A stretch of 64,000 nucleotides of DNA from an uncultured Candidatus Saccharibacteria bacterium. Its GTDB lineage: Bacteria > Patescibacteriota > Saccharimonadia > Saccharimonadales > Saccharimonadaceae. The translations under genes and the position numbers were made by a program. The notes under the pieces were generated by a model. It was not told the origin of the DNA. It saw only the letters and a program-made list of their open reading frames with translations, and did not search any database. This document shows, one piece after another, positions 1 to 64,000 of the stretch. How positions within the stretch are numbered: the stretch's first letter is position 1; each line of letters begins with the position of its first letter. The DNA lies in contig CAMVEA010000001.1 of the NCBI GenBank assembly GCA_947166405.1, positions 1 through 64,000 on the forward strand, read 5' to 3'.

Positions 1-331
1 GAAGTCCATCTTGGTTCTCTGCATCATCCCAAACTTTGAGGATAGAAGCACTGGTAGTTTCTGGTGTATGGTGGTTAGTAATAGTAGTGAGTCTGCCTTC
101 GGTAGTATTTCCAGAAATGGTGTAGCCGGTTGGGAGGGTTGGTTCATTCCAAGTGTAGGTAATTCTTTGTCCTGCATTAAAGGCTGGTAGATTCTCAATC
201 GTAGCAGTCCAGTTATTGCCAGCATTAAGTGTAACAACGTCACCATTACTTAGTCTCACTTCGATACTACTAGGACGAAGTCCATCTTGGTTCTCTGCAT
301 CATCCCAAACTTTGAGGATAGAAGCACTGGT
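1..331 (-). repeat. Near-identical tandem Cna-B repeat units, period 276 bp (92 aa)
   Basis: gaagtccatcttggttctctgcatcatcccaaactttgaggatagaagcactggt occurs at 1-55 and again from 277. Confidence 0.85.
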
Positions 332-3300
332 TCGTGGCGTATGTGTATTTGTAACAATAAAGCCACCATCAACGTCGCCGCTTACAGAAGATGCATAAGT
401 ACCATTTCCATCAACGCCACTAATAACGCCAGCCAAAGTCTCCGTAATCGAATATACGATTTCATGATGCAAATCGCCTTCGCCAGTAAATCTCAGCAAA
501 TCATTCCAAGTATATGTCCAGTCATTGTCAGCGCTCAAGATTTCTCTGTAAATCTCGTTACCATCTTGCGACAAAACCACTTCAACACTAGCTGGTCTAA
601 TATTATCGTAATTATTAACATCTTCCCATTCCTTTCGCACATTAATATTTACCAAAGGAATGTGACTATTAACGATTCTCCAATCTCCATCCGCAATGAA
701 GCCATTCAAAGTTTGCGTATATCCATCAGGAACAAATGAAACATACGTACCAGTAGCTTCGTCCAATTTCAACTCGCGCATAGAATAATTGATTCTCTCG
801 CCACTACTATAACGCGCCAAATCTTCCCATGTAAACGTCCAATTATTATCAGCAGACAAAGTCACAACTTCCGAAAGTTCCTCGCCAATATATAAACCTA
901 CATAAATAGTCTCTGGCCTTAAATTATCATAATCCCCCTCATCGTCCCAAACTTTTGTCACTATCATATCCACGACTTCGTATACATTTTCCATTGTTAC
1001 ATAATAAGCAGCGTTAGTCATTGTAATCTGACCAGACACCGTTCTGTCGGAAGAATTGAAAGAATCAAACAACCCTTTATTTACACCCAAAATCGCAATA
1101 CTACTTCCGTCTGAATAATATTCCCTTACCACATACGACCTATCAGTTGGCAAATTCTCAAACATATACTTAGCAAAGTACCTATTGTTTTCCTGATCCA
1201 AAACAATTTCCGCATCCATAGTTCCATATTCAACATAAATGTCAGACTCTTCTTGATGATACAAAACCTTATAAGTTACCGAATCAGGAAGAGACTCCTC
1301 TAGGCTATTCCAATATCTTGTACCGTCAATTGAGGCAACCCCGTCCTTTTCAGAAATCACCGAATAATTATCGTCACGCGCATCAATCATCACATCCTGT
1401 TCGAATGCGCTAGCACCACTTTCATACACATATTTTTCGATCTCATGCTCCGTCACAGAATAAGTCGCTTCGGTAGTAAGGTTTAAGAAGCGTAGGGATT
1501 GTGTAGTTGTCAAACCAATCGTCAAAACTTCAGTTTCATTATTAGGACCATGATAATACCCTGTCCATGCGCCATCTTTCACCTCTTTTACAAAATTCCC
1601 AATTTTCTCACCATAATCCACATAATTATTTGTCGCAGAGTCCCATACCGAGAAGTAAAGATCGTCAATTACAAGGCCCCCTTCTCCGTCCGAAACCATA
1701 TTACCAGGATCATATACATTGATATCAAATGTAAACACATCACCCTCATTCGCTTGTCCTTCAACCACCTTTTTAATGTTCAAATTGCTACGACGGTAGT
1801 TAATTGCACCGATAGTTGGGTTAATATCATTATTCTCGTGTCGGAAAGACAAAGATGCATTGGATACAACCGACACAACACGGTTATATTCTCTTTGTTC
1901 GACCTCCGAAAGTGCATTATATTCATCTTCGCTGAGCCATGGCTCTACTTCCACATGATAGTTAATTAAACCACCAGCTGGACCATATTTATCAAGATAC
2001 TTGTTATATTTTTCGAAATATGAGTAAATTACATGACCTTCAGTATCGTCATCATTGTAATAAAACCTATAACCTTCCTCCGTACTGTCATCCTTCACGA
2101 GGTAGAAAGTATCATAAGCATTGCCGATATTATCCACTAAGTGAACAGTGAGCTCATCAGGTACTCCTGGCTCAATTGGCCAACCAGCTAAACTTGCAAT
2201 AAAATCTATCTCACTAACTTCATTTATCAAATATACATAGTCACCAATCTTCACAAAATGGTTGCCATTATCAGAAGTCACAAATAGATAATCTGCATTC
2301 GGATCATCAAATTCTCTCGGAATATGATAATCAGCCAAAGGCTTGCCATTCAAAGCAAACTGATTAAGCGCATTATTGTCCATCCGAATGAGTTCCGTAA
2401 GCGCACCATTAATCACCATTGGATGGATGGTCTCGGCGACAAGCTGCCAATAATATTTATCGTTCCCCTCTTCTACAAAGAAATAGTCATAACCTTCGTC
2501 AAGAATTTTTACACCACCTTCCTTTGCAACCAGTTTTTGACGTCCAGTAATAGTAGTTTCGTAAACATAATCAATCGTCATTAACCCAGGAGAAATGTTA
2601 ACACCATCAATTACCCAATTATTCTCCTTGGTCAGCACTTTTCTCAGGTATTCTTTCGGACCATATTCTTCATTATAAGCCGCAAGTTCAGCCTCACTCA
2701 TTGAAGAGGTATCAATCTCACTACTGGGCACCTTTTGCTGATAAAGAATAATTGTGACATCTTCGCCTTCACGCCAGTCAAGGATATTAAACCATTTTTT
2801 CTCAATACGAATAGTTTCTTTTGCAACGGCAATCCCATTTGGATTCGTAAATGGCGATGACATCTCATCCCCACTCACGCGCGTATCCGAATAAGAAAGC
2901 GTAGCGTCAGTATTAGTACGAACTACATAATTGCATTCACCATCACTACAATATCTTAAAATGTATTCACTAAGCCCAGACTCTTCAAGCTCCGAGTAGT
3001 CGATTTTGCCATTTTCTAGGTCCGCAATAATGTCGAATACTCTTTGTGTTTTCCATACATTAAACTTCACCGTATAAGTCACGCCATTTAGCAGAGGTTG
3101 GTTTTCATCAGTCAAATTCCAAACCACCGACCCATTTACAACTCTAGCCTCAGGTGGCTCTTGTCCGAAAAACAAATCTGGCGAAAGCCCCGTCTCATCA
3201 CCAAGCTCAGCTCCAGATTTTTTCCATTGGATTGTCATCAACCCATTTTGAATATAGCCATTTACCCATCCATCAAAGGAATGGGTGCCAGGAGCTAAAT

Positions 3301-5398
3301 TGTCAGATGGTCTATCATAAGTAATTTTAATACGGTTGTCCGTAGGGTCCTGGTCGACAATGTAGACATAAAACATCTGTCCATTTTCGCGGTCTGTACG
3401 AGTGGTGTAATATTCATATTCACTGCCTTCAGTGTACACTTCAACATCTTTACTCATCCAGTAAGTAAACGATTCTTCGTCGATATCAAGCAGGTTAGCA
3501 ACCTCACCAGACGATAAAGTTACATTGGTTGTAGTACCATCATCAATTGAAACATTGGTCACACCAACAGTTTCTACAATTTTATTAAAAATCTCGTCAA
3601 TAGCGCTATTAAATTCTGTGGTATTAGATGCATTATAATAATAGTCGGTTGGTGTAGTAGTAGCAACTTCGTTTTCACGTTTTTCGCCATGATGCGCATA
3701 ATAAATCACATCATCTAAATAATCCGCCTCACTGCCAAAAGCATAAATACCATATAATATAGTATTTGGGCTATCGGACCCCGAACTATGTGTTTCCGTA
3801 TTAAAAGTCTGGATCTTTCTAGCCTCGTCCTGCGACGGTCCATAACAATCCGAAGCGTTAAGGTAAGTACCATCGGCAGTACCAGCAACCTGCGAAGGCG
3901 CACCGTCCGTCACAAAAATCACAAAAGTCGTATCACCGTCCGTCACATGACCATCAATCTCGTTACCAAGAAATTCCAGTGCCCTCTGCAAGGCAACTTC
4001 ATAATTCGTACCACGACTATACGTGATACCATCGCCGCCAGTATTCAAATTTCCAGTCGACGAAAACTTGCCTAGAATATCATTCTTGTTTGAAGTCCAA
4101 CCTTGCACAACATTTGCACCATGCGAAAACGTAATTACCGCCATTTGAATATTGGATGGGTCTTCAGTACTTTGATGATTAAACAATCGATCCGTAAAAT
4201 CATAAATTGTTTTTTCAGCAGCATCAGCTCGTCTCACATAATCATACCTTGTGCCTGTATACTCAGGATAATTGTTAGAGCTAACCCGATAATAAACAGG
4301 CGTATCAGCAGGAACGGATGTATCATCAGGAATCTGATAACGCGTATTACCAACATAGTAATATAACTGAGTCCTTTGACCATTGACCATGCCGTATCGT
4401 CCAGTTGGATTTTCACGAGTGATATTATTATTCGTGTTAACCATACTGTTCGACACATCATAGACCACCACCACATTCACATGTGGCGGATCGGCTGGCA
4501 CTACCGCAGCACCTTTCACACTAAGCGCAAGTTCAAAAGTACCATTACCATTATCCGTCAAAACTTTCGTATGTTCAGGAATATCGGAATTAACTTTAAT
4601 AACATATTGCGTTTCTGCTTCATCATTCATCGTAACGGTAATATACTCATCGGATGTAAAAGCAGCAAGACTAGTAATAATCACATCATCGGCAGTTTCG
4701 CTAAAAGCAATAATACCATCATTGCTCACCGAAATACTCTTAACGTCACTAACCGAAATGCCGAGGCCAAGTTTATCAATTATATCTGAAAGAGTCGTAG
4801 AGCTCCCGCCGGTAATATAAGTAAGCTTACTATTGTGGTCAAAAATTACATGATACCTAATAGTTTGCTCCCCGTCTTCGTCTTGATTCTCGCCTTCGCC
4901 CTCACGAGCCTGAGTGTCATTCGAGTTAGCATTACCGGAGTTATCAGTATTCTCGTCACTTTCAGCCTCGTTGGCAGTCAACTCTTCCCCATTCTCCGAA
5001 GTCAAATTAAAGCCCGTAAGTTGCTCGTCCGGAGAAGAGGATACATCAGACAAAGATTCACTGCCAAGCGATTCCGCACTAGTGCCAGCTACAGGCTCAT
5101 CATTCTTACTATCTTGCGGAGTCTCAACGGTCTTTTCAGAAGACACACCAGCAACCGCAGGTGGATTAGATTCACTTGACACCGTCAACGGATCCGTGCC
5201 CTCATCAGTAACGATAGTCGGTTCAACGTTATTTGCACTATCTGTGCTCTCGACCACTTCGGAAGCTGTCGGTTCATTATCAACGACCCCTTCCTCCAGG
5301 CCTACTGCGTTTGCATTAATGCTACCAAACCACAAGAAACCAAAAAAACAAAGGATACTTGCAAAAAACGCCAGATCCTTTTTCTTTACTATCCTCAT
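1..5398 (-). CDS. Large surface adhesin, partial (C-terminus runs off the left edge): signal peptide, acidic S/T/E-rich segment, VWA domain, multiple Cna-B-like repeats
   Basis: Read manually on the minus strand from ATG at 5398 (MRIVKKKDLAFFASILCFFGFLWFGSINANA..., RBS GGAGGAATATT). Open to position 1, so missing from the ORF track. MIDAS-like VVVVYDVSNSM. Repeats of the type ILKVWDDAENQDGLRPSSIEVRLSNGD...TYTWNEPTLPTGYT. Confidence 0.88.
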   Translation of the reverse strand, partial: MRIVKKKDLAFFASILCFFGFLWFGSINANAVGLEEGVVDNEPTASEVVESTDSANNVEPTIVTDEGTDPLTVSSESNPPAVAGVSSEKTVETPQDSKNDEPVAGTSAESLGSESLSDVSSSPDEQLTGFNLTSENGEELTANEAESDENTDNSGNANSNDTQAREGEGENQDEDGEQTIRYHVIFDHNSKLTYITGGSSTTLSDIIDKLGLGISVSDVKSISVSNDGIIAFSETADDVIITSLAAFTSDEYITVTMNDEAETQYVIKVNSDIPEHTKVLTDNGNGTFELALSVKGAAVVPADPPHVNVVVVYDVSNSMVNTNNNITRENPTGRYGMVNGQRTQLYYYVGNTRYQIPDDTSVPADTPVYYRVSSNNYPEYTGTRYDYVRRADAAEKTIYDFTDRLFNHQSTEDPSNIQMAVITFSHGANVVQGWTSNKNDILGKFSSTGNLNTGGDGITYSRGTNYEVALQRALEFLGNEIDGHVTDGDTTFVIFVTDGAPSQVAGTADGTYLNASDCYGPSQDEARKIQTFNTETHSSGSDSPNTILYGIYAFGSEADYLDDVIYYAHHGEKRENEVATTTPTDYYYNASNTTEFNSAIDEIFNKIVETVGVTNVSIDDGTTTNVTLSSGEVANLLDIDEESFTYWMSKDVEVYTEGSEYEYYTTRTDRENGQMFYVYIVDQDPTDNRIKITYDRPSDNLAPGTHSFDGWVNGYIQNGLMTIQWKKSGAELGDETGLSPDLFFGQEPPEARVVNGSVVWNLTDENQPLLNGVTYTVKFNVWKTQRVFDIIADLENGKIDYSELEESGLSEYILRYCSDGECNYVVRTNTDATLSYSDTRVSGDEMSSPFTNPNGIAVAKETIRIEKKWFNILDWREGEDVTIILYQQKVPSSEIDTSSMSEAELAAYNEEYGPKEYLRKVLTKENNWVIDGVNISPGLMTIDYVYETTITGRQKLVAKEGGVKILDEGYDYFFVEEGNDKYYWQLVAETIHPMVINGALTELIRMDNNALNQFALNGKPLADYHIPREFDDPNADYLFVTSDNGNHFVKIGDYVYLINEVSEIDFIASLAGWPIEPGVPDELTVHLVDNIGNAYDTFYLVKDDSTEEGYRFYYNDDDTEGHVIYSYFEKYNKYLDKYGPAGGLINYHVEVEPWLSEDEYNALSEVEQREYNRVVSVVSNASLSFRHENNDINPTIGAINYRRSNLNIKKVVEGQANEGDVFTFDINVYDPGNMVSDGEGGLVIDDLYFSVWDSATNNYVDYGEKIGNFVKEVKDGAWTGYYHGPNNETEVLTIGLTTTQSLRFLNLTTEATYSVTEHEIEKYVYESGASAFEQDVMIDARDDNYSVISEKDGVASIDGTRYWNSLEESLPDSVTYKVLYHQEESDIYVEYGTMDAEIVLDQENNRYFAKYMFENLPTDRSYVVREYYSDGSSIAILGVNKGLFDSFNSSDRTVSGQITMTNAAYYVTMENVYEVVDMIVTKVWDDEGDYDNLRPETIYVGLYIGEELSEVVTLSADNNWTFTWEDLARYSSGERINYSMRELKLDEATGTYVSFVPDGYTQTLNGFIADGDWRIVNSHIPLVNINVRKEWEDVNNYDNIRPASVEVVLSQDGNEIYREILSADNDWTYTWNDLLRFTGEGDLHHEIVYSITETLAGVISGVDGNGTYASSVSGDVDGGFIVTNTHTPRTSASILKVWDDAENQDGLRPSSIEVRLSNGDVVTLNAGNNWTATIENLPAFNAGQRITYTWNEPTLPTGYTISGNTTEGRLTTITNHHTPETTSASILKVWDDAENQDGL

Positions 5399-5691
5399 AA
5401 TATTCCTCCTACCCCACCAATTATTACTATAGACCGTCCATTTAAACGACCTTATTACTTACCTATTATACAGATATTATTTAGAATTTCAATGTTTTTT
5501 CTAATTTTTTCTCAAAAAAGGACAGAACACAAATAAGCCAATTAACACATCGCCAATCAAAACGCTCCCACCATATTCACCAAACGCACCAACCCACTCA
5601 TATCTATAAACTCCGTTTAGTTATAATTATTATATCGCTTATGATAGTCTTCGAGTACTATTATTTTGCAAGTTTGTCCGTATTATTTACG

Positions 5692-6621
5692 CTAGTCTCC
5701 CAGCGTCCTAATCTTCCGAAAATTCACTTTCTCCACCGCCGCTCGCAGTTTCTCTTCGCTACCATAATGCGTCCTCTGCCCTGGGCTATCACTCAGCATA
5801 TGCTGCGCATATGGAAAACTCGCCGCTCGCTCAAGCACTCCCCCAACTCGCCCCACATTACAGTAAACATCCGCGAGTCTCACATCCGATAGCGGCACCT
5901 CAAGCGCCTGCTTCATCTCCTCCGGAAAGAAAGTCAGCGAGAACAAATCCCCATCCGCTTCGCCCGAGGTCCGCCCGTAAGCAATCGAAGTGTTCCCCTC
6001 TATCCACAGCCGCTGATTCAGCGGTTTCATCTTCGCCACCGTCAGGTTCATCTCGCATTTCGCGTACTTCCGTCCCGTCGTATCTTTCATCTCGCACACA
6101 AAATCCCCCTCGCACGTCGTCGTCATCACTGCCCGTTTGGCATCCGGCGATTTCAGCCCATGTTTCTCATCATACGAAATCGTATCACTAATATAGTCGC
6201 ACATAATCCAAGATAGCAACCCCGTCTCTGTATTCTCCGCCACCAGATAAAACTCCGTCCTCGCACCCCAAAACACGCTCGTATGAATCCGAAACATCGT
6301 CACAATTCCATAGTATTTCTCTGGTCCACCTTCAAACACCGCCGTCTTCGCCGGTACGAACCCCGCCGGCAAATAGCGTACGATTTTCTCCGGTTCAGGA
6401 ATTTCATAAAATAGAAACGTACAGTACGGCTCCACCACAAACGGCATCTTGTTTGCCTTCTCCGACGCCTTCGTCACAATCTTCCGCTGCGCCCATATCG
6501 GCAAATGCCGCATCTTCGTCTGCATATAAAGCACCTTCCCGACTTCCATCGGGTCCACCAATCTCTCCACCCCCTTTGCATAATCCAAAATATTCATAAG
6601 CCCATTATAGCACATGGCCAT
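5692..6621 (-). CDS. Hypothetical protein (about 300 aa)
   Basis: Long ORF with coherent coding content; probable start MNILDYAKGVERL at 6597. Family not recognised. Confidence 0.7.
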   Translation of the reverse strand: MAMCYNGLMNILDYAKGVERLVDPMEVGKVLYMQTKMRHLPIWAQRKIVTKASEKANKMPFVVEPYCTFLFYEIPEPEKIVRYLPAGFVPAKTAVFEGGPEKYYGIVTMFRIHTSVFWGARTEFYLVAENTETGLLSWIMCDYISDTISYDEKHGLKSPDAKRAVMTTTCEGDFVCEMKDTTGRKYAKCEMNLTVAKMKPLNQRLWIEGNTSIAYGRTSGEADGDLFSLTFFPEEMKQALEVPLSDVRLADVYCNVGRVGGVLERAASFPYAQHMLSDSPGQRTHYGSEEKLRAAVEKVNFRKIRTLGD

Positions 6622-6627
6622 CCGCTA

Positions 6628-8373
6628 CTACCGAGCAATACATCGCAATGATTGACCGACGTAGCGACCGCTGAGGCCGTCCGGGTAGACGTAGCCGACA
6701 GAGGTGGCGCTGGCGTAGTACGCTTCGTTCGGATTATCAACTACAGGCGACCGGAAAAAGCCGTTGCCGCCAACGTAGCCCAGCGAACCATACCAGCCAC
6801 CAGAGAGAGGAAGTTTAATAGCTGTGTTCCAAATGTTTGAGTTTTCTATCATGTAAGAATCGCTATCCCAGCCATATTGTTCAAATAAGTATTGGAAGGA
6901 GCCATTCGATGTATTATTACCACTTTTAGGCAAAGTCCAGCCGGCTGGGCAGATAGATTGGTTTACGTCGGTGTATTGTGTAGTATAGCTACTACTATCA
7001 TTCATGGCGACTGCTGCAGTCCAGTTGTAGTAGTCGCCTAGGTGATAGTGAGAGTCACCCGTGGAGGAGATTTGGTTACAAACGTTATTAGTACTATCCC
7101 ATGTACCTCCAGCAGTAGTACAATCTGACTCTGTATAATAGCTGCCTGCGGTACCATTCCAATAGAGTTCACCTGGGTCGTAGGACTCGGGGATAGTGTA
7201 GCCGGTACTATCAGTAGTCCAAGTAGTATCGCTAGTAGCTTTCGTAGCAGAAGCTGGAGTCCAGCTAGCAGTGGCATAACTTGTACCATTCCAGCCTAGG
7301 TCAGTAGTGGTGTTATCATATATTACACTGCCGTCTGTCTTAATGTCATGATCTAGGTTTTGGGTCATCCATAGATTACCGTCTTTTAGTTTGGCTACAC
7401 AGTAAGTTTTATCATCACGTTTATCGGCTAAGTAATATTGTGAGTCTTCAGTCATGTTGTTTAGTATAGTAGCTTTATTAGAACTATTTAGGTCTTGCAT
7501 ATACTTAAGACCTGGGACTGGCGTAGTACAGGATGTGGGTGGAGTAAGTACGGAAGGTGCAGCAGATGATGGATGAACGAGTGTGTATATTACTTGCCCA
7601 CTATACGTATCCGCTGGTTGAGTCTTAGAAATATATGCAGCATAAGTAGTAGTAAGCTTAACTCCGCCAGTAGTATCGGTCATGTCAGTACCTGAGTTCT
7701 TATGAGCTACTTTGGTGTATTCATTTGGGACTACGTGATAGTTGCTAAATGGAGCTTGTGCTGCACCAGATTCTGCAGTACTCGGAAGAGCTACATTTGG
7801 AGCAGAATCAATGGTGAAGGCATTGGTACTAGTCGTATCACCAGAATCTTGTGTTATGGCTAGTTTCATCGCCCAGTTAGATATGTCTGGGCTACCAGCA
7901 GTAGTAGCAATACCGGATTCTATAGTTGCATTGTTACTGGCAGTTGTTCCTACTAGTTTATCACTATTCTCTCCTCCCACTTCATTTCCTGTATACCCTG
8001 CTGCATATATAGCAAATCCTTCATTATCATTACAGAATGCATGGAGAGTAGTACTACCAATGTCTGGAGTATAAGTACCATTCACTATTTCTGCATTGTG
8101 CGACTCCATACCAGTACCAGACATAGTGCAGGCTACCGGAACAGTAATAATAACTTCATCCACTGTGGAGGTATCGTCCGCAGAAACAACACTGGAAGAT
8201 AAGATAACACCAGAAGAAACGGTAAGTCCAAGTAGTCCAAGAGAACTTATTGTAATAATACGATCTACCTTTAACGTATGAACCTTAGAACAACTGTCTT
8301 TAGAGTATTGCGAAAAAGAGTTAAATTCTCCTTTACATTCAGGCTTTTTATGATTGGAATGGTATATGGCCAT
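6628..8373 (-). CDS. Secreted surface protein with C-terminal FISUMP (Fibrobacter succinogenes major paralogous)-type domain
   Basis: 581 aa ORF with N-terminal hydrophobic segment; C-terminal DGNLWMTQNLDHDI...CPAGWTLPKSG...YYASATSVG...LRCIAR is typical of FISUMP domains. Confidence 0.8.
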   Translation of the reverse strand: MAIYHSNHKKPECKGEFNSFSQYSKDSCSKVHTLKVDRIITISSLGLLGLTVSSGVILSSSVVSADDTSTVDEVIITVPVACTMSGTGMESHNAEIVNGTYTPDIGSTTLHAFCNDNEGFAIYAAGYTGNEVGGENSDKLVGTTASNNATIESGIATTAGSPDISNWAMKLAITQDSGDTTSTNAFTIDSAPNVALPSTAESGAAQAPFSNYHVVPNEYTKVAHKNSGTDMTDTTGGVKLTTTYAAYISKTQPADTYSGQVIYTLVHPSSAAPSVLTPPTSCTTPVPGLKYMQDLNSSNKATILNNMTEDSQYYLADKRDDKTYCVAKLKDGNLWMTQNLDHDIKTDGSVIYDNTTTDLGWNGTSYATASWTPASATKATSDTTWTTDSTGYTIPESYDPGELYWNGTAGSYYTESDCTTAGGTWDSTNNVCNQISSTGDSHYHLGDYYNWTAAVAMNDSSSYTTQYTDVNQSICPAGWTLPKSGNNTSNGSFQYLFEQYGWDSDSYMIENSNIWNTAIKLPLSGGWYGSLGYVGGNGFFRSPVVDNPNEAYYASATSVGYVYPDGLSGRYVGQSLRCIAR

Positions 8374-8550
8374 AGTTGTTCCTTTAATTACTTATGGCTA
8401 TTATAACATAGAAATCGGAATAATAAAAAACATTTATCAAAAACACCCCCACAAGTATCCCTCGCCAAAAAATACAAAACACTTTTTAAGTTTCCTCTAA
8501 GCAAACCATTATACAATAAAGCATATAGCAACTTAAATTGGAGATTTCAA

Positions 8551-8997
8551 ATGAAAGATGAACATAATTACAATCATAACCCAACTACCAAGCGTGAAGA
8601 GAGATTCTTTACCAAAGACAAGATTTGCTTTTTCGTCATCGGCTTACTACTCGGAGCCATCATCGCCTCCGGCGCTTTCCTAATTTACGGCAATGTTACT
8701 AAATCAAATCAATCCGCCACCATGCCCGGAAATGGCACTCCACCCAACATGTCAAACGGCGGCACCTCTCCATCCATGCCTGACGGCTCAACCCTACCGG
8801 AAATGCCAGATGGCGAAACTCCACCAGAATTACCAGAAGGCGAGGCCCCCAGCAACTCCGGCACCAATAATTCTAGCAACTCCGACGCCAGCAGCTCTGA
8901 CACCAACGACTCTGGCACCAATAGCACCAGCAATTCCAAATCCCGCCCCGCGAGACCCAATACCAAATCTAACAGCACCGACACCAACGCAAGCTAA
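8551..8997 (+). CDS. Membrane-anchored low-complexity protein (P/G/M/T-rich then S/N/T-rich tail)
   Basis: RBS-like GGAG before ATG; TM FFVIGLLLGAIIASGAFLIYG followed by PGNGTPPNMSNGGTSPSMPDG... and SNSDASSSDTND... Confidence 0.7.
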   Translation: MKDEHNYNHNPTTKREERFFTKDKICFFVIGLLLGAIIASGAFLIYGNVTKSNQSATMPGNGTPPNMSNGGTSPSMPDGSTLPEMPDGETPPELPEGEAPSNSGTNNSSNSDASSSDTNDSGTNSTSNSKSRPARPNTKSNSTDTNAS

Positions 8998-9007
8998 GGA
9001 TCCTATC

Positions 9008-10348
9008 ATGCAAGAAAACAAGAAAAATCTCATCTACGCATCCATCATCATTACACTTATCGCCACTCTCGGCATCATCTGGTTCTTCCTTATCCAGGCC
9101 ATCAGTCCCACCACTAACCAAATCAGCAACGCCACAACACCCCAGTCCACCACCTCCGCCTCCTATTCTGCCGCCAAGACAATCACCGAATACGCAACTA
9201 TCGAAAGCGGTGAGTTCACCTCCACCAACTCCGACGAAAATGCCATCAATGTCTCCGGCAATATCACCGCGAATCTATCAAATATCACCGTAACAAAAAC
9301 CGGCGACAGTGACGGTGGCGACAGTACCAGTTTTTACGGCACCAATTCCGCCATCATCGCAAAGGATGGCGCAACCCTAAGTATCACAAACGCCAACATC
9401 ACCACCAACGCCACCGGCGCCAACGGCGTCTTTAGCTACGGCGGTTCCGCCACTACTAACAACAGTAGTTCCGACGGCACTACAGTCAATATCTCAGACT
9501 CCACCATCGAAACTACTAAGGATAATTCCGGCGGCATTATGACTACGGGCGGCGGTGTTATGAACGCAAATAATCTTACCATCACCACCGCCGGCACCTC
9601 TAGCGCCGCCATCCGCTCCGATCGCGGCGGTGGCACCGTCACCGTTGATGAAGGTACCTATAAAACCACCGGCAAAGGCTCCCCAGCCATCTACTCCACT
9701 GCCGATATTACCGTAAAAAATGCTAACCTCATCGCTACCGCTTCTGAAGGTGTCGTCATCGAAGGTAAAAACAGTGTCACTTTAGAAAACACCAAATTAA
9801 CCGACACCAACAATACCTTAAACGGTCAATCCACTACATACAAAAACATTTTTCTCTACCAGTCCATGTCTGGCGACGCCGCCGACGGCGAGGCCACCTT
9901 CACTGCCAGAGACTCAAACATCACCACAAATCAAGGCGACACTTTCTATGTCACTAACACTACTGCCACCATTAATCTCGAAAATAATCAGATTATGAAT
10001 AATGACCAAACCGGCAACTTCCTCCGCATCCAAAAAGATTCTTGGGGCAAATCCGGCAGTAACGGCGGCACTGTTGCCCTAAACCTTACCAATCAAAAAG
10101 CCTCCGGCAATATCGTCGTCGACTCAATTTCCAGTCTCACAATGAACTTAACGAATAGTTCGACCTTCAACGGTGCCATTAATTCCGACAATCAAGGCGA
10201 GGTTAACCTCACTCTCGACACCTCCAGTTCTCTCACCCTTACCGCCGACACTTACCTCACTTCCCTAAATAACGTAGACTCAACAAACTCAAATATTAAT
10301 CTAAACGGTCACAAACTCTTTGTAAACGGCGTCGAGTTCACCAAATAA
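9008..10348 (+). CDS. Membrane-anchored putative beta-helix adhesin-like surface protein
   Basis: In-frame ATG at 9008 (MQENKKNLIYASIIITLIATLGIIWFFLIQA...) just after the stop of the preceding gene; repeated N/T/S-rich short beta-strand pattern (NITANLSNITVTKTG, LSITNANITTN...). The tracked start at 8693 lies in the wrong frame of the preceding gene. Confidence 0.75.
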   Translation: MQENKKNLIYASIIITLIATLGIIWFFLIQAISPTTNQISNATTPQSTTSASYSAAKTITEYATIESGEFTSTNSDENAINVSGNITANLSNITVTKTGDSDGGDSTSFYGTNSAIIAKDGATLSITNANITTNATGANGVFSYGGSATTNNSSSDGTTVNISDSTIETTKDNSGGIMTTGGGVMNANNLTITTAGTSSAAIRSDRGGGTVTVDEGTYKTTGKGSPAIYSTADITVKNANLIATASEGVVIEGKNSVTLENTKLTDTNNTLNGQSTTYKNIFLYQSMSGDAADGEATFTARDSNITTNQGDTFYVTNTTATINLENNQIMNNDQTGNFLRIQKDSWGKSGSNGGTVALNLTNQKASGNIVVDSISSLTMNLTNSSTFNGAINSDNQGEVNLTLDTSSSLTLTADTYLTSLNNVDSTNSNINLNGHKLFVNGVEFTK

Positions 10349-10362
10349 CCAAAACAAACTCT

Positions 10363-10393
10363 AAAAATAGGCGCCCAAAAGCGCCTATTTTTA
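10363..10393 (+). terminator. Rho-independent terminator
   Basis: AAAAATAGGCGC ccaaaa GCGCCTATTTTT directly after the 9008-10348 CDS. Confidence 0.85.
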
Positions 10394-10401
10394 ACTCACA
10401 A

Positions 10402-11142
10402 TTATATCTTCTTCCGCATCTTCCTTACTAAATCTTTTGTTTCCTCATCCACCCGATATGAATCACAAATCTTCGAAATCGTTTTATTAAACGTCCATAC
10501 CGGTAACTTAGAACCCACCATATATCCAGTCATCGCCGTCGGATATTTAATAAAGCAGTCACACAAAAGCCACGCAATCGCCATCCGGATATAGTACTCT
10601 TCTCGTTCCGCCAAGCCTTCTACTCGGTCAAAAATCACATTCAGCCACTCCGGTTCAATATAAGCAATCTTCAAAAGCACTAACCCCACTCTCACCGCAA
10701 ATTCTCCCGAATCATTTGAAAGCAACCCATCAACTTTCGTTTCGAAAAACTCAGTCCGTTTCTTCCGAATCTTCTTCGCCACACCCGAACAAAATATATC
10801 GCAAGTACACCAATTATCGATATAAGAAATCTGCGAATCAAACCACGACCCGCCATGAAGACGCTCACGCGGAGCCACCATTTCTTCATACGACAACCGA
10901 CCAATCAGCATCCCCCGCGCCAGCACTTCCTCAATCGCCACCGGCTCTGCCGTCAAAATCTCCTCAACCTTCTCTCGAGGCACCTCTGCCACAATCTTCC
11001 GAATCTGTGGAATCCGCACGCCAATAAACGGTCTCTCGCTCGGAATCCCCTTCATCGAAAATTCTCGATACTCATCATCCGCCAGCTCCGCCAATCGCCG
11101 CCTCAGCTCCCTATAGTCGCACACTTCACTCATACCCCCCAT
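10402..11142 (-). CDS. DNA alkylation repair protein (AlkD-like HEAT-repeat glycosylase family)
   Basis: 246 aa; KGIPSERPFIGVRIPQIRKIV...YIDNWCTCDIFCSGVAKKIRKKRTEF...YYIRMAIAWLLCDCFIKYP matches the AlkD-like family pattern. Confidence 0.85.
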   Translation of the reverse strand: MGGMSEVCDYRELRRRLAELADDEYREFSMKGIPSERPFIGVRIPQIRKIVAEVPREKVEEILTAEPVAIEEVLARGMLIGRLSYEEMVAPRERLHGGSWFDSQISYIDNWCTCDIFCSGVAKKIRKKRTEFFETKVDGLLSNDSGEFAVRVGLVLLKIAYIEPEWLNVIFDRVEGLAEREEYYIRMAIAWLLCDCFIKYPTAMTGYMVGSKLPVWTFNKTISKICDSYRVDEETKDLVRKMRKKI

Positions 11143-11203
11143 TATACCCCAAATACGCTATATATAATATATAGTGTATTTTTTCGATTTAAACTATCTT
11201 ATG

Positions 11204-14071
11204 CTAGAACAACCTTCCACTTTCTCCAACATCAGTGTTTCTAAGCTCCACATACTCCAACATATCTCTTACGCTCGCATTTCGCTTCCGCCAATCATAG
11301 AACATCTTATCGGGCAGCATCGCATAGTGCCAAGTTATCCCCTCTCGCTTATCCGCCTCTAACGCATTAATCTTCTCCACCCATCGCACCGCCGCGCGTT
11401 TCTTCCTCACCACATTCGGTTGCGACAACTGATTTTGCGCCTTCGTCTCCACCAAATAGCAATCATCCCCCAGTCTCACCACGAAATCCGGAATGTACTC
11501 CGCAGGCATCCCATCGTCACGAATATACCTAAATCGCGCAAAAGTATGTCGATTCTCAATAATCTTACAAAACGCATTCACTTCTCCATCTCGATCGCAA
11601 AATTCCATAAAATCCCGCTCATAAATTCCCTTATTACTTGGATACGGACATTTCGCATAAATACATTTTACCGGCTCTATTGCATACTTCTCTCGCACCG
11701 TAATCTTATCTATACTCGAAAACGCCGTGAACACCACCTTCGTCTCACCCACCGTCTCTACTTCTTCTTGCGCTTTCAAAATCTGCGTCACAAGTTGTCC
11801 TTTAATATGATTCATCACATCATCGATTAATAATACCTTCCAGTTCTTCCCCTCCGCTGGATTCACTTCCTGTCTAAACAATCTATGTCGTATATATTTA
11901 TCAATCGCCCCAGCAATTTCTACATTATCTATCATCAGCCCAGGATATCCACCCGCATTCTTGTTTCGCCCTAGTTTGTCCAAAGGTGCATTCAGCTTTT
12001 CTACAATATGGTTAGTCAACCTGCCAATATAGTCATTGTACGAAGACGAGCGAAATACGCCAGTCGTCACTTCATAAAAACCAGCATTCACGCCATTCTC
12101 CACATTTTTATCAATCCAAGTCTCGCGATCCGGTATCATTCTGATTAGTGATTCATACGGTACTCGAAAAGGCTCCAGCTTCTCGATATCAATCTTTATC
12201 TTTTTCATCTGTTTTGCGGCTTCGTCTATTACTAATGGCAACCTAAAATCATATTCTTCATAGTTTTCTTTCAGCCCCACTGTCTCCAAATCACCTTTCA
12301 CTACTGGTTCATTATTAGTATCGCCTTCTTCCCCCATCAAGCCTTCGCTAATCAAATCATCATAAAACGCTCTAAACGCAGGGTGCTCCACAATCGATAG
12401 TACATCAAAATAATTCTCTGCAGCTCTATGTTCCTGCATCGCCCGCCGGTTTTCCGCCTTCAACTCATCTATCTCTGGATTTCCTCTCCACATTAATCGA
12501 AGCCCTCGCCCTATCGTCTGCTCTAGCAAAATTCCCGACTGAGTACTCCTTAGTGGCACAATCACGCACACGTTATTTACGTCAAATCCTTCTCTCAGCA
12601 TCAGCACCGAAATCACCACACGCGGCTTTGTATGCTTATCCAGCGAGAACAACTTATGTCGAATTTCTTCCCATTCCTTTTCGCCGACTTCACCCTTCTT
12701 GTTACTATGAATCTCTAGATAGTCATCCTGGTCTAGCCCTTCCAAATACAAAAAATTCGATACTAGCGGCACCACACTCGTATCTTCACACATAATTAAC
12801 ATCTTCGGTTTCTTAGTCTCATCTACTTTAGCAAACTCATCTTCTAGCAACTTCAGCTTCGCGAGCCCAGCTCGTATCATCTGCCTCTGCCCTTCCGACA
12901 GTCCAACCACTTCACCAGCCGCATTTCTCTCCGCCCTAAAATCCAGCGCCTCTACCGCCAGCTCTTTCCTCTCCGACAACCACAGCATCTTCACAAGCCC
13001 TCTTCGGATTGCCTCCTTCAACTCAAAATCCACTATAATATGCGGGAAATAAATCTTATTCTTTCCCTTCTGATTATACGGCGTTGCCGAAAAATCCACC
13101 TGTATCGCTCGCTTACCTTTACCCACCGCAATATAGCGGAGCGCCTTCTGCCATTCTACCTCGTCCTTCTCGCCGCCCTTCACATTATCATGAATATGGT
13201 GCGCCTCATCATTAATCATCATAAGATCCGGCAACCGATGCAAGAATTCCAACTCTTTCTTGCCATTCAATGAATTATCCAACGAATCCAAACTATTCCC
13301 CGCCGCCACACCAGGCGACACCGGTAGCCTCCATCCATCTTCTATTCCAGGCTCGTCCTCGACTTGTTCTTCCGCTCCCATCAATAGATGTTGATTCGTA
13401 ATTGCAATCAATCCATCCCCGGTCACCTTACTTCCAATCTCTTTTTTCGCCGCCACACTACTTTGCAAGAATCCATAAAACTCACTTCTATACTCTTCCG
13501 GCAAAAACAAATCTTCCTGCGTCTTAATATCGCAAGTCTCAAAGTCTCGCCCCTCGCCATCTTCACGGCTTTTGCCTAGAAACGCATCAAGCAGCCTCTC
13601 ATATACAATTATCCCCGGCGCAATAATCAAGAAATTCTTAGTAAAGTTTCCTACTTCCTCATGCTTAGCATTTAAATACTGCCAGATTACCAGCGCCTCA
13701 AACACCCAAGTCTTCCCCGTCCCAGTCGCCATCTTCACGCAATACTTCGGTATGCTATAAATATCTTCGTGGAGTTGCTCAATTCCAAACCCTTTAGCCA
13801 ATAGTAAATTCGGTGCCAAATCCACATACACATCCCCAATCTTCTCTTTCTTCAAAACTTCATGAATATATATAATGTTGAGAATCGCCTGCCGCTGCCC
13901 AATATGAAAGTTCACTTCCCGCATATCCGCATACGCCTCGTCAAACCAATAAGTTAGCAAACTCCGCGTCGTCGGAGTTACGCTGTCCATAAAACTTCCA
14001 TCTTCCCACGCCGCATTCGCACGCTCCGTCACAATTTTCGCAAATTCTAGTGGTGCTATATTATTACTCAT
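11204..14071 (-). CDS. Type III restriction-modification system restriction subunit (Res)
   Basis: 955 aa; Walker [20 protein letters not shown], helicase motif TIGRGLRL; C-terminal nuclease-like segment [17 protein letters not shown]; overlaps the mod 3' end. Confidence 0.92.
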
Positions 14072-16061
14072 TTGAAACCTCCATAATCACTTCGCTTTCC
14101 AATCCAAATACATCTACCGCCCTCACAGCCACATATCCCGTCTCGCCAAGCGGCAAGGTTACTTTATTGATCACATGTAATGGATCGTCGTCGTTTTCCG
14201 TGTTGTTCCGATAATCTTGCCAAGTGCTATGGAAGAAATTCCCATCGTAATTCGGATCAACTGACCAGTATTCAATTAGCGCCAACGGATCCCTGGCAAT
14301 CACCTCATTCATCTTTTCCTTGTTCTTCGCATCAAGCGGCAAAGCATCCGCCGATAGTATCACATAATTATCTAACTCAATCGTAATCTGTCCGTCTTTA
14401 ATAATCGGATCTTTCAAAGTCAGATACTGCAAAGACGAAAATCTTACCGGCGTCTTCACCATCCCGTTCGCGTCCACCGCTACTTGACTGCTTAGTTTCT
14501 TATACGATGCCTTACTCTTCAATTGGTCTAACAAATCCGCTGGGATTATTTCTACCGTCAGCGTGCCATCTTTATACTCCCGCATCGTGTCTAAATATGC
14601 CCCGATATCACTTTTAAAATTCCACCCCAGCACCGTTACCTTATTCCATCCGCCCTGGAAGGTATTCATTTCATCAAGCGCTCGACTAATCGTATTTGGC
14701 GAGACCAATTCGGATGGCGACACGACATAGATTAGACGTTTCGTGTTTTTAATCCGCCCAAGATTATGGCTCGGGTTCTCTTCATCCCTGAATGGTATCG
14801 CGCCATATAGATTAAGTACGATTTGATTTAGCTCATAAATTCTAAACTTCGTACCAAAATTCGTCTTCATTTGTTCACGCTGATAATCACCGATTGATTG
14901 ATAGAAAAATTCTTTCGCATCATTGTCAATGAATCTTTTCCGCATAATCATCGTCGCTGGCTTACCAATATCCGAGGTAATCCATTTTCGTCCCAACTTC
15001 TCCGCCACCGCCGCCGTCGTTCCCGATCCACCAAAGAAATCTGCCACAACCGAGCCTTCGTTAGAACTTGCCTTGACAATTCGTTCTAATAACTTTTCAG
15101 GTTTTTGAGTAGCATACTTGACGCGCTCGTCAGCTTGTGGATTAATCACTGGAATTTCCCAAACATCGCCCATAGTAGTCGCCGTAACATTTGTATACGA
15201 AATTTTATCGTATTTAGAGAAGTCGACCTTTTTTCTAGCTTTTTCTTCATCGTACACTAATAGTTTTTTTATACCGTTATCGACAACGACATGATAACCC
15301 CGCTCATACCTATCGTTATTCCTTACTTCGTCAGGTATTGGATTATATACATTATCCTTACTCTTGGCATAAAACAACATTGAATCGTGCATATGAGGAA
15401 ATAGGTTACTACTTCTTCTAGAAAAACGATGATAACTCCAAATTACGTCATTTCTGAAATTCTCTTTACCAAAAATATCGTCCATTACTATTTTTAAATA
15501 ATGCCCCACATGCCAATCAATATGCACATAAATCGACCCTCTCTCGCTAAGTAGTTCCTTCATCAATACCAACCTCGGATACATATATTTCAGATACGCA
15601 ATCGTACCCTTGATTTCTTCGCCGTCTATTGTTGTGCTCCAAGTATCCGCGTATGCAAATTGTTCTAGCACTGTCGGTTTACTATCAATCGTCGCTCCAG
15701 GTAGTTCAATCTTCGTTCGATAATCCGCCTTACTATCATACGGCGGATCAATATATATCAAGTCAATTTGCCCCCGCATACTTGGTAACCCTGTCGCCGG
15801 GTCGCCCGCAAGTAGCGCCTGCATCACTAGCAAGTTATCGCCGTATACCAAGCGATTCGTCCAAGCCGGACTCACGTTATATCCCGCCGCCCCCAGCACC
15901 GCCGAACCCAAGTTTTTCTGTTTGCGGTTTTTATTCGGCTGTACCAGCTCATTAGTTTGTAATGTTATTCGCGACGCATTAGACAGCCCATCGAGGATAC
16001 GATTAGCTTCTTTGCGCCCTTCACTTACTACTTTCGGAAGTAGTTCAATAAGGCTGCTCAT
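14064..16061 (-). CDS. Type III restriction-modification system DNA methyltransferase (Mod)
   Basis: 665 aa; motif IV DPPY ([18 protein letters not shown]) and SAM motif ([15 protein letters not shown]). Confidence 0.92.
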
Positions 16062-16260
16062 AATGTAGGTTCCAATTACTTATGGTTTATAGTTTCTGGC
16101 AGTCGCAAGCTACTAAACGAAATGTAGCCCGCAATCTACCGGTTGGAACCTACAATCTACTGCATTTCTACAGAAAACCATAGCCGATAATTACGAGCTA
16201 CATTTTATCTTCTGTAAAAACGCAGTATTAAAATGCTTTAATTATAAATTGTAGGTTCCA
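16062..16260 (-). promoter_or_regulatory. Structured upstream/leader region of the mod-res operon with three copies of TGGAACCTACA in alternating orientation
   Basis: gtaggttcca at 16065-16074 and 16251-16260; inverse ttggaacctac at 16143-16153; extra stems CTGCATTTCTACAGAA (16160-16175)/TTCTGTAAAAACGCAG (16210-16225) and GCAAGCTAC (16105-16113)/GTAGCCCGC (16124-16132). Confidence 0.6.
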
Positions 16261-16320
16261 CTTTTATTATACCTCATTTCTACTATTTATTCAATGAAGC
16301 ATAAGCATAATACAATATTA

Positions 16321-16349
16321 TTGCAATTTGTCAAATATAGTGCTACAAT
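16321..16349 (+). promoter_or_regulatory. Sigma-70-like promoter for the DUF4417 cassette
   Basis: TTGCAA (16321-16326), 17 bp spacer, TACAAT (16344-16349). Confidence 0.55.
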
Positions 16350-16480
16350 GGAATTGTCCTTTAGGATGAGAAGGACATGGGAGTGTGGGATGTAAAGGTG
16401 AGCCAACTTGTTCGATACATTCTACATTCTTACAAAACAATCATCTATTCCATAATAAGCTAACAAAAAGGAGGTTAATA

Positions 16481-16513
16481 TTGATAAAACATGAAGAAAA
16501 AAGATGTGCCTAA
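16481..16513 (+). CDS. Candidate 10-aa leader peptide (MIKHEEKRCA, TTG start)
   Basis: Strong SD AAAGGAGGT at 16467-16475 followed at 6 nt by TTG ATA AAA CAT GAA GAA AAA AGA TGT GCC TAA; downstream inverted repeats suggest attenuation. Confidence 0.35.
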   Translation: MIKHEEKRCA

Positions 16514-16641
16514 TCACCGCTAAATGACAATAGACACATCACACATAAAAAGCTTGGTTGCTTTTTAGTACTTTTATGATACATTATCGAAGCTAAAATT
16601 GCAACTTTAAGCGGTTATTAGATTAAAGAAAGGAATTATAA

Positions 16642-17283
16642 ATGAAACGTAAATTTAACCGCTTCAGCCAAAAATACCTCGCAGGCGCGGAGTTGATTGG
16701 ACTCGAGCAATATCCAAAATTACAATCAACGCAATTCATCCCAGAAAATGTCATTAGTTTTAATGAAAGGAGTCGAGTAAAAAATCCGAGTAATTATTGT
16801 CTAGACCACTTTATCTACGATTATTTCTTCGAACAAGTTTGGAATAATTGCGATAGATTTATAGAAATATATCGAAAATTTAAAATTATAATCACGACTG
16901 ATTTTTCCGCCTATCGTGATGCTCCACTTTGGGAGCGAAAATACAATGTAGGCAGAAATCGCGCAATCGCTTATTATCTTCAGAAAAACGGTATAAACAT
17001 TATACCGGTAGCCTCTTGGGCGTATATGGAAGATTTCGAATGGTGTCTAGATGGATTACCGAAACATGCTTCTATTGCAATCTCAACAAACGGTTGCATG
17101 AAAAATTTCATTAGCCATTCTGTATTGATTGACGGAATTGCCGAACTTCAAGAAATACTAGAGCCGAAATATTTAATCATTTGCGGCAGTAAACTGCCAG
17201 AAATAGAAAAACTTTACGATAATTTATTTTACTATGATAACTTTTCACAAAGAATGGCAAGGAGGATCAAAAATGGGAAGTAG
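16642..17283 (+). CDS. DUF4417-like domain protein
   Basis: 213 aa with RBS AAAGAAAGGA; ITTDFSAYRDAPLWERKYNVGRNRAIAYYLQKNGINIIPVASWAYMEDFEWCLDGLPK...ISTNGCM resembles DUF4417 proteins common on mobile elements and phages. Confidence 0.7.
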   Translation: MKRKFNRFSQKYLAGAELIGLEQYPKLQSTQFIPENVISFNERSRVKNPSNYCLDHFIYDYFFEQVWNNCDRFIEIYRKFKIIITTDFSAYRDAPLWERKYNVGRNRAIAYYLQKNGINIIPVASWAYMEDFEWCLDGLPKHASIAISTNGCMKNFISHSVLIDGIAELQEILEPKYLIICGSKLPEIEKLYDNLFYYDNFSQRMARRIKNGK

Positions 17284-17668
17284 CGGAGCATTTCTAAAAT
17301 CAGGTGGGTTTACGGAGCAAAAATGGCGAGAGGTTGGCACTTTTCATGGAATAAAAATCCTTGTCAGGAAAAACAATGGCGAAAAACCAAGTCTTCCTTT
17401 TTACTCCAATACTCCAGGAACTGGATATTTGCTTCTTAATAAAGATGGGACTTTTAAACAATTTCGCCAATTCGGCGAGAACAGAAAGCCATTATTTGAT
17501 CTCGATTTAGGAAAACATGGTAAACAGATTAGTCTGCACATTCACAATTACGCAAATAATAATAGAAACAGCGACAATCCAATAGTTATTGCAATTAAAG
17601 GAAAAGGTATAGTCAATAAAAAGTTGTATAATAAATTCAAACCGTTGTTAAAAGGAGTAAAATTATGA
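17273..17668 (+). CDS. Hypothetical protein, possible small toxin-like domain
   Basis: In-frame ATG at 17273 with SD AAGGAGG, overlapping the upstream gene; FRQFGENRKPLFDLDLGKHGKQISLHIHNYANN. Confidence 0.55.
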   Translation: MGSSGAFLKSGGFTEQKWREVGTFHGIKILVRKNNGEKPSLPFYSNTPGTGYLLLNKDGTFKQFRQFGENRKPLFDLDLGKHGKQISLHIHNYANNNRNSDNPIVIAIKGKGIVNKKLYNKFKPLLKGVKL

Positions 17669-17943
17669 CTAATAATTGGAACAAGAATAAAAAGGAGTAT
17701 TTAGAAGCCCTAAAAAGAAAAGGCGAAATTGAGTTTAATTACAATAATCATTATTATCATATCGAATCAGCAGATTACAAAAGCGATGATTTTAACATCT
17801 GGATGTTTACATCTTTTGAAAGTGATGACGGCAAAATCATTGCACGATGCAAAAATCCAGCAGAGGTTTTAAGAATGAAAGTATTCGACGGTAAATCACT
17901 TGAAGAAATTGAGGACCAGATGACTGATTGCTATATTCTTTAA
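17665..17943 (+). CDS. Small hypothetical protein, possible partner of the upstream gene
   Basis: 92 aa, 4-bp ATGA overlap with the upstream gene, SD AAAAGGAG. Confidence 0.6.
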   Translation: MTNNWNKNKKEYLEALKRKGEIEFNYNNHYYHIESADYKSDDFNIWMFTSFESDDGKIIARCKNPAEVLRMKVFDGKSLEEIEDQMTDCYIL

Positions 17944-18069
17944 CACCCTTGTCTCAGTTTAAGCTTTTAATTATGGTCATTTTTCTCAAATATCGGTTAC
18001 GGCTAACATATCTGATAGTGCTTATTCGGGTAACACTTAGTTTTATCTAATGCGTATTATGTCCATAAT

Positions 18070-18366
18070 TTACCACACCACAATCCCCTTCCTAATCCTC
18101 ATTAGTAGAATCCGTCGCCGATTGTATCTTATTACCTTCATATGCTCCTTCGGGAGCATGCATCCCTTAGCCTCGTTGCATGCCTTGTGTGCCAGTTGAT
18201 AATTATCCATCGCATTCTTTCCGCCCTTCGCCAACGGCACAATATGATCTATTGTCAAATCATCCAAATCCTTAATCTTCCTCCCACAAATCGCACATCT
18301 CCGCCCATCTCGCCACAATAACTCCAACTTCGCCTTCGTCCTCGCCCGACTCCTCTTCGTTGTCAT
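18070..18366 (-). CDS. HNH endonuclease
   Basis: RRCAICGRKIKDLDDLTIDHIVPLAKGGKNAMDNYQLAHKACNEAKG. Confidence 0.9.
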   Translation of the reverse strand: MTTKRSRARTKAKLELLWRDGRRCAICGRKIKDLDDLTIDHIVPLAKGGKNAMDNYQLAHKACNEAKGCMLPKEHMKVIRYNRRRILLMRIRKGIVVW

Positions 18367-18415
18367 TTTACCTCCTTTATTATTCTTTTATGCCACTATC
18401 AATTATGTTCAAGTC

Positions 18416-19015
18416 TCAGCTCCTTATTCCGTAAATTGTGTCCCGTATTCTTCTCTTAACCACTTGTTCAGATACGTGAAATACTTGTCGCACCACAGTT
18501 AAGGCTCTAGTGTATTTCTCACCCCCTACCATATAATAATATCTCGCAAAACTCCCACCATACTCATTATTCAATACTCGCACCAATTCATCTTCTGGAG
18601 CAAGCAGACACCCAGCGAAAAAATTCGCCTGATATTCTACATAATTGCAACTATTGCTCACGGAGGCCCCGATCCATTCATTCAGACTTTCCACCCGACT
18701 CGAAAAGTATTCTCGGTGTAGAACAAAATGCCCTATTTCATGCGCAATGCTAAAACGATATCTATTGCTACAATGGCGAAACTCTGACTCATCTGCGTAA
18801 ATAGTCCTAAAATCCGCGGCCATAAACGCATCCACGCCAAATTTAGTCCATAATTCCATTACTGGCACAATTGCAATCCCCAAATAATCGCATATTGCCT
18901 CGACATTCATTGGATAACTCCCATTCCAACATTCTCCCAATACTTCATCGACTCTGTCCTCAATCTCTAATCTACCAATTCTTGGTATCTGGCATACAGC
19001 ATTTAAATCTCTCAT
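18416..19015 (-). CDS. ImmA/IrrE family metallo-endopeptidase
   Basis: HEIGH zinc motif in RFSIAHEIGHFVLHREYF; paired with an HTH regulator. Confidence 0.88.
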   Translation of the reverse strand: MRDLNAVCQIPRIGRLEIEDRVDEVLGECWNGSYPMNVEAICDYLGIAIVPVMELWTKFGVDAFMAADFRTIYADESEFRHCSNRYRFSIAHEIGHFVLHREYFSSRVESLNEWIGASVSNSCNYVEYQANFFAGCLLAPEDELVRVLNNEYGGSFARYYYMVGGEKYTRALTVVRQVFHVSEQVVKRRIRDTIYGIRS

Positions 19016-19018
19016 TCT

Positions 19019-19390
19019 CTATTCTTCCTCCCCATCATTCCGAACTTGCGAAAGTAGTGCATTTAACTCATCTTCGTCCAAGTTTTGTTGCCTTAGTGTG
19101 CGATAGAAAGCTGGCAGTATTTTTGCTACTCGCTCATTATCATGTAGATCCTCCGGTAATTCATTCTTTGCAATTGCTGCAAGATCCATAAAATTCCACC
19201 ACTCGTCAGACCCTCTAGCAATCCCAAGCACGGCAGCTAGTTTTGTGAGCTTCTCCTTATCCTTAGGTGGCAATACTATCCCATTCTCAAGCCTAGAAAT
19301 ATACGCTACATCCAACCCTGATAATCTTGCAAACTCCCGCACGCTGCCAATCGCCATACGCCTCTTTTTGAATAGTTCATGGAACTTCAT
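19019..19390 (-). CDS. XRE-family helix-turn-helix transcriptional regulator
   Basis: SVREFARLSGLDVAYISRLENGIVLPPKDKEKLTKLAAVLGI. Confidence 0.88.
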   Translation of the reverse strand: MKFHELFKKRRMAIGSVREFARLSGLDVAYISRLENGIVLPPKDKEKLTKLAAVLGIARGSDEWWNFMDLAAIAKNELPEDLHDNERVAKILPAFYRTLRQQNLDEDELNALLSQVRNDGEEE

Positions 19391-19530
19391 ATTCCTCCTC
19401 GTTGTTAATTATATACAACAACCATACACCAGTTGTACAAATAAGTCAACACCCCACCAATCAGTTCCCTCCTACGAGTATACCAGGCAGCAATTGTAAG
19501 CCACCTCGAACAACACTAGCCATCTAGTCC

Positions 19531-19640
19531 CATATCAGAGTTCCAAGTCAGATCCCCATAGCAGAGCTTCATAGTAAAGCTCAACATCAGAATTCCATAG
19601 CAGAGCTCCACAATAGAATCTCAATCGAAAAGAGCCTCAA
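19531..19640. repeat. Degenerate tandem repeat array, 11-16 bp units (consensus about CATAGCAGAGCTCCA)
   Basis: catatcagagttcca / agtcagatccc / catagcagagcttca / tagtaaagctcaa / catcagaattcca / tagcagagctcca / caatagaatctcaa. Confidence 0.6.
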
Positions 19641-19683
19641 CCAACCATTTCAATTCCAACTGTGTTATAATACAAACAGTATT

Positions 19684-20796
19684 ATGAAAGCAAACCGCGA
19701 ATCCACCGTTGTCAGAACTAGTATTATTAGTATTTTGGCCAACATTATCCTCGTTGCCTTTAAGGCGGCAGTTGGTTTTATGTCTAATTCCATTGCCATT
19801 ATTACAGACGCAGTTAATAACCTAAGTGATGCTCTCTCTAGCATTATTACCATAATCGGTACCAAGCTCGCCGGCAGGGAGCCCGACAAGAATCATCCCT
19901 TCGGTCACGGTCGCATCGAATATGTCACTTCACTCACGGTCTCCGCTATTGTTCTCTATGCTGGCTTCACCGCTCTCATCGAATCAGGCAAGAAGCTCTT
20001 TAGCTCCGAGACTCCCGACTATACTGCTATTACGATTATCATCCTAGTGGCAGGTATTATCGTCAAATTTATCCTCGGTCTCTATGTCAAGAAAGTCGGC
20101 AAAAAAGTCCACTCCGACTCCCTGGTTGCAAGTGGTACCGACGCTTTCAATGATGCTCTACTCTCTATTTCGGTTCTCGCCTCCGCCATCATTTATATGA
20201 TTTGGCAGATCGACCTCGAAGCTTACGTTGGCGCCCTCGTTTCTCTCTACATTATCAAGGCCGGTATTGATCTTATTCGAAAATCCATCAATGACATTCT
20301 GGGTGTCAGAGCAGAAAGTACTCTCTCTCGCAGAATCAAAAAAGAAGTTGCCAAGGACCCCGATGTTGAAGGCGCCTATGACCTCATTCTTACTGACTAC
20401 GGCCCCGACAAATATTTAGCCTCCATCCACATCGAAGTCCCCGATACTCTTACGGTCGCCGATGTCGACAAAATCTCTCGTCGACTCACTAAAACCATCC
20501 TCTCCAAATACGGCGTCCTCCTTCACACTATAGGTGTCTATTCTATCAATACCAAAGACAAATCTATCATCAAAATCCAACAATCCATCCACGACATCGT
20601 TTTCTCACACAAAGGCGTACTCGAAATGCACGGCTTTTATCTCAACAAATCCGACAAGACTATCACTTTTGACGTTGTCATTGATTTTGCCGTTAAGGAT
20701 AGGGGTAAACTCTGCAAGCAAATCTACGATGAAATCCAAAGCAAGTACCCAGACTACACCACCCACATCACTCTAGACGTCGACGCAAACGATTAG
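19684..20796 (+). CDS. Cation diffusion facilitator family transporter
   Basis: ITDAVNNLSDALSSIITIIGTKLAGREPDKNHPFGHGRIEYV is the CDF signature. Confidence 0.92.
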   Translation: MKANRESTVVRTSIISILANIILVAFKAAVGFMSNSIAIITDAVNNLSDALSSIITIIGTKLAGREPDKNHPFGHGRIEYVTSLTVSAIVLYAGFTALIESGKKLFSSETPDYTAITIIILVAGIIVKFILGLYVKKVGKKVHSDSLVASGTDAFNDALLSISVLASAIIYMIWQIDLEAYVGALVSLYIIKAGIDLIRKSINDILGVRAESTLSRRIKKEVAKDPDVEGAYDLILTDYGPDKYLASIHIEVPDTLTVADVDKISRRLTKTILSKYGVLLHTIGVYSINTKDKSIIKIQQSIHDIVFSHKGVLEMHGFYLNKSDKTITFDVVIDFAVKDRGKLCKQIYDEIQSKYPDYTTHITLDVDAND

Positions 20797-20814
20797 TGTA
20801 TTTCTTATCGGCAC

Positions 20815-22551
20815 TTAAGGAGTCCGATTCCGTGTTCCGCGCACCGCTGCCCAATCTTCCACGTCGACAAAACGATCAAGGGCAGTAACGAGTCGCGCAT
20901 CATTACTATAGGTCTTGACGTTATGACTATATACATAAGTCAAGTTTGGCTGATATAATCCAATCGCTGGCACGTTGTTCACCCAATAATCCAAAAACGC
21001 TTCATACTTTTTGACCCGTAAAGCTTCGTCCATTGTGTCGCGCGCCCCCAGTAAGAAATCATCCACAAGAGCATTGCGATAATTCGACAAATTCAAACCA
21101 GTCGAAGAGGCTTGCGAAGAATGATAATAGGCCAGCAAATCCGGATCAGCTCCCAGTTCAACCTCATACACCAATATGTCATAGTTTCTCCTCGAGACAA
21201 TATTGCTGATGAAATCTTGATTCTCATCATATTTCGACACCTCAGCCACAATCCCAATTGACTTTAATTCTTCGGCTAGCGCATCCGCAACTCCCGGTAG
21301 ATAACCTGAGTTGACCGTTGCAATGTTGATATGCAATGTTTCCCCCGCTGTCAACTCTGCAATTCTAGATCGAGCAAATTCAGCATCCCGTGCTGGCAGT
21401 TCAGGGTAGTTAGTTAGCTCAATTTGAGAACTAAGTAAAGGGTAATCCAAAGGTTGGGTCTCAGGAGCCACTGCGCGTAGTTTCTCTATATCTATCCCCT
21501 TTCGTATAGCCATCCGAAGCTCAGAGTTGTTTACATGCTCGCTTGTGGTATTAAAGAATATAAACGCTCCGGAATTCAAGCTAGATTGTTTGTGATTGAA
21601 TTGTTTCGAGGTAATCATATCCACATCAGCACCATACAGCTCCGCTGTAGCTGTCACTGCCCCAGAATTAACCGCATTTACTACACCGTATTTATCTTTA
21701 TAAGTATGTATCGCAAAATTCGATAGCATCGGTTTCCCCTTATAGTAATGATCGCTAGCTGATAAATAATAAACCTTCTCGTCGGCTTTTGCTCCAGCCT
21801 GCATCGCATTGAACACAAATGCACCACTAGTTACGGGTGACATCGAAAAATCATTTTCAATTAAAGTTTTTGGATCGACATTACCCAGAATATGCTTTGG
21901 CACGACTGGAATATTTAGCGCTGAGTCGAAATCCGCATACGAAGCCGGCAACTCAAATACGATGCTCCCACCTTCCCCTTCATATACTTTCACATTAGAC
22001 AAATTGGAATCATAACCAGTATTCACTGCGGGATTTTTGATGAGTTCTGCAGTAAACAGTACGTCTTCATTGGTGATAGGCTCGCCGTCCGACCATTTGA
22101 GACCATCACGAAGCTTGATTGTCCAGACTTTTCCACTCTCGTCATGACTTATCGAATTAGCCAGTCCAATTCCTGTATGACCTGAATAATCATTTGCCAT
22201 AATTGTCGCAAACATTAATCGACTGAGCGTCTTTTCACTGCTCGTTGTCGCAAATAGCGGATTTAGTGAATTCACATCACCTACCGTCGCCTCGATGTAT
22301 GTTCCCCCATTAACGAAAGTATCTTCAGCATAAGACTCACCGAACCAAAAAGCTTGAGTTGTTGCCAGCATCATCACGGCCAGCACCATCAAGCTCCACT
22401 CCAGAATCAGTAATCTGATGCTCGCAATATGCGAAAAACGACCAATCAAGTTCTCTCTGATATGTTCACGCCCACCCTCGCTTGCTCTCACTGAAGCATT
22501 CGAGAACCGCCTCACCAACCTTTGCCCACGCTTTCTTACAGTCTTTTTCAT
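20815..22551 (-). CDS. ABC transporter substrate-binding protein, peptide-binding (family 5)
   Basis: GDVNSLNPLFATTSSEKTLSRLMFATI...KLRDGLKWSDGEPITNEDVLFTAELI; probable start MKKTVRKRGQR at 22551. Confidence 0.88.
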   Translation of the reverse strand: MKKTVRKRGQRLVRRFSNASVRASEGGREHIRENLIGRFSHIASIRLLILEWSLMVLAVMMLATTQAFWFGESYAEDTFVNGGTYIEATVGDVNSLNPLFATTSSEKTLSRLMFATIMANDYSGHTGIGLANSISHDESGKVWTIKLRDGLKWSDGEPITNEDVLFTAELIKNPAVNTGYDSNLSNVKVYEGEGGSIVFELPASYADFDSALNIPVVPKHILGNVDPKTLIENDFSMSPVTSGAFVFNAMQAGAKADEKVYYLSASDHYYKGKPMLSNFAIHTYKDKYGVVNAVNSGAVTATAELYGADVDMITSKQFNHKQSSLNSGAFIFFNTTSEHVNNSELRMAIRKGIDIEKLRAVAPETQPLDYPLLSSQIELTNYPELPARDAEFARSRIAELTAGETLHINIATVNSGYLPGVADALAEELKSIGIVAEVSKYDENQDFISNIVSRRNYDILVYEVELGADPDLLAYYHSSQASSTGLNLSNYRNALVDDFLLGARDTMDEALRVKKYEAFLDYWVNNVPAIGLYQPNLTYVYSHNVKTYSNDARLVTALDRFVDVEDWAAVRGTRNRTP

Positions 22552-22552
22552 A

Positions 22553-22780
22553 CTATGATGGTAGTAATAATAATCCCAATATTGACAGCACAAAAATCAC
22601 AGAAAACACAATCGTTGCAATATATAATGATTTCTCAAGACCACGACGTGTAGTATATAGCTCACCAGAGCTACCAAACCCCGCACCAAGCGACGCTCCA
22701 CGTTGCTGTAGTAGTATCAAAAGCACAGTCAATATTGCTGAGATGAATGTAACGATTTCCAGAAAACTTCCGATTTGCAT
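22553..22780 (-). CDS. secG: Preprotein translocase subunit SecG
   Basis: 75 aa; TVLLILLQQRGASLGAGFGSSGELYTTRRGLEKSLY plus two hydrophobic segments. Confidence 0.85.
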   Translation of the reverse strand: MQIGSFLEIVTFISAILTVLLILLQQRGASLGAGFGSSGELYTTRRGLEKSLYIATIVFSVIFVLSILGLLLLPS

Positions 22781-22800
22781 AAATAACTCCTTTGCTAAAT

Positions 22801-24093
22801 CTATTTTAGCATACTTTTTCGTTTCAGTAAAGAATGATATGTAATTGCAAAACGATGAGCCTCATCATCAATTCTGGCAATAAGACGTGCGACATGAGAG
22901 CTAGTAGACAATTCCAAATAATGCAAGTTGGGTGTCGATTCGGTTCCATCTGGGCTCTGATGCTCCGGAATCACTAATTTGACTTCGGCATTTCGCGAGT
23001 GATCCCCCGACTTGTCACGACCCACCACCGGTATCCCAAAAGGCTCGACTAGTGGCAAAATTGCATTCACCTGAGTCGCTCCGCCATCCAGTATAATCAA
23101 ATCCGGTAAATCCCATTCCTTATGCTTGAGTCGCCGAGATATCACCTCTCGCATACTTTTAATGTCATCATTACGAGAAGCCCTGACTCGGAATTTTCTA
23201 TAGTCGCTACGTGCTGCAGCGCCATTTATAAATACAACCATGCTCCCCACGGTGTTCTCGCCTGACTGATGCGAGATGTCGTAGCCCTCAATTCGCCGTG
23301 GCGGTTTCTCTAGTTTTAGTATTCGCTGCAGTTGCCTCAAAGCTTCGTCTGACGAGATATCCATGAACTCCTTGTCCGAAAAAACAATCTTTTTTCTCAG
23401 TTCTTTCAAGCCAAATAATTGATCCCTCGCCTCAGCCGCTGCCTCATAATTCCCCATTGTGGCCTCATTATGCATAGTCTTTTCGATTTCGCGCATTAAT
23501 TTATCCCTATCACCCTCCAAATACCGAATCAGCTTACGAAGGTTTTTCTTATAATTCTGCGGCGTCGTGCGTCCCACCTCTATTCCAGGTGTCAAACCCA
23601 AATCAGTATCGAGAGTCTTTCGCCCAGTATACGGCTTGTTGTAATATGGGAATATTCTACGCAGAATCCTCACAGCTTTTTCCACCGCTGATTTACCATA
23701 AAAGGGGCCAATATAGGTAGCTTTATCATCCATGGGAATACGCGTAAACGAAATATATGGCACCTCTGATTTCATATCAATTCTCACGTATGATACCGTT
23801 TTGTCGTCTCTCAGCAGAATATTCCATTTTGGCATATATCGTTTAATCATTTCCGATTCGAGAAACAGTGCATCCATCTCTGTGTCCACTTGAATCCAAT
23901 CTGTATCTGCAATCTCTCGAACTAGCGCTTCGGTCTTAGTATCCTTGTGTGATTTTTGAAAGTATTGTCTAACTCGGTTTTTCAGTACCGACGCCTTCCC
24001 GACATAGATAACTTCACCACGCTCATTTTTATGAAAATAAACCCCTGGACTAGAGGGGAGTTTGGTTAGTTTTTGTTTTAAGGCCTCATTCAT
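22801..24093 (-). CDS. uvrC: Excinuclease ABC subunit C (short form lacking the C-terminal HhH region)
   Basis: GIY-YIG N-terminus SSPGVYFHKNERGEVIYVGKASVLKNRVRQYF; UVR region; C-terminal nuclease IEGYDISHQSGENTVGSMVVF; stops after DDEAHRFAITYHSLLKRKSMLK. Confidence 0.92.
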   Translation of the reverse strand: MNEALKQKLTKLPSSPGVYFHKNERGEVIYVGKASVLKNRVRQYFQKSHKDTKTEALVREIADTDWIQVDTEMDALFLESEMIKRYMPKWNILLRDDKTVSYVRIDMKSEVPYISFTRIPMDDKATYIGPFYGKSAVEKAVRILRRIFPYYNKPYTGRKTLDTDLGLTPGIEVGRTTPQNYKKNLRKLIRYLEGDRDKLMREIEKTMHNEATMGNYEAAAEARDQLFGLKELRKKIVFSDKEFMDISSDEALRQLQRILKLEKPPRRIEGYDISHQSGENTVGSMVVFINGAAARSDYRKFRVRASRNDDIKSMREVISRRLKHKEWDLPDLIILDGGATQVNAILPLVEPFGIPVVGRDKSGDHSRNAEVKLVIPEHQSPDGTESTPNLHYLELSTSSHVARLIARIDDEAHRFAITYHSLLKRKSMLK

Positions 24094-24118
24094 ATATTTA
24101 TTATATCATACTTACGCT

Positions 24119-24157
24119 AAAAAATCAACCCCACCCCAAAGGCAAGGTTGATTTTTT
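24119..24157. terminator. Rho-independent terminator
   Basis: AAAAAATCAACC ... GGTTGATTTTTT. Confidence 0.75.
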
Positions 24158-24170
24158 GTTTCTTTTGGCG

Positions 24171-25808
24171 CTACGGCATTGGCTGTTCTTCAACAATTTC
24201 CCCGTCGACAACCCCTGCATCGCCTCCTTCTACAGTCACAGATTCGCCGTCTTCAATTACAGTATTATCAGTCGGCATAGTAAACATCCCAGATAACAAC
24301 GGCTGCAATATCGTAGTGAGATCTTGATATTCATTTGGCGCGTTAACGTTTACGCTGTCAGGGTAATTGAATGACAAGTCAATTATTGTTGTCATATTAG
24401 TCTTTTCCCCGCTACCCTCAACGTATAGCCTCGTAAAGTTATAATCGCCGTTTACTTCGGCATATATTTCCGGAAATTCGCTGACAATTTCTTCAACATC
24501 ACTTGCTGTCATGCTTACATTGTCCTGCATCCCCAGGCAGCTATAAACATCACTGGCAAGCTCGGAATTGTTCATCGAATTGACAAAATTTGCAAATTTC
24601 TCACTATCAATACTCAACTTATATAAAGGATCATTCTTTTTATTTATAGTCAAACCCTCTGTAGAAGAAATTACAAACGGATTCTCGTTATAAGCCTCCG
24701 AAGCACTCGAACTCCCAGTGTTAATCTTGCTGACTAAACCAGTTACACAACTCACATCGCTTCCTGGCATCATTCCACTAGACATCATTGCGCCCAACTC
24801 TGCGGTAGATATCCTCAACCACTGCCCTTCAATCGTCGATACTACCCCTAATACATCAGATAATGGATTATTCTCGGGCGTTACTGTAGCAGGGCCACAA
24901 TTGGTCATACCAGATGGATCGTCGGCGCAATTAGCTTGAGGCTCTATCGGCTGAATCCCCTCGACATTCTCTTCGGCAACGGTTTCACACTGGAGTTGCT
25001 CGCCGTCAGAGTTAGTCTCACATTCGGACAGATCAGTTGTTTGCAAGGCTTGAGCTGGGCTTCCACCAAGCATATTTAGCAAGCCAGAGCCTTGTAGTGC
25101 ATTAGATACGCCGTCGATTTTTAGATATAAATCGCCGCTATCAGCATATACCTCATTGAAGCTAAGCGAGATGTCGTCCATGTTTGCTATTGAAAGAGTT
25201 ACTACGGCCGACGATTCGTTTACCATCGAGTTGCGCACTAGATTAGAATCCAGGTCGATTTTGACGGACTGTACCACTGAGCTCTCGTCATTTGGTCGCA
25301 TTTCTATACTTCCATCAATTGCAACATTGGATGGAGTAGAGCCACTCATAATTTTGTCCATCGCTTTCGATACAGCATCATTGCTGTTCATAGTAAGTAA
25401 TATTACAGCTGCAGCAACGCCACCACCAATTAATAATACAGCCAATGCAGAAATCGCCACAATAAGACCAGTTTTTTTCTTCTGGGGCTTATCCACAAAA
25501 ACAGGCGCTTGCTCCATCGGTCTTCCAGTCGGGTCAAGCGATTGGATCATTGTATTCATTGAAGCTTCTGCGTCTGCCGGAGTCGTTCCAGTAGCGGCCG
25601 AGTCAGTACCTAGTCTACCCCCCGTAGTCGCTCCAGTCACATTTATGGACCTTCTCGATCCCACTTCTTGAATTGGCCTCGGTGACATCCTTGAATTGCG
25701 AAATATTCTAGGTGCCATATTAGCCTGTGGTACCGAATTCGTCGGCATCGGTTGTCCATTCGGACTTGGGTTTAGGGGGTTAGGGGTCCCCCCAGGGCTT
25801 TCATTCAT
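24171..25808 (-). CDS. Hypothetical membrane-anchored extracytoplasmic protein
   Basis: 545 aa; disordered N-terminus, TM GLIVAISALAVLLIGGGVAAAVILL, D/N/S-rich extracytoplasmic region. Confidence 0.75.
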   Translation of the reverse strand: MNESPGGTPNPLNPSPNGQPMPTNSVPQANMAPRIFRNSRMSPRPIQEVGSRRSINVTGATTGGRLGTDSAATGTTPADAEASMNTMIQSLDPTGRPMEQAPVFVDKPQKKKTGLIVAISALAVLLIGGGVAAAVILLTMNSNDAVSKAMDKIMSGSTPSNVAIDGSIEMRPNDESSVVQSVKIDLDSNLVRNSMVNESSAVVTLSIANMDDISLSFNEVYADSGDLYLKIDGVSNALQGSGLLNMLGGSPAQALQTTDLSECETNSDGEQLQCETVAEENVEGIQPIEPQANCADDPSGMTNCGPATVTPENNPLSDVLGVVSTIEGQWLRISTAELGAMMSSGMMPGSDVSCVTGLVSKINTGSSSASEAYNENPFVISSTEGLTINKKNDPLYKLSIDSEKFANFVNSMNNSELASDVYSCLGMQDNVSMTASDVEEIVSEFPEIYAEVNGDYNFTRLYVEGSGEKTNMTTIIDLSFNYPDSVNVNAPNEYQDLTTILQPLLSGMFTMPTDNTVIEDGESVTVEGGDAGVVDGEIVEEQPMP

Positions 25809-25900
25809 ATATAACTCCTTATATTATTATATAATTAACTCTTATGTTAATTTTAGCACATTCTAAATAAAAATCAACAAAATAGTGTTATAATATGCTT

Positions 25901-27181
25901 ATGGATAATTATATAATTTCAAACATCAAAGCAAGACAAGTGTTGGATTCTAGAGGTAATCCAACTGTAGAAGCGGAGGTATATCTTGAAAATGGTGGTT
26001 TTGGTCGGGCCATTGTTCCCTCGGGAGCCTCCACGGGGGCCGGCGAAGCTCTAGAGCTACGCGACGCTGACCCAGAACGTTATCACGGCAAAGGCACCTT
26101 GAAGGCAGTATGGAATGTTAATTCTAAAATAGCCGATGTCCTCATAGGTAATTCTGCCGACCCACGTTACGTCGACCAAATAATGTGCGAGCTTGACGGC
26201 ACCGAGAATAAATCTAACCTCGGAGCTAACGCTATTTTAGCCGTGTCGCTAGCCAATGCCAAAGCCAACGCCAGAGCGCGTCGGATACCATTTTATCAAT
26301 ACATTGCCGAATTGTCTGGTACGGCAGACGAAATATCAATTCCTATGCCGATGATGAACGTAATGAATGGAGGCGCACACGCATCATGGGGCACTGATTT
26401 TCAGGAATACATGATTATTCCACGTAGCGCGGGCAATATTGCTGATGCAATTCGCATGGGCTCCGAAGTCTTCCATTCCCTAAAGGACGTACTTAAAGAG
26501 CGAGACTACCCAACTACCGTTGGCGATGAGGGTGGCTATGCTCCGAAGGTTCGCGATGGCAACAACGAGCCACTTGAGTGTATTAAATACGCCGTAGACA
26601 AGGCAGGCTATGAATTCGGTAAAGATATTTGTATTGCAATGGATATTGCTGCATCAGAATTCTACGACAAGGATCACTACGTACTTAAGACCAATGGCGA
26701 TTGGAAGACAGCTGACGATCTGATTAATTGGTACACTTGGATTGTGGACAACTATCCAGTAGTTTCTATTGAAGATGGCCTTGCTGAAAACGATTGGACT
26801 AATTGGCAGATTCTTACCGAGCGACTCGGTGACCGCATCCAGCTCGTTGGCGACGATCTCTTTGTGACCAATGTCAAGCTCTTAGAACGCGGTATTAATG
26901 AAAAATGCGCCAATGCTATTCTTATCAAACCTAACCAAATCGGTACTCTTTCTGAAACCATTGACGCTGTAATGCTAGCCAAGCACTCGGGGTATCGTAC
27001 GGTAATGTCGCATCGCTCTGGCGAGACAGAGGACGTCTCGATTGCTCATCTGGCCGTCGGTCTCGGCACGGGGCAAATCAAAACCGGTTCCCTCTCGCGC
27101 ACCGATCGTATTTCTAAATACAATGAGCTTATTCGTATTTCCGATACCAACTCTAGATTAGGCCTTGCCCAACCTTTCTAA
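25901..27181 (+). CDS. eno: Enolase
   Basis: ARQVLDSRGNPTVEAEVYLENGGFGRAIVPSGASTGAGEALELRD...KPNQIGTLSETIDA...MSHRSGETEDVSIAHLAVGL. Confidence 0.97.
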   Translation: MDNYIISNIKARQVLDSRGNPTVEAEVYLENGGFGRAIVPSGASTGAGEALELRDADPERYHGKGTLKAVWNVNSKIADVLIGNSADPRYVDQIMCELDGTENKSNLGANAILAVSLANAKANARARRIPFYQYIAELSGTADEISIPMPMMNVMNGGAHASWGTDFQEYMIIPRSAGNIADAIRMGSEVFHSLKDVLKERDYPTTVGDEGGYAPKVRDGNNEPLECIKYAVDKAGYEFGKDICIAMDIAASEFYDKDHYVLKTNGDWKTADDLINWYTWIVDNYPVVSIEDGLAENDWTNWQILTERLGDRIQLVGDDLFVTNVKLLERGINEKCANAILIKPNQIGTLSETIDAVMLAKHSGYRTVMSHRSGETEDVSIAHLAVGLGTGQIKTGSLSRTDRISKYNELIRISDTNSRLGLAQPF

Positions 27182-27192
27182 TAAGATTATCT

Positions 27193-27216
27193 GGCGCCAA
27201 CGTGGCGCCTTTTTTG
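27193..27216 (+). terminator. Rho-independent terminator after eno
   Basis: GGCGCCAACGTGGCGCCTTTTTT. Confidence 0.85.
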
Positions 27217-27380
27217 GCTCAGCGTGTCACAGACACAGCACATCATGCCGTCTTCGATATATTGTTTATGCTATAATAAAAAGAGTATGAACAAACATAA
27301 CAACGCTATCTTGTCTATCACCTACAGAACGTCTAAAAATGGCTCAAAGGCCGCTAAACAACTGACTAAATACAGCGTAC

Positions 27381-28103
27381 CTACTTTATCGAGCTTGCTT
27401 CCCTGAAACCATCGTAGAAGTTCTCAGATATCTTAGGATGACCTATCTTATTGGCGGCATCTACTACCTCTGTGACATCATCGGTGATTGTGAATATCTC
27501 TGGATCTTTCTCTCCGATTAATCCCATTTCAAGCATTTTGCCAATCAATCTATCTAGGCTTCGCCAATATGACTTTCCAATTAAGAAAACGGGCATCACA
27601 GGCATTTTTTGCTCTTGCATCAGACACATGATTTCAGATATCTCATCCATCGTGCCAAAACCACCAGGAAAGAATACGAACACCTTTGAGGCCATAGCAA
27701 GTGAGACTTTGCGTGCAAAAAAGTATTCAAAAGTCACGCAATCAGTTAAGTATGGATTAGGAAATTGCTCATGCCTTAACGTAATATTGAGTCCAATCGT
27801 ACGCCCACCAATTTCGTATGCCCCGTGGCTTGCTGCTTCCATGATCCCAGGTCCACCACCAGTCACTACAGCATGACCATTCTGCGCAAGTAACCCACCT
27901 AGCTTGAACGCTAGCTGGCAATACTTATTGTCTTGTGGCAACCTCGCCGAACCAAATATAGTAACGCCTTGCGGAAAAGTCCGCACTATCTGTAATCCCA
28001 TTCCGAGATCTTTGGCGTAAGCATTAGCCCGTTCAAGATCGGCGATTGATAGCTTCTTGAGTAATTCTTCTTCTGATTGTAGCATTTTTTCCTCCGCCGG
28101 CAA
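27381..28103 (-). CDS. TIGR00730/LOG-family Rossmann-fold protein
   Basis: VTGGGPGIMEAASHGAYEIGGRTIGLNI...FFPGGFGTMDEISEIM (PGGxGTxxE motif). Confidence 0.9.
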   Translation of the reverse strand: MPAEEKMLQSEEELLKKLSIADLERANAYAKDLGMGLQIVRTFPQGVTIFGSARLPQDNKYCQLAFKLGGLLAQNGHAVVTGGGPGIMEAASHGAYEIGGRTIGLNITLRHEQFPNPYLTDCVTFEYFFARKVSLAMASKVFVFFPGGFGTMDEISEIMCLMQEQKMPVMPVFLIGKSYWRSLDRLIGKMLEMGLIGEKDPEIFTITDDVTEVVDAANKIGHPKISENFYDGFREASSIK

Positions 28104-28116
28104 CCGGCTATATTAG

Positions 28117-29079
28117 TTATATTTTTTGAATAGGCATTGGATGCAAATCTCCACCTTTACATAACGCGCCCTTATTCGCTCCAAGTTTTTGTACTACGGA
28201 CGTCGAATTAGCTGAGGCGAATATTAATGCTTTGCGGAACGAGACGCCATCGGCAATCGAAGCCAAGAATCCTGAGCCAAAAGCATCTCCTGCTCCTGTA
28301 GCATCTTTAACTTTAGTGTCTTCATATATCCCAAATCGATACGTGTCTGTACCATTTGTCGCTATTCCCCCCATTGCTCCATCCGTAATGATGACTGTCT
28401 CAACATAGCCACCAAGATGATATATCTGTTCAGACAATGTTACGCCCGGTACGATCATTGATGCCTCAGATTTATTTACAAGTAGAACATTAACATATTT
28501 TAAAAGCCTTGTCAAGCGATTAGCATCATTCAATTCGCGCACGCCAGGATTAAACATCACTCTGACATCCAGCTCTTTTGCATGGATTAAGAATCTCTCT
28601 AGCGTATCAAAGTCCCCACGAAGTGTGGTGACATACATCCAATCAGGCTTAATCAAATCCAAGTCTTTTTCGTCAAAATTTCCAAATTGTTCCGATGCTC
28701 CTCGGCAAGTTAAAATTGTGCGTTCGCCACTCTTAGAATCGAGTAATATTACGGAGGTGCCAGTTGATTTTCGCTCTAGGAAATTGACATAACTACTATC
28801 AATTCCTTCATTGTCCAGTACGCGCACGATGGCATATCCAGCCGGATCATTTGCTACATTACCAATGAAGACGGCTTCGTGCTCGTGCCTTGCGAAAGTG
28901 ATAGCTGAATTAACGCCCCCTCCACCAACACTATAATAAGCTTTATCTATATCTACTTTTGCACCTACAAGGACTTTTCCAAAAATTGCCTCCCCACCAA
29001 TCGCAGTCGGTCGCAAATCATCATGGTCGACCATATAAATATCTTGCAATGCTGAGCCCAAAGAAACAATCCGTGCCAT
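28117..29079 (-). CDS. PfkB-family carbohydrate kinase
   Basis: VGGGGVNSAITFARHEHEAVFIGNVANDPAGYAIVRVLDNEGID...DATGAGDAFGSGFLASI. Confidence 0.9.
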   Translation of the reverse strand: MARIVSLGSALQDIYMVDHDDLRPTAIGGEAIFGKVLVGAKVDIDKAYYSVGGGGVNSAITFARHEHEAVFIGNVANDPAGYAIVRVLDNEGIDSSYVNFLERKSTGTSVILLDSKSGERTILTCRGASEQFGNFDEKDLDLIKPDWMYVTTLRGDFDTLERFLIHAKELDVRVMFNPGVRELNDANRLTRLLKYVNVLLVNKSEASMIVPGVTLSEQIYHLGGYVETVIITDGAMGGIATNGTDTYRFGIYEDTKVKDATGAGDAFGSGFLASIADGVSFRKALIFASANSTSVVQKLGANKGALCKGGDLHPMPIQKI

Positions 29080-29750
29080 TATATCACTACTCCGTTTTTA
29101 TCAATCTCTTCAACGAGCATCTGAAAAGCTGCGGCAGGGTTCTCTGCTTGCGAGATTGCAGCACCTACATTTATCACATCTAAGTCGGCATGGGCGAGGG
29201 CTCGTACGTTTGACATATTCGCTCCACCATCCCAGCCAATCTCTACTTCTGGCTTCATGTTGCGTATCAAAGGAATCTTTTCCATTTGCATCATGTCTGC
29301 TGGTGATCCTTGTACACCAAGTTGTCCAGCAAAAATCAGCACATGGTCCACCATGTCAATATAGGGCTTTACTGTGCCTGGAAAAGTCTGAGGAAGTAAT
29401 GCTAGTCCTAACTTGATGCCGGCCTCCTTCAGGGCTCGAAAAGTAGGAGTGAGATCTTCGCTAGCTTCCGCATGAAGAATACATAGTGTTGGATTCAGTT
29501 TTAGGATTGTGTCCAAATGTTGTGACGGATTCGCTGCCATGAGATGCAGATCCGCCTGCCAGTTCTTAGGCCACCACACATTAGTAACGTCAAGAGTCTG
29601 CGTCGGCGTAAAAATTCCATCTGTCACATCTATCTGTACGCGTCGTGTGAAAGAATTAATCTTCTCAATCTGTGCTCGATAATCTTGCTTGTTATCCGTT
29701 AAAATTGCCGGCACAATTACTACGGTTCTAATCATAGTCTTCCCTTTCAT
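29079..29750 (-). CDS. rpe: Ribulose-phosphate 3-epimerase family protein
   Basis: VPAILTDNKQDYRAQIEKINSFTRRVQIDVTDGIFTPTQTL...DLHLMAANPSQHL...EIGWDGGANMSNVRAL. Confidence 0.82.
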   Translation of the reverse strand: MKGKTMIRTVVIVPAILTDNKQDYRAQIEKINSFTRRVQIDVTDGIFTPTQTLDVTNVWWPKNWQADLHLMAANPSQHLDTILKLNPTLCILHAEASEDLTPTFRALKEAGIKLGLALLPQTFPGTVKPYIDMVDHVLIFAGQLGVQGSPADMMQMEKIPLIRNMKPEVEIGWDGGANMSNVRALAHADLDVINVGAAISQAENPAAAFQMLVEEIDKNGVVI

Positions 29751-30177
29751 CTAAGCGATTAATGCGCCGTACTCGGCGTTCAAGGCTAGTAAAGCTTGTA
29801 TGTAAGAATGTTTTCACGATTTCATACATTGCTTCGTCATCTAGGAAATGCGCAGACATACATAGAACATTAGCATCGTCATGCTCGCGAGCTAGCGTCG
29901 CTGACTCTGGATTGTCGCAATGTGCAGCACGTATACCCTTAAAACGATTAGCTTGTATCGTAACGCCATGAGCAGAATCACAAATCAGAATTCCAAATGA
30001 GCCATTATCTTCTCTGACGTCCTTTGCAACTGCAATCGCCGGATCATTAAAATCATCACCTTCCACATACTCATATGCTCCATCGTCAACTACATCATAT
30101 CCATTCTCCACCAGAAATTTTAGCAATGCCTGCTTCTTCTCTAATCCTCTATAATCCGCCCCGATATAAACTTTCAT
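29728..30177 (-). CDS. rpiB: RpiB/LacA/LacB family sugar-phosphate isomerase
   Basis: MKVYIGADYRGLEKKQALLKFLVENGYDVVDDG...GILICDSAHGVTIQANRFKGIRAAHC. Confidence 0.88.
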   Translation of the reverse strand: MKVYIGADYRGLEKKQALLKFLVENGYDVVDDGAYEYVEGDDFNDPAIAVAKDVREDNGSFGILICDSAHGVTIQANRFKGIRAAHCDNPESATLAREHDDANVLCMSAHFLDDEAMYEIVKTFLHTSFTSLERRVRRINRLDEREDYD

Positions 30178-31181
30178 TACTTCACCTTTCCAAAATCAAC
30201 TGTGAGCTCAACTAGGCGATTCGAATATCCCCATTCATTGTCATACCAAGCAACCACCTTGGCCATGTTTCCACCTACTACATCAATTAATGGCAAATCC
30301 ACGATGCACGAATGTGGATCACCGATAAAATCAGAAGACACTAATTCCTCATCTGACACGCCAATAATCCCTTCGTAGTATGGTTCTTTTGAAACCTTCT
30401 TAAACAAAGATACTAATTCCTCCTTCGAGGTATCACGCTTTAGTATTACTGTAATATCTGATAGGGATACCACAGGAGTTGGTACGCGCACCGAAAGCCC
30501 ATTAAATCGCCCTTGCAAACTCGGTATCGTAAGCGCTGCTGCTTTTGAGGCACCAGTCGTTGTCGGCACTATGTTCTCAGCCGCCGACCTCGCTTCGCGC
30601 AAATCCTTTGCTGGAGCATCCAGAATACGTTGCGAGCCAGTATAAGAATGAACTGTCGTCATCATTGCCTTGTCGATACCAAATGTGTCTTCCAAAACCT
30701 TCATTACCGGAGCGATACTGTTGGTGGTGCAAGAAGCATTCGAGATTATTTCATCCCCCACTTCAACTACCTCTTCGTTTACGCCAAGTACTACGGTCTT
30801 TGCACCTTCGCCTTTTGCGGGTGCAGAAATCACGACCTTGCGTGCTCCTGCTTTGATATGTGCCCTCGCATCTTCAGGCTTTGTAAAGAAACCAGTCGAT
30901 TCAATCACTACATCAACTTCAAGATCTTTCCATGGTAGATTTGCAGGATCTTTCTCGGCGTACACTGGTATTTCGCGTGTATTAATAACGATAGCATTCT
31001 CTTTTGCTGTTACTTTCTTATCATAAGTTCCATAAGTAGAATCATGTTTTAAAAGATGAGCCAGGGTCTTTGCGTCTGTGATATCATTTATTGCTACCAC
31101 TTGTGCATCGTGGCGCTCTAATAATATTTTTAAAGCATTCCGACCAATCCTGCCAAATCCGTTAATTGCTACTTTTACCAT
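30177..31181 (-). CDS. gap: Type I glyceraldehyde-3-phosphate dehydrogenase
   Basis: VKVAINGFGRIGRNALKILLE...ISNASCTTNSIAPVMKVL...WYDNEWGYSNRLVEL. Confidence 0.97.
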   Translation of the reverse strand: MVKVAINGFGRIGRNALKILLERHDAQVVAINDITDAKTLAHLLKHDSTYGTYDKKVTAKENAIVINTREIPVYAEKDPANLPWKDLEVDVVIESTGFFTKPEDARAHIKAGARKVVISAPAKGEGAKTVVLGVNEEVVEVGDEIISNASCTTNSIAPVMKVLEDTFGIDKAMMTTVHSYTGSQRILDAPAKDLREARSAAENIVPTTTGASKAAALTIPSLQGRFNGLSVRVPTPVVSLSDITVILKRDTSKEELVSLFKKVSKEPYYEGIIGVSDEELVSSDFIGDPHSCIVDLPLIDVVGGNMAKVVAWYDNEWGYSNRLVELTVDFGKVK

Positions 31182-31252
31182 TTTTACCTCCTATATTGTA
31201 CTTAAAGTTATTATAGCACATAGTTGCTAATTTTTTGAAAAAATAACAAAAA

Positions 31253-31347
31253 ACCTTATCATAGCTTTTGGAATTTAATGTTTTATCCGTAAATCGTCAG
31301 TATTCCAATAATCAGTAAGAATATTAATGACGTAACTATGATAAGGT
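31253..31347. repeat. Nested inverted repeat in the rpsG-gap intergenic region
   Basis: ACCTTATCATAG (31253-31264)/CTATGATAAGGT (31336-31347); inner TTGGAAT (31268-31274)/ATTCCAA (31302-31308). Confidence 0.75.
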
Positions 31348-31355
31348 CATGTTGT

Positions 31356-31832
31356 TTATCTGGCAAAATGCGCAAATGCCCTGTTGGCTTCAGCCATACG
31401 ATGGCAATCTTCCTTTTTCTTGAAGGCTGCACCTTGCTCGTTATATGCATCGACAATTTCTGCCTCTAGTCGCTTAGCATAAGGCATACCACTACGCGCA
31501 CGTGCTGACTGCACCAGCCATGAGAAGGCAAAATGAAGTTGTCTGTGTCCAGCAATTGGGAATGGAATCTGGTAATTTGCTCCACCGACTCGGCGTGATT
31601 TTACTTCAAAATCCGGCGAGATGTTAGCAATTGCCTTTTCAAGCACCTCTACTGGATTCTCAGAATCGAGCTTCTTAGCAGCACCCTCAATTGCGCTGTA
31701 TACTGCACGCTCTGCGACTTGCTTCTTGCCGTCAAGTATTGACTTGTTAATCAATCTCTGCACTAATACTGATTGGTATTTGCGATCTGGATTGACCTTG
31801 CGTACTAAGGATTTGGTAGTTTTTCTAGGCAT
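31356..31832 (-). CDS. rpsG: 30S ribosomal protein S7
   Basis: KYQSVLVQRLINKSILDGKKQVAERAVYSAI...VGGANYQIPFPI. Confidence 0.97.
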   Translation of the reverse strand: MPRKTTKSLVRKVNPDRKYQSVLVQRLINKSILDGKKQVAERAVYSAIEGAAKKLDSENPVEVLEKAIANISPDFEVKSRRVGGANYQIPFPIAGHRQLHFAFSWLVQSARARSGMPYAKRLEAEIVDAYNEQGAAFKKKEDCHRMAEANRAFAHFAR

Positions 31833-32245
31833 TACTTATCCTCCTTCTTGGCGCCATATTTAGAGCGACCTTGTTTGCGACCTTGTACACCCTGCAGATC
31901 CAATGTGCCACGAACTACGTGATAACGCACACCAGGAAGATCTGGCACACGGCCACCACGCACGAGTACTACGGCATGCTCTTGCAGGTTATGTCCCTCG
32001 CCACCGATATATGCCCATACTTCTTGACCATTCGTCAAACGAACACGAGCCACCTTACGCATAGCGGAGTTTGGCTTCTTAGGTGTCTTTGTGGTTACTT
32101 TAATACATACGCCTCGCTTCAAGGGGGCAGCTTTCTCATAGCGCTTGGTCTTTAATGTGTTCACGATCGAACCAAGTGCAGGAGACTTTGACTTCTTCGC
32201 GGCCTTTTTGCGAGGTTTTCTAATCAATTGATTGATAGTTGGCAT
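31832..32245 (-). CDS. rpsL: 30S ribosomal protein S12
   Basis: [14 protein letters not shown]...[70 protein letters not shown]. Confidence 0.98.
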
Positions 32246-32483
32246 TAATATTTCCTCATTTATATAATTTATTCTTGATAAACACGCTATATATGCAGTT
32301 TTTTGAGCTAATAACAGCCCTCCTACCCTATATATAGTGTCTATTAATTTGCCCGTTTACTAACAGCAATCATAAACGAGCCGAAACTCTTACCTCCATT
32401 ATACCACACTCTTCTCAAAAAGTCGAGCTTGCAGCATACAATGTACACAATAGCCATTCTATGAATGGAGCTTTTCGATACGA

Positions 32484-33764
32484 CTACTTCGTGTTTGCAT
32501 CAACTAAGAAATCCAACGTCTTCTCGATCGTCAATCGATTCTTAATGTCCATCTTGACGTTTGGATTCTTAAGAGATTTCAGGGCGTCTTGCGACTTTTT
32601 ATAGACTTCGCGCAATTCAGCAAGCTTTGCATTCACGTCTTCGTCTGATACGGTGATTTTGTTCTCTACAGCCAAAGTCTGCAAAACCAATGAGGCCTTC
32701 ACGCGCTCTTCTGCAATTTTGTGCGCCTGCTCATTCCAAGAATCAAGAGTCTCACCATTCCTGTCAAGAAAATCCTCGAAGCTCATACCTTGCGAAGAAG
32801 CGTTCCGTGTCATATCATCGCGTATCAACCGAATCTGATCGTTAATCAGTACTTCTGGTGCCGGCACTTTTGACTTCTTTACTAGTGCTTTCACTAAGTC
32901 ATCTTTGAATCTTTCATTTAGTCTCTGAGTATTCTGTATTTCTAAATTATTGCGAATGTCTTCTTTGAGCTCGTCTACGGACTTAAAAGGCCCACACTTA
33001 GCAGCTAGCTTATCGTCGATGGCAGGTTTCTTAATTTCATTAACCTGTTTCACTAGTATTTCAAATACGGTGTTTGCTCCAGCAAGATCGGTTACTCCAT
33101 AATCTTTCGGAAAAGTAATTTTCAAATCAAACTTATCACCCGATTCATGGCCTACAATGCCATCTTCAAAACCCGGAATGAACGTATTAGAACCCAGCGT
33201 CAGCTTGTAATCTTTAGCGGTGCCACCACGGAATGCTTCACCATCTTTTTTGCCCACAAAATCAATTATTACCTCATCACCTGATTCTGCCGCCTTCTTG
33301 GCAACCTTCTTCTCTGCAAAAGACGTTGCGATATTATCGAGTACTTGCTTGATGTCTTTATCGGTAACCTTTGCCTCGGGCTTTTTTACTCCAAGGTCTT
33401 TGTAGTTGCCTAATTTGATTTCTGGAATAATATCAGCGGTAGCGGTATATTCTGCCATTTCGCCTGGCACGTACTTTACAACATTGACATTTGGTAGCAC
33501 CAGAGGTGACTTCTCTTCTTTACGAAATGCCTCTATTACAGTTGTGCGTACAGCGAAATCAATCGTCTCTGCATTTAGATCATTCTCGGGGATGAACTTC
33601 TTAGCTACATCTGTCGGGACTTTACCTTTGCGAAATCCTTCAACTTTCACTTCTTTGGCTAATTTTTCGAGCGCCTTCTTGGCGGCCTCTCCCAAATCTT
33701 TGGCATCAAGCGTTACCGTAAGCTCAATGCGCGAATCAGAAATCTTCTTCAACTTTGTTTTCAT
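32484..33764 (-). CDS. tig: Trigger factor
   Basis: MKTKLKKISDSRIELTVTLDAKDLGEAAKKALEKLAKEVKVEGFRKGKVPTDVAKKFI plus PPIase-like domain. Confidence 0.92.
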   Translation of the reverse strand: MKTKLKKISDSRIELTVTLDAKDLGEAAKKALEKLAKEVKVEGFRKGKVPTDVAKKFIPENDLNAETIDFAVRTTVIEAFRKEEKSPLVLPNVNVVKYVPGEMAEYTATADIIPEIKLGNYKDLGVKKPEAKVTDKDIKQVLDNIATSFAEKKVAKKAAESGDEVIIDFVGKKDGEAFRGGTAKDYKLTLGSNTFIPGFEDGIVGHESGDKFDLKITFPKDYGVTDLAGANTVFEILVKQVNEIKKPAIDDKLAAKCGPFKSVDELKEDIRNNLEIQNTQRLNERFKDDLVKALVKKSKVPAPEVLINDQIRLIRDDMTRNASSQGMSFEDFLDRNGETLDSWNEQAHKIAEERVKASLVLQTLAVENKITVSDEDVNAKLAELREVYKKSQDALKSLKNPNVKMDIKNRLTIEKTLDFLVDANTK

Positions 33765-33799
33765 ATTTAACTCCTATAAATTATATATATTATATCACA

Positions 33800-35386
33800 C
33801 TAGGCGACGTTTTTCGATAAACCATCGTTGCGAAAATGTGTCAATGTAAATTTAGAGCTAGCCCCCAGCTTAACATCTGGATTAAGGATATTATTGGAAT
33901 CAAATATCTTCTTGATCCTCTCGTACAAATCCTTCTCCGGTTCCAACATTTCCGGATTAGTAACTACTGCCTTAAGACGCCCTTCCGGAGTTCCACCGGT
34001 CAACGCACCACCTTGTCGATGGATTATGTAGGCTCCAGCTCGCAGAAAAGTTGCCAGTTTTTTATTGAGTTCTGGATCATCGAGCTTAAATCTCGGCCTT
34101 AAATTGTAAATCGAGGTACTATAAGAACCATACAAAGCCAAATCTAACTTCATTTTTTCGCCCAGTATTTTTAAATCATCCAAGAACTTTTCAATATTCT
34201 CTTTTGGCAAATAGAAATCAGTCAGAATCGGTATTCTTTCACCCTTCCATGTGTAATTTAAGTAACTCGACAGTGACCCGTCAAGCTCATTGAGAATCGT
34301 CTTATTATCTGGCGACTCAATAATAAACTTTGCCGTACGAGGAATCTTCTGCTTGATGGCGTTTATCTTTTTAATGCACGAATTCTGCCTTTCATCAAAA
34401 CTCACGGATACTACAAAGCCATCTTCCAGCCTCCGAATTACACCATCGAGATTTTTTCCACTATCTCGAGCCTCTTGAATGATTTTTAAATCATACAAAT
34501 CTATTGAACGCGGACTGAGATTATTTGCCAAGTCCATGTACCTAAGCGCTGATGCCAAATCCTTAAAAGTAGCAACTACGCGTACTGGCTGCTTGCGCAT
34601 TGGTATAGCCCGTAGAATTACTTCCGAAATAATCCCCAAAGTCCCCTGCGCTCCGAAAAACAAAGGAGCCAAGTCCACAGACTCTCGACGTTTGACTGAA
34701 GAAATTCCAGGATACCCAACTAAGCTCGTTCGATCAAGGCTTAGCTTCTCAATGTAATCCTCCTTCTCCTTTAGAACCTTTGAAATCTTACGATATATCT
34801 CCCCCTCAAGCGACTTTTCGACTGCCTTTTTTGCTACGGCGTATTTCTTCAGGCGTTCCGTCTGCAGGCATTCGCCATTTGCCAAAACGGCTTCGATTCG
34901 CTCGACATACTTCATTATGCCACCATACTTAGCTGAATATGAATCTTTCACGTTATTTGAAATCAACCCACCAATCGTGTCATCGTCATGCCCCCCGATT
35001 GGAATAGTAAGACCCGACACCGAAAGCGCGGTATTGAGCTCCTTCAGGGTAATGCCGGACTGCACATGAACTAATCTTTCACGCGGATCAATTTCGAGAA
35101 GCTTATTAAGCTTACTGGTTGAAACTATTATTCCTCCCGACAAATCTGCTCCACCTTCATCCAATCCCGAACCACGTGCCGTAATCGATACCGGAATGTC
35201 TTTAGCAGCAATTTGATTAAAGAAGCGCATCAGCTTCCTGATATCTTCTGTTGACTCAGGAAAAGCAACAAATCTTGGCTTCACTTTTAGCGCAGAACGA
35301 TCCGTAGAATACTCATCCAAAATTCCAGGAGCATCAAAGACATTCCCTACTATCAACTGATTTAAATATTTTGTAATCTTCCCCAT
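33800..35386 (-). CDS. FAD-binding oxidoreductase (GlcD/lactate dehydrogenase-like)
   Basis: PVSITARGSGLDEGGADLSGGIIVSTSKLNKLLEIDP...GALTGGTPEGRLKAV...ILNPDVKLG. Confidence 0.85.
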   Translation of the reverse strand: MGKITKYLNQLIVGNVFDAPGILDEYSTDRSALKVKPRFVAFPESTEDIRKLMRFFNQIAAKDIPVSITARGSGLDEGGADLSGGIIVSTSKLNKLLEIDPRERLVHVQSGITLKELNTALSVSGLTIPIGGHDDDTIGGLISNNVKDSYSAKYGGIMKYVERIEAVLANGECLQTERLKKYAVAKKAVEKSLEGEIYRKISKVLKEKEDYIEKLSLDRTSLVGYPGISSVKRRESVDLAPLFFGAQGTLGIISEVILRAIPMRKQPVRVVATFKDLASALRYMDLANNLSPRSIDLYDLKIIQEARDSGKNLDGVIRRLEDGFVVSVSFDERQNSCIKKINAIKQKIPRTAKFIIESPDNKTILNELDGSLSSYLNYTWKGERIPILTDFYLPKENIEKFLDDLKILGEKMKLDLALYGSYSTSIYNLRPRFKLDDPELNKKLATFLRAGAYIIHRQGGALTGGTPEGRLKAVVTNPEMLEPEKDLYERIKKIFDSNNILNPDVKLGASSKFTLTHFRNDGLSKNVA

Positions 35387-35443
35387 CCTGCTAATGATTA
35401 TAACATACTTTTATAATTTGTAATTATTATTTTTTCTTGTTTT

Positions 35444-35662
35444 CTAACTCGTCGATTTTTCCGATTTCAGTTTTGACTCATCCGTCTTCCTAAAAATCAA
35501 ATCAATCTCTAGCGTCTTCCCACTCGGCCCAAACAATACTGGTACGAAACCTAGGTATTCCATATTCTTTTTTATGATATATTCCTCGATAATCTCACGA
35601 TGTTCTTTAAGATTAGCGTTGATGAGTTTATTATTGGCGTATTTAAGTCTTACAAATTCCAT
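35444..35662 (-). CDS. Small hypothetical protein
   Basis: 72 aa ORF with RBS (AAGGAG) upstream of the ATG. Confidence 0.5.
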   Translation of the reverse strand: MEFVRLKYANNKLINANLKEHREIIEEYIIKKNMEYLGFVPVLFGPSGKTLEIDLIFRKTDESKLKSEKSTS

Positions 35663-35694
35663 AAATCTCCTTAGTTTTATTGTATCATATTTTG

Positions 35695-36990
35695 TTAATC
35701 TTTGTCGTATTTGAGCTCTTCGAATTTTGCTGACATTGTAGGATTCCCACGAGTCAATCGCTTTACTGTCAAATCCTCAAGTTTATTATTAGCGGTTCCG
35801 AAGTTTTTAATCGTTTTAATCAGTGCCTCTTTAGTATCTTCAAGATACTTTATGCTCTTATCGATATCCTCAATCGCTTTATTAAAATTCTTAGTTGCAC
35901 GCTCAGAATTAAGCGCAAAACTATTCTTAAAATCATTTAGCTTATTCTCAAAATTCGTCACATCAATATTCTGGTTGCGCACCAAGGCTAACTCTCGCTT
36001 ATACTCCAATGCATTTCGCGCCGTATTGGCAATCAGCCCAATCAAAGTCAAGAAGAACTGTGGGCGTATCACAAACATATTTGGATACTCGTATGATACA
36101 TCTACAATTCCCCGATTATAGAACTCGTTGTCTGCCTCAAGCATAGATACAAGCACTGCGTACTCGCAGCCTTTTTCGTTGCGGTCTTTGTCAAGCTCCT
36201 TGAAGAAATGCTCGTTCTTGTGCTTTGTCGCTGTCGTGTCGTTCTCGTTTTTCATTTCAAACATAATCGATACAATCTCGACACCTTCCTCATCGAAATC
36301 TCGGAAGATAAAATCGCCCTTCGAGCCACTTGCTGATACGGTATTATCCTTACCAAACTCCGCCCGCGGAAAAGCCGTAGCGCGTATAGCATTAAATTCG
36401 TTTTGGCAATGTTGCTCCAATGACTCCCCAACCATTTTGGTGGACAGTCTCGACTTCATATCCTTGAGCCGCTCAATCGCGTCCTCGCGGTCACGAATCT
36501 GCTGTTCGTAGTTCTGGCGCAGCATCAATTCACGCGACTCGCTCAGCTCTTCCGCCGTGTTTAGCTCGTTTTGTAGTCTGTCACGTTCGGAAGTAATGGC
36601 GGCCACCGCTTCAGTTACTGCGAGCTTCTTGTCGGCGTCCGAGCTTACCAATTTAGCATTAAGCTCTGCTATTTTGCCTTGCAATTTCGTTTTCTCTTCC
36701 GCAAAGTCCTCGGTGAGCTTCATGCGCATTTTGTTCACATCAGAATCCAGCTGCGACTTTAGCTTCACCACTTCCTGCTCTTTAACACTCAGCTGTCTCT
36801 CATACTCGGACTTTACACTTAGTCTCGCGTTCTTCACCGCTTGTTCATTTGCTTCTTGTATTGCGTGCAGGCGCGCTTCCAGCTCGCTATTAAACTCGCT
36901 ATTTCTAACTTGATTCTGTATTTCAGCATAGCTTGCCTCGTCAATCGTAAAAACTTTCTCACAGTTTGGACATTTTATTTCATGTTTCAT
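35695..36990 (-). CDS. DUF2130-type coiled-coil protein
   Basis: N-terminal zinc-ribbon-like IKCPNCEKVFTIDEASY, long coiled coil, then SRLSTKMVGESLEQHCQNEFN...KGDFIFRDFDEEGVEIVSIMFEMKNE. Confidence 0.85.
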   Translation of the reverse strand: MKHEIKCPNCEKVFTIDEASYAEIQNQVRNSEFNSELEARLHAIQEANEQAVKNARLSVKSEYERQLSVKEQEVVKLKSQLDSDVNKMRMKLTEDFAEEKTKLQGKIAELNAKLVSSDADKKLAVTEAVAAITSERDRLQNELNTAEELSESRELMLRQNYEQQIRDREDAIERLKDMKSRLSTKMVGESLEQHCQNEFNAIRATAFPRAEFGKDNTVSASGSKGDFIFRDFDEEGVEIVSIMFEMKNENDTTATKHKNEHFFKELDKDRNEKGCEYAVLVSMLEADNEFYNRGIVDVSYEYPNMFVIRPQFFLTLIGLIANTARNALEYKRELALVRNQNIDVTNFENKLNDFKNSFALNSERATKNFNKAIEDIDKSIKYLEDTKEALIKTIKNFGTANNKLEDLTVKRLTRGNPTMSAKFEELKYDKD

Positions 36991-37125
36991 TCTTTTGCTC
37001 CTTTAATAAGTTTACTATTTCCTCCATAGCTCTATTTATTCAACGCTCCATCCATATTCGATGACGTCATATGTTACATCTTCAATAATCCTATTATACA
37101 CCAATCGTGATATAATACATACAAT

Positions 37126-38289
37126 ATGGTCTATCTGGATTACGCAGCGACTGCTCCTCTATTGCCAGAGGTGCTGAATAAAATGCACGAAGCGGAAGTG
37201 CAGTTTTTTGCCAATGCGTCAGCACTCCATACCCCAGGACACTTAGCCATGAACGAAATCGAACACACAAGGGAGCTCCTCGCTCGCCTTATCGGTGCCT
37301 CCCCAGACGAAATCATCTTCACTTCTGGTGCCAGTGAGTCCAACAATACCGTCATTAGGACCTTCGAAGGGTGCGACATTGAAACGTCTCCTCTCGAGCA
37401 CCACTCTATTATTGAGGCGGCAGCCAAATATCGCGGCACTCATCACCCCAAGCTTTACTCATACATGCTCGCCAACAACGAGACCGGCGAAATCCTCGAT
37501 TTATCACCAATTATTGCTAGAGCGAAGCAAGCTCAAGCCCCTCACGATAGCCCACTTTTCGAGCCAATGACTGAGTGGGGTAAGCCTCTCGTGACTGACC
37601 GCCGTGGCGCCTACGTTCATTCCGATTTGACCCAAGCGCTCGGCAAGATTCCTATCGATGTGCATAGTCTCGGACTCGATTACGCCACATTTAGCGCTCA
37701 TAAAATCGGCGGCCCTATCGGCATCGGTGCCCTTTATGTTAAGAAAGGCGTCCCTTTTACGCCGCTCATTATTGGCGGCAATCAAGAACACAAGCGTCGT
37801 GGCGGCACCTATAACACTCCAGCCATCGTTGGATTTGGTGCCGCACTTGAACACCTACTCGTTAGCGACACTTGTAAGGAATATAGCAAGCGCGTAGCAA
37901 ATCTCCGAAACCATCTCGCTCAAGCGATACTAAATACTATCCCAGGCAGTAGCCTCAACACCGATCTTGCTCCAGGAAAATCCCTTCCTAACATTCTCAA
38001 TGTCTCCTTCCAGGCCGCCGAGGGTGAGTCCATCCAACTCTACCTCGATGCCGAAGGCATTATCGTCTCTACTGGTTCTGCCTGTGCCGCTGGTGACACA
38101 AAGCCCAGTCATGTCCTCATGGCCAAGACTGGCGATGCCGAAGTCGCCCACTCATCAATTCGCTTTTCGTTTGGCCTTGAGAGTACCAAGCAGGATGTCG
38201 ACAAAGTCATGGCAGTTCTGCCCGATATTATCAAGCGCCTACAATTAATTAGTACTGTCAAAATGGAGGACAAATCATGTCAAATCTAG
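37126..38289 (+). CDS. Cysteine desulfurase (NifS/IscS family)
   Basis: MVYLDYAATAPLLPEVL...FTSGASESNNTVIRTF...FSAHKIGGPIGIGALYVKKG...STGSACAAGD. Confidence 0.94.
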   Translation: MVYLDYAATAPLLPEVLNKMHEAEVQFFANASALHTPGHLAMNEIEHTRELLARLIGASPDEIIFTSGASESNNTVIRTFEGCDIETSPLEHHSIIEAAAKYRGTHHPKLYSYMLANNETGEILDLSPIIARAKQAQAPHDSPLFEPMTEWGKPLVTDRRGAYVHSDLTQALGKIPIDVHSLGLDYATFSAHKIGGPIGIGALYVKKGVPFTPLIIGGNQEHKRRGGTYNTPAIVGFGAALEHLLVSDTCKEYSKRVANLRNHLAQAILNTIPGSSLNTDLAPGKSLPNILNVSFQAAEGESIQLYLDAEGIIVSTGSACAAGDTKPSHVLMAKTGDAEVAHSSIRFSFGLESTKQDVDKVMAVLPDIIKRLQLISTVKMEDKSCQI

Positions 38290-38741
38290 AAAACCAAGAT
38301 TGGGTCTACTCAGACGCTGTCAAAGACCATTTTCTAAACCCCCGTAATTTTCTTATGGGCGACGAAAGTCAATTCAAGTATGATGCAGTTGGACAGGTCG
38401 GCAACCCTATTTGCGGCGATCAAATGCGGATGTATATCAAGGTTGACGATGGTAAAATCACCGACGTTCGTTGGAAGACCTATGGTTGCGCCTCGGCCAT
38501 CGCCTCCACTTCCGCCCTCTCTGAACTCATCAAGGGCAAAACTCTTGACGATGCTCTTCAGATTGATGCCAAGGCTATCGATGACTATCTTGGCAATCTC
38601 CCCAAGCACAAATTCCATTGTTCTGTGCTTGGGTCTGATGCCCTAAAAAACGCCATTGATAATTATCACAAGGCTCACCACTCTCAAGAAGGTTCCCTCA
38701 AGAAAGCTCGGCCACCCAAGGACGAACAGGCTAAGCCTTAA
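38277..38741 (+). CDS. Iron-sulfur cluster assembly scaffold protein (IscU/NifU-N family)
   Basis: VKDHFLNPRNF...VGNPICGDQMRMYIKVDDGKITDVRWKTYGCASAIASTSALSELIKGK. Confidence 0.93.
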   Translation: MSNLENQDWVYSDAVKDHFLNPRNFLMGDESQFKYDAVGQVGNPICGDQMRMYIKVDDGKITDVRWKTYGCASAIASTSALSELIKGKTLDDALQIDAKAIDDYLGNLPKHKFHCSVLGSDALKNAIDNYHKAHHSQEGSLKKARPPKDEQAKP

Positions 38742-39213
38742 GCGTATCAGTCCATTTTGCAATAGCACCGTCATTTGCATCTTGGAAGAAACGAACCCCG
38801 TCTTTCCAGTCCCCACCATTGGCTAGGTCGTGAAGCCGTACGTCGCTATCACCCAACCCAGAAGAGTGTGACGAGCAGAATGGATAAACAGTTTTACCAC
38901 TCCAGTCCACTGCCTTGACGAACGAGTCGGTTGCCCAGGCTGCAATTCCCCACCAGATCGGATAGCCCAATATTACTGTGTCATAATCAGCCCAGTTCGG
39001 AACATCTACCGATTCGAGTGGCACTTCGCGCATGTTTTCATCATGCTCACGCGTCGCCCTCGCATCATCATTGGTCCAGTCTAGGTCCGCTTCGCTGTAT
39101 ATCTCCTTCGGCACAATCTCAAATACATCCGCCCCCAGATTTTCGGCAATCTTCTCGGCAATTCGCTTCGTGTGCCCCTGCGCTGAATAGTATACTACAA
39201 TCGTTTTGCTCAT
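38731..39213 (-). CDS. Flavodoxin family protein
   Basis: KTIVVYYSAQGHTKRIAEKIAENLGADVFEIVP...ILGYPIWWGIAAWATDSFVKA. Confidence 0.9.
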   Translation of the reverse strand: MSKTIVVYYSAQGHTKRIAEKIAENLGADVFEIVPKEIYSEADLDWTNDDARATREHDENMREVPLESVDVPNWADYDTVILGYPIWWGIAAWATDSFVKAVDWSGKTVYPFCSSHSSGLGDSDVRLHDLANGGDWKDGVRFFQDANDGAIAKWTDTLKA

Positions 39214-39285
39214 TATCCTCCTTTTTACTTATTTCTATTATACCACCATTTCAGCAAAAAAGCCCCTATAGGCTTTTCAAAGTAA

Positions 39286-39370
39286 TGGTGCCCGAGACTG
39301 GACTTGAACCAGCACGCCTTGCGGCATATGCTCCTAAGGCATACGTGTATACCAATTTCACCACTCGGGC
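39286..39370 (-). tRNA. tRNA-Leu (anticodon UAG)
   Basis: Minus strand GCCCGAGTGGTGAAATTGGTATACACGTATGCCTTAGGAGCATATGCCGCAAGGCGTGCTGGTTCAAGTCCAGTCTCGGGCACCA; variable arm and T-loop GGTTCAAGTCC present; CCA encoded. Confidence 0.96.
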
Positions 39371-39472
39371 ATATATCACATTATATCACATTTTCTTGAA
39401 CCATTGAAGTAAAAGTGATAAAAACAAGTGAGTGAACAAGTAAAAATGAGCAACAAACAAAAATAAACACAA

Positions 39473-39510
39473 GCCATAAACAAGATTACCCAAGCAATCT
39501 CATTTATGGC
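39473..39510 (-). terminator. Terminator-like hairpin downstream of 39517-40017
   Basis: GCCATAAA ca AGATT acccaagc AATCT ca TTTATGGC. Confidence 0.6.
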
Positions 39511-39516
39511 CTAAAG

Positions 39517-40017
39517 CTAAGCTTCTTGCTTAATCAGATTTCGTGACGACAGGTAAGCTACTAATAAGCCCATCATTAGCGCAATTGGCAGAATCTCTTC
39601 TGGACCAGTAGATGGCATATTAGAGGCGCTGCTTACACTAGAATTGGCATTATTGCTAGACCCTGTGTTGGTTCCAGAGCTTGTTGAATTTGTGTTTGTA
39701 GTCGTCGAGCTATTCACTCCAGAATTAGAAGACGAACTACTATTACTAGAAGTGGAAGAATTGGCACTCGATGATGTCTGACCAGCCATCGTAGCAGCAT
39801 CTGCAATTCCACTTCCGTTCGAATTACTAGTTGTGTTGTTGTTGCTGTCAACCGTGGCGCTACTACTGGTGTTGTTGCTTGTGCTGTAATGTGATGATTT
39901 ATGAGTTGCTACGACAATAATCGCAACCACTAAAATCAAAATTATAATCACCGATACAGTCGCCACAGCTATAATTTTACGGCGTTCTTTTTTCTCCGCC
40001 TCTCCCTGATAATACAT
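39517..40017 (-). CDS. Membrane-anchored S/N/T-rich surface protein with LPxTG-like MPSTG sorting-type tail
   Basis: N-terminal TM, SSSANSSTSSNSSSSSNS linker, C-terminal MPSTGPEEILPIALMMGLLVAYLSSRNLIKQEA. Confidence 0.65.
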   Translation of the reverse strand: MYYQGEAEKKERRKIIAVATVSVIIILILVVAIIVVATHKSSHYSTSNNTSSSATVDSNNNTTSNSNGSGIADAATMAGQTSSSANSSTSSNSSSSSNSGVNSSTTTNTNSTSSGTNTGSSNNANSSVSSASNMPSTGPEEILPIALMMGLLVAYLSSRNLIKQEA

Positions 40018-40184
40018 ATTTTAACTCCTTTAGATTATTATACCACACTTTTATTAAAAAAACAAGCCTAGCGACTCTCCTCGACTTAGTAACATCCCAA
40101 GAAGTTCACCAAAAAGGTTTTACAAGGGGCTTTTCATTGACTGTTTTTTGCATTTAAGCATAAAAATCATGGTATAATACAAAC

Positions 40185-41840
40185 ATGGATAGTGATAGCT
40201 TTGCCCCCAGCGGACAGGGGCAAGAAAACAATATGACTCCGCAAGAACCATCGGAACCTAATTCAATTCCAGAATCTGATTCTAATATGGGTTCAAATAT
40301 CGGTACTCCTGATTCAGAGTCAGCCCATGAATCAAACAGCGAATCAGCTCTCGAATCGGACAATGAGCCAACTGACGAACTAGCTTTCGAATCGGCTCAA
40401 GAGTCAACCCGAGAATCAGTCCAAGAATCGGACAATGGGTCGACCCAAAAGTCAATTCAAGAGCAGTCTCAAGAATCAGCTCATGGGTCAACTCAAGAAC
40501 ACCCTCAAGACTCGACCTCTGTTCAATCCAGGGAATCAACTTCGAGCCAGTCCACTGCATCAACTCAGCAATCCGCTGCAATTGATGCCACAACAAATGA
40601 TTCTATCAATAAACTAGCTTCATCACCTGTACGCTCTCCGAAGCGTAAAAATAAATTGCCAATAATAATCATATCGTGTTTGATCTTCATAGCACTAATT
40701 GTTGCACTTTTATTCCTGATTCCATTAGGTAATGGTAAAACTATTTGGCAATCAATTGGGGATGGTACTAATTCGCTTCAGACGGGCGATGAAGTCGAAA
40801 CTGGTGGTTACACATATTATGCCAATCTCGATTTACAATATGAGCCAGAAGACTATTTCTACGAGGGTCTAGCCAAGGGCTACGATTCGGACTACAATGC
40901 AGTTTTCTTGAATAATGCCGGCGAATTGGCTTTTACTGTCAAGCCGTCATATAGTATTCCATACGGTTATCATTTTGGCGACGGACTCATTGTGGCTCGA
41001 TGCAACAACGAAGACAATGAAACGGACTCCACGGTAGATTACGACAACCCCTACGGTTATATTGATAAAAGTGGTGAGCTAGTTATTCCCTGTAGCTTCG
41101 CTAGCGCTAGCAATTTTAAAAACGGTTACGCAGTTGTGTCCAGAATATCATTCACTGGAGAGCTCGTGAACCCATCAACTTATTCCGAGATCCGCGACGA
41201 AAAAGGCTATATAATAGAGACTGAACCTATGTCAATAGAACAAACCACCCAGCAATACGGCATCATAGATACTTCAGGAAAATTTGTTGTAGATTATCAG
41301 GACGATATGATAATAAGTGATGCCTCCACTTTTAAGGATGGGATCTATATGGCGCATGAACGAAGCTCTGATACGTCATATTGCTATAATTTGAAGGGGG
41401 AGAATCTTGGTGAGTATAATACTGAAAATAACAACTGCCAAATTGAGACATCAAAGCAAGATACTGAAGCTAAAAAAGCCATCAAGCAAGAGCTTCCAGA
41501 CGGTTACAGTCTCAGCGATTTCTCCGAAGGCGTAGCCTTGGTATTCTCTGCTAATCGTGACACGATGTATTTTGTAGATACTGATGGCAACACTCTATGG
41601 ACTGTAGACACAACAAATCTTATTAACATCGACGATTCTTATCATGGAGGATTGGTCTACGCTACTATCTGGGTTGGGCAAGGGTCGTTTCCAGGAGCCG
41701 ACGCTATAAACAACAACGAAAATCCCACAGAAGACTTCCAGGGAAACATTGTGCGAGTACTCTACGACCGCCAAGGGCGAATTGTTTTCAAATACAAGTT
41801 GAGAAACATGTCTAATGACAGTACCGACGAGAGCCAATAG
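40185..41840 (+). CDS. Membrane protein with S/E/Q-rich cytoplasmic tail and WG-repeat-like extracytoplasmic domain
   Basis: YGYIDKSGELVIPCSFASASNFKNGYAVV and QYGIIDTSGKFVVDYQDD match WG (KWG) repeats; TM LPIIIISCLIFIALIVALLFLI. Confidence 0.75.
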   Translation: MDSDSFAPSGQGQENNMTPQEPSEPNSIPESDSNMGSNIGTPDSESAHESNSESALESDNEPTDELAFESAQESTRESVQESDNGSTQKSIQEQSQESAHGSTQEHPQDSTSVQSRESTSSQSTASTQQSAAIDATTNDSINKLASSPVRSPKRKNKLPIIIISCLIFIALIVALLFLIPLGNGKTIWQSIGDGTNSLQTGDEVETGGYTYYANLDLQYEPEDYFYEGLAKGYDSDYNAVFLNNAGELAFTVKPSYSIPYGYHFGDGLIVARCNNEDNETDSTVDYDNPYGYIDKSGELVIPCSFASASNFKNGYAVVSRISFTGELVNPSTYSEIRDEKGYIIETEPMSIEQTTQQYGIIDTSGKFVVDYQDDMIISDASTFKDGIYMAHERSSDTSYCYNLKGENLGEYNTENNNCQIETSKQDTEAKKAIKQELPDGYSLSDFSEGVALVFSANRDTMYFVDTDGNTLWTVDTTNLINIDDSYHGGLVYATIWVGQGSFPGADAINNNENPTEDFQGNIVRVLYDRQGRIVFKYKLRNMSNDSTDESQ

Positions 41841-41853
41841 CCCACTAACCCTA

Positions 41854-42387
41854 TCAAGCCTTAACAAAAAACGAAATTGTCGCTCCTGCATAGGAGCGCG
41901 ATTTCTTTAGGCGTAAGCCATTAACTTCTGGTGCTTCACCGGGATGAGATAATACTAACACTCCATCTTCTTTGAGAAATGGCGTTAGCTTGTTGACTCC
42001 GTCCAAGTCATAATCATCGTATGGCGGATCTGCAATAATCACATCAAATCGCTCAGATGTTGTAAAATCCATAACATTTTGTGAAACTACTTCCGCCTCT
42101 GCTTCAATGGAATGTAGATTTTCTTTAATTGTCCGAACAGCGAGCGGTGTATTCTCAATGAACACTACTCGACTTGCGCCACGCGACAACGCCTCTATTC
42201 CAAGCGCCCCACTTCCAGCATAAGCATCCAGCACCACCGCCCCAGGCAGCGCATCTACAATTATATTAAATAACGCAATCCGCTCCCGCTCACCCATCGG
42301 ATGCGTCTTGCCCCCAGGCGTTGCGATCTTTCGCCCCCGATATTTTCCTGATGTAATTCTTACACTATTCATAATAAAGCTCATCAA
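41854..42387 (-). CDS. rsmD: 16S rRNA (guanine(966)-N(2))-methyltransferase RsmD
   Basis: RITSGKYRGRKIATPGGKTHPMGERERIALFNII...VLDAYAGSGALGIEALSRGA...DVIIADPPY; likely start MNSVRITSGK. Confidence 0.92.
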   Translation of the reverse strand: MMSFIMNSVRITSGKYRGRKIATPGGKTHPMGERERIALFNIIVDALPGAVVLDAYAGSGALGIEALSRGASRVVFIENTPLAVRTIKENLHSIEAEAEVVSQNVMDFTTSERFDVIIADPPYDDYDLDGVNKLTPFLKEDGVLVLSHPGEAPEVNGLRLKKSRSYAGATISFFVKA

Positions 42388-42396
42388 TTGATAAAA

Positions 42397-42527
42397 CTAC
42401 ACAATTCACCACAATCGAAGGACATAAAGAAAAAATCTATGATTTTTTCGCCGAAGGGGCGGAGCAATATGATAAAATCTTTGATTTATCATATTGCGAA
42501 GCTCCTGAGATGTGGTGAATTGTGTAG
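42397..42527. repeat. Complex inverted-repeat (three-way-junction-like) element between recG and rsmD
   Basis: Outer CTACACAATTCACCACA (42397-42413)/TGTGGTGAATTGTGTAG (42511-42527), perfect 17 bp; inner GAAAAAATC/GATTTTTTC (42429-42449) and GGAGCAATATGATAAA...TTTATCATATTGCgaaGCTCC (42461-42505). Confidence 0.85.
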
Positions 42528-42533
42528 GTGCAA

Positions 42534-44672
42534 TTAGTTTAATGTTGTTATTTGTTGATATTTAGTTATTCCCTGCATCAACTCCTTATATTTTACCAGA
42601 TTCTCTGGGTTTTGCAAAAATCTCATCACGTCCTTCTGCGCCCTCGCAATCAGCTTTGTATCCGACAGCGATGCGATTCTAAGGTCCAGCGCCCCATGCT
42701 GCAGTGCCCCATATATCTCACCTGGCCCACGTAGTTTCAAATCGACTTCCGACAAATAGAACCCATCATTTGACTTCGTGAGCTCAAGCAGGCGCCGTGA
42801 CGGACGCAGATCCCCAGAAGTAAGCAAGTAGCAGTAGGCCGCCGAAGCACCCCTCCCTACTCGCCCACGCAACTGATGAAGCTGCGCCAAGCCATAGCTC
42901 TCGGCATTTTCAATCACCATTAAAGTCGCATTCGGCACATCTACCCCCACTTCCACCACTGTAGTAGATACCAAAATATCAATCTCGCCAGAGGCGAACC
43001 GCTCCATTATTAAATCTTTCTCCGCTGGCTTCATCTTGCCGTGCAAGAACTCCACCGTGGCCTTCGGAAACACTTCGCGTAGGCGCTTGCAACGTTTTTT
43101 TACTGAAGTCACCTCTGATGCGCTCTTGCCGATCGATTCATCAGAGCTCTTAGAGCCTCCGCCAGAACTCTTGTTGCCACCCCTACTCCCAGAGCTCTCA
43201 CCCTCTGGGTCTTCAATCGCCTTGCAAATCCAATAGATCTGCTGACCATGCGCCTTGTCGCCATGTTTCTTAGCATCTGGTGCAGAGCGCATAATTTCCT
43301 CCATCTTGGGATATAATACCTCACGAGTCTCCACCTCTGTAATGATAGAGGTAGCTACCAGTTGCCGACCTGCCGGTAACTCGTCTAGCACGGACGCATC
43401 CAAATCCCCAAACACCGTCAGCTGCAACGACCGCGGTATAGGGGTAGCCGTCATCGATAACAGATGCGGAGCCAACCCGGCGGGCGATTTTAACATTAGC
43501 CTCTGCCTCTGTTCTACCCCAAATCGGTGCTGCTCATCAATCACCACGAGCCCCAGCCGCACAAACTCCGTGTCATCGGTTAGCAGTGCATGAGTTCCTA
43601 TTACGAGATCAATCTCGCCCGCCTTTATGCTACGCTTCAAGTCAGTCTTTTTCTTGGTCGCACCAGTAAGAAGCGCCACTCTCACCCCTAAAGGTTCCAA
43701 GATTTTTGTCAGTCCCTCATAATGCTGAGCCGCCAGAATCGCCGTAGGCGCTAGCATCGCCACCTGCACCCCGCCAGTAAACGCCTCATACGCTGCAAGC
43801 CCTGCCACTACCGTTTTGCCCGACCCTACGTCCCCCTGTAGCAATCGATTCATCGGTACTTCACGCTCCATGTCCTGAAAGACCTCCCACGCCGCTCTCC
43901 GCTGCGCCCCTGTTAGCGCAAATGGCAATCTTGACACCAACTCCCGAATCCGCGCCGCCTCAAATTTCACCGGCTCCGCCCTCAGTTTTTCATTCTCCCG
44001 CCGATTTAACCGCGCCGCTAGAATCAACTCAAACAACTCTTCGTACGCCAAATAATTCCGAGCGCCCTCCACCGACTTCATCGTGTTTGGAAAATGTGCA
44101 TAAAACAGCGCCTTAGCCCGCGTCCCTGCCTTCACCGAGGGCAGCATATCTGGTATCTCAGCAAAAATCCCCCGCGATTTCCCCATCAAACGCTTATAAT
44201 CATGCGACTTCAACGCTCCATGAGCCACGTAGATAGGGCTTAGCCCCGTCGAGGGGTCTACCTCGGTCACCTCGGCGGCCGAAGGCGAGACGATGCTATA
44301 ACGCCCGTTTCTTAGCTCGTACGTCCCAGTAAAATAGTATTCCTTCTCTGGGCTAAACTGTTTCACCCTGTATCCTTGATTAAACCACACTACTTTCACC
44401 GCCCCTGTCGCATCCCTAATGACCCCCTCCGTAACAGATAGGTTGCGACGCCTCGCCCGCCTGGTTGACAAAGAGTCAATTCGCCCCTTTATCACTACTT
44501 TACCGGGCCGCATCTCGCGAATTGATGTCGGTGCCTCATAACTCTCATAATCCCTCGGCAAATTATACAAAAAATCCCGCACCGTCCGTATCCCGTACTT
44601 TTTCAGAGTCTCCGCCGTCTTCGGCCCAACTCCATTCAAATGTTCAACTGATGCGAACAAATCCATAAACAA
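42534..44672 (-). CDS. recG: ATP-dependent DNA helicase RecG
   Basis: LNGVGPKTAETLKKYGI...RLLQGDVGSGKTVVAGLAAYEA...VVIDEQHRFGVEQR...MTATPIPRSL...LRGRVGRG; contains an S/G-rich insertion. Confidence 0.95.
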   Translation of the reverse strand: MFMDLFASVEHLNGVGPKTAETLKKYGIRTVRDFLYNLPRDYESYEAPTSIREMRPGKVVIKGRIDSLSTRRARRRNLSVTEGVIRDATGAVKVVWFNQGYRVKQFSPEKEYYFTGTYELRNGRYSIVSPSAAEVTEVDPSTGLSPIYVAHGALKSHDYKRLMGKSRGIFAEIPDMLPSVKAGTRAKALFYAHFPNTMKSVEGARNYLAYEELFELILAARLNRRENEKLRAEPVKFEAARIRELVSRLPFALTGAQRRAAWEVFQDMEREVPMNRLLQGDVGSGKTVVAGLAAYEAFTGGVQVAMLAPTAILAAQHYEGLTKILEPLGVRVALLTGATKKKTDLKRSIKAGEIDLVIGTHALLTDDTEFVRLGLVVIDEQHRFGVEQRQRLMLKSPAGLAPHLLSMTATPIPRSLQLTVFGDLDASVLDELPAGRQLVATSIITEVETREVLYPKMEEIMRSAPDAKKHGDKAHGQQIYWICKAIEDPEGESSGSRGGNKSSGGGSKSSDESIGKSASEVTSVKKRCKRLREVFPKATVEFLHGKMKPAEKDLIMERFASGEIDILVSTTVVEVGVDVPNATLMVIENAESYGLAQLHQLRGRVGRGASAAYCYLLTSGDLRPSRRLLELTKSNDGFYLSEVDLKLRGPGEIYGALQHGALDLRIASLSDTKLIARAQKDVMRFLQNPENLVKYKELMQGITKYQQITTLN

Positions 44673-44675
44673 AAT

Positions 44676-44813
44676 CTAGTCACTTAACGGGTTCTTGATC
44701 TTATCTTTACCAAGATGCATTGCTTCATGGATTTTGTCATGGTCGTGAATGTCCTTATGGATTGTATCAGGATGGTTTAATAGGTTTTTGTGAATATCGT
44801 CATGGTCAATCAT
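44676..44813 (-). CDS. Small His/Asp-rich protein (45 aa)
   Basis: Minus strand ATG with SD AAGGAG: MIDHDDIHKNLLNHPDTIHKDIHDHDKIHEAMHLGKDKIKNPLSD; below the length cutoff of the ORF track. Confidence 0.6.
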   Translation of the reverse strand: MIDHDDIHKNLLNHPDTIHKDIHDHDKIHEAMHLGKDKIKNPLSD

Positions 44814-44834
44814 TTTTTCTCCTTATTTAAGTGT

Positions 44835-45728
44835 TTATTCCATTATACCACTATGTTCTGCGCGCCACTTCGCAATCTCACCATGGTTGCCCGATAGTAG
44901 CACATCGGGGACTTTCATCCCACGAAAATCATAAGGCTTAGTGTACTGCGGATATTCCAAGTTGTCCCCATCCGAGAACGATTCAATCTCTGCCGAGTTT
45001 TCGCCGCCTAGCACCCCAGGAATCAACCGCACTACCGAATCAATAATAATGAGAGCTGGCAATTCCCCACCCGTCAGCACATATTTCCCCAGTGATATCT
45101 TGTAATCCACGATCGAGAGAATCCGCTCGTCATACCCCTCGTAGTGCGGGCACAGGATGATGTAGTGGGGGTTAATGGTGGAATCTGAAATCTGCTTTTT
45201 CTGAAGCATAAAGGTTTGATTTGAATTTTTAACACGTATATTCCTGCACCGAAGGTTCGACCTCCGGTCGACGGACCCGACAGGTTCGTCCCGTAGGGAC
45301 GGTTCTGCCGGCGTCCCAGCGTATGACGTGCTTAAAAATTCAAGTCCAGCTGAAGAAAAAGCAGATTCAGATTCCCCAGCAAATGCCCTAGCCATCTGCT
45401 GGTTCCAAATCTGCCCCACGGGGGTAGGCAGGATAACTTTCGCATTGGGATCAGCAGCTTTAACTGATTCAATCGCGGCAAATACTGGCTCACACCGAAG
45501 AAGCATCCCATCCCCACCCCCATACGGCGTGTCATCGACCGATTTGTGTGGCCCCAGCCCAAAATCTCGCAAATTCACAAACGAGAACTCTGCCAGCCCC
45601 TTTCGTACTGCCTTCTCCATCATCGATGACCTGAGATACGGCTCAATCGCCTCCGGAAACAAAGTGATAATTGTAAACCTGATCATATCTATTATTATAC
45701 CACAAAAGCGAATTGAGCCATCGACCAT
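44835..45728 (-). CDS. trmD: tRNA (guanine-N1)-methyltransferase TrmD carrying a long in-frame insertion
   Basis: MIRFTIITLFPEAIEPYLRSSMMEKAVRKGL...DDTPYGGGDGMLLRCEPVF...HYIILCPHYEGYDERI...GDYV-type motif SLGKYVLTGGELPALIIID; extra 65-75 aa before HYIILCPHYEG. Confidence 0.93.
   Translation of the reverse strand: MVDGSIRFCGIIIDMIRFTIITLFPEAIEPYLRSSMMEKAVRKGLAEFSFVNLRDFGLGPHKSVDDTPYGGGDGMLLRCEPVFAAIESVKAADPNAKVILPTPVGQIWNQQMARAFAGESESAFSSAGLEFLSTSYAGTPAEPSLRDEPVGSVDRRSNLRCRNIRVKNSNQTFMLQKKQISDSTINPHYIILCPHYEGYDERILSIVDYKISLGKYVLTGGELPALIIIDSVVRLIPGVLGGENSAEIESFSDGDNLEYPQYTKPYDFRGMKVPDVLLSGNHGEIAKWRAEHSGIME
45180..45375. mobile_element. Intragenic palindromic insertion in trmD (candidate)
   Basis: Long imperfect inverted repeat: GGAATCTGAAATCTGCTTTTTCT...TTGAATTTTTAACACGT versus the reverse complement of ACGTGCTTAAAAATTCAA...AGAAAAAGCAGATTCAGATTCC; centre has hairpins TCGACCtccGGTCGA and CGTCCCgtaGGGACG. 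Confidence 0.65.
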
Positions 45729-45765
45729 TCAATGCTTAAAACCAGTAACATCATCATACTATGAC

Positions 45766-45922
45766 CAAAAAATGAAAGAGGCGACTCGCGTCTGCCTCTT
45801 TCTTGCTGTTACGCGCCCACCCGCGGGGCACATTGGTTTGTTTTAATCCGCTGTTTTTGTTTTTAATGAGTCTCCACACTCCACTAATCACTCAGTGGAA
45901 CCCCTGTGAAGCGTACCAGCTT
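45766..45922 (-). ncRNA. Candidate standalone structured ncRNA (family unassigned)
   Basis: Minus-strand promoter TTGACA-N17-TATTAT (45957-45929); closing stem GCTGGTACGC/GCGTAACAGC (45920-45911 with 45814-45805); internal hairpins; terminator GAAAGAGGC...GCCTCTTTC followed by a T-tract. No ORF. Confidence 0.6.
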
Positions 45923-46111
45923 ATTACAATAATAAAGCATAAGCGCCGAACTGTCAAGGGATTTTATCCACAATTTTTAGTTTTTTTGTTTAATCAACGT
46001 GCAAGCAGCCTAACACATGATTGAAAGATGAAAATAATAATTCAGCTAGAGCAACTAGCCCGAGCTTCACATCTGACAATTGTATGCATGAAAACTGATA
46101 ATACCGATATA

Positions 46112-46140
46112 TTGACCAAATGTCAAAAGTATGATACAAT
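46112..46140 (+). promoter_or_regulatory. Sigma-70-like promoter upstream of the lipoprotein gene
   Basis: TTGACC (46112-46117), 17 bp, TACAAT (46135-46140). Confidence 0.55.
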
Positions 46141-46216
46141 CATAATCGCTTGCAATAGCAACGTAACTTAACAGGTGAAGGATTGGTATTGAGAATAGCT
46201 GAAAGGAGCAAATCTA

Positions 46217-46903
46217 ATGAAAAAGTATTTCCTTATTATTTCCCTATTGTTGATGGCTCTGTTTACGATTGGTTGCGAGCCAGAAAACGAAGCTACTGCC
46301 GATCTGACCGACGCTACTTATTCGGCAGAAGCTGAAGAACAACAGCTCCGAGGTGAGATCGACGACATTGCATTCTGGAACAGTCTGGATCGCGCTACTG
46401 ACATGATCAAGCACTCTCTGGAAGCCAACAGAGATGTTTCGGTGGGATTCCGACTGGAGACAACCGACGGCGACACTATTTTCCTCGAAGACGCTTATGT
46501 CTTTGAACTAGCTTACATCAATGACGAATGGCGCGATCTGACAGCGAGTCAGATTACCTACATTGTAGCTACAGCGGATCAAGTTACAAAGGTCTTTGAT
46601 AGAGGCGAATCCGTCCAAGTCACAGGAGTAATTATGAAATGGGTTGAATATGTTGGCTCCGATCGGACTCCACGCAATATCTCTGTCTGCGATTTTGAAG
46701 GAGACGGGCAGTGGAATTGCGCAGCCGAAGGCAAAATGTTCTTCACGGACGAAATCATCAGCGATATTCCAGGCGCACGCAACGAATTCGGCAATATTGG
46801 CATCACAATCGTTCGCAACACCACTAGCTTTGTAACACTTACTGCTTTTGTTGACACGTCGTTGTCTACTATAGCGGAGCTTGTACTGCAAGCACAAGGC
46901 TAA
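46217..46903 (+). CDS. Putative lipoprotein
   Basis: Signal peptide with lipobox MKKYFLIISLLLMALFTIGC; SD GAAAGGAG. Confidence 0.75.
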   Translation: MKKYFLIISLLLMALFTIGCEPENEATADLTDATYSAEAEEQQLRGEIDDIAFWNSLDRATDMIKHSLEANRDVSVGFRLETTDGDTIFLEDAYVFELAYINDEWRDLTASQITYIVATADQVTKVFDRGESVQVTGVIMKWVEYVGSDRTPRNISVCDFEGDGQWNCAAEGKMFFTDEIISDIPGARNEFGNIGITIVRNTTSFVTLTAFVDTSLSTIAELVLQAQG

Positions 46904-46918
46904 TCTTACACCTACTCA

Positions 46919-46953
46919 CCCCCGGCTCATCAGAGTCGGGGGCATTCTTTTTT
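46919..46953 (+). terminator. Rho-independent terminator
   Basis: CCCCCGGCT catcag AGTCGGGGG then a T-tract. Confidence 0.85.
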
Positions 46954-47062
46954 TCATCAACTATACCCAACCACCAATGCAACATATTGACAATTATTAA
47001 ATTATATGCTATAATAGACAAACAGGCCATTAAGTCTAGTACCTTAGAAGGAGTGATGAAAG

Positions 47063-47398
47063 ATGAAATTAGAAGATTTCATCGCAAAATGGAACGAGAC
47101 GCATAAGCGTTTCGAGTTTTCCCTTATTCAAGCACCTCTATCCACGCGTCCCACAAGTGTGGAGGTGAGGTATCCCGCCGCCAAGTACCAGAAGTTTTAT
47201 TCCACCGACAAGTGGAATGAGCTCAGGCTGATGGTAGATGCCCTGTCGCATGGCACAATGGTTGCCGCTACCAACGAAGAGCATTTTGAAAAAGGAATTC
47301 TGGAGCTAAAAATCGCGTCGCAGAACCATAACTACCAGGACCGTTTGGTTATAGCTACGCTATCATGGATTGGTGAAGAGCTTTTCACTAACAGATAG
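47063..47398 (+). CDS. Hypothetical protein
   Basis: 111 aa ORF with SD GAAGGAG and a downstream terminator. Confidence 0.6.
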   Translation: MKLEDFIAKWNETHKRFEFSLIQAPLSTRPTSVEVRYPAAKYQKFYSTDKWNELRLMVDALSHGTMVAATNEEHFEKGILELKIASQNHNYQDRLVIATLSWIGEELFTNR

Positions 47399-47421
47399 TT
47401 TAGCATTACTCTTCATTCGCC

Positions 47422-47447
47422 GCCCACCGCCGAGGTGGGCTTTTTTT
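47422..47447 (+). terminator. Rho-independent terminator
   Basis: GCCCACCgccgaGGTGGGCTTTTTTT. Confidence 0.85.
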
Positions 47448-47489
47448 ATATGGTATGATATACTTATTATAAATAACAATGGAGGTTTA

Positions 47490-48674
47490 ATGTTCAAAGA
47501 ATCCAAATCGCCAAACGTGACTATGAATGGTGATTCATCTACTAAGCCAAGAAGCTTTATAGAATTAATGGAGGATGTCCAGGCGGCCATCACGCCGAAG
47601 CCAGCAAGTTTTATTGAAACAGTCTATCCAACTACAGAAGTGCAAAGTGATATGAAACAGTTGCAAGATTTCAGAAATACGCCCGAATTTAAGCACGGCG
47701 AGGAGCGCTCAGACTCAAAGCTCCTCGAAAAAACCTTCACAGATATGGCCGAGCAAGATGATTGGTTCCATGAAGATGAACTCTATGGCGACGATCCAGA
47801 TTATCTAATGTTTACTTCCGTCCCTACATCAGAAATCGACGATACTTTTAATCACATAGATGCAATCTGTATGATTTGCAACGAGACGACCAATCATGAA
47901 GTACTTCCCTTCGCGATAGACCTAACCTACAATACCGACCCGAGCAAGATGAGCCAGAAATTCAAATGGAAGCATGTCTACGGTAAAAAGTCGTCTGCCC
48001 CCGAATCAATATCAGAGTTCGGAAGTAGCAGTATGGAGCAAAGCCCACGCGGTGAGCGATATATCTCCACGTCGCCTCTGCCACTACGATATCGTTACGG
48101 CCTCAAGATTCCTGGCTTCGCCTCTGCAAAATATTTTGAAGACACCAATAGCCTCGATGAGCCCCTCATCGAGAAAGGGCGCATCAAGCTCATGCCACGA
48201 CTCGTCGTAGGGTATTCTCCAGACATAGCCGATATTATCGCTAGGGGTAAGCCCACAGATGAAATCCGCCAAAAATACGGCGACCAAGTTTTCGAGCAAC
48301 GCAGAGAAGAATATCGTGATGCTACTTTGCGCGCCAAATGGTGCACTTTATTTGAGTGCCTAAGCCAGGCTTCAAGCATTAAATCTATGCTTGATAATCT
48401 CAGCGACGAAGAGATAAGCAGAATGGACCCGCAAGAGCTAGATGAGGCCAAAAAACAAATCACCATGCTACACGATTACTTGAAAAAAGCAGTTGATACT
48501 GCCTCAAAAGAAGCCGAGTCTGACCCGCGTTCTCTGGCGGCAATGAAATACGCCGATCGCGACACTGTCCGAAACGCCATCGAGAGCCACAGTATCAGCA
48601 CGTATGAAAGACAGAAAAACCGCAAGCTTGGCCAAGGCGCTATGAGCTCGCTCGGAAGATCAAGCGTTGCCTAG
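47490..48674 (+). CDS. Hypothetical protein (394 aa)
   Basis: SD GGAGGT then ATG at 47490 (MFKESKSPNVTMNGDSSTKPRSFIELMEDVQ); the tracked start at 47370 lies upstream of the terminator. Confidence 0.7.
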   Translation: MFKESKSPNVTMNGDSSTKPRSFIELMEDVQAAITPKPASFIETVYPTTEVQSDMKQLQDFRNTPEFKHGEERSDSKLLEKTFTDMAEQDDWFHEDELYGDDPDYLMFTSVPTSEIDDTFNHIDAICMICNETTNHEVLPFAIDLTYNTDPSKMSQKFKWKHVYGKKSSAPESISEFGSSSMEQSPRGERYISTSPLPLRYRYGLKIPGFASAKYFEDTNSLDEPLIEKGRIKLMPRLVVGYSPDIADIIARGKPTDEIRQKYGDQVFEQRREEYRDATLRAKWCTLFECLSQASSIKSMLDNLSDEEISRMDPQELDEAKKQITMLHDYLKKAVDTASKEAESDPRSLAAMKYADRDTVRNAIESHSISTYERQKNRKLGQGAMSSLGRSSVA

Positions 48675-48768
48675 TAGCGCTATTCAAATCCATCATAATT
48701 TGCAGTATAAGCGCAAGCATCGTGCAACGCGAAATAGTCTCTCACCACCTCAGTTTCTTTGCTTCAGA

Positions 48769-48800
48769 CCAAAAGAAAACCCCCGCCAGATGGCGGGGGT
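48769..48800 (-). terminator. Rho-independent terminator for 48813-49202
   Basis: CCCCCGCCA ga TGGCGGGGG with the T-tract on the minus strand. Confidence 0.8.
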
Positions 48801-48812
48801 AGGTATGGTGAA

Positions 48813-49202
48813 TTAAAGTGATGCAGCGTAGCTTAGATGGATAACTTTTTCATCACGGATAAACTCGCGATAGAACTTAGCGTCCATATTGGCCATAAAA
48901 AGATGATATACATCTCCAGAGCTAGTTAAGACAGTGAGCTTATCGCCAAGGTTGAGAGAATCGCCATCATCAACAATCTCGCCGGAGACTTTGGTAATCA
49001 AAGAGATTCCGCCAATGGATATCTTGCCACCACAGAACGAGTCGCCGACCAGTACGAGGTTGTTCGAGTTTGATGCGCTCATGCCGTCGGCGGGGCAGTT
49101 GATGAAATTCCGAAAGCTCTGCATAAAAGCCTCATAGACTCCAAAGTCTACATTTCTATCACCCGACACGTCAAAATACCAGTTGTCCAATTGATATCTC
49201 AT
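48813..49202 (-). CDS. Hypothetical protein
   Basis: 129 aa ORF followed by a terminator. Confidence 0.6.
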   Translation of the reverse strand: MRYQLDNWYFDVSGDRNVDFGVYEAFMQSFRNFINCPADGMSASNSNNLVLVGDSFCGGKISIGGISLITKVSGEIVDDGDSLNLGDKLTVLTSSGDVYHLFMANMDAKFYREFIRDEKVIHLSYAASL

Positions 49203-49276
49203 TAGATCACTCCCATTCTTAAAGTGCGCTGCTATGTCTCACCAAATACATATTATACATTATAATGGCGTAAAAA

Positions 49277-51384
<2,108 letters not shown>

Positions 51385-51491
51385 CGCAATTCATCGTCTC
51401 TGACCGACCATGTCCCCATTCCGAGCCTCTTTAGATTATAAAACAATAGGCTAAACGATATTAAATAAAGCCATAAATAAACTAAATTAAC

Positions 51492-52577
51492 CTAATGGAT
51501 ATAATTAAAATTGCCAACTGCGCTTGCCGGAATCGTCGAGCGTATTACGCGATAATTAACCCCGTAATTCATTTCAGTCACCACAATCGAGCCATCGCTA
51601 TTTACAGCCTCTACATATCCCACATGACCATACCAACCAGATGAGGTTTGAAATACTGCCCCAGCTGCCGGAGTTCGATTTACTAGATAACCCATAGCGG
51701 CAGCTCTTGCCGCCCACGCATTGGCATTTCCAAGATTGGAAGGCAAATCTTTCCGATTATACCACGCCCACTGCGTACACTGACCAGCCCCATACGGACC
51801 GCCTAGCCCATAGAAATAGCCTACTACCTGAACATCCTGCCGTTCAGACGTGCTACCAAGATACGTGTATGTATAGGTGCGTCGCTGTACTACTGGCGCA
51901 GGTGGTACATACTCTGGACGCTCTGTCTCAGGCAAAGACCCACCTTTCACGATAATTTTAGCTCCTTCAGACAATCCCGACACTTCCAAGTCGTTTAAAG
52001 AAATGATTTCTTCAGCAGTCGAGCCATATTTCTCAGCAATTGATTCCGCTGTGTCGCCAGCCTTAACAGTATAAACTATTCCATTGGTGCTTGGAAGGCT
52101 AAGCACTGTACCGACAGCCACATCGACAGTCTTTAGGTTATTGGACCAACGAATATTATCTGCGCTTACTTTGTATTTTGCTGCAATAGTATCGATATTC
52201 TCCCCCTCTTCTACTACGTGTTCTATTACTCCACGTGACACAACTATATTAGTAAGATTAGGCTTCTCCAGCTTGCCGGCCGACGTCTGCCCAGAATCGT
52301 ACATTGTTGTAGTAACCATGTAATTTGAGGCAACATCCGATGCTGACGCTAAGCCCAGAGCATCCGACAAGTCTGCTACTACGTACAGTTCGGATAGCTG
52401 ATCTACTGATACGTTGTAGTCATTGGCTGCAAAACTATCCAGACTCAAAGTTGCATCGCCACTTTGTTTATCCAATGAGCCATAAAAGACCAAACCGATA
52501 ATTAATCCACTAGCCAGCACATAAGGAATCAGCCCCTTCATCCAGCTAAATCTAGTTTTTTTTCTTTCTCTAGTCAT
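51492..52577 (-). CDS. Secreted LysM (two repeats) plus CHAP-domain peptidoglycan hydrolase
   Basis: VVEEGENIDTIAAKYKVSADNIRWSNNLKTVDVAVGTVLSLP; YTVKAGDTAESIAEKYGSTAEEIISLNDLEVSGLSEGAKIIV; GQCTQWAWYNRKDLPSNLGNANAWAARAAAMGY...GHVGYVEAVNSDGSIVVTEMNY. Confidence 0.9.
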   Translation of the reverse strand: MTRERKKTRFSWMKGLIPYVLASGLIIGLVFYGSLDKQSGDATLSLDSFAANDYNVSVDQLSELYVVADLSDALGLASASDVASNYMVTTTMYDSGQTSAGKLEKPNLTNIVVSRGVIEHVVEEGENIDTIAAKYKVSADNIRWSNNLKTVDVAVGTVLSLPSTNGIVYTVKAGDTAESIAEKYGSTAEEIISLNDLEVSGLSEGAKIIVKGGSLPETERPEYVPPAPVVQRRTYTYTYLGSTSERQDVQVVGYFYGLGGPYGAGQCTQWAWYNRKDLPSNLGNANAWAARAAAMGYLVNRTPAAGAVFQTSSGWYGHVGYVEAVNSDGSIVVTEMNYGVNYRVIRSTIPASAVGNFNYIH

Positions 52578-53932
52578 AATGAAACATTACAGAGATTCTG
52601 GCAATGGTCATAAATATTCTGAATATGCTCAGACTCTGTGTAACTATAATACATCAAACCATCGTCTCCTGTCAAGAAATAAAAATAAGCCGTATCCGAA
52701 GGTTCAGCTACAGCCAATAGAGCCGATAATCCAGGATTGGATATTGGCCCACAAGGAAGCCCTGTATTAACACGGGTATTGTAGCACGATTCTACGCCCA
52801 AAGCCGCTTCATTATCTGTATATGCTTGTCTATCAGGGTCTATATTGTCTAACGCGTAAGATACTGTCACATCACTTCCGAGTGGAATCCCAGCATCGAG
52901 CCTGCTTAAGAAAACTTGAGCCACTTTCGGCATTTCCGCAGTCATGGATCCAGATTCCATTTGAACAACAGAAGCGAGCGTGATTCCCTCAAACAAACTA
53001 AGACCCAAGTCGGTATATTTTTTTTCTAAGGCATTCTCTTTTAGTACTTCATCCATCCCATCGAGATATTTTTTTATGATATCAGCTACTGGCACGCCTT
53101 GATAGAATTGATACGTTTCTCCATATAAATAGCCCTCAAGAGTAGCTCCTTCCGGACGCTTTTTTAGAAAGCTATAATCATATTGACGATTCAAGGCCTC
53201 ATCTACGTCCTTCTCGTTGTATCCTATCTCGAGTAGTGATTCCTTTATTTCACCAATTGTTTCTCCAGGACGAATAGTAAAATCAAACACTTCCGCTTTC
53301 ATTTCAGCTTCCTGACGGGCATACTCTTCTGCACGCTCTCTTGCGCGGTCGTCTTTGATTTTATTAATAAGCAATACCCCTCCAGCTGCTAGAACTCCGA
53401 TTATGGCGATAATTGCTATTCCGGAAATCCATTTTGTCGCTTTTTTCATTTTTCGTTTCGCTTTCTCCGTTTCTTTTTTTATTGTATTGACGTCTTCTGG
53501 CGGCTTCGTCTCTGGCTCTCTAAAACCCTCCAGAAAATCTTGCAGTATAATCGAAGCAGCTTCTGCATCGATTTCGCCTTTTTCATAATGTTTTTTGCGT
53601 TTTTTGAGCCTTTCTTCAGCAACTACAGAAGTAAGGGACTCGTCCTGAAATCTAATCCTTGCCTCAGGGATCTTTTCGGTCAGAATTTTTGCAAAATTTC
53701 TTACATAAGCAGATTGCGCAGTTTCGTTACCTTCATTGCTCCTCGGAAGCCCTATTACAAAATAATTCGTCCCTTGTAAACGTGCAATCCTGGCAATTTC
53801 CTGCCATTCTGAGCCATCTACCAGAATAAACCCTACTGGTACTGCTATCCTAGTATTTGAATCTGCACGAGCTACCCCAATGCGTTTCTCGCCCACATCA
53901 AGTGCCAAAACTCTCACGAATCCTCCAAACAA
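52574..53932 (-). CDS. RuvX/YqgF (Holliday junction resolvase-like) fused to MltG endolytic transglycosylase
   Basis: N-terminus VRVLALDVGEKRIGVARAD...YFVIGLPRSNEGNETAQSAYVRNFA...FQDESLTSVVAEERL; then TM; then MltG LASVVQMESGSMTAEMPKVAQVFLSRLDAGIPLGSDVTVSYAL...PCGPISNPGLSALLAVAEPSDTAYFYFL. Confidence 0.9.
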   Translation of the reverse strand: MFGGFVRVLALDVGEKRIGVARADSNTRIAVPVGFILVDGSEWQEIARIARLQGTNYFVIGLPRSNEGNETAQSAYVRNFAKILTEKIPEARIRFQDESLTSVVAEERLKKRKKHYEKGEIDAEAASIILQDFLEGFREPETKPPEDVNTIKKETEKAKRKMKKATKWISGIAIIAIIGVLAAGGVLLINKIKDDRARERAEEYARQEAEMKAEVFDFTIRPGETIGEIKESLLEIGYNEKDVDEALNRQYDYSFLKKRPEGATLEGYLYGETYQFYQGVPVADIIKKYLDGMDEVLKENALEKKYTDLGLSLFEGITLASVVQMESGSMTAEMPKVAQVFLSRLDAGIPLGSDVTVSYALDNIDPDRQAYTDNEAALGVESCYNTRVNTGLPCGPISNPGLSALLAVAEPSDTAYFYFLTGDDGLMYYSYTESEHIQNIYDHCQNLCNVSL

Positions 53933-53968
53933 ATATAGGTATCACAATAGTTATAAAGAATCATTATT

Positions 53969-55813
53969 CTACTCCTTAGACTCTTGCTCGGTTTCTTCAC
54001 TTGATTCTTCTTTTGTTTCTGTCTTTTCTTGTGCATTTTGCTTGCCACTGCTGTCTTTAACTTTGATGTCAACTGATACCTTATTTATATCTTTTGGAAC
54101 AGTCATAACCCATGGATACGAAGCCTTAGATTCTACTGATACTATTCCAGGTATCTCTTTCAAATCATGCTGTATTTCACCAATTCCCTTACCTACAGCA
54201 AGCTCCAGTACCTCTTTATTTGATACTTTAGGACCTATTGAATAAGAGGTCTTAAGTCTTGCGATATACCCAGACCCACTAGACGATAATCCTTCTAGGA
54301 ACGGATCTTCAATTTCGTAGATTTTTTGGTTCTCGCCGAGATTCGCTTTCGCAGTTATGAATTCCTTGAGCTTTGTCTTGTCAATAACAAGCACAGAAGC
54401 CGTAGTGGTAGCCTTTAAGACTGGCGTGACACCTTCCTTGACTTCTTCGTCAACGCCAGGAGTAGCGACGGCCTCTGAGGTCGACTGCTGCAAAGTAGAT
54501 TCAAGAACCATCAAATCATCATTGATGCTACTAAGTAGCTTCTCTTTATTTTCTGCTTCATTAGCAGAGGCTATCTGCTCCTTTGCCTTAATAATATCAG
54601 ATTGCTGTACGACTGTAACTATATCGTCAGTACCACCAGACATTGCTGTATCAGACGAAACAACCAAATCCGACACAGTAGTCCACCCGAAATTAGTAGG
54701 ACCAATATTGTAAGCCGAACCAGGCGCAGTAGCTGTGACCTTAATCTTGGCGTATATTTGGCACCCTTTTTCTTTAAATTCCTTAACTTTATCATCCTCA
54801 TTGGCACAGACGCTGGTATCTTCTCCGTCAAAAGAGAGCGTCAAGCTTTTGTCTGCCGCAAATGATAATCCATTATTCGTGAAAATCTCTCCAGCATTAA
54901 TGACTTTTGCACCGCCTTTGTGAGAAATAGTCGCCATAATCGCAAGTTCTCCAGTAGCACGTTCGCCACGATTCTTTTGTCCAGTCGCTTCAAATTTAAC
55001 TTCTTGCACTGACTCAATCTTCTTTTCCTCGAGATAGAACTTTCCCTCTGCTGCATTCTCTTCGCTTAGATTATTGACGAAACTAACCGCCTCCGAGAAA
55101 CGCTTGTTCTCGGTCTGAATCCATACAGTAATATCGACCGCTGGAGCAAATACAAGCGCCCAAACCAATACGCCAATCAAAGCTATTAGTCCAACCGAGC
55201 CAAATATCAAACGTTTCTTATGAGCTTTTATCCAACCACCCTTCTTCTCTTTGGATTTTTTCTTCTCCTTGTTTTTTGCATTGGTTTTCTTTTTGTCTTC
55301 ATCATCGGGCTCTTCTTCATCTTTGTCGCTGCCATCGGATGAGGCTAAATCCTCATCATCTTCTGCATCTTCATTCGTTTCTTCCTCGGAATTCTGCTCT
55401 TCGCCTCCAGTCTCTTCATTGTCATTTTTATTGACATCATCAGCTTCCTTCGATTCGTCAGCACCTTCATCGTCACTACCTGCTGGCTCTACAACCTCTA
55501 CTAGCTCAGCCTTAGCCACATCATCGGCTGAATCGATTGTCGGAATCATCGGTGCACTCTGTAGATTCTTCGTGACTGGCAACTTTACTGTAGCTGCCAA
55601 TCGGACAATCGAAGGATCGGTAGTTACGAGCACAATTGTCTTTTCGTTGGTTGCACCGACCTTGGCAATTAGCTTTATATTTACTACACTTCGAAACACG
55701 CCAGCTTTTTTGGGCGGCACCAAAGCAACGATTTTTTCTTTCGATTTCTCTACTTTAGTAATGATATCGGTAATATCATCTTCTGCTTCTATATAAATTA
55801 CGTCTTTGTTCAT
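53969..55813 (-). CDS. Membrane protein with acidic low-complexity region and baseplate-J-like extracytoplasmic domain
   Basis: 614 aa; E/D-rich 130-200 region; TM RLIFGSVGLIALIGVLVWALVFA; GERATGELAIMATISHKGGAKVINAGEIFTNNGLSF...VTATAPGSAYNIGP. Confidence 0.7.
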   Translation of the reverse strand: MNKDVIYIEAEDDITDIITKVEKSKEKIVALVPPKKAGVFRSVVNIKLIAKVGATNEKTIVLVTTDPSIVRLAATVKLPVTKNLQSAPMIPTIDSADDVAKAELVEVVEPAGSDDEGADESKEADDVNKNDNEETGGEEQNSEEETNEDAEDDEDLASSDGSDKDEEEPDDEDKKKTNAKNKEKKKSKEKKGGWIKAHKKRLIFGSVGLIALIGVLVWALVFAPAVDITVWIQTENKRFSEAVSFVNNLSEENAAEGKFYLEEKKIESVQEVKFEATGQKNRGERATGELAIMATISHKGGAKVINAGEIFTNNGLSFAADKSLTLSFDGEDTSVCANEDDKVKEFKEKGCQIYAKIKVTATAPGSAYNIGPTNFGWTTVSDLVVSSDTAMSGGTDDIVTVVQQSDIIKAKEQIASANEAENKEKLLSSINDDLMVLESTLQQSTSEAVATPGVDEEVKEGVTPVLKATTTASVLVIDKTKLKEFITAKANLGENQKIYEIEDPFLEGLSSSGSGYIARLKTSYSIGPKVSNKEVLELAVGKGIGEIQHDLKEIPGIVSVESKASYPWVMTVPKDINKVSVDIKVKDSSGKQNAQEKTETKEESSEETEQESKE

Positions 55814-55860
55814 ACATTAATTTTAACACATTTTTTTCAGCTTGTGTTAAAATATAGTTA

Positions 55861-57489
55861 ATGACTTTTTTAAAACGTAATAAAACCCAAAAATCATCCA
55901 GCGACCAAGCTAAGCTCGCTGAGATTGCACTCCTTACTATTCATGATGGGATTATTGTGACTAACCATCAAGGCGTGATTCAATTTATCAACCCCGCCGC
56001 AGTTAATATGACCGATTGCGGCTCTGCTGATAAAGTTGTAGGTTTAGATTATGGGCTAGTCATCAGGCTCGAGTCCAAAGAAGGGCGCGAGTTATCCGAA
56101 CAGGAAAACCTCTTGATACAAGCCATGAAGGCCGGTAGCCCGATGGAGTCATACCAGGCAAGCCTTATCACAAACGTACCCGACAAACGTATCCCCGTCT
56201 CCATTTCTCTTTTTCCAGTCGATGGAGCTTCTAGTAATCGTATAATTATATTCCGAGATATTACCAAGGAGCTTGCCGAAGAAGGTGAGCAAATGGAGTT
56301 CATCTCTACTGCCTCGCACGAGATGCGCACACCAGTAGCGACTATCGATGGATATTTATCATTAGCACTTAATCCTCAGACTGCCACAATTGACGAACGC
56401 GCCAGGAATTATCTGACCGCCGCAGAGGCTGCCTCTAAGCATCTAGGCAAGCTTTTTCAGGACCTTCTTGATACTACTAAGCTTAACGATGGCAGAATCA
56501 AGCCGCATTGTGAGCCAGCTGAAATGTTTGGACTCATCAAGACAATCTCCGATGATTATAAGTTAAAAGCTCAGGAAGCCAAGCTAAGCTATAGCTTCGG
56601 CTCGGATAGCTCGACACTTCTCGGGGCGCCTCGCCGACTTAACCAAACAGTCTATAGCTTTGTTGACCGTGATTTTATGCGCGAGATAATGGATAACCTC
56701 ATCGACAACGCAATTAAATACACCCCACAAGGTGGTTCAATCTATGTCAATGTTCGTGGTGATGGTGATCGTGTATTAATCAATGTAACTGATACTGGTA
56801 TGGGTATTTCTGCAGACGACCTAGGTCACATCTTTCAGAAGTTCTATCGCGCCGACAATTCCGACACTCGTACTATTGGTGGTACAGGATTAGGATTATA
56901 TATAGTCAAGCAACGTGTCGAAGCGATGGGGGGTCGCATATGGGCAGAATCTGCCTTCGGCGAAGGCTCGACCTTTTACGTCTCGCTACCAAGGCTAAGC
57001 CCCGACGAATACGAAAAACGTATGATTGCTGTCCACAATCGCGAGATGCGTGATAAAATTCTAGCAGAGCAATCCGTCCAAGCAATGCCATCCCAGCTTG
57101 TTCCCACACAACCAGCTCAGCCTGAGCCAATCCAAGCCCAGCCAGCTCAGCCACAGGAGGTTCAGCCACAGCCTGAGCCAATCCAAGCCCAGCCAGTTCA
57201 ACCACAGGAAGTCCAGCCAGCCCAGCCCCAATTTACACCTGCCCAGCCTACCCATGCCCCCCAGTCCCCTTCGCCAGTACAGCCATCCGTGCCGCAGCAG
57301 CCGCCAGCCAATTTAGAACCCACCATACTAAATCAATCCCCCCCGCAAGCGCCCATACCACCTCTAAGCCCTGGATCAGCTCCAATGCCTGTGACTGAAT
57401 CACCTCCCGTTCCAATCAGCCAACCAATACCGCAAATGTCAAACCAAATTTCGAATAATAATATTAATATAAATGGAGAACCAAAATGA
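55861..57489 (+). CDS. PAS-containing sensor histidine kinase with Pro/Gln-rich C-terminal tail
   Basis: STASHEMRTPVATIDGYLSLAL (H box), NLIDNAIKYTPQGGSIYV (N box), GTGLGLYIVKQRVEAMGGRIW (G boxes). Confidence 0.93.
   Translation: MTFLKRNKTQKSSSDQAKLAEIALLTIHDGIIVTNHQGVIQFINPAAVNMTDCGSADKVVGLDYGLVIRLESKEGRELSEQENLLIQAMKAGSPMESYQASLITNVPDKRIPVSISLFPVDGASSNRIIIFRDITKELAEEGEQMEFISTASHEMRTPVATIDGYLSLALNPQTATIDERARNYLTAAEAASKHLGKLFQDLLDTTKLNDGRIKPHCEPAEMFGLIKTISDDYKLKAQEAKLSYSFGSDSSTLLGAPRRLNQTVYSFVDRDFMREIMDNLIDNAIKYTPQGGSIYVNVRGDGDRVLINVTDTGMGISADDLGHIFQKFYRADNSDTRTIGGTGLGLYIVKQRVEAMGGRIWAESAFGEGSTFYVSLPRLSPDEYEKRMIAVHNREMRDKILAEQSVQAMPSQLVPTQPAQPEPIQAQPAQPQEVQPQPEPIQAQPVQPQEVQPAQPQFTPAQPTHAPQSPSPVQPSVPQQPPANLEPTILNQSPPQAPIPPLSPGSAPMPVTESPPVPISQPIPQMSNQISNNNININGEPK
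57121..57222 (+). repeat. Tandem 51-bp (17 aa) repeat in the kinase tail
   Basis: cctgagccaatccaagcccagccag begins at 57121 and 57172. Confidence 0.8.
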
Positions 57490-58004
57490 GTAAAGTAATG
57501 GTAGTGGAAGACGACGCAAACCTACGCGAAATTTACAGTATCCGTATTACAGCAGAGGGCTACGATGTAGTATCAGCTGGAGACGGCGAAGAAGCACTGG
57601 CTGTAGCCGTGCGCGAAAAACCCGACTTGATATTGTCAGATGTAATGATGCCTAAGATATCCGGCTTTGATATGCTTGATATTCTACGTAGCACTCCTGA
57701 GACCGCAGATATCAAAGTCGTAATGATGACTGCGCTATCCGGCGACGATCAGCGACAACGTGGCGAACGCCTTGGTGCTGATCGCTATCTTGTCAAATCT
57801 CAAGTTGGCATTGAAGATGTAGTAAATACTATCCACGAAGTACTGGGCGACAGAGCATCGACCCCTGCGCCCGCTGCCCCCACGCCAGCAGCATCAGCCC
57901 CCGCATCACCTACCGCGGCTGGATATAACGCGATGCCTGTCGCGGCCCCGGCTTCACAAGCAATTCAACCTCAGCCTAACCCTGGCACCCCAGGGAGAAT
58001 GTAA
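57486..58004 (+). CDS. Single-domain (CheY-like) response regulator with Ala/Pro-rich tail
   Basis: KVMVVEDDANLREIYSIRITAEGYDVVSAGDGEEALAVAVREKPDLILSDVMMPKISGFDML; no DNA-binding domain. Confidence 0.92.
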   Translation: MSKVMVVEDDANLREIYSIRITAEGYDVVSAGDGEEALAVAVREKPDLILSDVMMPKISGFDMLDILRSTPETADIKVVMMTALSGDDQRQRGERLGADRYLVKSQVGIEDVVNTIHEVLGDRASTPAPAAPTPAASAPASPTAAGYNAMPVAAPASQAIQPQPNPGTPGRM

Positions 58005-58031
58005 TTCTATCCTAGGGACTTACGTTCAGTT

Positions 58032-58793
58032 ATGGAGAAGACCCAAATTCGACTCAATAAATTTCTTGCCGAGCGACTTGGTTTGTCGCGCCGTGAAGCT
58101 GACGAAATAATATCCGCTGGCAGAGTAAAAGTCGACAACCACACCGCCACCCTAGGCGCCAAGATTGACAATAATTCGAAAGTATGCTATAATAATAAGA
58201 TTGTCCCATTTAAGACGGAATACACTTATATCGCATTTCATAAACCAATTGGCTATGTCTGTTCACGTCACGCCCAAGGTAAAGCTCCGACCATCTATGA
58301 CCTCCTCCCTAAGCAGTATCACTCACTCAAGACTGTCGGCCGCCTCGACAAAGATTCTTCAGGTCTGATTCTACTCACCAATGACGGTGATTTTGCGTAT
58401 CAGATGACTCATCCCAAATTTCGCAAGAGTAAAGTCTATGAAGTAGAGCTAAGTAAACCCCTCCAGCCCCTCCACCAGCAAATGATTTCAGATTTTGGTG
58501 TAATGTTAAGTGATGGACCAAGCAAATTTACCATCATACCATCAACGGGCGATGACACCCAAACAAGTCACCAAGCTAGCTCACGAAGCTCCACTTCTAC
58601 AAGTAATAGCCAGTCTCCAATGCCCGCCGATAGGACTCGATTTACCGTAGTTCTCACTGAGGGGCGCAACCGTCAAATCCGTCGTACTTTTGCCGCCTTA
58701 GGTTATCAAGTTACTAGGCTTCATCGTACGAAATTCGGCAAATTTGAATTAAACCTTCTCGCTTCTGGTAAATGTGATATAATAAAAATATGA
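58032..58793 (+). CDS. RsuA/RluB-family pseudouridine synthase
   Basis: IRLNKFLAERLGLSRREADEIISAGRVKVD...TVGRLDKDSSGLILLTNDGDFAYQMTHPKF...TEGRNRQIRRTFAALGYQVTRLHR. Confidence 0.92.
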   Translation: MEKTQIRLNKFLAERLGLSRREADEIISAGRVKVDNHTATLGAKIDNNSKVCYNNKIVPFKTEYTYIAFHKPIGYVCSRHAQGKAPTIYDLLPKQYHSLKTVGRLDKDSSGLILLTNDGDFAYQMTHPKFRKSKVYEVELSKPLQPLHQQMISDFGVMLSDGPSKFTIIPSTGDDTQTSHQASSRSSTSTSNSQSPMPADRTRFTVVLTEGRNRQIRRTFAALGYQVTRLHRTKFGKFELNLLASGKCDIIKI

Positions 58794-60019
58794 ACACTAT
58801 CCTGGGATTAGATATTGGTACAGAATTCGTCAAAGCCGTCTTAGCCAAGCCATCCAAGAAGGGTAACCTTGAAGTTTTAGGCATTGGCAAAGCCAGGCAG
58901 GCCGAAGGCAATATGCATGCTGGAGCAATCGCAGATATTCCAGCAGTAGTTGCCACTTGCGAAGACGCTTTAGTCAAAGTCGAAGAAGAAGCTGGCGAGC
59001 GCGCAGAGACGGTCGTAGTAGGTATAGCAGGCGAGCTCATCAAAGGCAACACTACTTCCGTCCGCTACACCCGTAAGAATCCTAATAAGCCAATTACCGA
59101 AGCAGAAATGAATGAAATAATTGTCAAAGTCCAGCAAAAATCTGGTGAAGTAGCCAAGAAGACGGTTGCACTCGAGACTGGCAACGATAATGTCGAGGTT
59201 CGCCTAATTAATTCTGCAATTGTCTCGCTTCACATCGATGGTTACAAGATCAGCAATCCTATTGGCTTTAAGGGCTCGGACATTATGATTCAGTTCTACA
59301 CCGCTTTCGCGCCTCTGATACATGTCGCTGCTATCGAGAAAGTCTGCGCTGAACTCAATCTCGATTTATTGACTGTTGCCGTTGAACCTTTTGCCGTATG
59401 TCGGGCGTGTCTCGGAGATGATCTGGACTCTCAGTTTTCGGCCGTCGTGATGGATATTGGAGGCGGCACAACCGATGTTGCTGTGGTCGAAGATGGTGGA
59501 GTAGAAGGTACCAAAATGTTCTCAATTGGTGGCCGAAGCTTTACTCATCAGGTTGCCGAATCTCTCGGAATAGATTTTGAGGTAGCAGAAAAATACAAAC
59601 TCGACTTTGACAACGGCGACCTCGATGATCGTGTTAAAGCCAAAGTCGAATCAGCGCTTTCGCGTAATCTTTCAGTATGGCTTACCGGAGTCGAAGTAGC
59701 CCTTGAAGATTTTGAAAATGTATCCACTCTACCCAAGAACGTTTTATTATGTGGTGGCGGCGCCAGCCTCTCCACCCTGCAAGAGACGCTCGCTATCTCA
59801 GATTGGTACCACAATCTTCCATTCCCTCGTCGCCCACTCATTCAACTAATTGATGTCACAGAACTACCCAACTTCATCATCAAAGACCACTTCAAGGCTG
59901 AGCTCGATCACTCATACGCCACCGCGCTCGGATTACTTCGTGTCGGCACCGACACTCTCGCCGGCACCCCCGAAGAACACAAGCTTCGCGCCAAATTTGC
60001 CAAGCTTTTGCAGAACTAG
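58790..60019 (+). CDS. FtsA/PilM-like actin-fold ATPase
   Basis: TILGLDIGTEFVKAVLAKPSKK...VVMDIGGGTTDVAVVEDGGVEGTKMFSIGGRSFTHQVAESLGIDFEVAEKYK. Confidence 0.85.
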   Translation: MNTILGLDIGTEFVKAVLAKPSKKGNLEVLGIGKARQAEGNMHAGAIADIPAVVATCEDALVKVEEEAGERAETVVVGIAGELIKGNTTSVRYTRKNPNKPITEAEMNEIIVKVQQKSGEVAKKTVALETGNDNVEVRLINSAIVSLHIDGYKISNPIGFKGSDIMIQFYTAFAPLIHVAAIEKVCAELNLDLLTVAVEPFAVCRACLGDDLDSQFSAVVMDIGGGTTDVAVVEDGGVEGTKMFSIGGRSFTHQVAESLGIDFEVAEKYKLDFDNGDLDDRVKAKVESALSRNLSVWLTGVEVALEDFENVSTLPKNVLLCGGGASLSTLQETLAISDWYHNLPFPRRPLIQLIDVTELPNFIIKDHFKAELDHSYATALGLLRVGTDTLAGTPEEHKLRAKFAKLLQN

Positions 60020-60042
60020 CTTCAACTACTATTAAGCTACAG

Positions 60043-62028
60043 CTATTTTTCCTCTAGTACTGCCTTAATTCTTCTTACTCCAGCCGAAGATGATTCTTCT
60101 TTTTTGATCTTGAATCTACCTAACACACCAGTATGCTCGACATGAGGCCCACCACACACCTCACGCGATATAGGTGTCTCAAAATCCCCAATCGTATATA
60201 CTTTGAGGGTCTCAGGGTACTTATCCCAGAATTGCCCATGGGCTTTTAATGTATCACGAGCATATGTTTTCTGATACTCATCAAACGTTACTGGCAAATC
60301 CGCCTCAATCCATTCGTTTACGCGCGACTCGACGGCTGCTAGCTCCTCTTTCGACATTTTATGATCGAGGTTGAAGTCGAATCTTACTCTGTCTGCAGTA
60401 ATGTTGGAGCCCTTTTGACAGATATCTGGGGAAATTAATTCTTGCAGAGCAGCCAATAATAAGTGCGTCGCTGTATGGTATTTGACAGTCTGTTCGCCAT
60501 GGTCTTCCAATCCCCCCTTGAACATCCCCTTTGACGCGGTCTGCGACCGCTTTCTTTGCTCAGTAAGTGCTGCTTCAAATTCCTTCACGTAGTCAGGGGT
60601 AAACTCAATTCCTTGGCGATAGCATTCCTCCACGGATAGTTCAAACGGAAATCCATATGTGTCCTGCAGCTTAAATAAATCATATCCAGTCAATCTGGCG
60701 CATGTTTCTTGCGCTGACTTAGAGTCTGTCTTTTGGCCTCGAGAATTCCTATCTTGCGACATCGCTGGAGCATTATCTCCTCTCGAAGAGACGCGTCCTG
60801 ATTGCTCGGCCATTTTCTTTAACTCACGTAACCCCTTATTCAAGGTCTTTCGAAATGCCTTCTCCTCGCGAAGCAGTGTTTCGAGAGCCGATTCTCGATG
60901 CGTCAGTATAGAATCTGGTAATTCTTTGTAATTCTCTGCCACGATTGGAATTATCTCAGCCAAGAAGTTCGACGATATTCCTAGATCAAGCGCCCTTAGA
61001 ATCGCCCTTCTCACCAGCCGCCTTAGCGCATAGCCCTGCGTTTTATTAGATGGCGCCAAACCTTGCGCCGACAGCAAATATGCACCACGCAAATGATCAG
61101 CGATTACTCTCATTTCGTCAGTATTATTGTCATACGACTTCCCTGATATCTCTTCCAGTCGATCAATGATTGGCTGCATCAGTGAAGTTCGGAACACATC
61201 AAATGAACCAATCGCTGCCGCAGCTATCCGCTCCAGCCCACCACCGAAGTCAACATTTTTGTTCTTCAGCTCCTCGAATGTCCCATCTTCGAGCCGCCGA
61301 TACTGCATAAACACCGAATTGCCAATCTCCATAAACCTTGCCCCATCGCTAGCAGGGTGCGCTTTGCCATATTTCTTGACATCTTGCTTATCTTCACCAA
61401 AATCATAAAACACCTCAGAATCTGGACCACACGGGTCACCAATCGGCGTTGAATCGCAACCACCACCTCGTGACCACCAGTTCTCGTGATCGTCATAGAA
61501 GAAAATCCTCTCTCCAGGCTTAATTCCACGCTTATCGCCAGCTTCAGCAGTCCCAATCTCAGCAATTTGTGCATCAATCCCAGCTTCCTTGAATACCTTG
61601 CGCCAGATCCGAGCGGCCTCATCATCGCGTGGAATTCCATATTTTTCGTTGCCAATAAAGCACGTTACGTAGATTTTCTCTGGGTCCAATCCCACCTCCT
61701 TCGTCAGGAATTCAAAAAAGCCACGTATTTGCTCTTCCTTGAAATAATCTCCCAGCGACCAATTCCCCAGCATCTCAAATACAGTAGTATGTCTCGGGTC
61801 ACCAACGTCTTCAATATCCTGCAACCTCATGCAAGGTTGCGAATCGCACAACCTCACTCCATCCGGATGTGGCTCTCCCAGCAAATACGGCAGTAGTGGT
61901 TGCATTCCCGAGCCAGTAAATAATGTGGTCGGGTCACCCTCTAATACTAATGGAGCAGGAGCGATTACCTTATGCCCTCTCTTTTTTTGAAACTCTAAAA
62001 ACTTTTGTCTTATTTCATTTGCATTCAT
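60043..62028 (-). CDS. alaS: Alanyl-tRNA synthetase (short form ending after the editing domain)
   Basis: NEIRQKFLEFQKKRGHKVIAPAPLVLEGDPTTLFTGSGMQPLLPYLLGEPHPDGVRLCDSQPCMR...HTATHLLLAALQEL...CGGPHVEHTGVLGRFKIKKEESSSAGVRRIKAVLE. Confidence 0.95.
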   Translation of the reverse strand: MNANEIRQKFLEFQKKRGHKVIAPAPLVLEGDPTTLFTGSGMQPLLPYLLGEPHPDGVRLCDSQPCMRLQDIEDVGDPRHTTVFEMLGNWSLGDYFKEEQIRGFFEFLTKEVGLDPEKIYVTCFIGNEKYGIPRDDEAARIWRKVFKEAGIDAQIAEIGTAEAGDKRGIKPGERIFFYDDHENWWSRGGGCDSTPIGDPCGPDSEVFYDFGEDKQDVKKYGKAHPASDGARFMEIGNSVFMQYRRLEDGTFEELKNKNVDFGGGLERIAAAAIGSFDVFRTSLMQPIIDRLEEISGKSYDNNTDEMRVIADHLRGAYLLSAQGLAPSNKTQGYALRRLVRRAILRALDLGISSNFLAEIIPIVAENYKELPDSILTHRESALETLLREEKAFRKTLNKGLRELKKMAEQSGRVSSRGDNAPAMSQDRNSRGQKTDSKSAQETCARLTGYDLFKLQDTYGFPFELSVEECYRQGIEFTPDYVKEFEAALTEQRKRSQTASKGMFKGGLEDHGEQTVKYHTATHLLLAALQELISPDICQKGSNITADRVRFDFNLDHKMSKEELAAVESRVNEWIEADLPVTFDEYQKTYARDTLKAHGQFWDKYPETLKVYTIGDFETPISREVCGGPHVEHTGVLGRFKIKKEESSSAGVRRIKAVLEEK

Positions 62029-62111
62029 ATTGAAAATTATACCACAAAATTATTGACAAGCTAAAAAATCCGTGATAATATAAACATAAGAATAATTAAT
62101 AGGAGCTAATT

Positions 62112-62318
62112 ATGGCACAAACAAAAAAGAAACAATCAACCAAAACTGCGAAGAAGACCACCGCGAGGGGTAATTCTACGCGCAAGAAGTCTTGCAACCG
62201 TACTTGCAAGAAGCAACAAATCAGCCAGAGCGAGAGGAATCATGTTTACCTCGTTACTGCGATGAGCATGATCGCTGCTGTTCTTCTCTGCGCAAACGTC
62301 GCAATGATGATGGCCTAA
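62112..62318 (+). CDS. Small basic single-TM protein
   Basis: 68 aa; K/T/R-rich N-terminus, C-terminal TM VYLVTAMSMIAAVLLCANVAMMM; SD AGGAG. Confidence 0.6.
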   Translation: MAQTKKKQSTKTAKKTTARGNSTRKKSCNRTCKKQQISQSERNHVYLVTAMSMIAAVLLCANVAMMMA

Positions 62319-62327
62319 TAGTATTAT

Positions 62328-62391
62328 TTGACAAAATAAGCCGTATATGGTATAATGGAACTACAGTCCGTTACTATAACGGCTTATTTTT
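62328..62391 (+). promoter_or_regulatory. Consensus promoter (TTGACA-N17-TATAAT) overlapping a terminator-like hairpin
   Basis: TTGACA 62328-62333, TATAAT 62351-62356, hairpin CCGTTactatAACGG 62368-62382 followed by a T-rich tract; outer AATAAGCCGT/ACGGCTTATT. Confidence 0.6.
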
Positions 62392-63637
62392 ATGCTATAA
62401 TCCCCCCACCTAGACAAATCTCTCCATCATATAGCACCGCAGACTGCCCCGAGGCGGGGCGTTTAATCTTCTCATCGAAATGTAGTACTTCTCCATCAAA
62501 TTTCACAGGGATGAGTGGCGCCCGATGCCGTAGGCGAACTTGGATCTCGTGTGAAGGCAATTCGGATGGTACTTTCTGAGGGCTTCCGGAGGTTACGACC
62601 GAGGTATGAGGGGCGCTTTCCCCGTAACGACGGGCGAAAGCGACCCCGTCCCGAAGAAAGTCGCCATCGAATTGCCTTAATAGAATGTCGCGAAGCCTCA
62701 GTTCATCCGTCCACAGCTCATCACTGTTTAGGTTCTTCGACACATACACGATATTATTTGCGACGTCTTTCTTGACGACATAGTACGGTAGCCCGCCCGA
62801 AATATACAGCCCATGCCTTTGTCCAATAGTATAGAACACAGCCCCCTCGTGATATCCCAGTACTCGATTGGACTCAATTTCACGAATCTCTCCAGGCTGG
62901 ATATCGATGTATTCCTTCAAGAAATCCTTCATCCCCACCTCACCCACAAAGCACACCCCCATCGACTCTTTTTTATAAGCATTATGTAGCCCTCGCTCCT
63001 TAGCGAGCTTCTTCACATCGGGTTTCATCATTCCGCCAATCGGAAACAACGTATGCGCCAAAGCTTCCTCCGAAATACGATACAGGAAATACGTCTGGTC
63101 CTTATTCTCGTCTGTAGCCCTCAGCAATGCTGGGAGCGAGAATACCCGTTGTTCTCGGAACGCTCCCTCGCGCCCGTCGTTACGGGGCTCGGTCGCTCCG
63201 TATTTTCCCCGTCGGAAAATATGCTCCTCGAACAAGGGTATTTCTCGCTCCACTCTTGCGTAATGCCCTGTGGCGATAAAATCAGCCCCAGCCGCCATAG
63301 CTTTTTCATAAAACAGCTTGAATTTAATCTCTTGATTACACATTACGTCCGGATTCGGCGTATTCCCGCGACGAAACTCATCAAGCATATAATCCACTAC
63401 CTTATCATGATATGCCTCCTCAAAATCCCACACAAGAAAATCAATCCCAAGCTTCACTGCCACACGCTTTGCATCAGCGAGATCCTCCGCCCACGGACAC
63501 TTCATCCCAGGCAGGTCTCGCGACCAGTTTTTCATATATACTCCCACCACGCGATAGCCTTGTTCCAACAACAACATCGCCGCTACCGACGAATCCACCC
63601 CGCCACTCATCCCCACATATACTGTTTTCATAACCAT
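62390..63637 (-). CDS. mnmA: tRNA-specific 2-thiouridylase MnmA with two in-frame palindromic-element insertions
   Basis: MKTVYVGMSGGVDSSVAAMLLLEQGYRVVGVYMKNW...PNPDVMCNQEIKFKLFYEKAMAAGADFIATGHYARVE...ENKDQTYFLYRI...MGVCFVGEVGMKDFLKEYI. Confidence 0.95.
   Translation of the reverse strand: MVMKTVYVGMSGGVDSSVAAMLLLEQGYRVVGVYMKNWSRDLPGMKCPWAEDLADAKRVAVKLGIDFLVWDFEEAYHDKVVDYMLDEFRRGNTPNPDVMCNQEIKFKLFYEKAMAAGADFIATGHYARVEREIPLFEEHIFRRGKYGATEPRNDGREGAFREQRVFSLPALLRATDENKDQTYFLYRISEEALAHTLFPIGGMMKPDVKKLAKERGLHNAYKKESMGVCFVGEVGMKDFLKEYIDIQPGEIREIESNRVLGYHEGAVFYTIGQRHGLYISGGLPYYVVKKDVANNIVYVSKNLNSDELWTDELRLRDILLRQFDGDFLRDGVAFARRYGESAPHTSVVTSGSPQKVPSELPSHEIQVRLRHRAPLIPVKFDGEVLHFDEKIKRPASGQSAVLYDGEICLGGGIIA
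62554..62678 (+). mobile_element. Intragenic palindromic element, divergent copy mnmA-2 (opposite orientation to the other copies relative to the gene)
   Basis: AAGGCAATTCG (62554-62564)/CGAATTGCCTT (62668-62678); shares core CCCCGTAACGACGGGCG with the obg-2 and mnmA-1 copies. Confidence 0.7.
63132..63250 (-). mobile_element. Intragenic palindromic element, copy mnmA-1
   Basis: Minus strand GGAGCGAGAAATACCCTTGTTCGAGGAGCATATTTTCCGACGGGGAAAATACGGAGCGACCGAGCCCCGTAACGACGGGCGCGAGGGAGCGTTCCGAGAACAACGGGTATTCTCGCTCC; homologous to the obg copies. Confidence 0.85.
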
Positions 63638-63663
63638 ATTATATCATTTTTTCACCATATTTT

Positions 63664-64000
63664 CTAGAAAAACCAACTATGGCTTGCCTTAATTCCAGAC
63701 AGCCTATCCCACTCAGCTTTCACAACATCGTTGATTACTCGAGCCGCTTCGTGTATCTGTGCCTCGTCATTGGTCTCGCCGAGAGTTAGCCTAAGCGACC
63801 CTGCAATCTGCGAGTCCGACAGTCCAATAGCCGCCAACACATGCGACCTCACGCCCTTAGACGCCGCGCACGCCGCCCCAGTCGCCACATACACCCCCCG
63901 CTCTTCAAGAAGGAACACCAAACGTTCCGCATCTATACCATTATAGCACAAAACCACGAAATTGTCAAGACAGTGCTTACGGTTAATCAACTCGTACCCT
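63664..64000 (-). CDS. Cysteine desulfurase, C-terminal part (partial, runs off the right edge)
   Basis: NGIDAERLVFLLEERGVYVATGAACAASKGVRSHVLAAIGLSDSQIAGSLRLTLGETN; frame stays open to the window edge. Confidence 0.85.
   Translation of the reverse strand, partial: GYELINRKHCLDNFVVLCYNGIDAERLVFLLEERGVYVATGAACAASKGVRSHVLAAIGLSDSQIAGSLRLTLGETNDEAQIHEAARVINDVVKAEWDRLSGIKASHSWFF

What the first reader, a model, noticed from the sequence alone, without database searches (positions are those of the whole stretch)
16062..16260. Alternating inverted repeats and mutually exclusive stems upstream of the type III mod gene
Three copies of TGGAACCTACA occur in alternating orientation (16064-16074, 16144-16154, 16250-16260), the last ending right at the mod start codon. 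Between them are CTGCGTTTTTACAGAA/TTCTGTAGAAATGCAG and GCGGGCUAC/GUAGCUUGC (with G-U pairs). AAAUGUAGCUCG can also pair with CGGGCUACAUUU, giving competing folds. Two hypotheses: an RNA leader switch controlling mod-res, or an invertible DNA segment (13-bp perfect IRs at 16144-16156 and 16248-16260 flanking about 91 bp) acting as a phase switch. Phase-variable mod genes are well known, but usually through simple repeats.
Basis: partly seen in the sequence, partly recalled or inferred. Interest (0 to 1): 0.7.

Follow-up and report, generated by a model that had tools for sequence, protein, structure and literature searches.

The report
Two-way RNA switch before restriction genes
The repeats are the arms of a conserved RNA leader that can fold in two competing ways, one ending in a transcription stop signal; it sits in front of several unrelated DNA-defence operons, and two surface-sugar operons, of tiny epibiotic Saccharibacteria, and it matches no catalogued RNA family.

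Summary
On the minus strand a promoter (-10 TATAAT) is followed 5 nt later by a ~200-nt leader ending at the mod start codon. Two covariance models found 22 homologous leaders in 21 Saccharibacteria genomes (two genera); Rfam has no match. Twenty precede restriction/defence genes of unrelated families (two type III mod/res families, Eco57I-type and EcoRI-type methylase loci, a DEAD/ResIII helicase); two precede sugar-transferase/glycan operons.

Two competing folds are conserved. Fold A pairs the 5'-terminal GGAACC arm with the middle arm (a long rod). Fold B is a 12-17 bp helix followed by a U-run, an intrinsic-terminator architecture, whose arms differ between subtypes yet stay paired. A third arm before the ATG can pair with the middle arm and cover the start region.

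Best reading: a promoter-linked RNA attenuator; rod A = read-through, B = termination, start-codon occlusion as an optional second lock. Trigger, polarity and activity in cells are untested. In the window's own clade the U-run is degenerate, so the translational lock may matter more there.

The parts
16266..16294 (-). Promoter: -35 TTGAAT (16294-16289), 17-nt spacer, -10 TATAAT (16271-16266)
   Evidence: TATAAT or TAAAAT lies 5-6 nt before the 5' arm in 22 of 22 homologous leaders. Transcription start not measured.
16244..16260 (-). Element 1: predicted 5' end of the transcript and 5' arm of fold A (UGGAACCUACAAUUUAU)
   Evidence: DNA homology with the nearest relative (L080) begins exactly at 16260
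16210..16226 (-). 5' arm of the inner rod of fold A (CUGCGUUUUUACAGAAG)
16194..16205 (-). 5' arm of fold B (terminator helix T), AAAUGUAGCUCG
16159..16174 (-). 3' arm of the inner rod of fold A (UUCUGUAGAAAUGCAG)
16144..16160 (-). Element 2: middle arm (GUAGAUUGUAGGUUCCA); pairs with element 1 (fold A), with element 3, or partly inside fold B
   Evidence: GGUUCCA invariant in all 22
16120..16131 (-). 3' arm of fold B (terminator helix T), CGGGCUACAUUU
   Evidence: followed by an uninterrupted U-run in 19 of 22 leaders, degenerate here
16115..16122 (-). U-rich tail of the terminator (UUUCGUUU), degenerate in the window's clade
16105..16132 (-).
   Evidence: sequence of this hairpin varies in the other leaders
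16064..16074 (-). Element 3: UGGAACCUACA just before the start codon; can pair with element 2 and cover the start region
   Evidence: the flanking motif ACATAAGAGTAATTGG of the other leaders occurs exactly 13 times in 45 genomes, all at leaders
14064..16061 (-). mod, type III DNA methyltransferase (665 aa)
   Evidence: PF01555 E 6e-47; PADLOC MTase_III E 4e-70
11204..14071 (-). res, type III restriction subunit (955 aa); overlaps the end of mod
   Evidence: PF04851 E 2e-14; PADLOC REase_III E 8e-31

Best explanation
The feature is the 5' leader of the mod-res mRNA and a member of an apparently undescribed family of bistable RNA attenuators in Saccharibacteria. Transcription starts at element 1. 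As RNA polymerase proceeds, element 1 and the segments after it zip up with element 2 into a long rod (fold A). If the rod forms, polymerase reads through and the start codon is open: ON. If the rod is prevented or undone, the middle segment instead makes fold B, a 12-17 bp helix followed by a U-run, which should end transcription; in leaky transcripts element 2 can pair with element 3 and hide the start codon: OFF. Shown here: homology, shared architecture, fixed promoter position, covariation of folds A and B, near-balanced predicted energies, diversity of downstream genes. Inferred: that B terminates transcription, that A is the ON state, that element 3 blocks translation, and that an unidentified signal tips the balance.
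For: Homologs: models R1 and R2 find 22 leaders in 21 of 394 family genomes; R2, built without the window's clade, still finds the window (60 bits, E 9e-10). Covariation: helix T has 9 distinct arm pairs, 7 of 12 positions changed on both sides, no break at positions 2-12, and at least 7 two-sided changes on a tree built with the T arms masked; fold B covariation score 0.263 with 0/500 shuffles and far above all slid versions; fold A 0.176, 0/500. Promoter: -10 box 5-6 nt before element 1 in 22/22. Output: T directly followed by a U-run in 19/22. Balance: A minus B lies within about 6.5 kcal/mol except in the window (12.4); A and element 2:3 differ by -6.5 to +6.5 kcal/mol. Same leader before unrelated operons. 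The module shared with the nearest relative begins exactly at element 1.
Against: No expression data. In the window's own clade the U-run is degenerate and fold A is predicted 12 kcal/mol better than B, so termination may be weak there. Nested folding predicts fold A for nearly all leaders, so without a trigger the switch would mostly stay ON. Element 2:element 3 is nearly invariant and so has almost no covariation support, and 3 of 22 leaders lack element 3. T could instead form together with the rod as a pseudoknot, which the folding tools used here cannot score.
Confidence: 0.7

Rival explanations
1. Translational switch only: the competing helices work solely by opening or covering the mod start codon, and helix T does not terminate transcription.
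For: Element 3 abuts the start codon in 19 of 22 leaders, and the element 2:3 helix leaves the start region mostly paired (unpaired fraction 0.13 against 0.53 in the window). The U-run is degenerate in the window's clade.
Against: The U-run right after T is kept in 19 of 22 leaders, and three leaders keep promoter, rod, T and U-run but have no element 3 (L073, L074, L077).
Confidence: 0.12
2. Pseudoknotted aptamer: rod A and helix T form at the same time in one compact fold that binds a ligand or protein, i.e. a true riboswitch rather than two strictly exclusive folds.
For: Both helix sets are conserved in all members; the T loop length is nearly constant (62-67 nt); GGUUCCARCCG and GGUCUUAUAGUUUUUGC are conserved in sequence.
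Against: The conserved middle segment has a complete alternative set of partners inside fold B, which explains its conservation without a ligand.
Confidence: 0.1
3. Invertible DNA segment (phase switch) between the 13-bp inverted repeats.
For: Perfect 13-bp inverted repeats flank about 91 bp.
Against: All 22 homologous copies in 21 genomes have one orientation; the -10 box lies outside the repeats and would keep reading the gene in either orientation; repeat arms covary like RNA stems; classified neighbours are DUF4417, HTH, M78 peptidase and DNA-alkylation repair proteins, not recombinases.
Confidence: 0.02
4. Processive antitermination signal (RfaH/LoaP/UpxY style) for long defence and glycan operons.
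For: The controlled operons are long, and glycan operons are classical targets of such factors (established knowledge).
Against: No genome of genus g11 shows more than one NusG-domain gene (40 of 45 with one, 5 with none detected), so the paralogue that defines those systems was not found. A factor-free (put-like) variant is not excluded.
Confidence: 0.05

Closest known systems
Attenuator/riboswitch expression platforms (terminator versus antiterminator leaders)
   Same: 5' leader right at the promoter, competing folds, one an intrinsic-terminator architecture; optional start-codon occlusion
   Different: No known aptamer: no Rfam match; trigger unknown; found before restriction/defence and glycan operons rather than a metabolic pathway
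T-box leaders
   Same: Transcription attenuation by alternative folds
   Different: No T-box match in Rfam; not before aminoacyl-tRNA or amino-acid genes
RfaH/ops, LoaP, UpxY antitermination of glycan operons
   Same: Leader elements in front of long surface-polysaccharide operons
   Different: Here shared with restriction systems; at most one NusG-domain gene detected per genome
Known control of restriction-modification genes (C proteins, antisense RNA in EcoRI and Eco29kI, hairpin at a start site as in Cfr9I; review PMC12707154)
   Same: Limits expression of a restriction operon; hairpins over start codons are known
   Different: That review does not use the words attenuation, leader or riboswitch; here one RNA family is shared across unrelated restriction families
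Phase-variable type III mod genes (phasevarions)
   Same: Type III mod gene with repeats upstream
   Different: No evidence of inversion; the repeats act as RNA pairing arms

Membership tests
Transcription attenuator (leader with alternative terminator fold) | Terminator helix plus U-run between promoter and gene | tested here: met
   Helix T in 22/22, uninterrupted U-run directly after it in 19/22; in the window's clade the U-run is degenerate
Transcription attenuator (leader with alternative terminator fold) | A competing fold that precludes the terminator, supported by covariation | tested here: met
   Fold A 0.176, fold B 0.263, each 0/500 shuffles; co-existence as a pseudoknot is not excluded
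Transcription attenuator (leader with alternative terminator fold) | Regulated premature termination | not testable with these tools
   Needs RNA data
Riboswitch | Ligand-binding aptamer | not testable with these tools
   No Rfam match; binding needs an experiment
Invertible promoter/phase switch | Both orientations present | tested here: not met
   22/22 same orientation; reads of one population not available
Invertible promoter/phase switch | Site-specific recombinase nearby | tested here: inconclusive
   The six neighbouring window proteins scanned (10402-19390) are not recombinases; not every neighbour was scanned
RfaH/LoaP/UpxY antitermination | NusG paralogue in the genome | tested here: not met
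   At most one PF02357 gene in each of 45 genomes of genus g11; the window's own genus was not tested
Rfam families (release 15) | Match to a curated model | tested here: not met
   No hit to the leader in the window or in related loci

The most novel reading that the evidence does not exclude
The leader is a genuine sensor RNA (riboswitch-like) that reads an infection- or host-attachment-linked signal and sets both DNA restriction and surface glycan synthesis in epibiotic Saccharibacteria: one RNA class for two unrelated kinds of phage-facing functions.
Probability: 0.2. Interest if true: 0.88.

Novelty: new variant of a known kind. Interest (0 to 1): 0.63.

Why it matters
Restriction systems must be controlled, and the known means are control proteins, antisense RNA, promoter methylation and start-site hairpins. 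A single RNA leader family in front of several unrelated restriction/defence systems, and of glycan operons, would add RNA attenuation as a shared way to control them. It also gives a concrete regulatory element in Saccharibacteria, where regulation is largely unknown (PMC11665869), and the family alignment makes the switch directly testable by compensatory mutation.

Tried and rejected
Invertible segment: rejected on fixed orientation in 22 copies and on promoter position. Dispersed repeat/MITE: the own genome holds a single copy (other hits E 0.39 and 0.74). Phage or plasmid origin: no match in phage or plasmid records; 20 exact 16-mer hits in viral contigs contain no leader by R2; the 3' motif has no exact match there. 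NusG-paralogue antitermination: not supported. Trans-encoded antisense RNA: no second long match to the leader in the genome. Leader peptide: short reading frames in the window's leader are not kept in the other subtypes (reading of the alignments). Weak R1 hits L078 (E 3e-4, before a Fib_succ_major surface protein) and L079 (E 2e-3, before a gene I read as nusA from its sequence) show an outer stem plus a terminator-like stem, but lack the -10 at the fixed distance and are not found by R2: not counted. L105 (E 0.048) appears to lie in coding sequence and was taken as chance.

Full report
OBSERVATION. The minus strand, the strand of mod, folds much better than shuffled sequence (z -10.2 for 16142-16262, -8.8 for the whole leader) and better than the plus strand (z -6.6 and -4.3), partly because many pairs are G-U.

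ANATOMY. On the minus strand a sigma-70-type promoter (TTGAAT-17-TATAAT, 16294-16266) is followed 5 nt later by element 1 (16260). The leader runs ~199 nt to the mod ATG (16061). mod and res are type III restriction-modification genes and overlap by a few bases.

HOMOLOGS. DNA search, protein search and two covariance models gave a family of 22 leaders in 21 genomes, all in two of the 61 genera of the family that were sampled. A draw of 393 genomes of the class added none outside this family, and 240 genomes of the phylum none but the window's own. These searches drew samples and used strict filters, and R2 scores the window's own clade only modestly (60 bits), so absence elsewhere means absence of close relatives. 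R2, built from 14 leaders without the window's clade, recovered the window and its two relatives: a held-out test.

WHAT LIES DOWNSTREAM. Eight leaders precede the mod family of the window, seven a second type III mod family with another res, two an Eco57I-type methylase locus with a T5orf172-domain protein, one a DEAD/ResIII helicase in the same locus as one of these (L071), two an EcoRI-type methylase gene (one assigned by partial sequence only), and two a sugar-transferase/glycan operon. All five genomes of genus g11 with the window's mod family carry the leader before it. Homologous sugar-transferase genes in 16 other g11 genomes have no leader recognised by R2, so leader and gene come apart in evolution. 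With the nearest relative (G308/L080), DNA homology starts exactly at element 1; upstream sequence is unrelated apart from the -10 box.

FOLDS. Fold A (rod): element 1 with element 2, plus inner stems. Fold B: helix T, a short GUCGG/CCGRC stem, and a stem made from the conserved UCUUAUAGUUU with part of element 2; T is followed by a U-run in 19 of 22. T arms come in nine distinct versions, e.g. AAAUGUAGCUCG/CGGGCUACAUUU (window), GAUUGCAGCUCC/GGGGCUGCAAUU, AAUUCCAGCUCU/GGGGCUGGAAUU, AAUCGUACUCCU/AGGAGUACGAUU; positions 2-12 never break and seven positions change on both sides. On a tree built with the T arms masked there are at least seven two-sided changes. Pair counts: fold B, 8 pairs with changes on both sides, score 0.263 against 0.180 shuffled and at most 0.090 when slid; fold A, 9 pairs, 0.176 against 0.132 and at most 0.109. 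Limits of the controls: the shuffles ignore relatedness, the alignment is MAFFT's, and for fold A the number of covarying pairs itself is not above shuffles (288/500).

ENERGETICS. For cores ending at T, rod A and fold B lie within about 6.5 kcal/mol in all leaders tested except the window, where A leads by 12.4. Stepwise folding predicts that A forms as soon as element 2 is out and usually stays the minimum. For full leaders, A and the element 2:3 state differ by -6.5 to +6.5 kcal/mol. These are secondary-structure estimates without pseudoknots or kinetics.

MECHANISM. I read this as an attenuator: A = read-through, B = termination. Element 2:3 adds a translational lock where element 3 exists (19 of 22). 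Support for that lock is complementarity, position and a leader-specific flanking motif, not covariation. The trigger is unknown. Most genomes have a single leader, and two leaders serve no restriction gene, so control by the Mod protein is not a general explanation; an RNA-sensed metabolite or a general factor (polymerase speed, RNase, helicase) is more economical. This is inference.

KNOWN OR NEW. No Rfam family matches. Literature searches in the held library found no description of such a leader in Saccharibacteria, and a 2025 review of restriction-modification biology does not mention attenuation, leader or riboswitch; the library is incomplete. Rated a new variant of a known kind (RNA attenuator), with an unusual set of targets.

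Noticed in passing
L128-L130, L133, L135, L139, L140 (about 100-300 nt upstream of sugar-transferase genes): Glycan operons without the leader often have another short terminator-like stem just after the promoter, several with a G-rich motif (GGGWGGGAGGTAC ... GGTCGTTTTTTGTAC). Possibly a separate attenuator or antitermination signal.
   Followed up: no
L071:5837-6065 and 9333-9589: Two nearly identical leader cores 3.5 kb apart in one defence locus (G109), before two different genes; the sequences diverge right after the U-run.
   Followed up: partly
L077:1380-1796 (-): A 138-aa ORF with a CdiA C-terminal domain match lies between the leader and an EcoRI-type methylase gene.
   Followed up: no
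L078:6797-6978 and L079:6599-6780: Weak R1 hits with an outer stem and a terminator-like stem, before a large surface-repeat protein and before a gene that reads as nusA; not confirmed by R2.
   Followed up: partly
L072 and L075, start of the glycan operon: The start codon behind element 3 opens a 15-codon ORF before the sugar-transferase gene, similar in both genomes.
   Followed up: no
window ~15000-15500 (central mod): The central part of mod is only ~58-74% identical to the nearest relative while the flanks are >90%, as expected for exchange of the target-recognition domain.
   Followed up: no
window 16642-17283 (+): DUF4417 protein gene divergent from mod, followed by small ORFs.
   Followed up: no

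Follow-up and report, generated by a model that had tools for sequence, protein, structure and literature searches.

Several described systems come close to the RNA reported here. 6S RNA (RF00013) is a standalone, single-copy bacterial RNA that is closed by pairing of its ends and presents a promoter-like bubble. Bacterial SRP RNA (RF00169) is a small RNA of the housekeeping type and of similar size, with a GNRA-capped domain IV. The T-box leader (RF00230) is a further point of comparison, as GGGUGG lies in a bulge between two helices. raiA, OLE, GOLLD, and ROOL are lineage-restricted, strongly conserved standalone RNAs that were first found by comparison (for OLE, GOLLD, and ROOL, PMC12286853). 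There are not many housekeeping RNAs, and it is rare for a new one to be near-universal across a bacterial order.

The DNA analyzed here, referred to as the window, is a stretch of 64,000 nucleotides from an uncultured Candidatus Saccharibacteria bacterium (GCA_947166405.1, contig CAMVEA010000001.1, positions 1 to 64,000). The window contains the gene for an RNA that is probably of the housekeeping type and seems to have gone unnoticed in Saccharibacteria, which are tiny parasitic bacteria. The RNA resembles raiA, OLE, GOLLD, and ROOL in its restriction to one lineage, but it is without a model match, much smaller, and near-universal in one order.

The RNA gene

The initial annotation described this locus as a standalone structured noncoding RNA that has a promoter and a terminator of its own, and every part of that description held. 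The features of the gene are listed in Table 1. Its promoter (45957-45929, minus strand) is of the sigma-70 type, agrees with the consensus at 11 of 12 positions, and is conserved in a 51-row alignment. The RNA region has a folding energy of -56.9 kcal/mol (z = -4.4), and none of the shuffled sequences was equally stable. The trmD frame lies ~77 nt downstream of the RNA gene in the source genome. Across the family, the RNA measures ~75-125 nt, with the terminator extra. No plasmid or phage match was found, and a mobile origin of the RNA was rejected on this basis.

Table 1. Features of the RNA gene and its surroundings in the window
Feature	Positions	Strand	Basis
Promoter: -35 TTGACA (45957-45952), 17-nt spacer with TTATGC, -10 TATTAT (45934-45929)	45929..45957	-	consensus match
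Conserved RNA core	45805..45923	-	bounds of cmsearch match
P1, 5' strand GCUGGUACGC	45911..45920	-	double changes
P2a: CUUCAC (45911-45906) with GUGGAG (45877-45872)	45872..45911	-	crosses S2
S2 (pseudoknot), 5' strand GGGG	45901..45904	-	covaries with 45825-45828
P2b, genus-type hairpin UUCCACU/AGUGGAG	45879..45900	-	folding; near-invariant in genus
A-rich single-stranded loop UUAAAAACAAAAACAGCGGAUUAAAACAAACCAAU	45832..45866	-	core motif AAAAYAAAHA conserved order-wide
S2, 3' strand GCCCC	45825..45829	-	covariation
Bulge GGGUGGG between S2 and P1	45816..45822	-	GGUGGG (45821-45816) invariant
P1, 3' strand GCGUAACAGC	45805..45814	-	double changes, APC ranking
Intrinsic terminator GAAAGAGGC...GCCUCUUUC then T6; stem 45802-45794 / 45782-45774	45767..45802	-	folding
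trmD, next same-strand gene, outside the RNA gene	44835..45692	-	PF01746 match

Both transcription signals are enriched across 143 copies of the RNA. A promoter with at least 9 of 12 consensus matches was detected just upstream of 78 of these copies, compared with 6 of 564 control windows, and its -10 hexamer typically ends 5-6 nt ahead of the RNA core. A terminator follows 116 of the 143 copies, compared with 29 of 427 controls. The terminator sequence differs from genome to genome, and a few copies have no recognized terminator. A second promoter-like site, TTGACA-17-TATTAT, was seen at 46126-46098 on the minus strand, ~170 nt upstream of the RNA promoter.

Distribution of the RNA

Using blastn, the RNA was matched in 34 of 36 genomes of the same genus, but the 24 other families of the order gave no match. 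A covariance model built from 50 genus copies (R1) matched 214 of 392 sampled genomes of the order. After R1, 53 divergent copies were collected, 35 of which went into a second model (R2). With R2, 312 of the 392 sampled order genomes had a match, never more than one per genome; these matches cover 115 of 156 genera and, among high-quality genomes, 269 of 316. The R2-negative genomes, some of which are incomplete, make up ~20% of the order sample under strict filters. In a phylum-wide sample, all 29 matches fell inside the order, presumably Saccharimonadales, and there were none in the other classes sampled. Homologous trmD loci come from Candidatus Saccharibacteria, many of them of ruminant-gut origin. 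At 35 further trmD or RNase P/tmRNA loci, R2 detected no copies, as would be the case if those genomes carry the RNA at another place.

An Rfam scan had been suggested as a check on the locus, and it assigned the RNA to no known family. Rfam 15 gave no matches at the RNA stretch of the source genome, even at E up to 5, and among 38 divergent copies there was no RNA match above any family cut-off. No earlier description was found in the main text of the open-access papers searched, which did not include the 2017 listing of 224 bacterial RNA candidates. This is almost certainly a real RNA family. The class seems to be new: it is without relatives in Rfam and was not found described in that literature.

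Conserved fold

Comparative analysis, also suggested at the outset, showed conservation across the order and covariation in two helices, P1 and S2. The core consists of P1, a bulge with an invariant GGUGGG, S2, the A-rich loop, and P2, which crosses S2. P1 corresponds to the 10-position closing stem of the initial annotation. When 99 copies were aligned to R2, all 10 P1 pairs and all 6 S2 pairs showed double changes. Changes on both sides of a pair at P1 and S2 occupied 126 cells, compared with 30 after shuffling and no more than 13 in slid-partner controls. All 3,616 column pairs of the 99-copy alignment were also ranked with a G-test and average-product correction (APC). Pairs of P1 and S2 hold ranks 1-6, 10, 11, 14, and 18 of 3,616, and P1 pairs are three of the top six, in an alignment (A5) that was fitted to P1 and S2 and is thus biased towards those pairs. 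A MAFFT alignment of 35 copies (A4) shows the same pairing picture as A5. Most stem pairs are invariant inside the genus; at loci L017, L063, and L068, GGGG changes to AGGG together with a change from CCCC to CCCU (GC to AU).

P2 was evaluated by comparing its arms across copies. In 71 copies, the stem score was 10.0 with each copy's own arms, compared with 7.5 +/- 0.37 with swapped arms (200 swaps, highest 8.4). Since the 5' arm of P2 comes before GGGG and the 3' arm after it, P2 crosses S2 and the fold is a pseudoknot. GG is common to both helices, which compete for it, so P2 and S2 may exchange. Within the genus P2a is invariant, and its support comes from the corresponding P2 of the wider family. 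C45911 is common to P1 and P2a, and U45900 may extend the 5' strand of S2. In distant copies, such as L212 and L214, P2 is small or absent.

These results change part of the structure first drawn for the RNA. In the long hairpin, CCACU/AGUGG is present throughout the genus, but GGGG, drawn as part of an internal loop, pairs with CCCC instead. The A-rich stretch proposed to be single-stranded is conserved. The GUGCCC...GGGCGC hairpin had to be given up: the C side of GCCC/GGGC changes without compensation in L210, L212-L215, L232, L237, L243, L246, and L248, and GGUGGG is the same in all 99 divergent sequences. For the genus, RNAalifold proposed a long rod with UUCAC/GUGGG, which was rejected since it is not conserved outside the genus.

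Gene neighborhood

The neighbors of the RNA vary among relatives and include trmD in either orientation, obgE, tRNAs, and others. In most other genomes, trmD is not the gene downstream. This variation indicates that the RNA is a standalone gene, neither a trmD leader nor cis-acting.

Two neighbors recur. A small RRM_1 gene (E = 4.5e-23) lies divergently upstream of the RNA in 31 of the 53 loci with ~1 kb flanks. Thirty-nine loci have a tRNA-Ala gene no more than 400 nt downstream; in 38 it has the anticodon GGC and is on the same strand. The order of RNA then tRNA-Ala(GGC), for example at L148, L179, L182, and L224, also occurs in other families of the order, often with a terminator separating the two. 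In the source genome, tRNA-Ala(GGC) is on a different contig than the RNA, and 1.05 of its 1.076 Mb contain no detectable RRM homologue, so the RRM protein is not an obligate partner here. An RRM protein on the A-rich loop would otherwise be an obvious RNP. We treat the RRM gene and tRNA-Ala(GGC) only as leads on the ancestral setting and not as a demonstrated partner in this genome. The RRM_1 neighbor, a glycine-rich protein, occurs in about half of the non-genus loci (L137, L139, L144-L187, and L218-L249).

Known families and alternative explanations

The initial annotation recognized no tmRNA, RNase P, 4.5S, or T-box signature, and this was borne out for all four. tmRNA and RNase P RNA have no Rfam match at the locus, and their genes are on other contigs of the source genome (G000:C30 and G000:C26, respectively). 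The T-box leader also has no Rfam match. The RNA shares GGGUGG in a bulge with that class, and copies in relatives lie near tRNA genes, but it has no specifier stem and no aminoacyl-tRNA-synthetase gene downstream; the AGGGUGGNACCGCG element is absent, and GGGUGGGCGCG is in place, not GGGUGGNACCGCG. For SRP RNA, there was no Rfam match in the source genome and none above the cut-off in 60 relatives. The Ffh M domain (PF02978) was not found in the source genome, and all 14 control genomes were positive for it. SRP therefore seems to have been lost, and in Parcubacteria, another candidate-phyla group, both ffh and 4.5S RNA have been reported lost (PMC4508563). A pattern scan for SRP domain IV gave no genus-consistent match. 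A weak SRP-like match (22.5 bits) containing CAGGGCCGGAAGCAAGCA was noted at L101:1501-1597 (G038), which may be a divergent SRP RNA of one family of the order or a chance match.

The vacancy left by SRP RNA could in principle be filled by a divergent version of it. Because the RNA lacks a domain-IV motif and the Ffh M domain was not found in the genome, we consider this reading refuted here unless an Ffh turns up, and its probability is close to nil. A functional counterpart of 6S RNA, binding RNA polymerase, would account for an order-wide, single-copy RNA of stem-bulge-stem form in a genome that has no Rfam 6S match (RF00013, none at E up to 1). This absence is weak evidence either way, as the model was positive in just 6 of 14 control genomes. 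For the RNA stretch itself, RF00013 was negative up to E = 5. The covarying fold combines P1 with a G-rich bulge on one side and a pseudoknotted S2 and is not a 6S rod with a central bubble; it is also shorter, has no promoter-like bubble, and carries the invariant GGUGGG and the A-rich loop. The suggestion of a divergent 6S-type RNA made in the initial annotation was therefore dropped, and a functional counterpart is unlikely. We give the same low weight to an antisense-type sRNA whose seed for mRNAs would be GGUGGG or the A-rich loop. An invariant single-stranded 6-mer in an RNA with its own promoter and terminator could be such a seed. However, complementary sites are less frequent at start codons (0.7% of 671 ORFs) than within genes (2.5%), and a reversed control gives a similar result. 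Seeding at mRNA start sites was rejected on this result. Hfq (PF17209) was found in none of 60 relatives, the source genome included, which excludes an Hfq-dependent sRNA. To our knowledge, base-pairing sRNAs are seldom invariant across an order, which also counts against this explanation.

The gene order raises two further explanations. The UGG-containing bulge could pair with the 3' ends of tRNAs, comparable to the contacts made by T-box and RNase P RNAs, and UCCACC near the 3' end of tRNA-Ala is able to pair with GGUGGG. Such complementarity is, however, common to several tRNAs (Ile, Val, and Leu), the adjacency is lost in the source genus, and the pattern was spotted post hoc. Together with the missing T-box match, this makes a tRNA-linked RNA slightly less probable than either the 6S counterpart or the antisense sRNA. 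A riboswitch or attenuator of the downstream gene would be in keeping with an aptamer-like fold followed by a terminator at this distance from trmD. This is very improbable and largely refuted by gene order, as the downstream gene varies and trmD can be inverted or distant. Moreover, P1 does not overlap the terminator. A cis-acting riboswitch of any class was rejected because there is no conserved downstream gene in the same orientation.

Proposed function

A constitutive, trans-acting housekeeping RNA that works as an RNP is the most likely reading of the sequence comparisons. The RNA is single-copy and near-universal, its promoter looks constitutive, its helices covary, and some of its unpaired bases are invariant, all of which would be expected of a housekeeping RNA with a bound partner. 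The RNA would be transcribed constitutively, and P1 probably sets the ends of the mature form. The RNA would then act in trans as a housekeeping-type RNP. The GGUGGG bulge, held between two helices, could be the surface that a conserved protein or RNA recognizes, and a single-stranded platform for protein binding may be provided by the A-rich loop. The proposed RNP would operate in genomes in which no Hfq was found among those sampled and, in the source genome, no SRP.

As for the mode of action, we give a stable RNP working in trans about even chances against the alternatives of seed pairing and action in cis. A more specific proposal, which we hold tentatively and with somewhat less confidence, is that it forms an essential RNP of Saccharibacteria, undescribed so far, in which the GGUGGG bulge would contact a core machine, such as RNA polymerase, the ribosome, or the tRNA pathway. 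Since cultured Saccharibacteria are now genetically manipulable (PMC10633639), the essentiality and partners of the RNA are directly testable.

Other features of the window

At Rfam gathering thresholds, the only match in the entire window was a tRNA. In an obgE-like frame on the plus strand (49873-51384), the same 31-residue peptide occurs twice, at ~50191-50283 and 51022-51114. The repeat seems to have been inserted into a GTPase of the Obg type.
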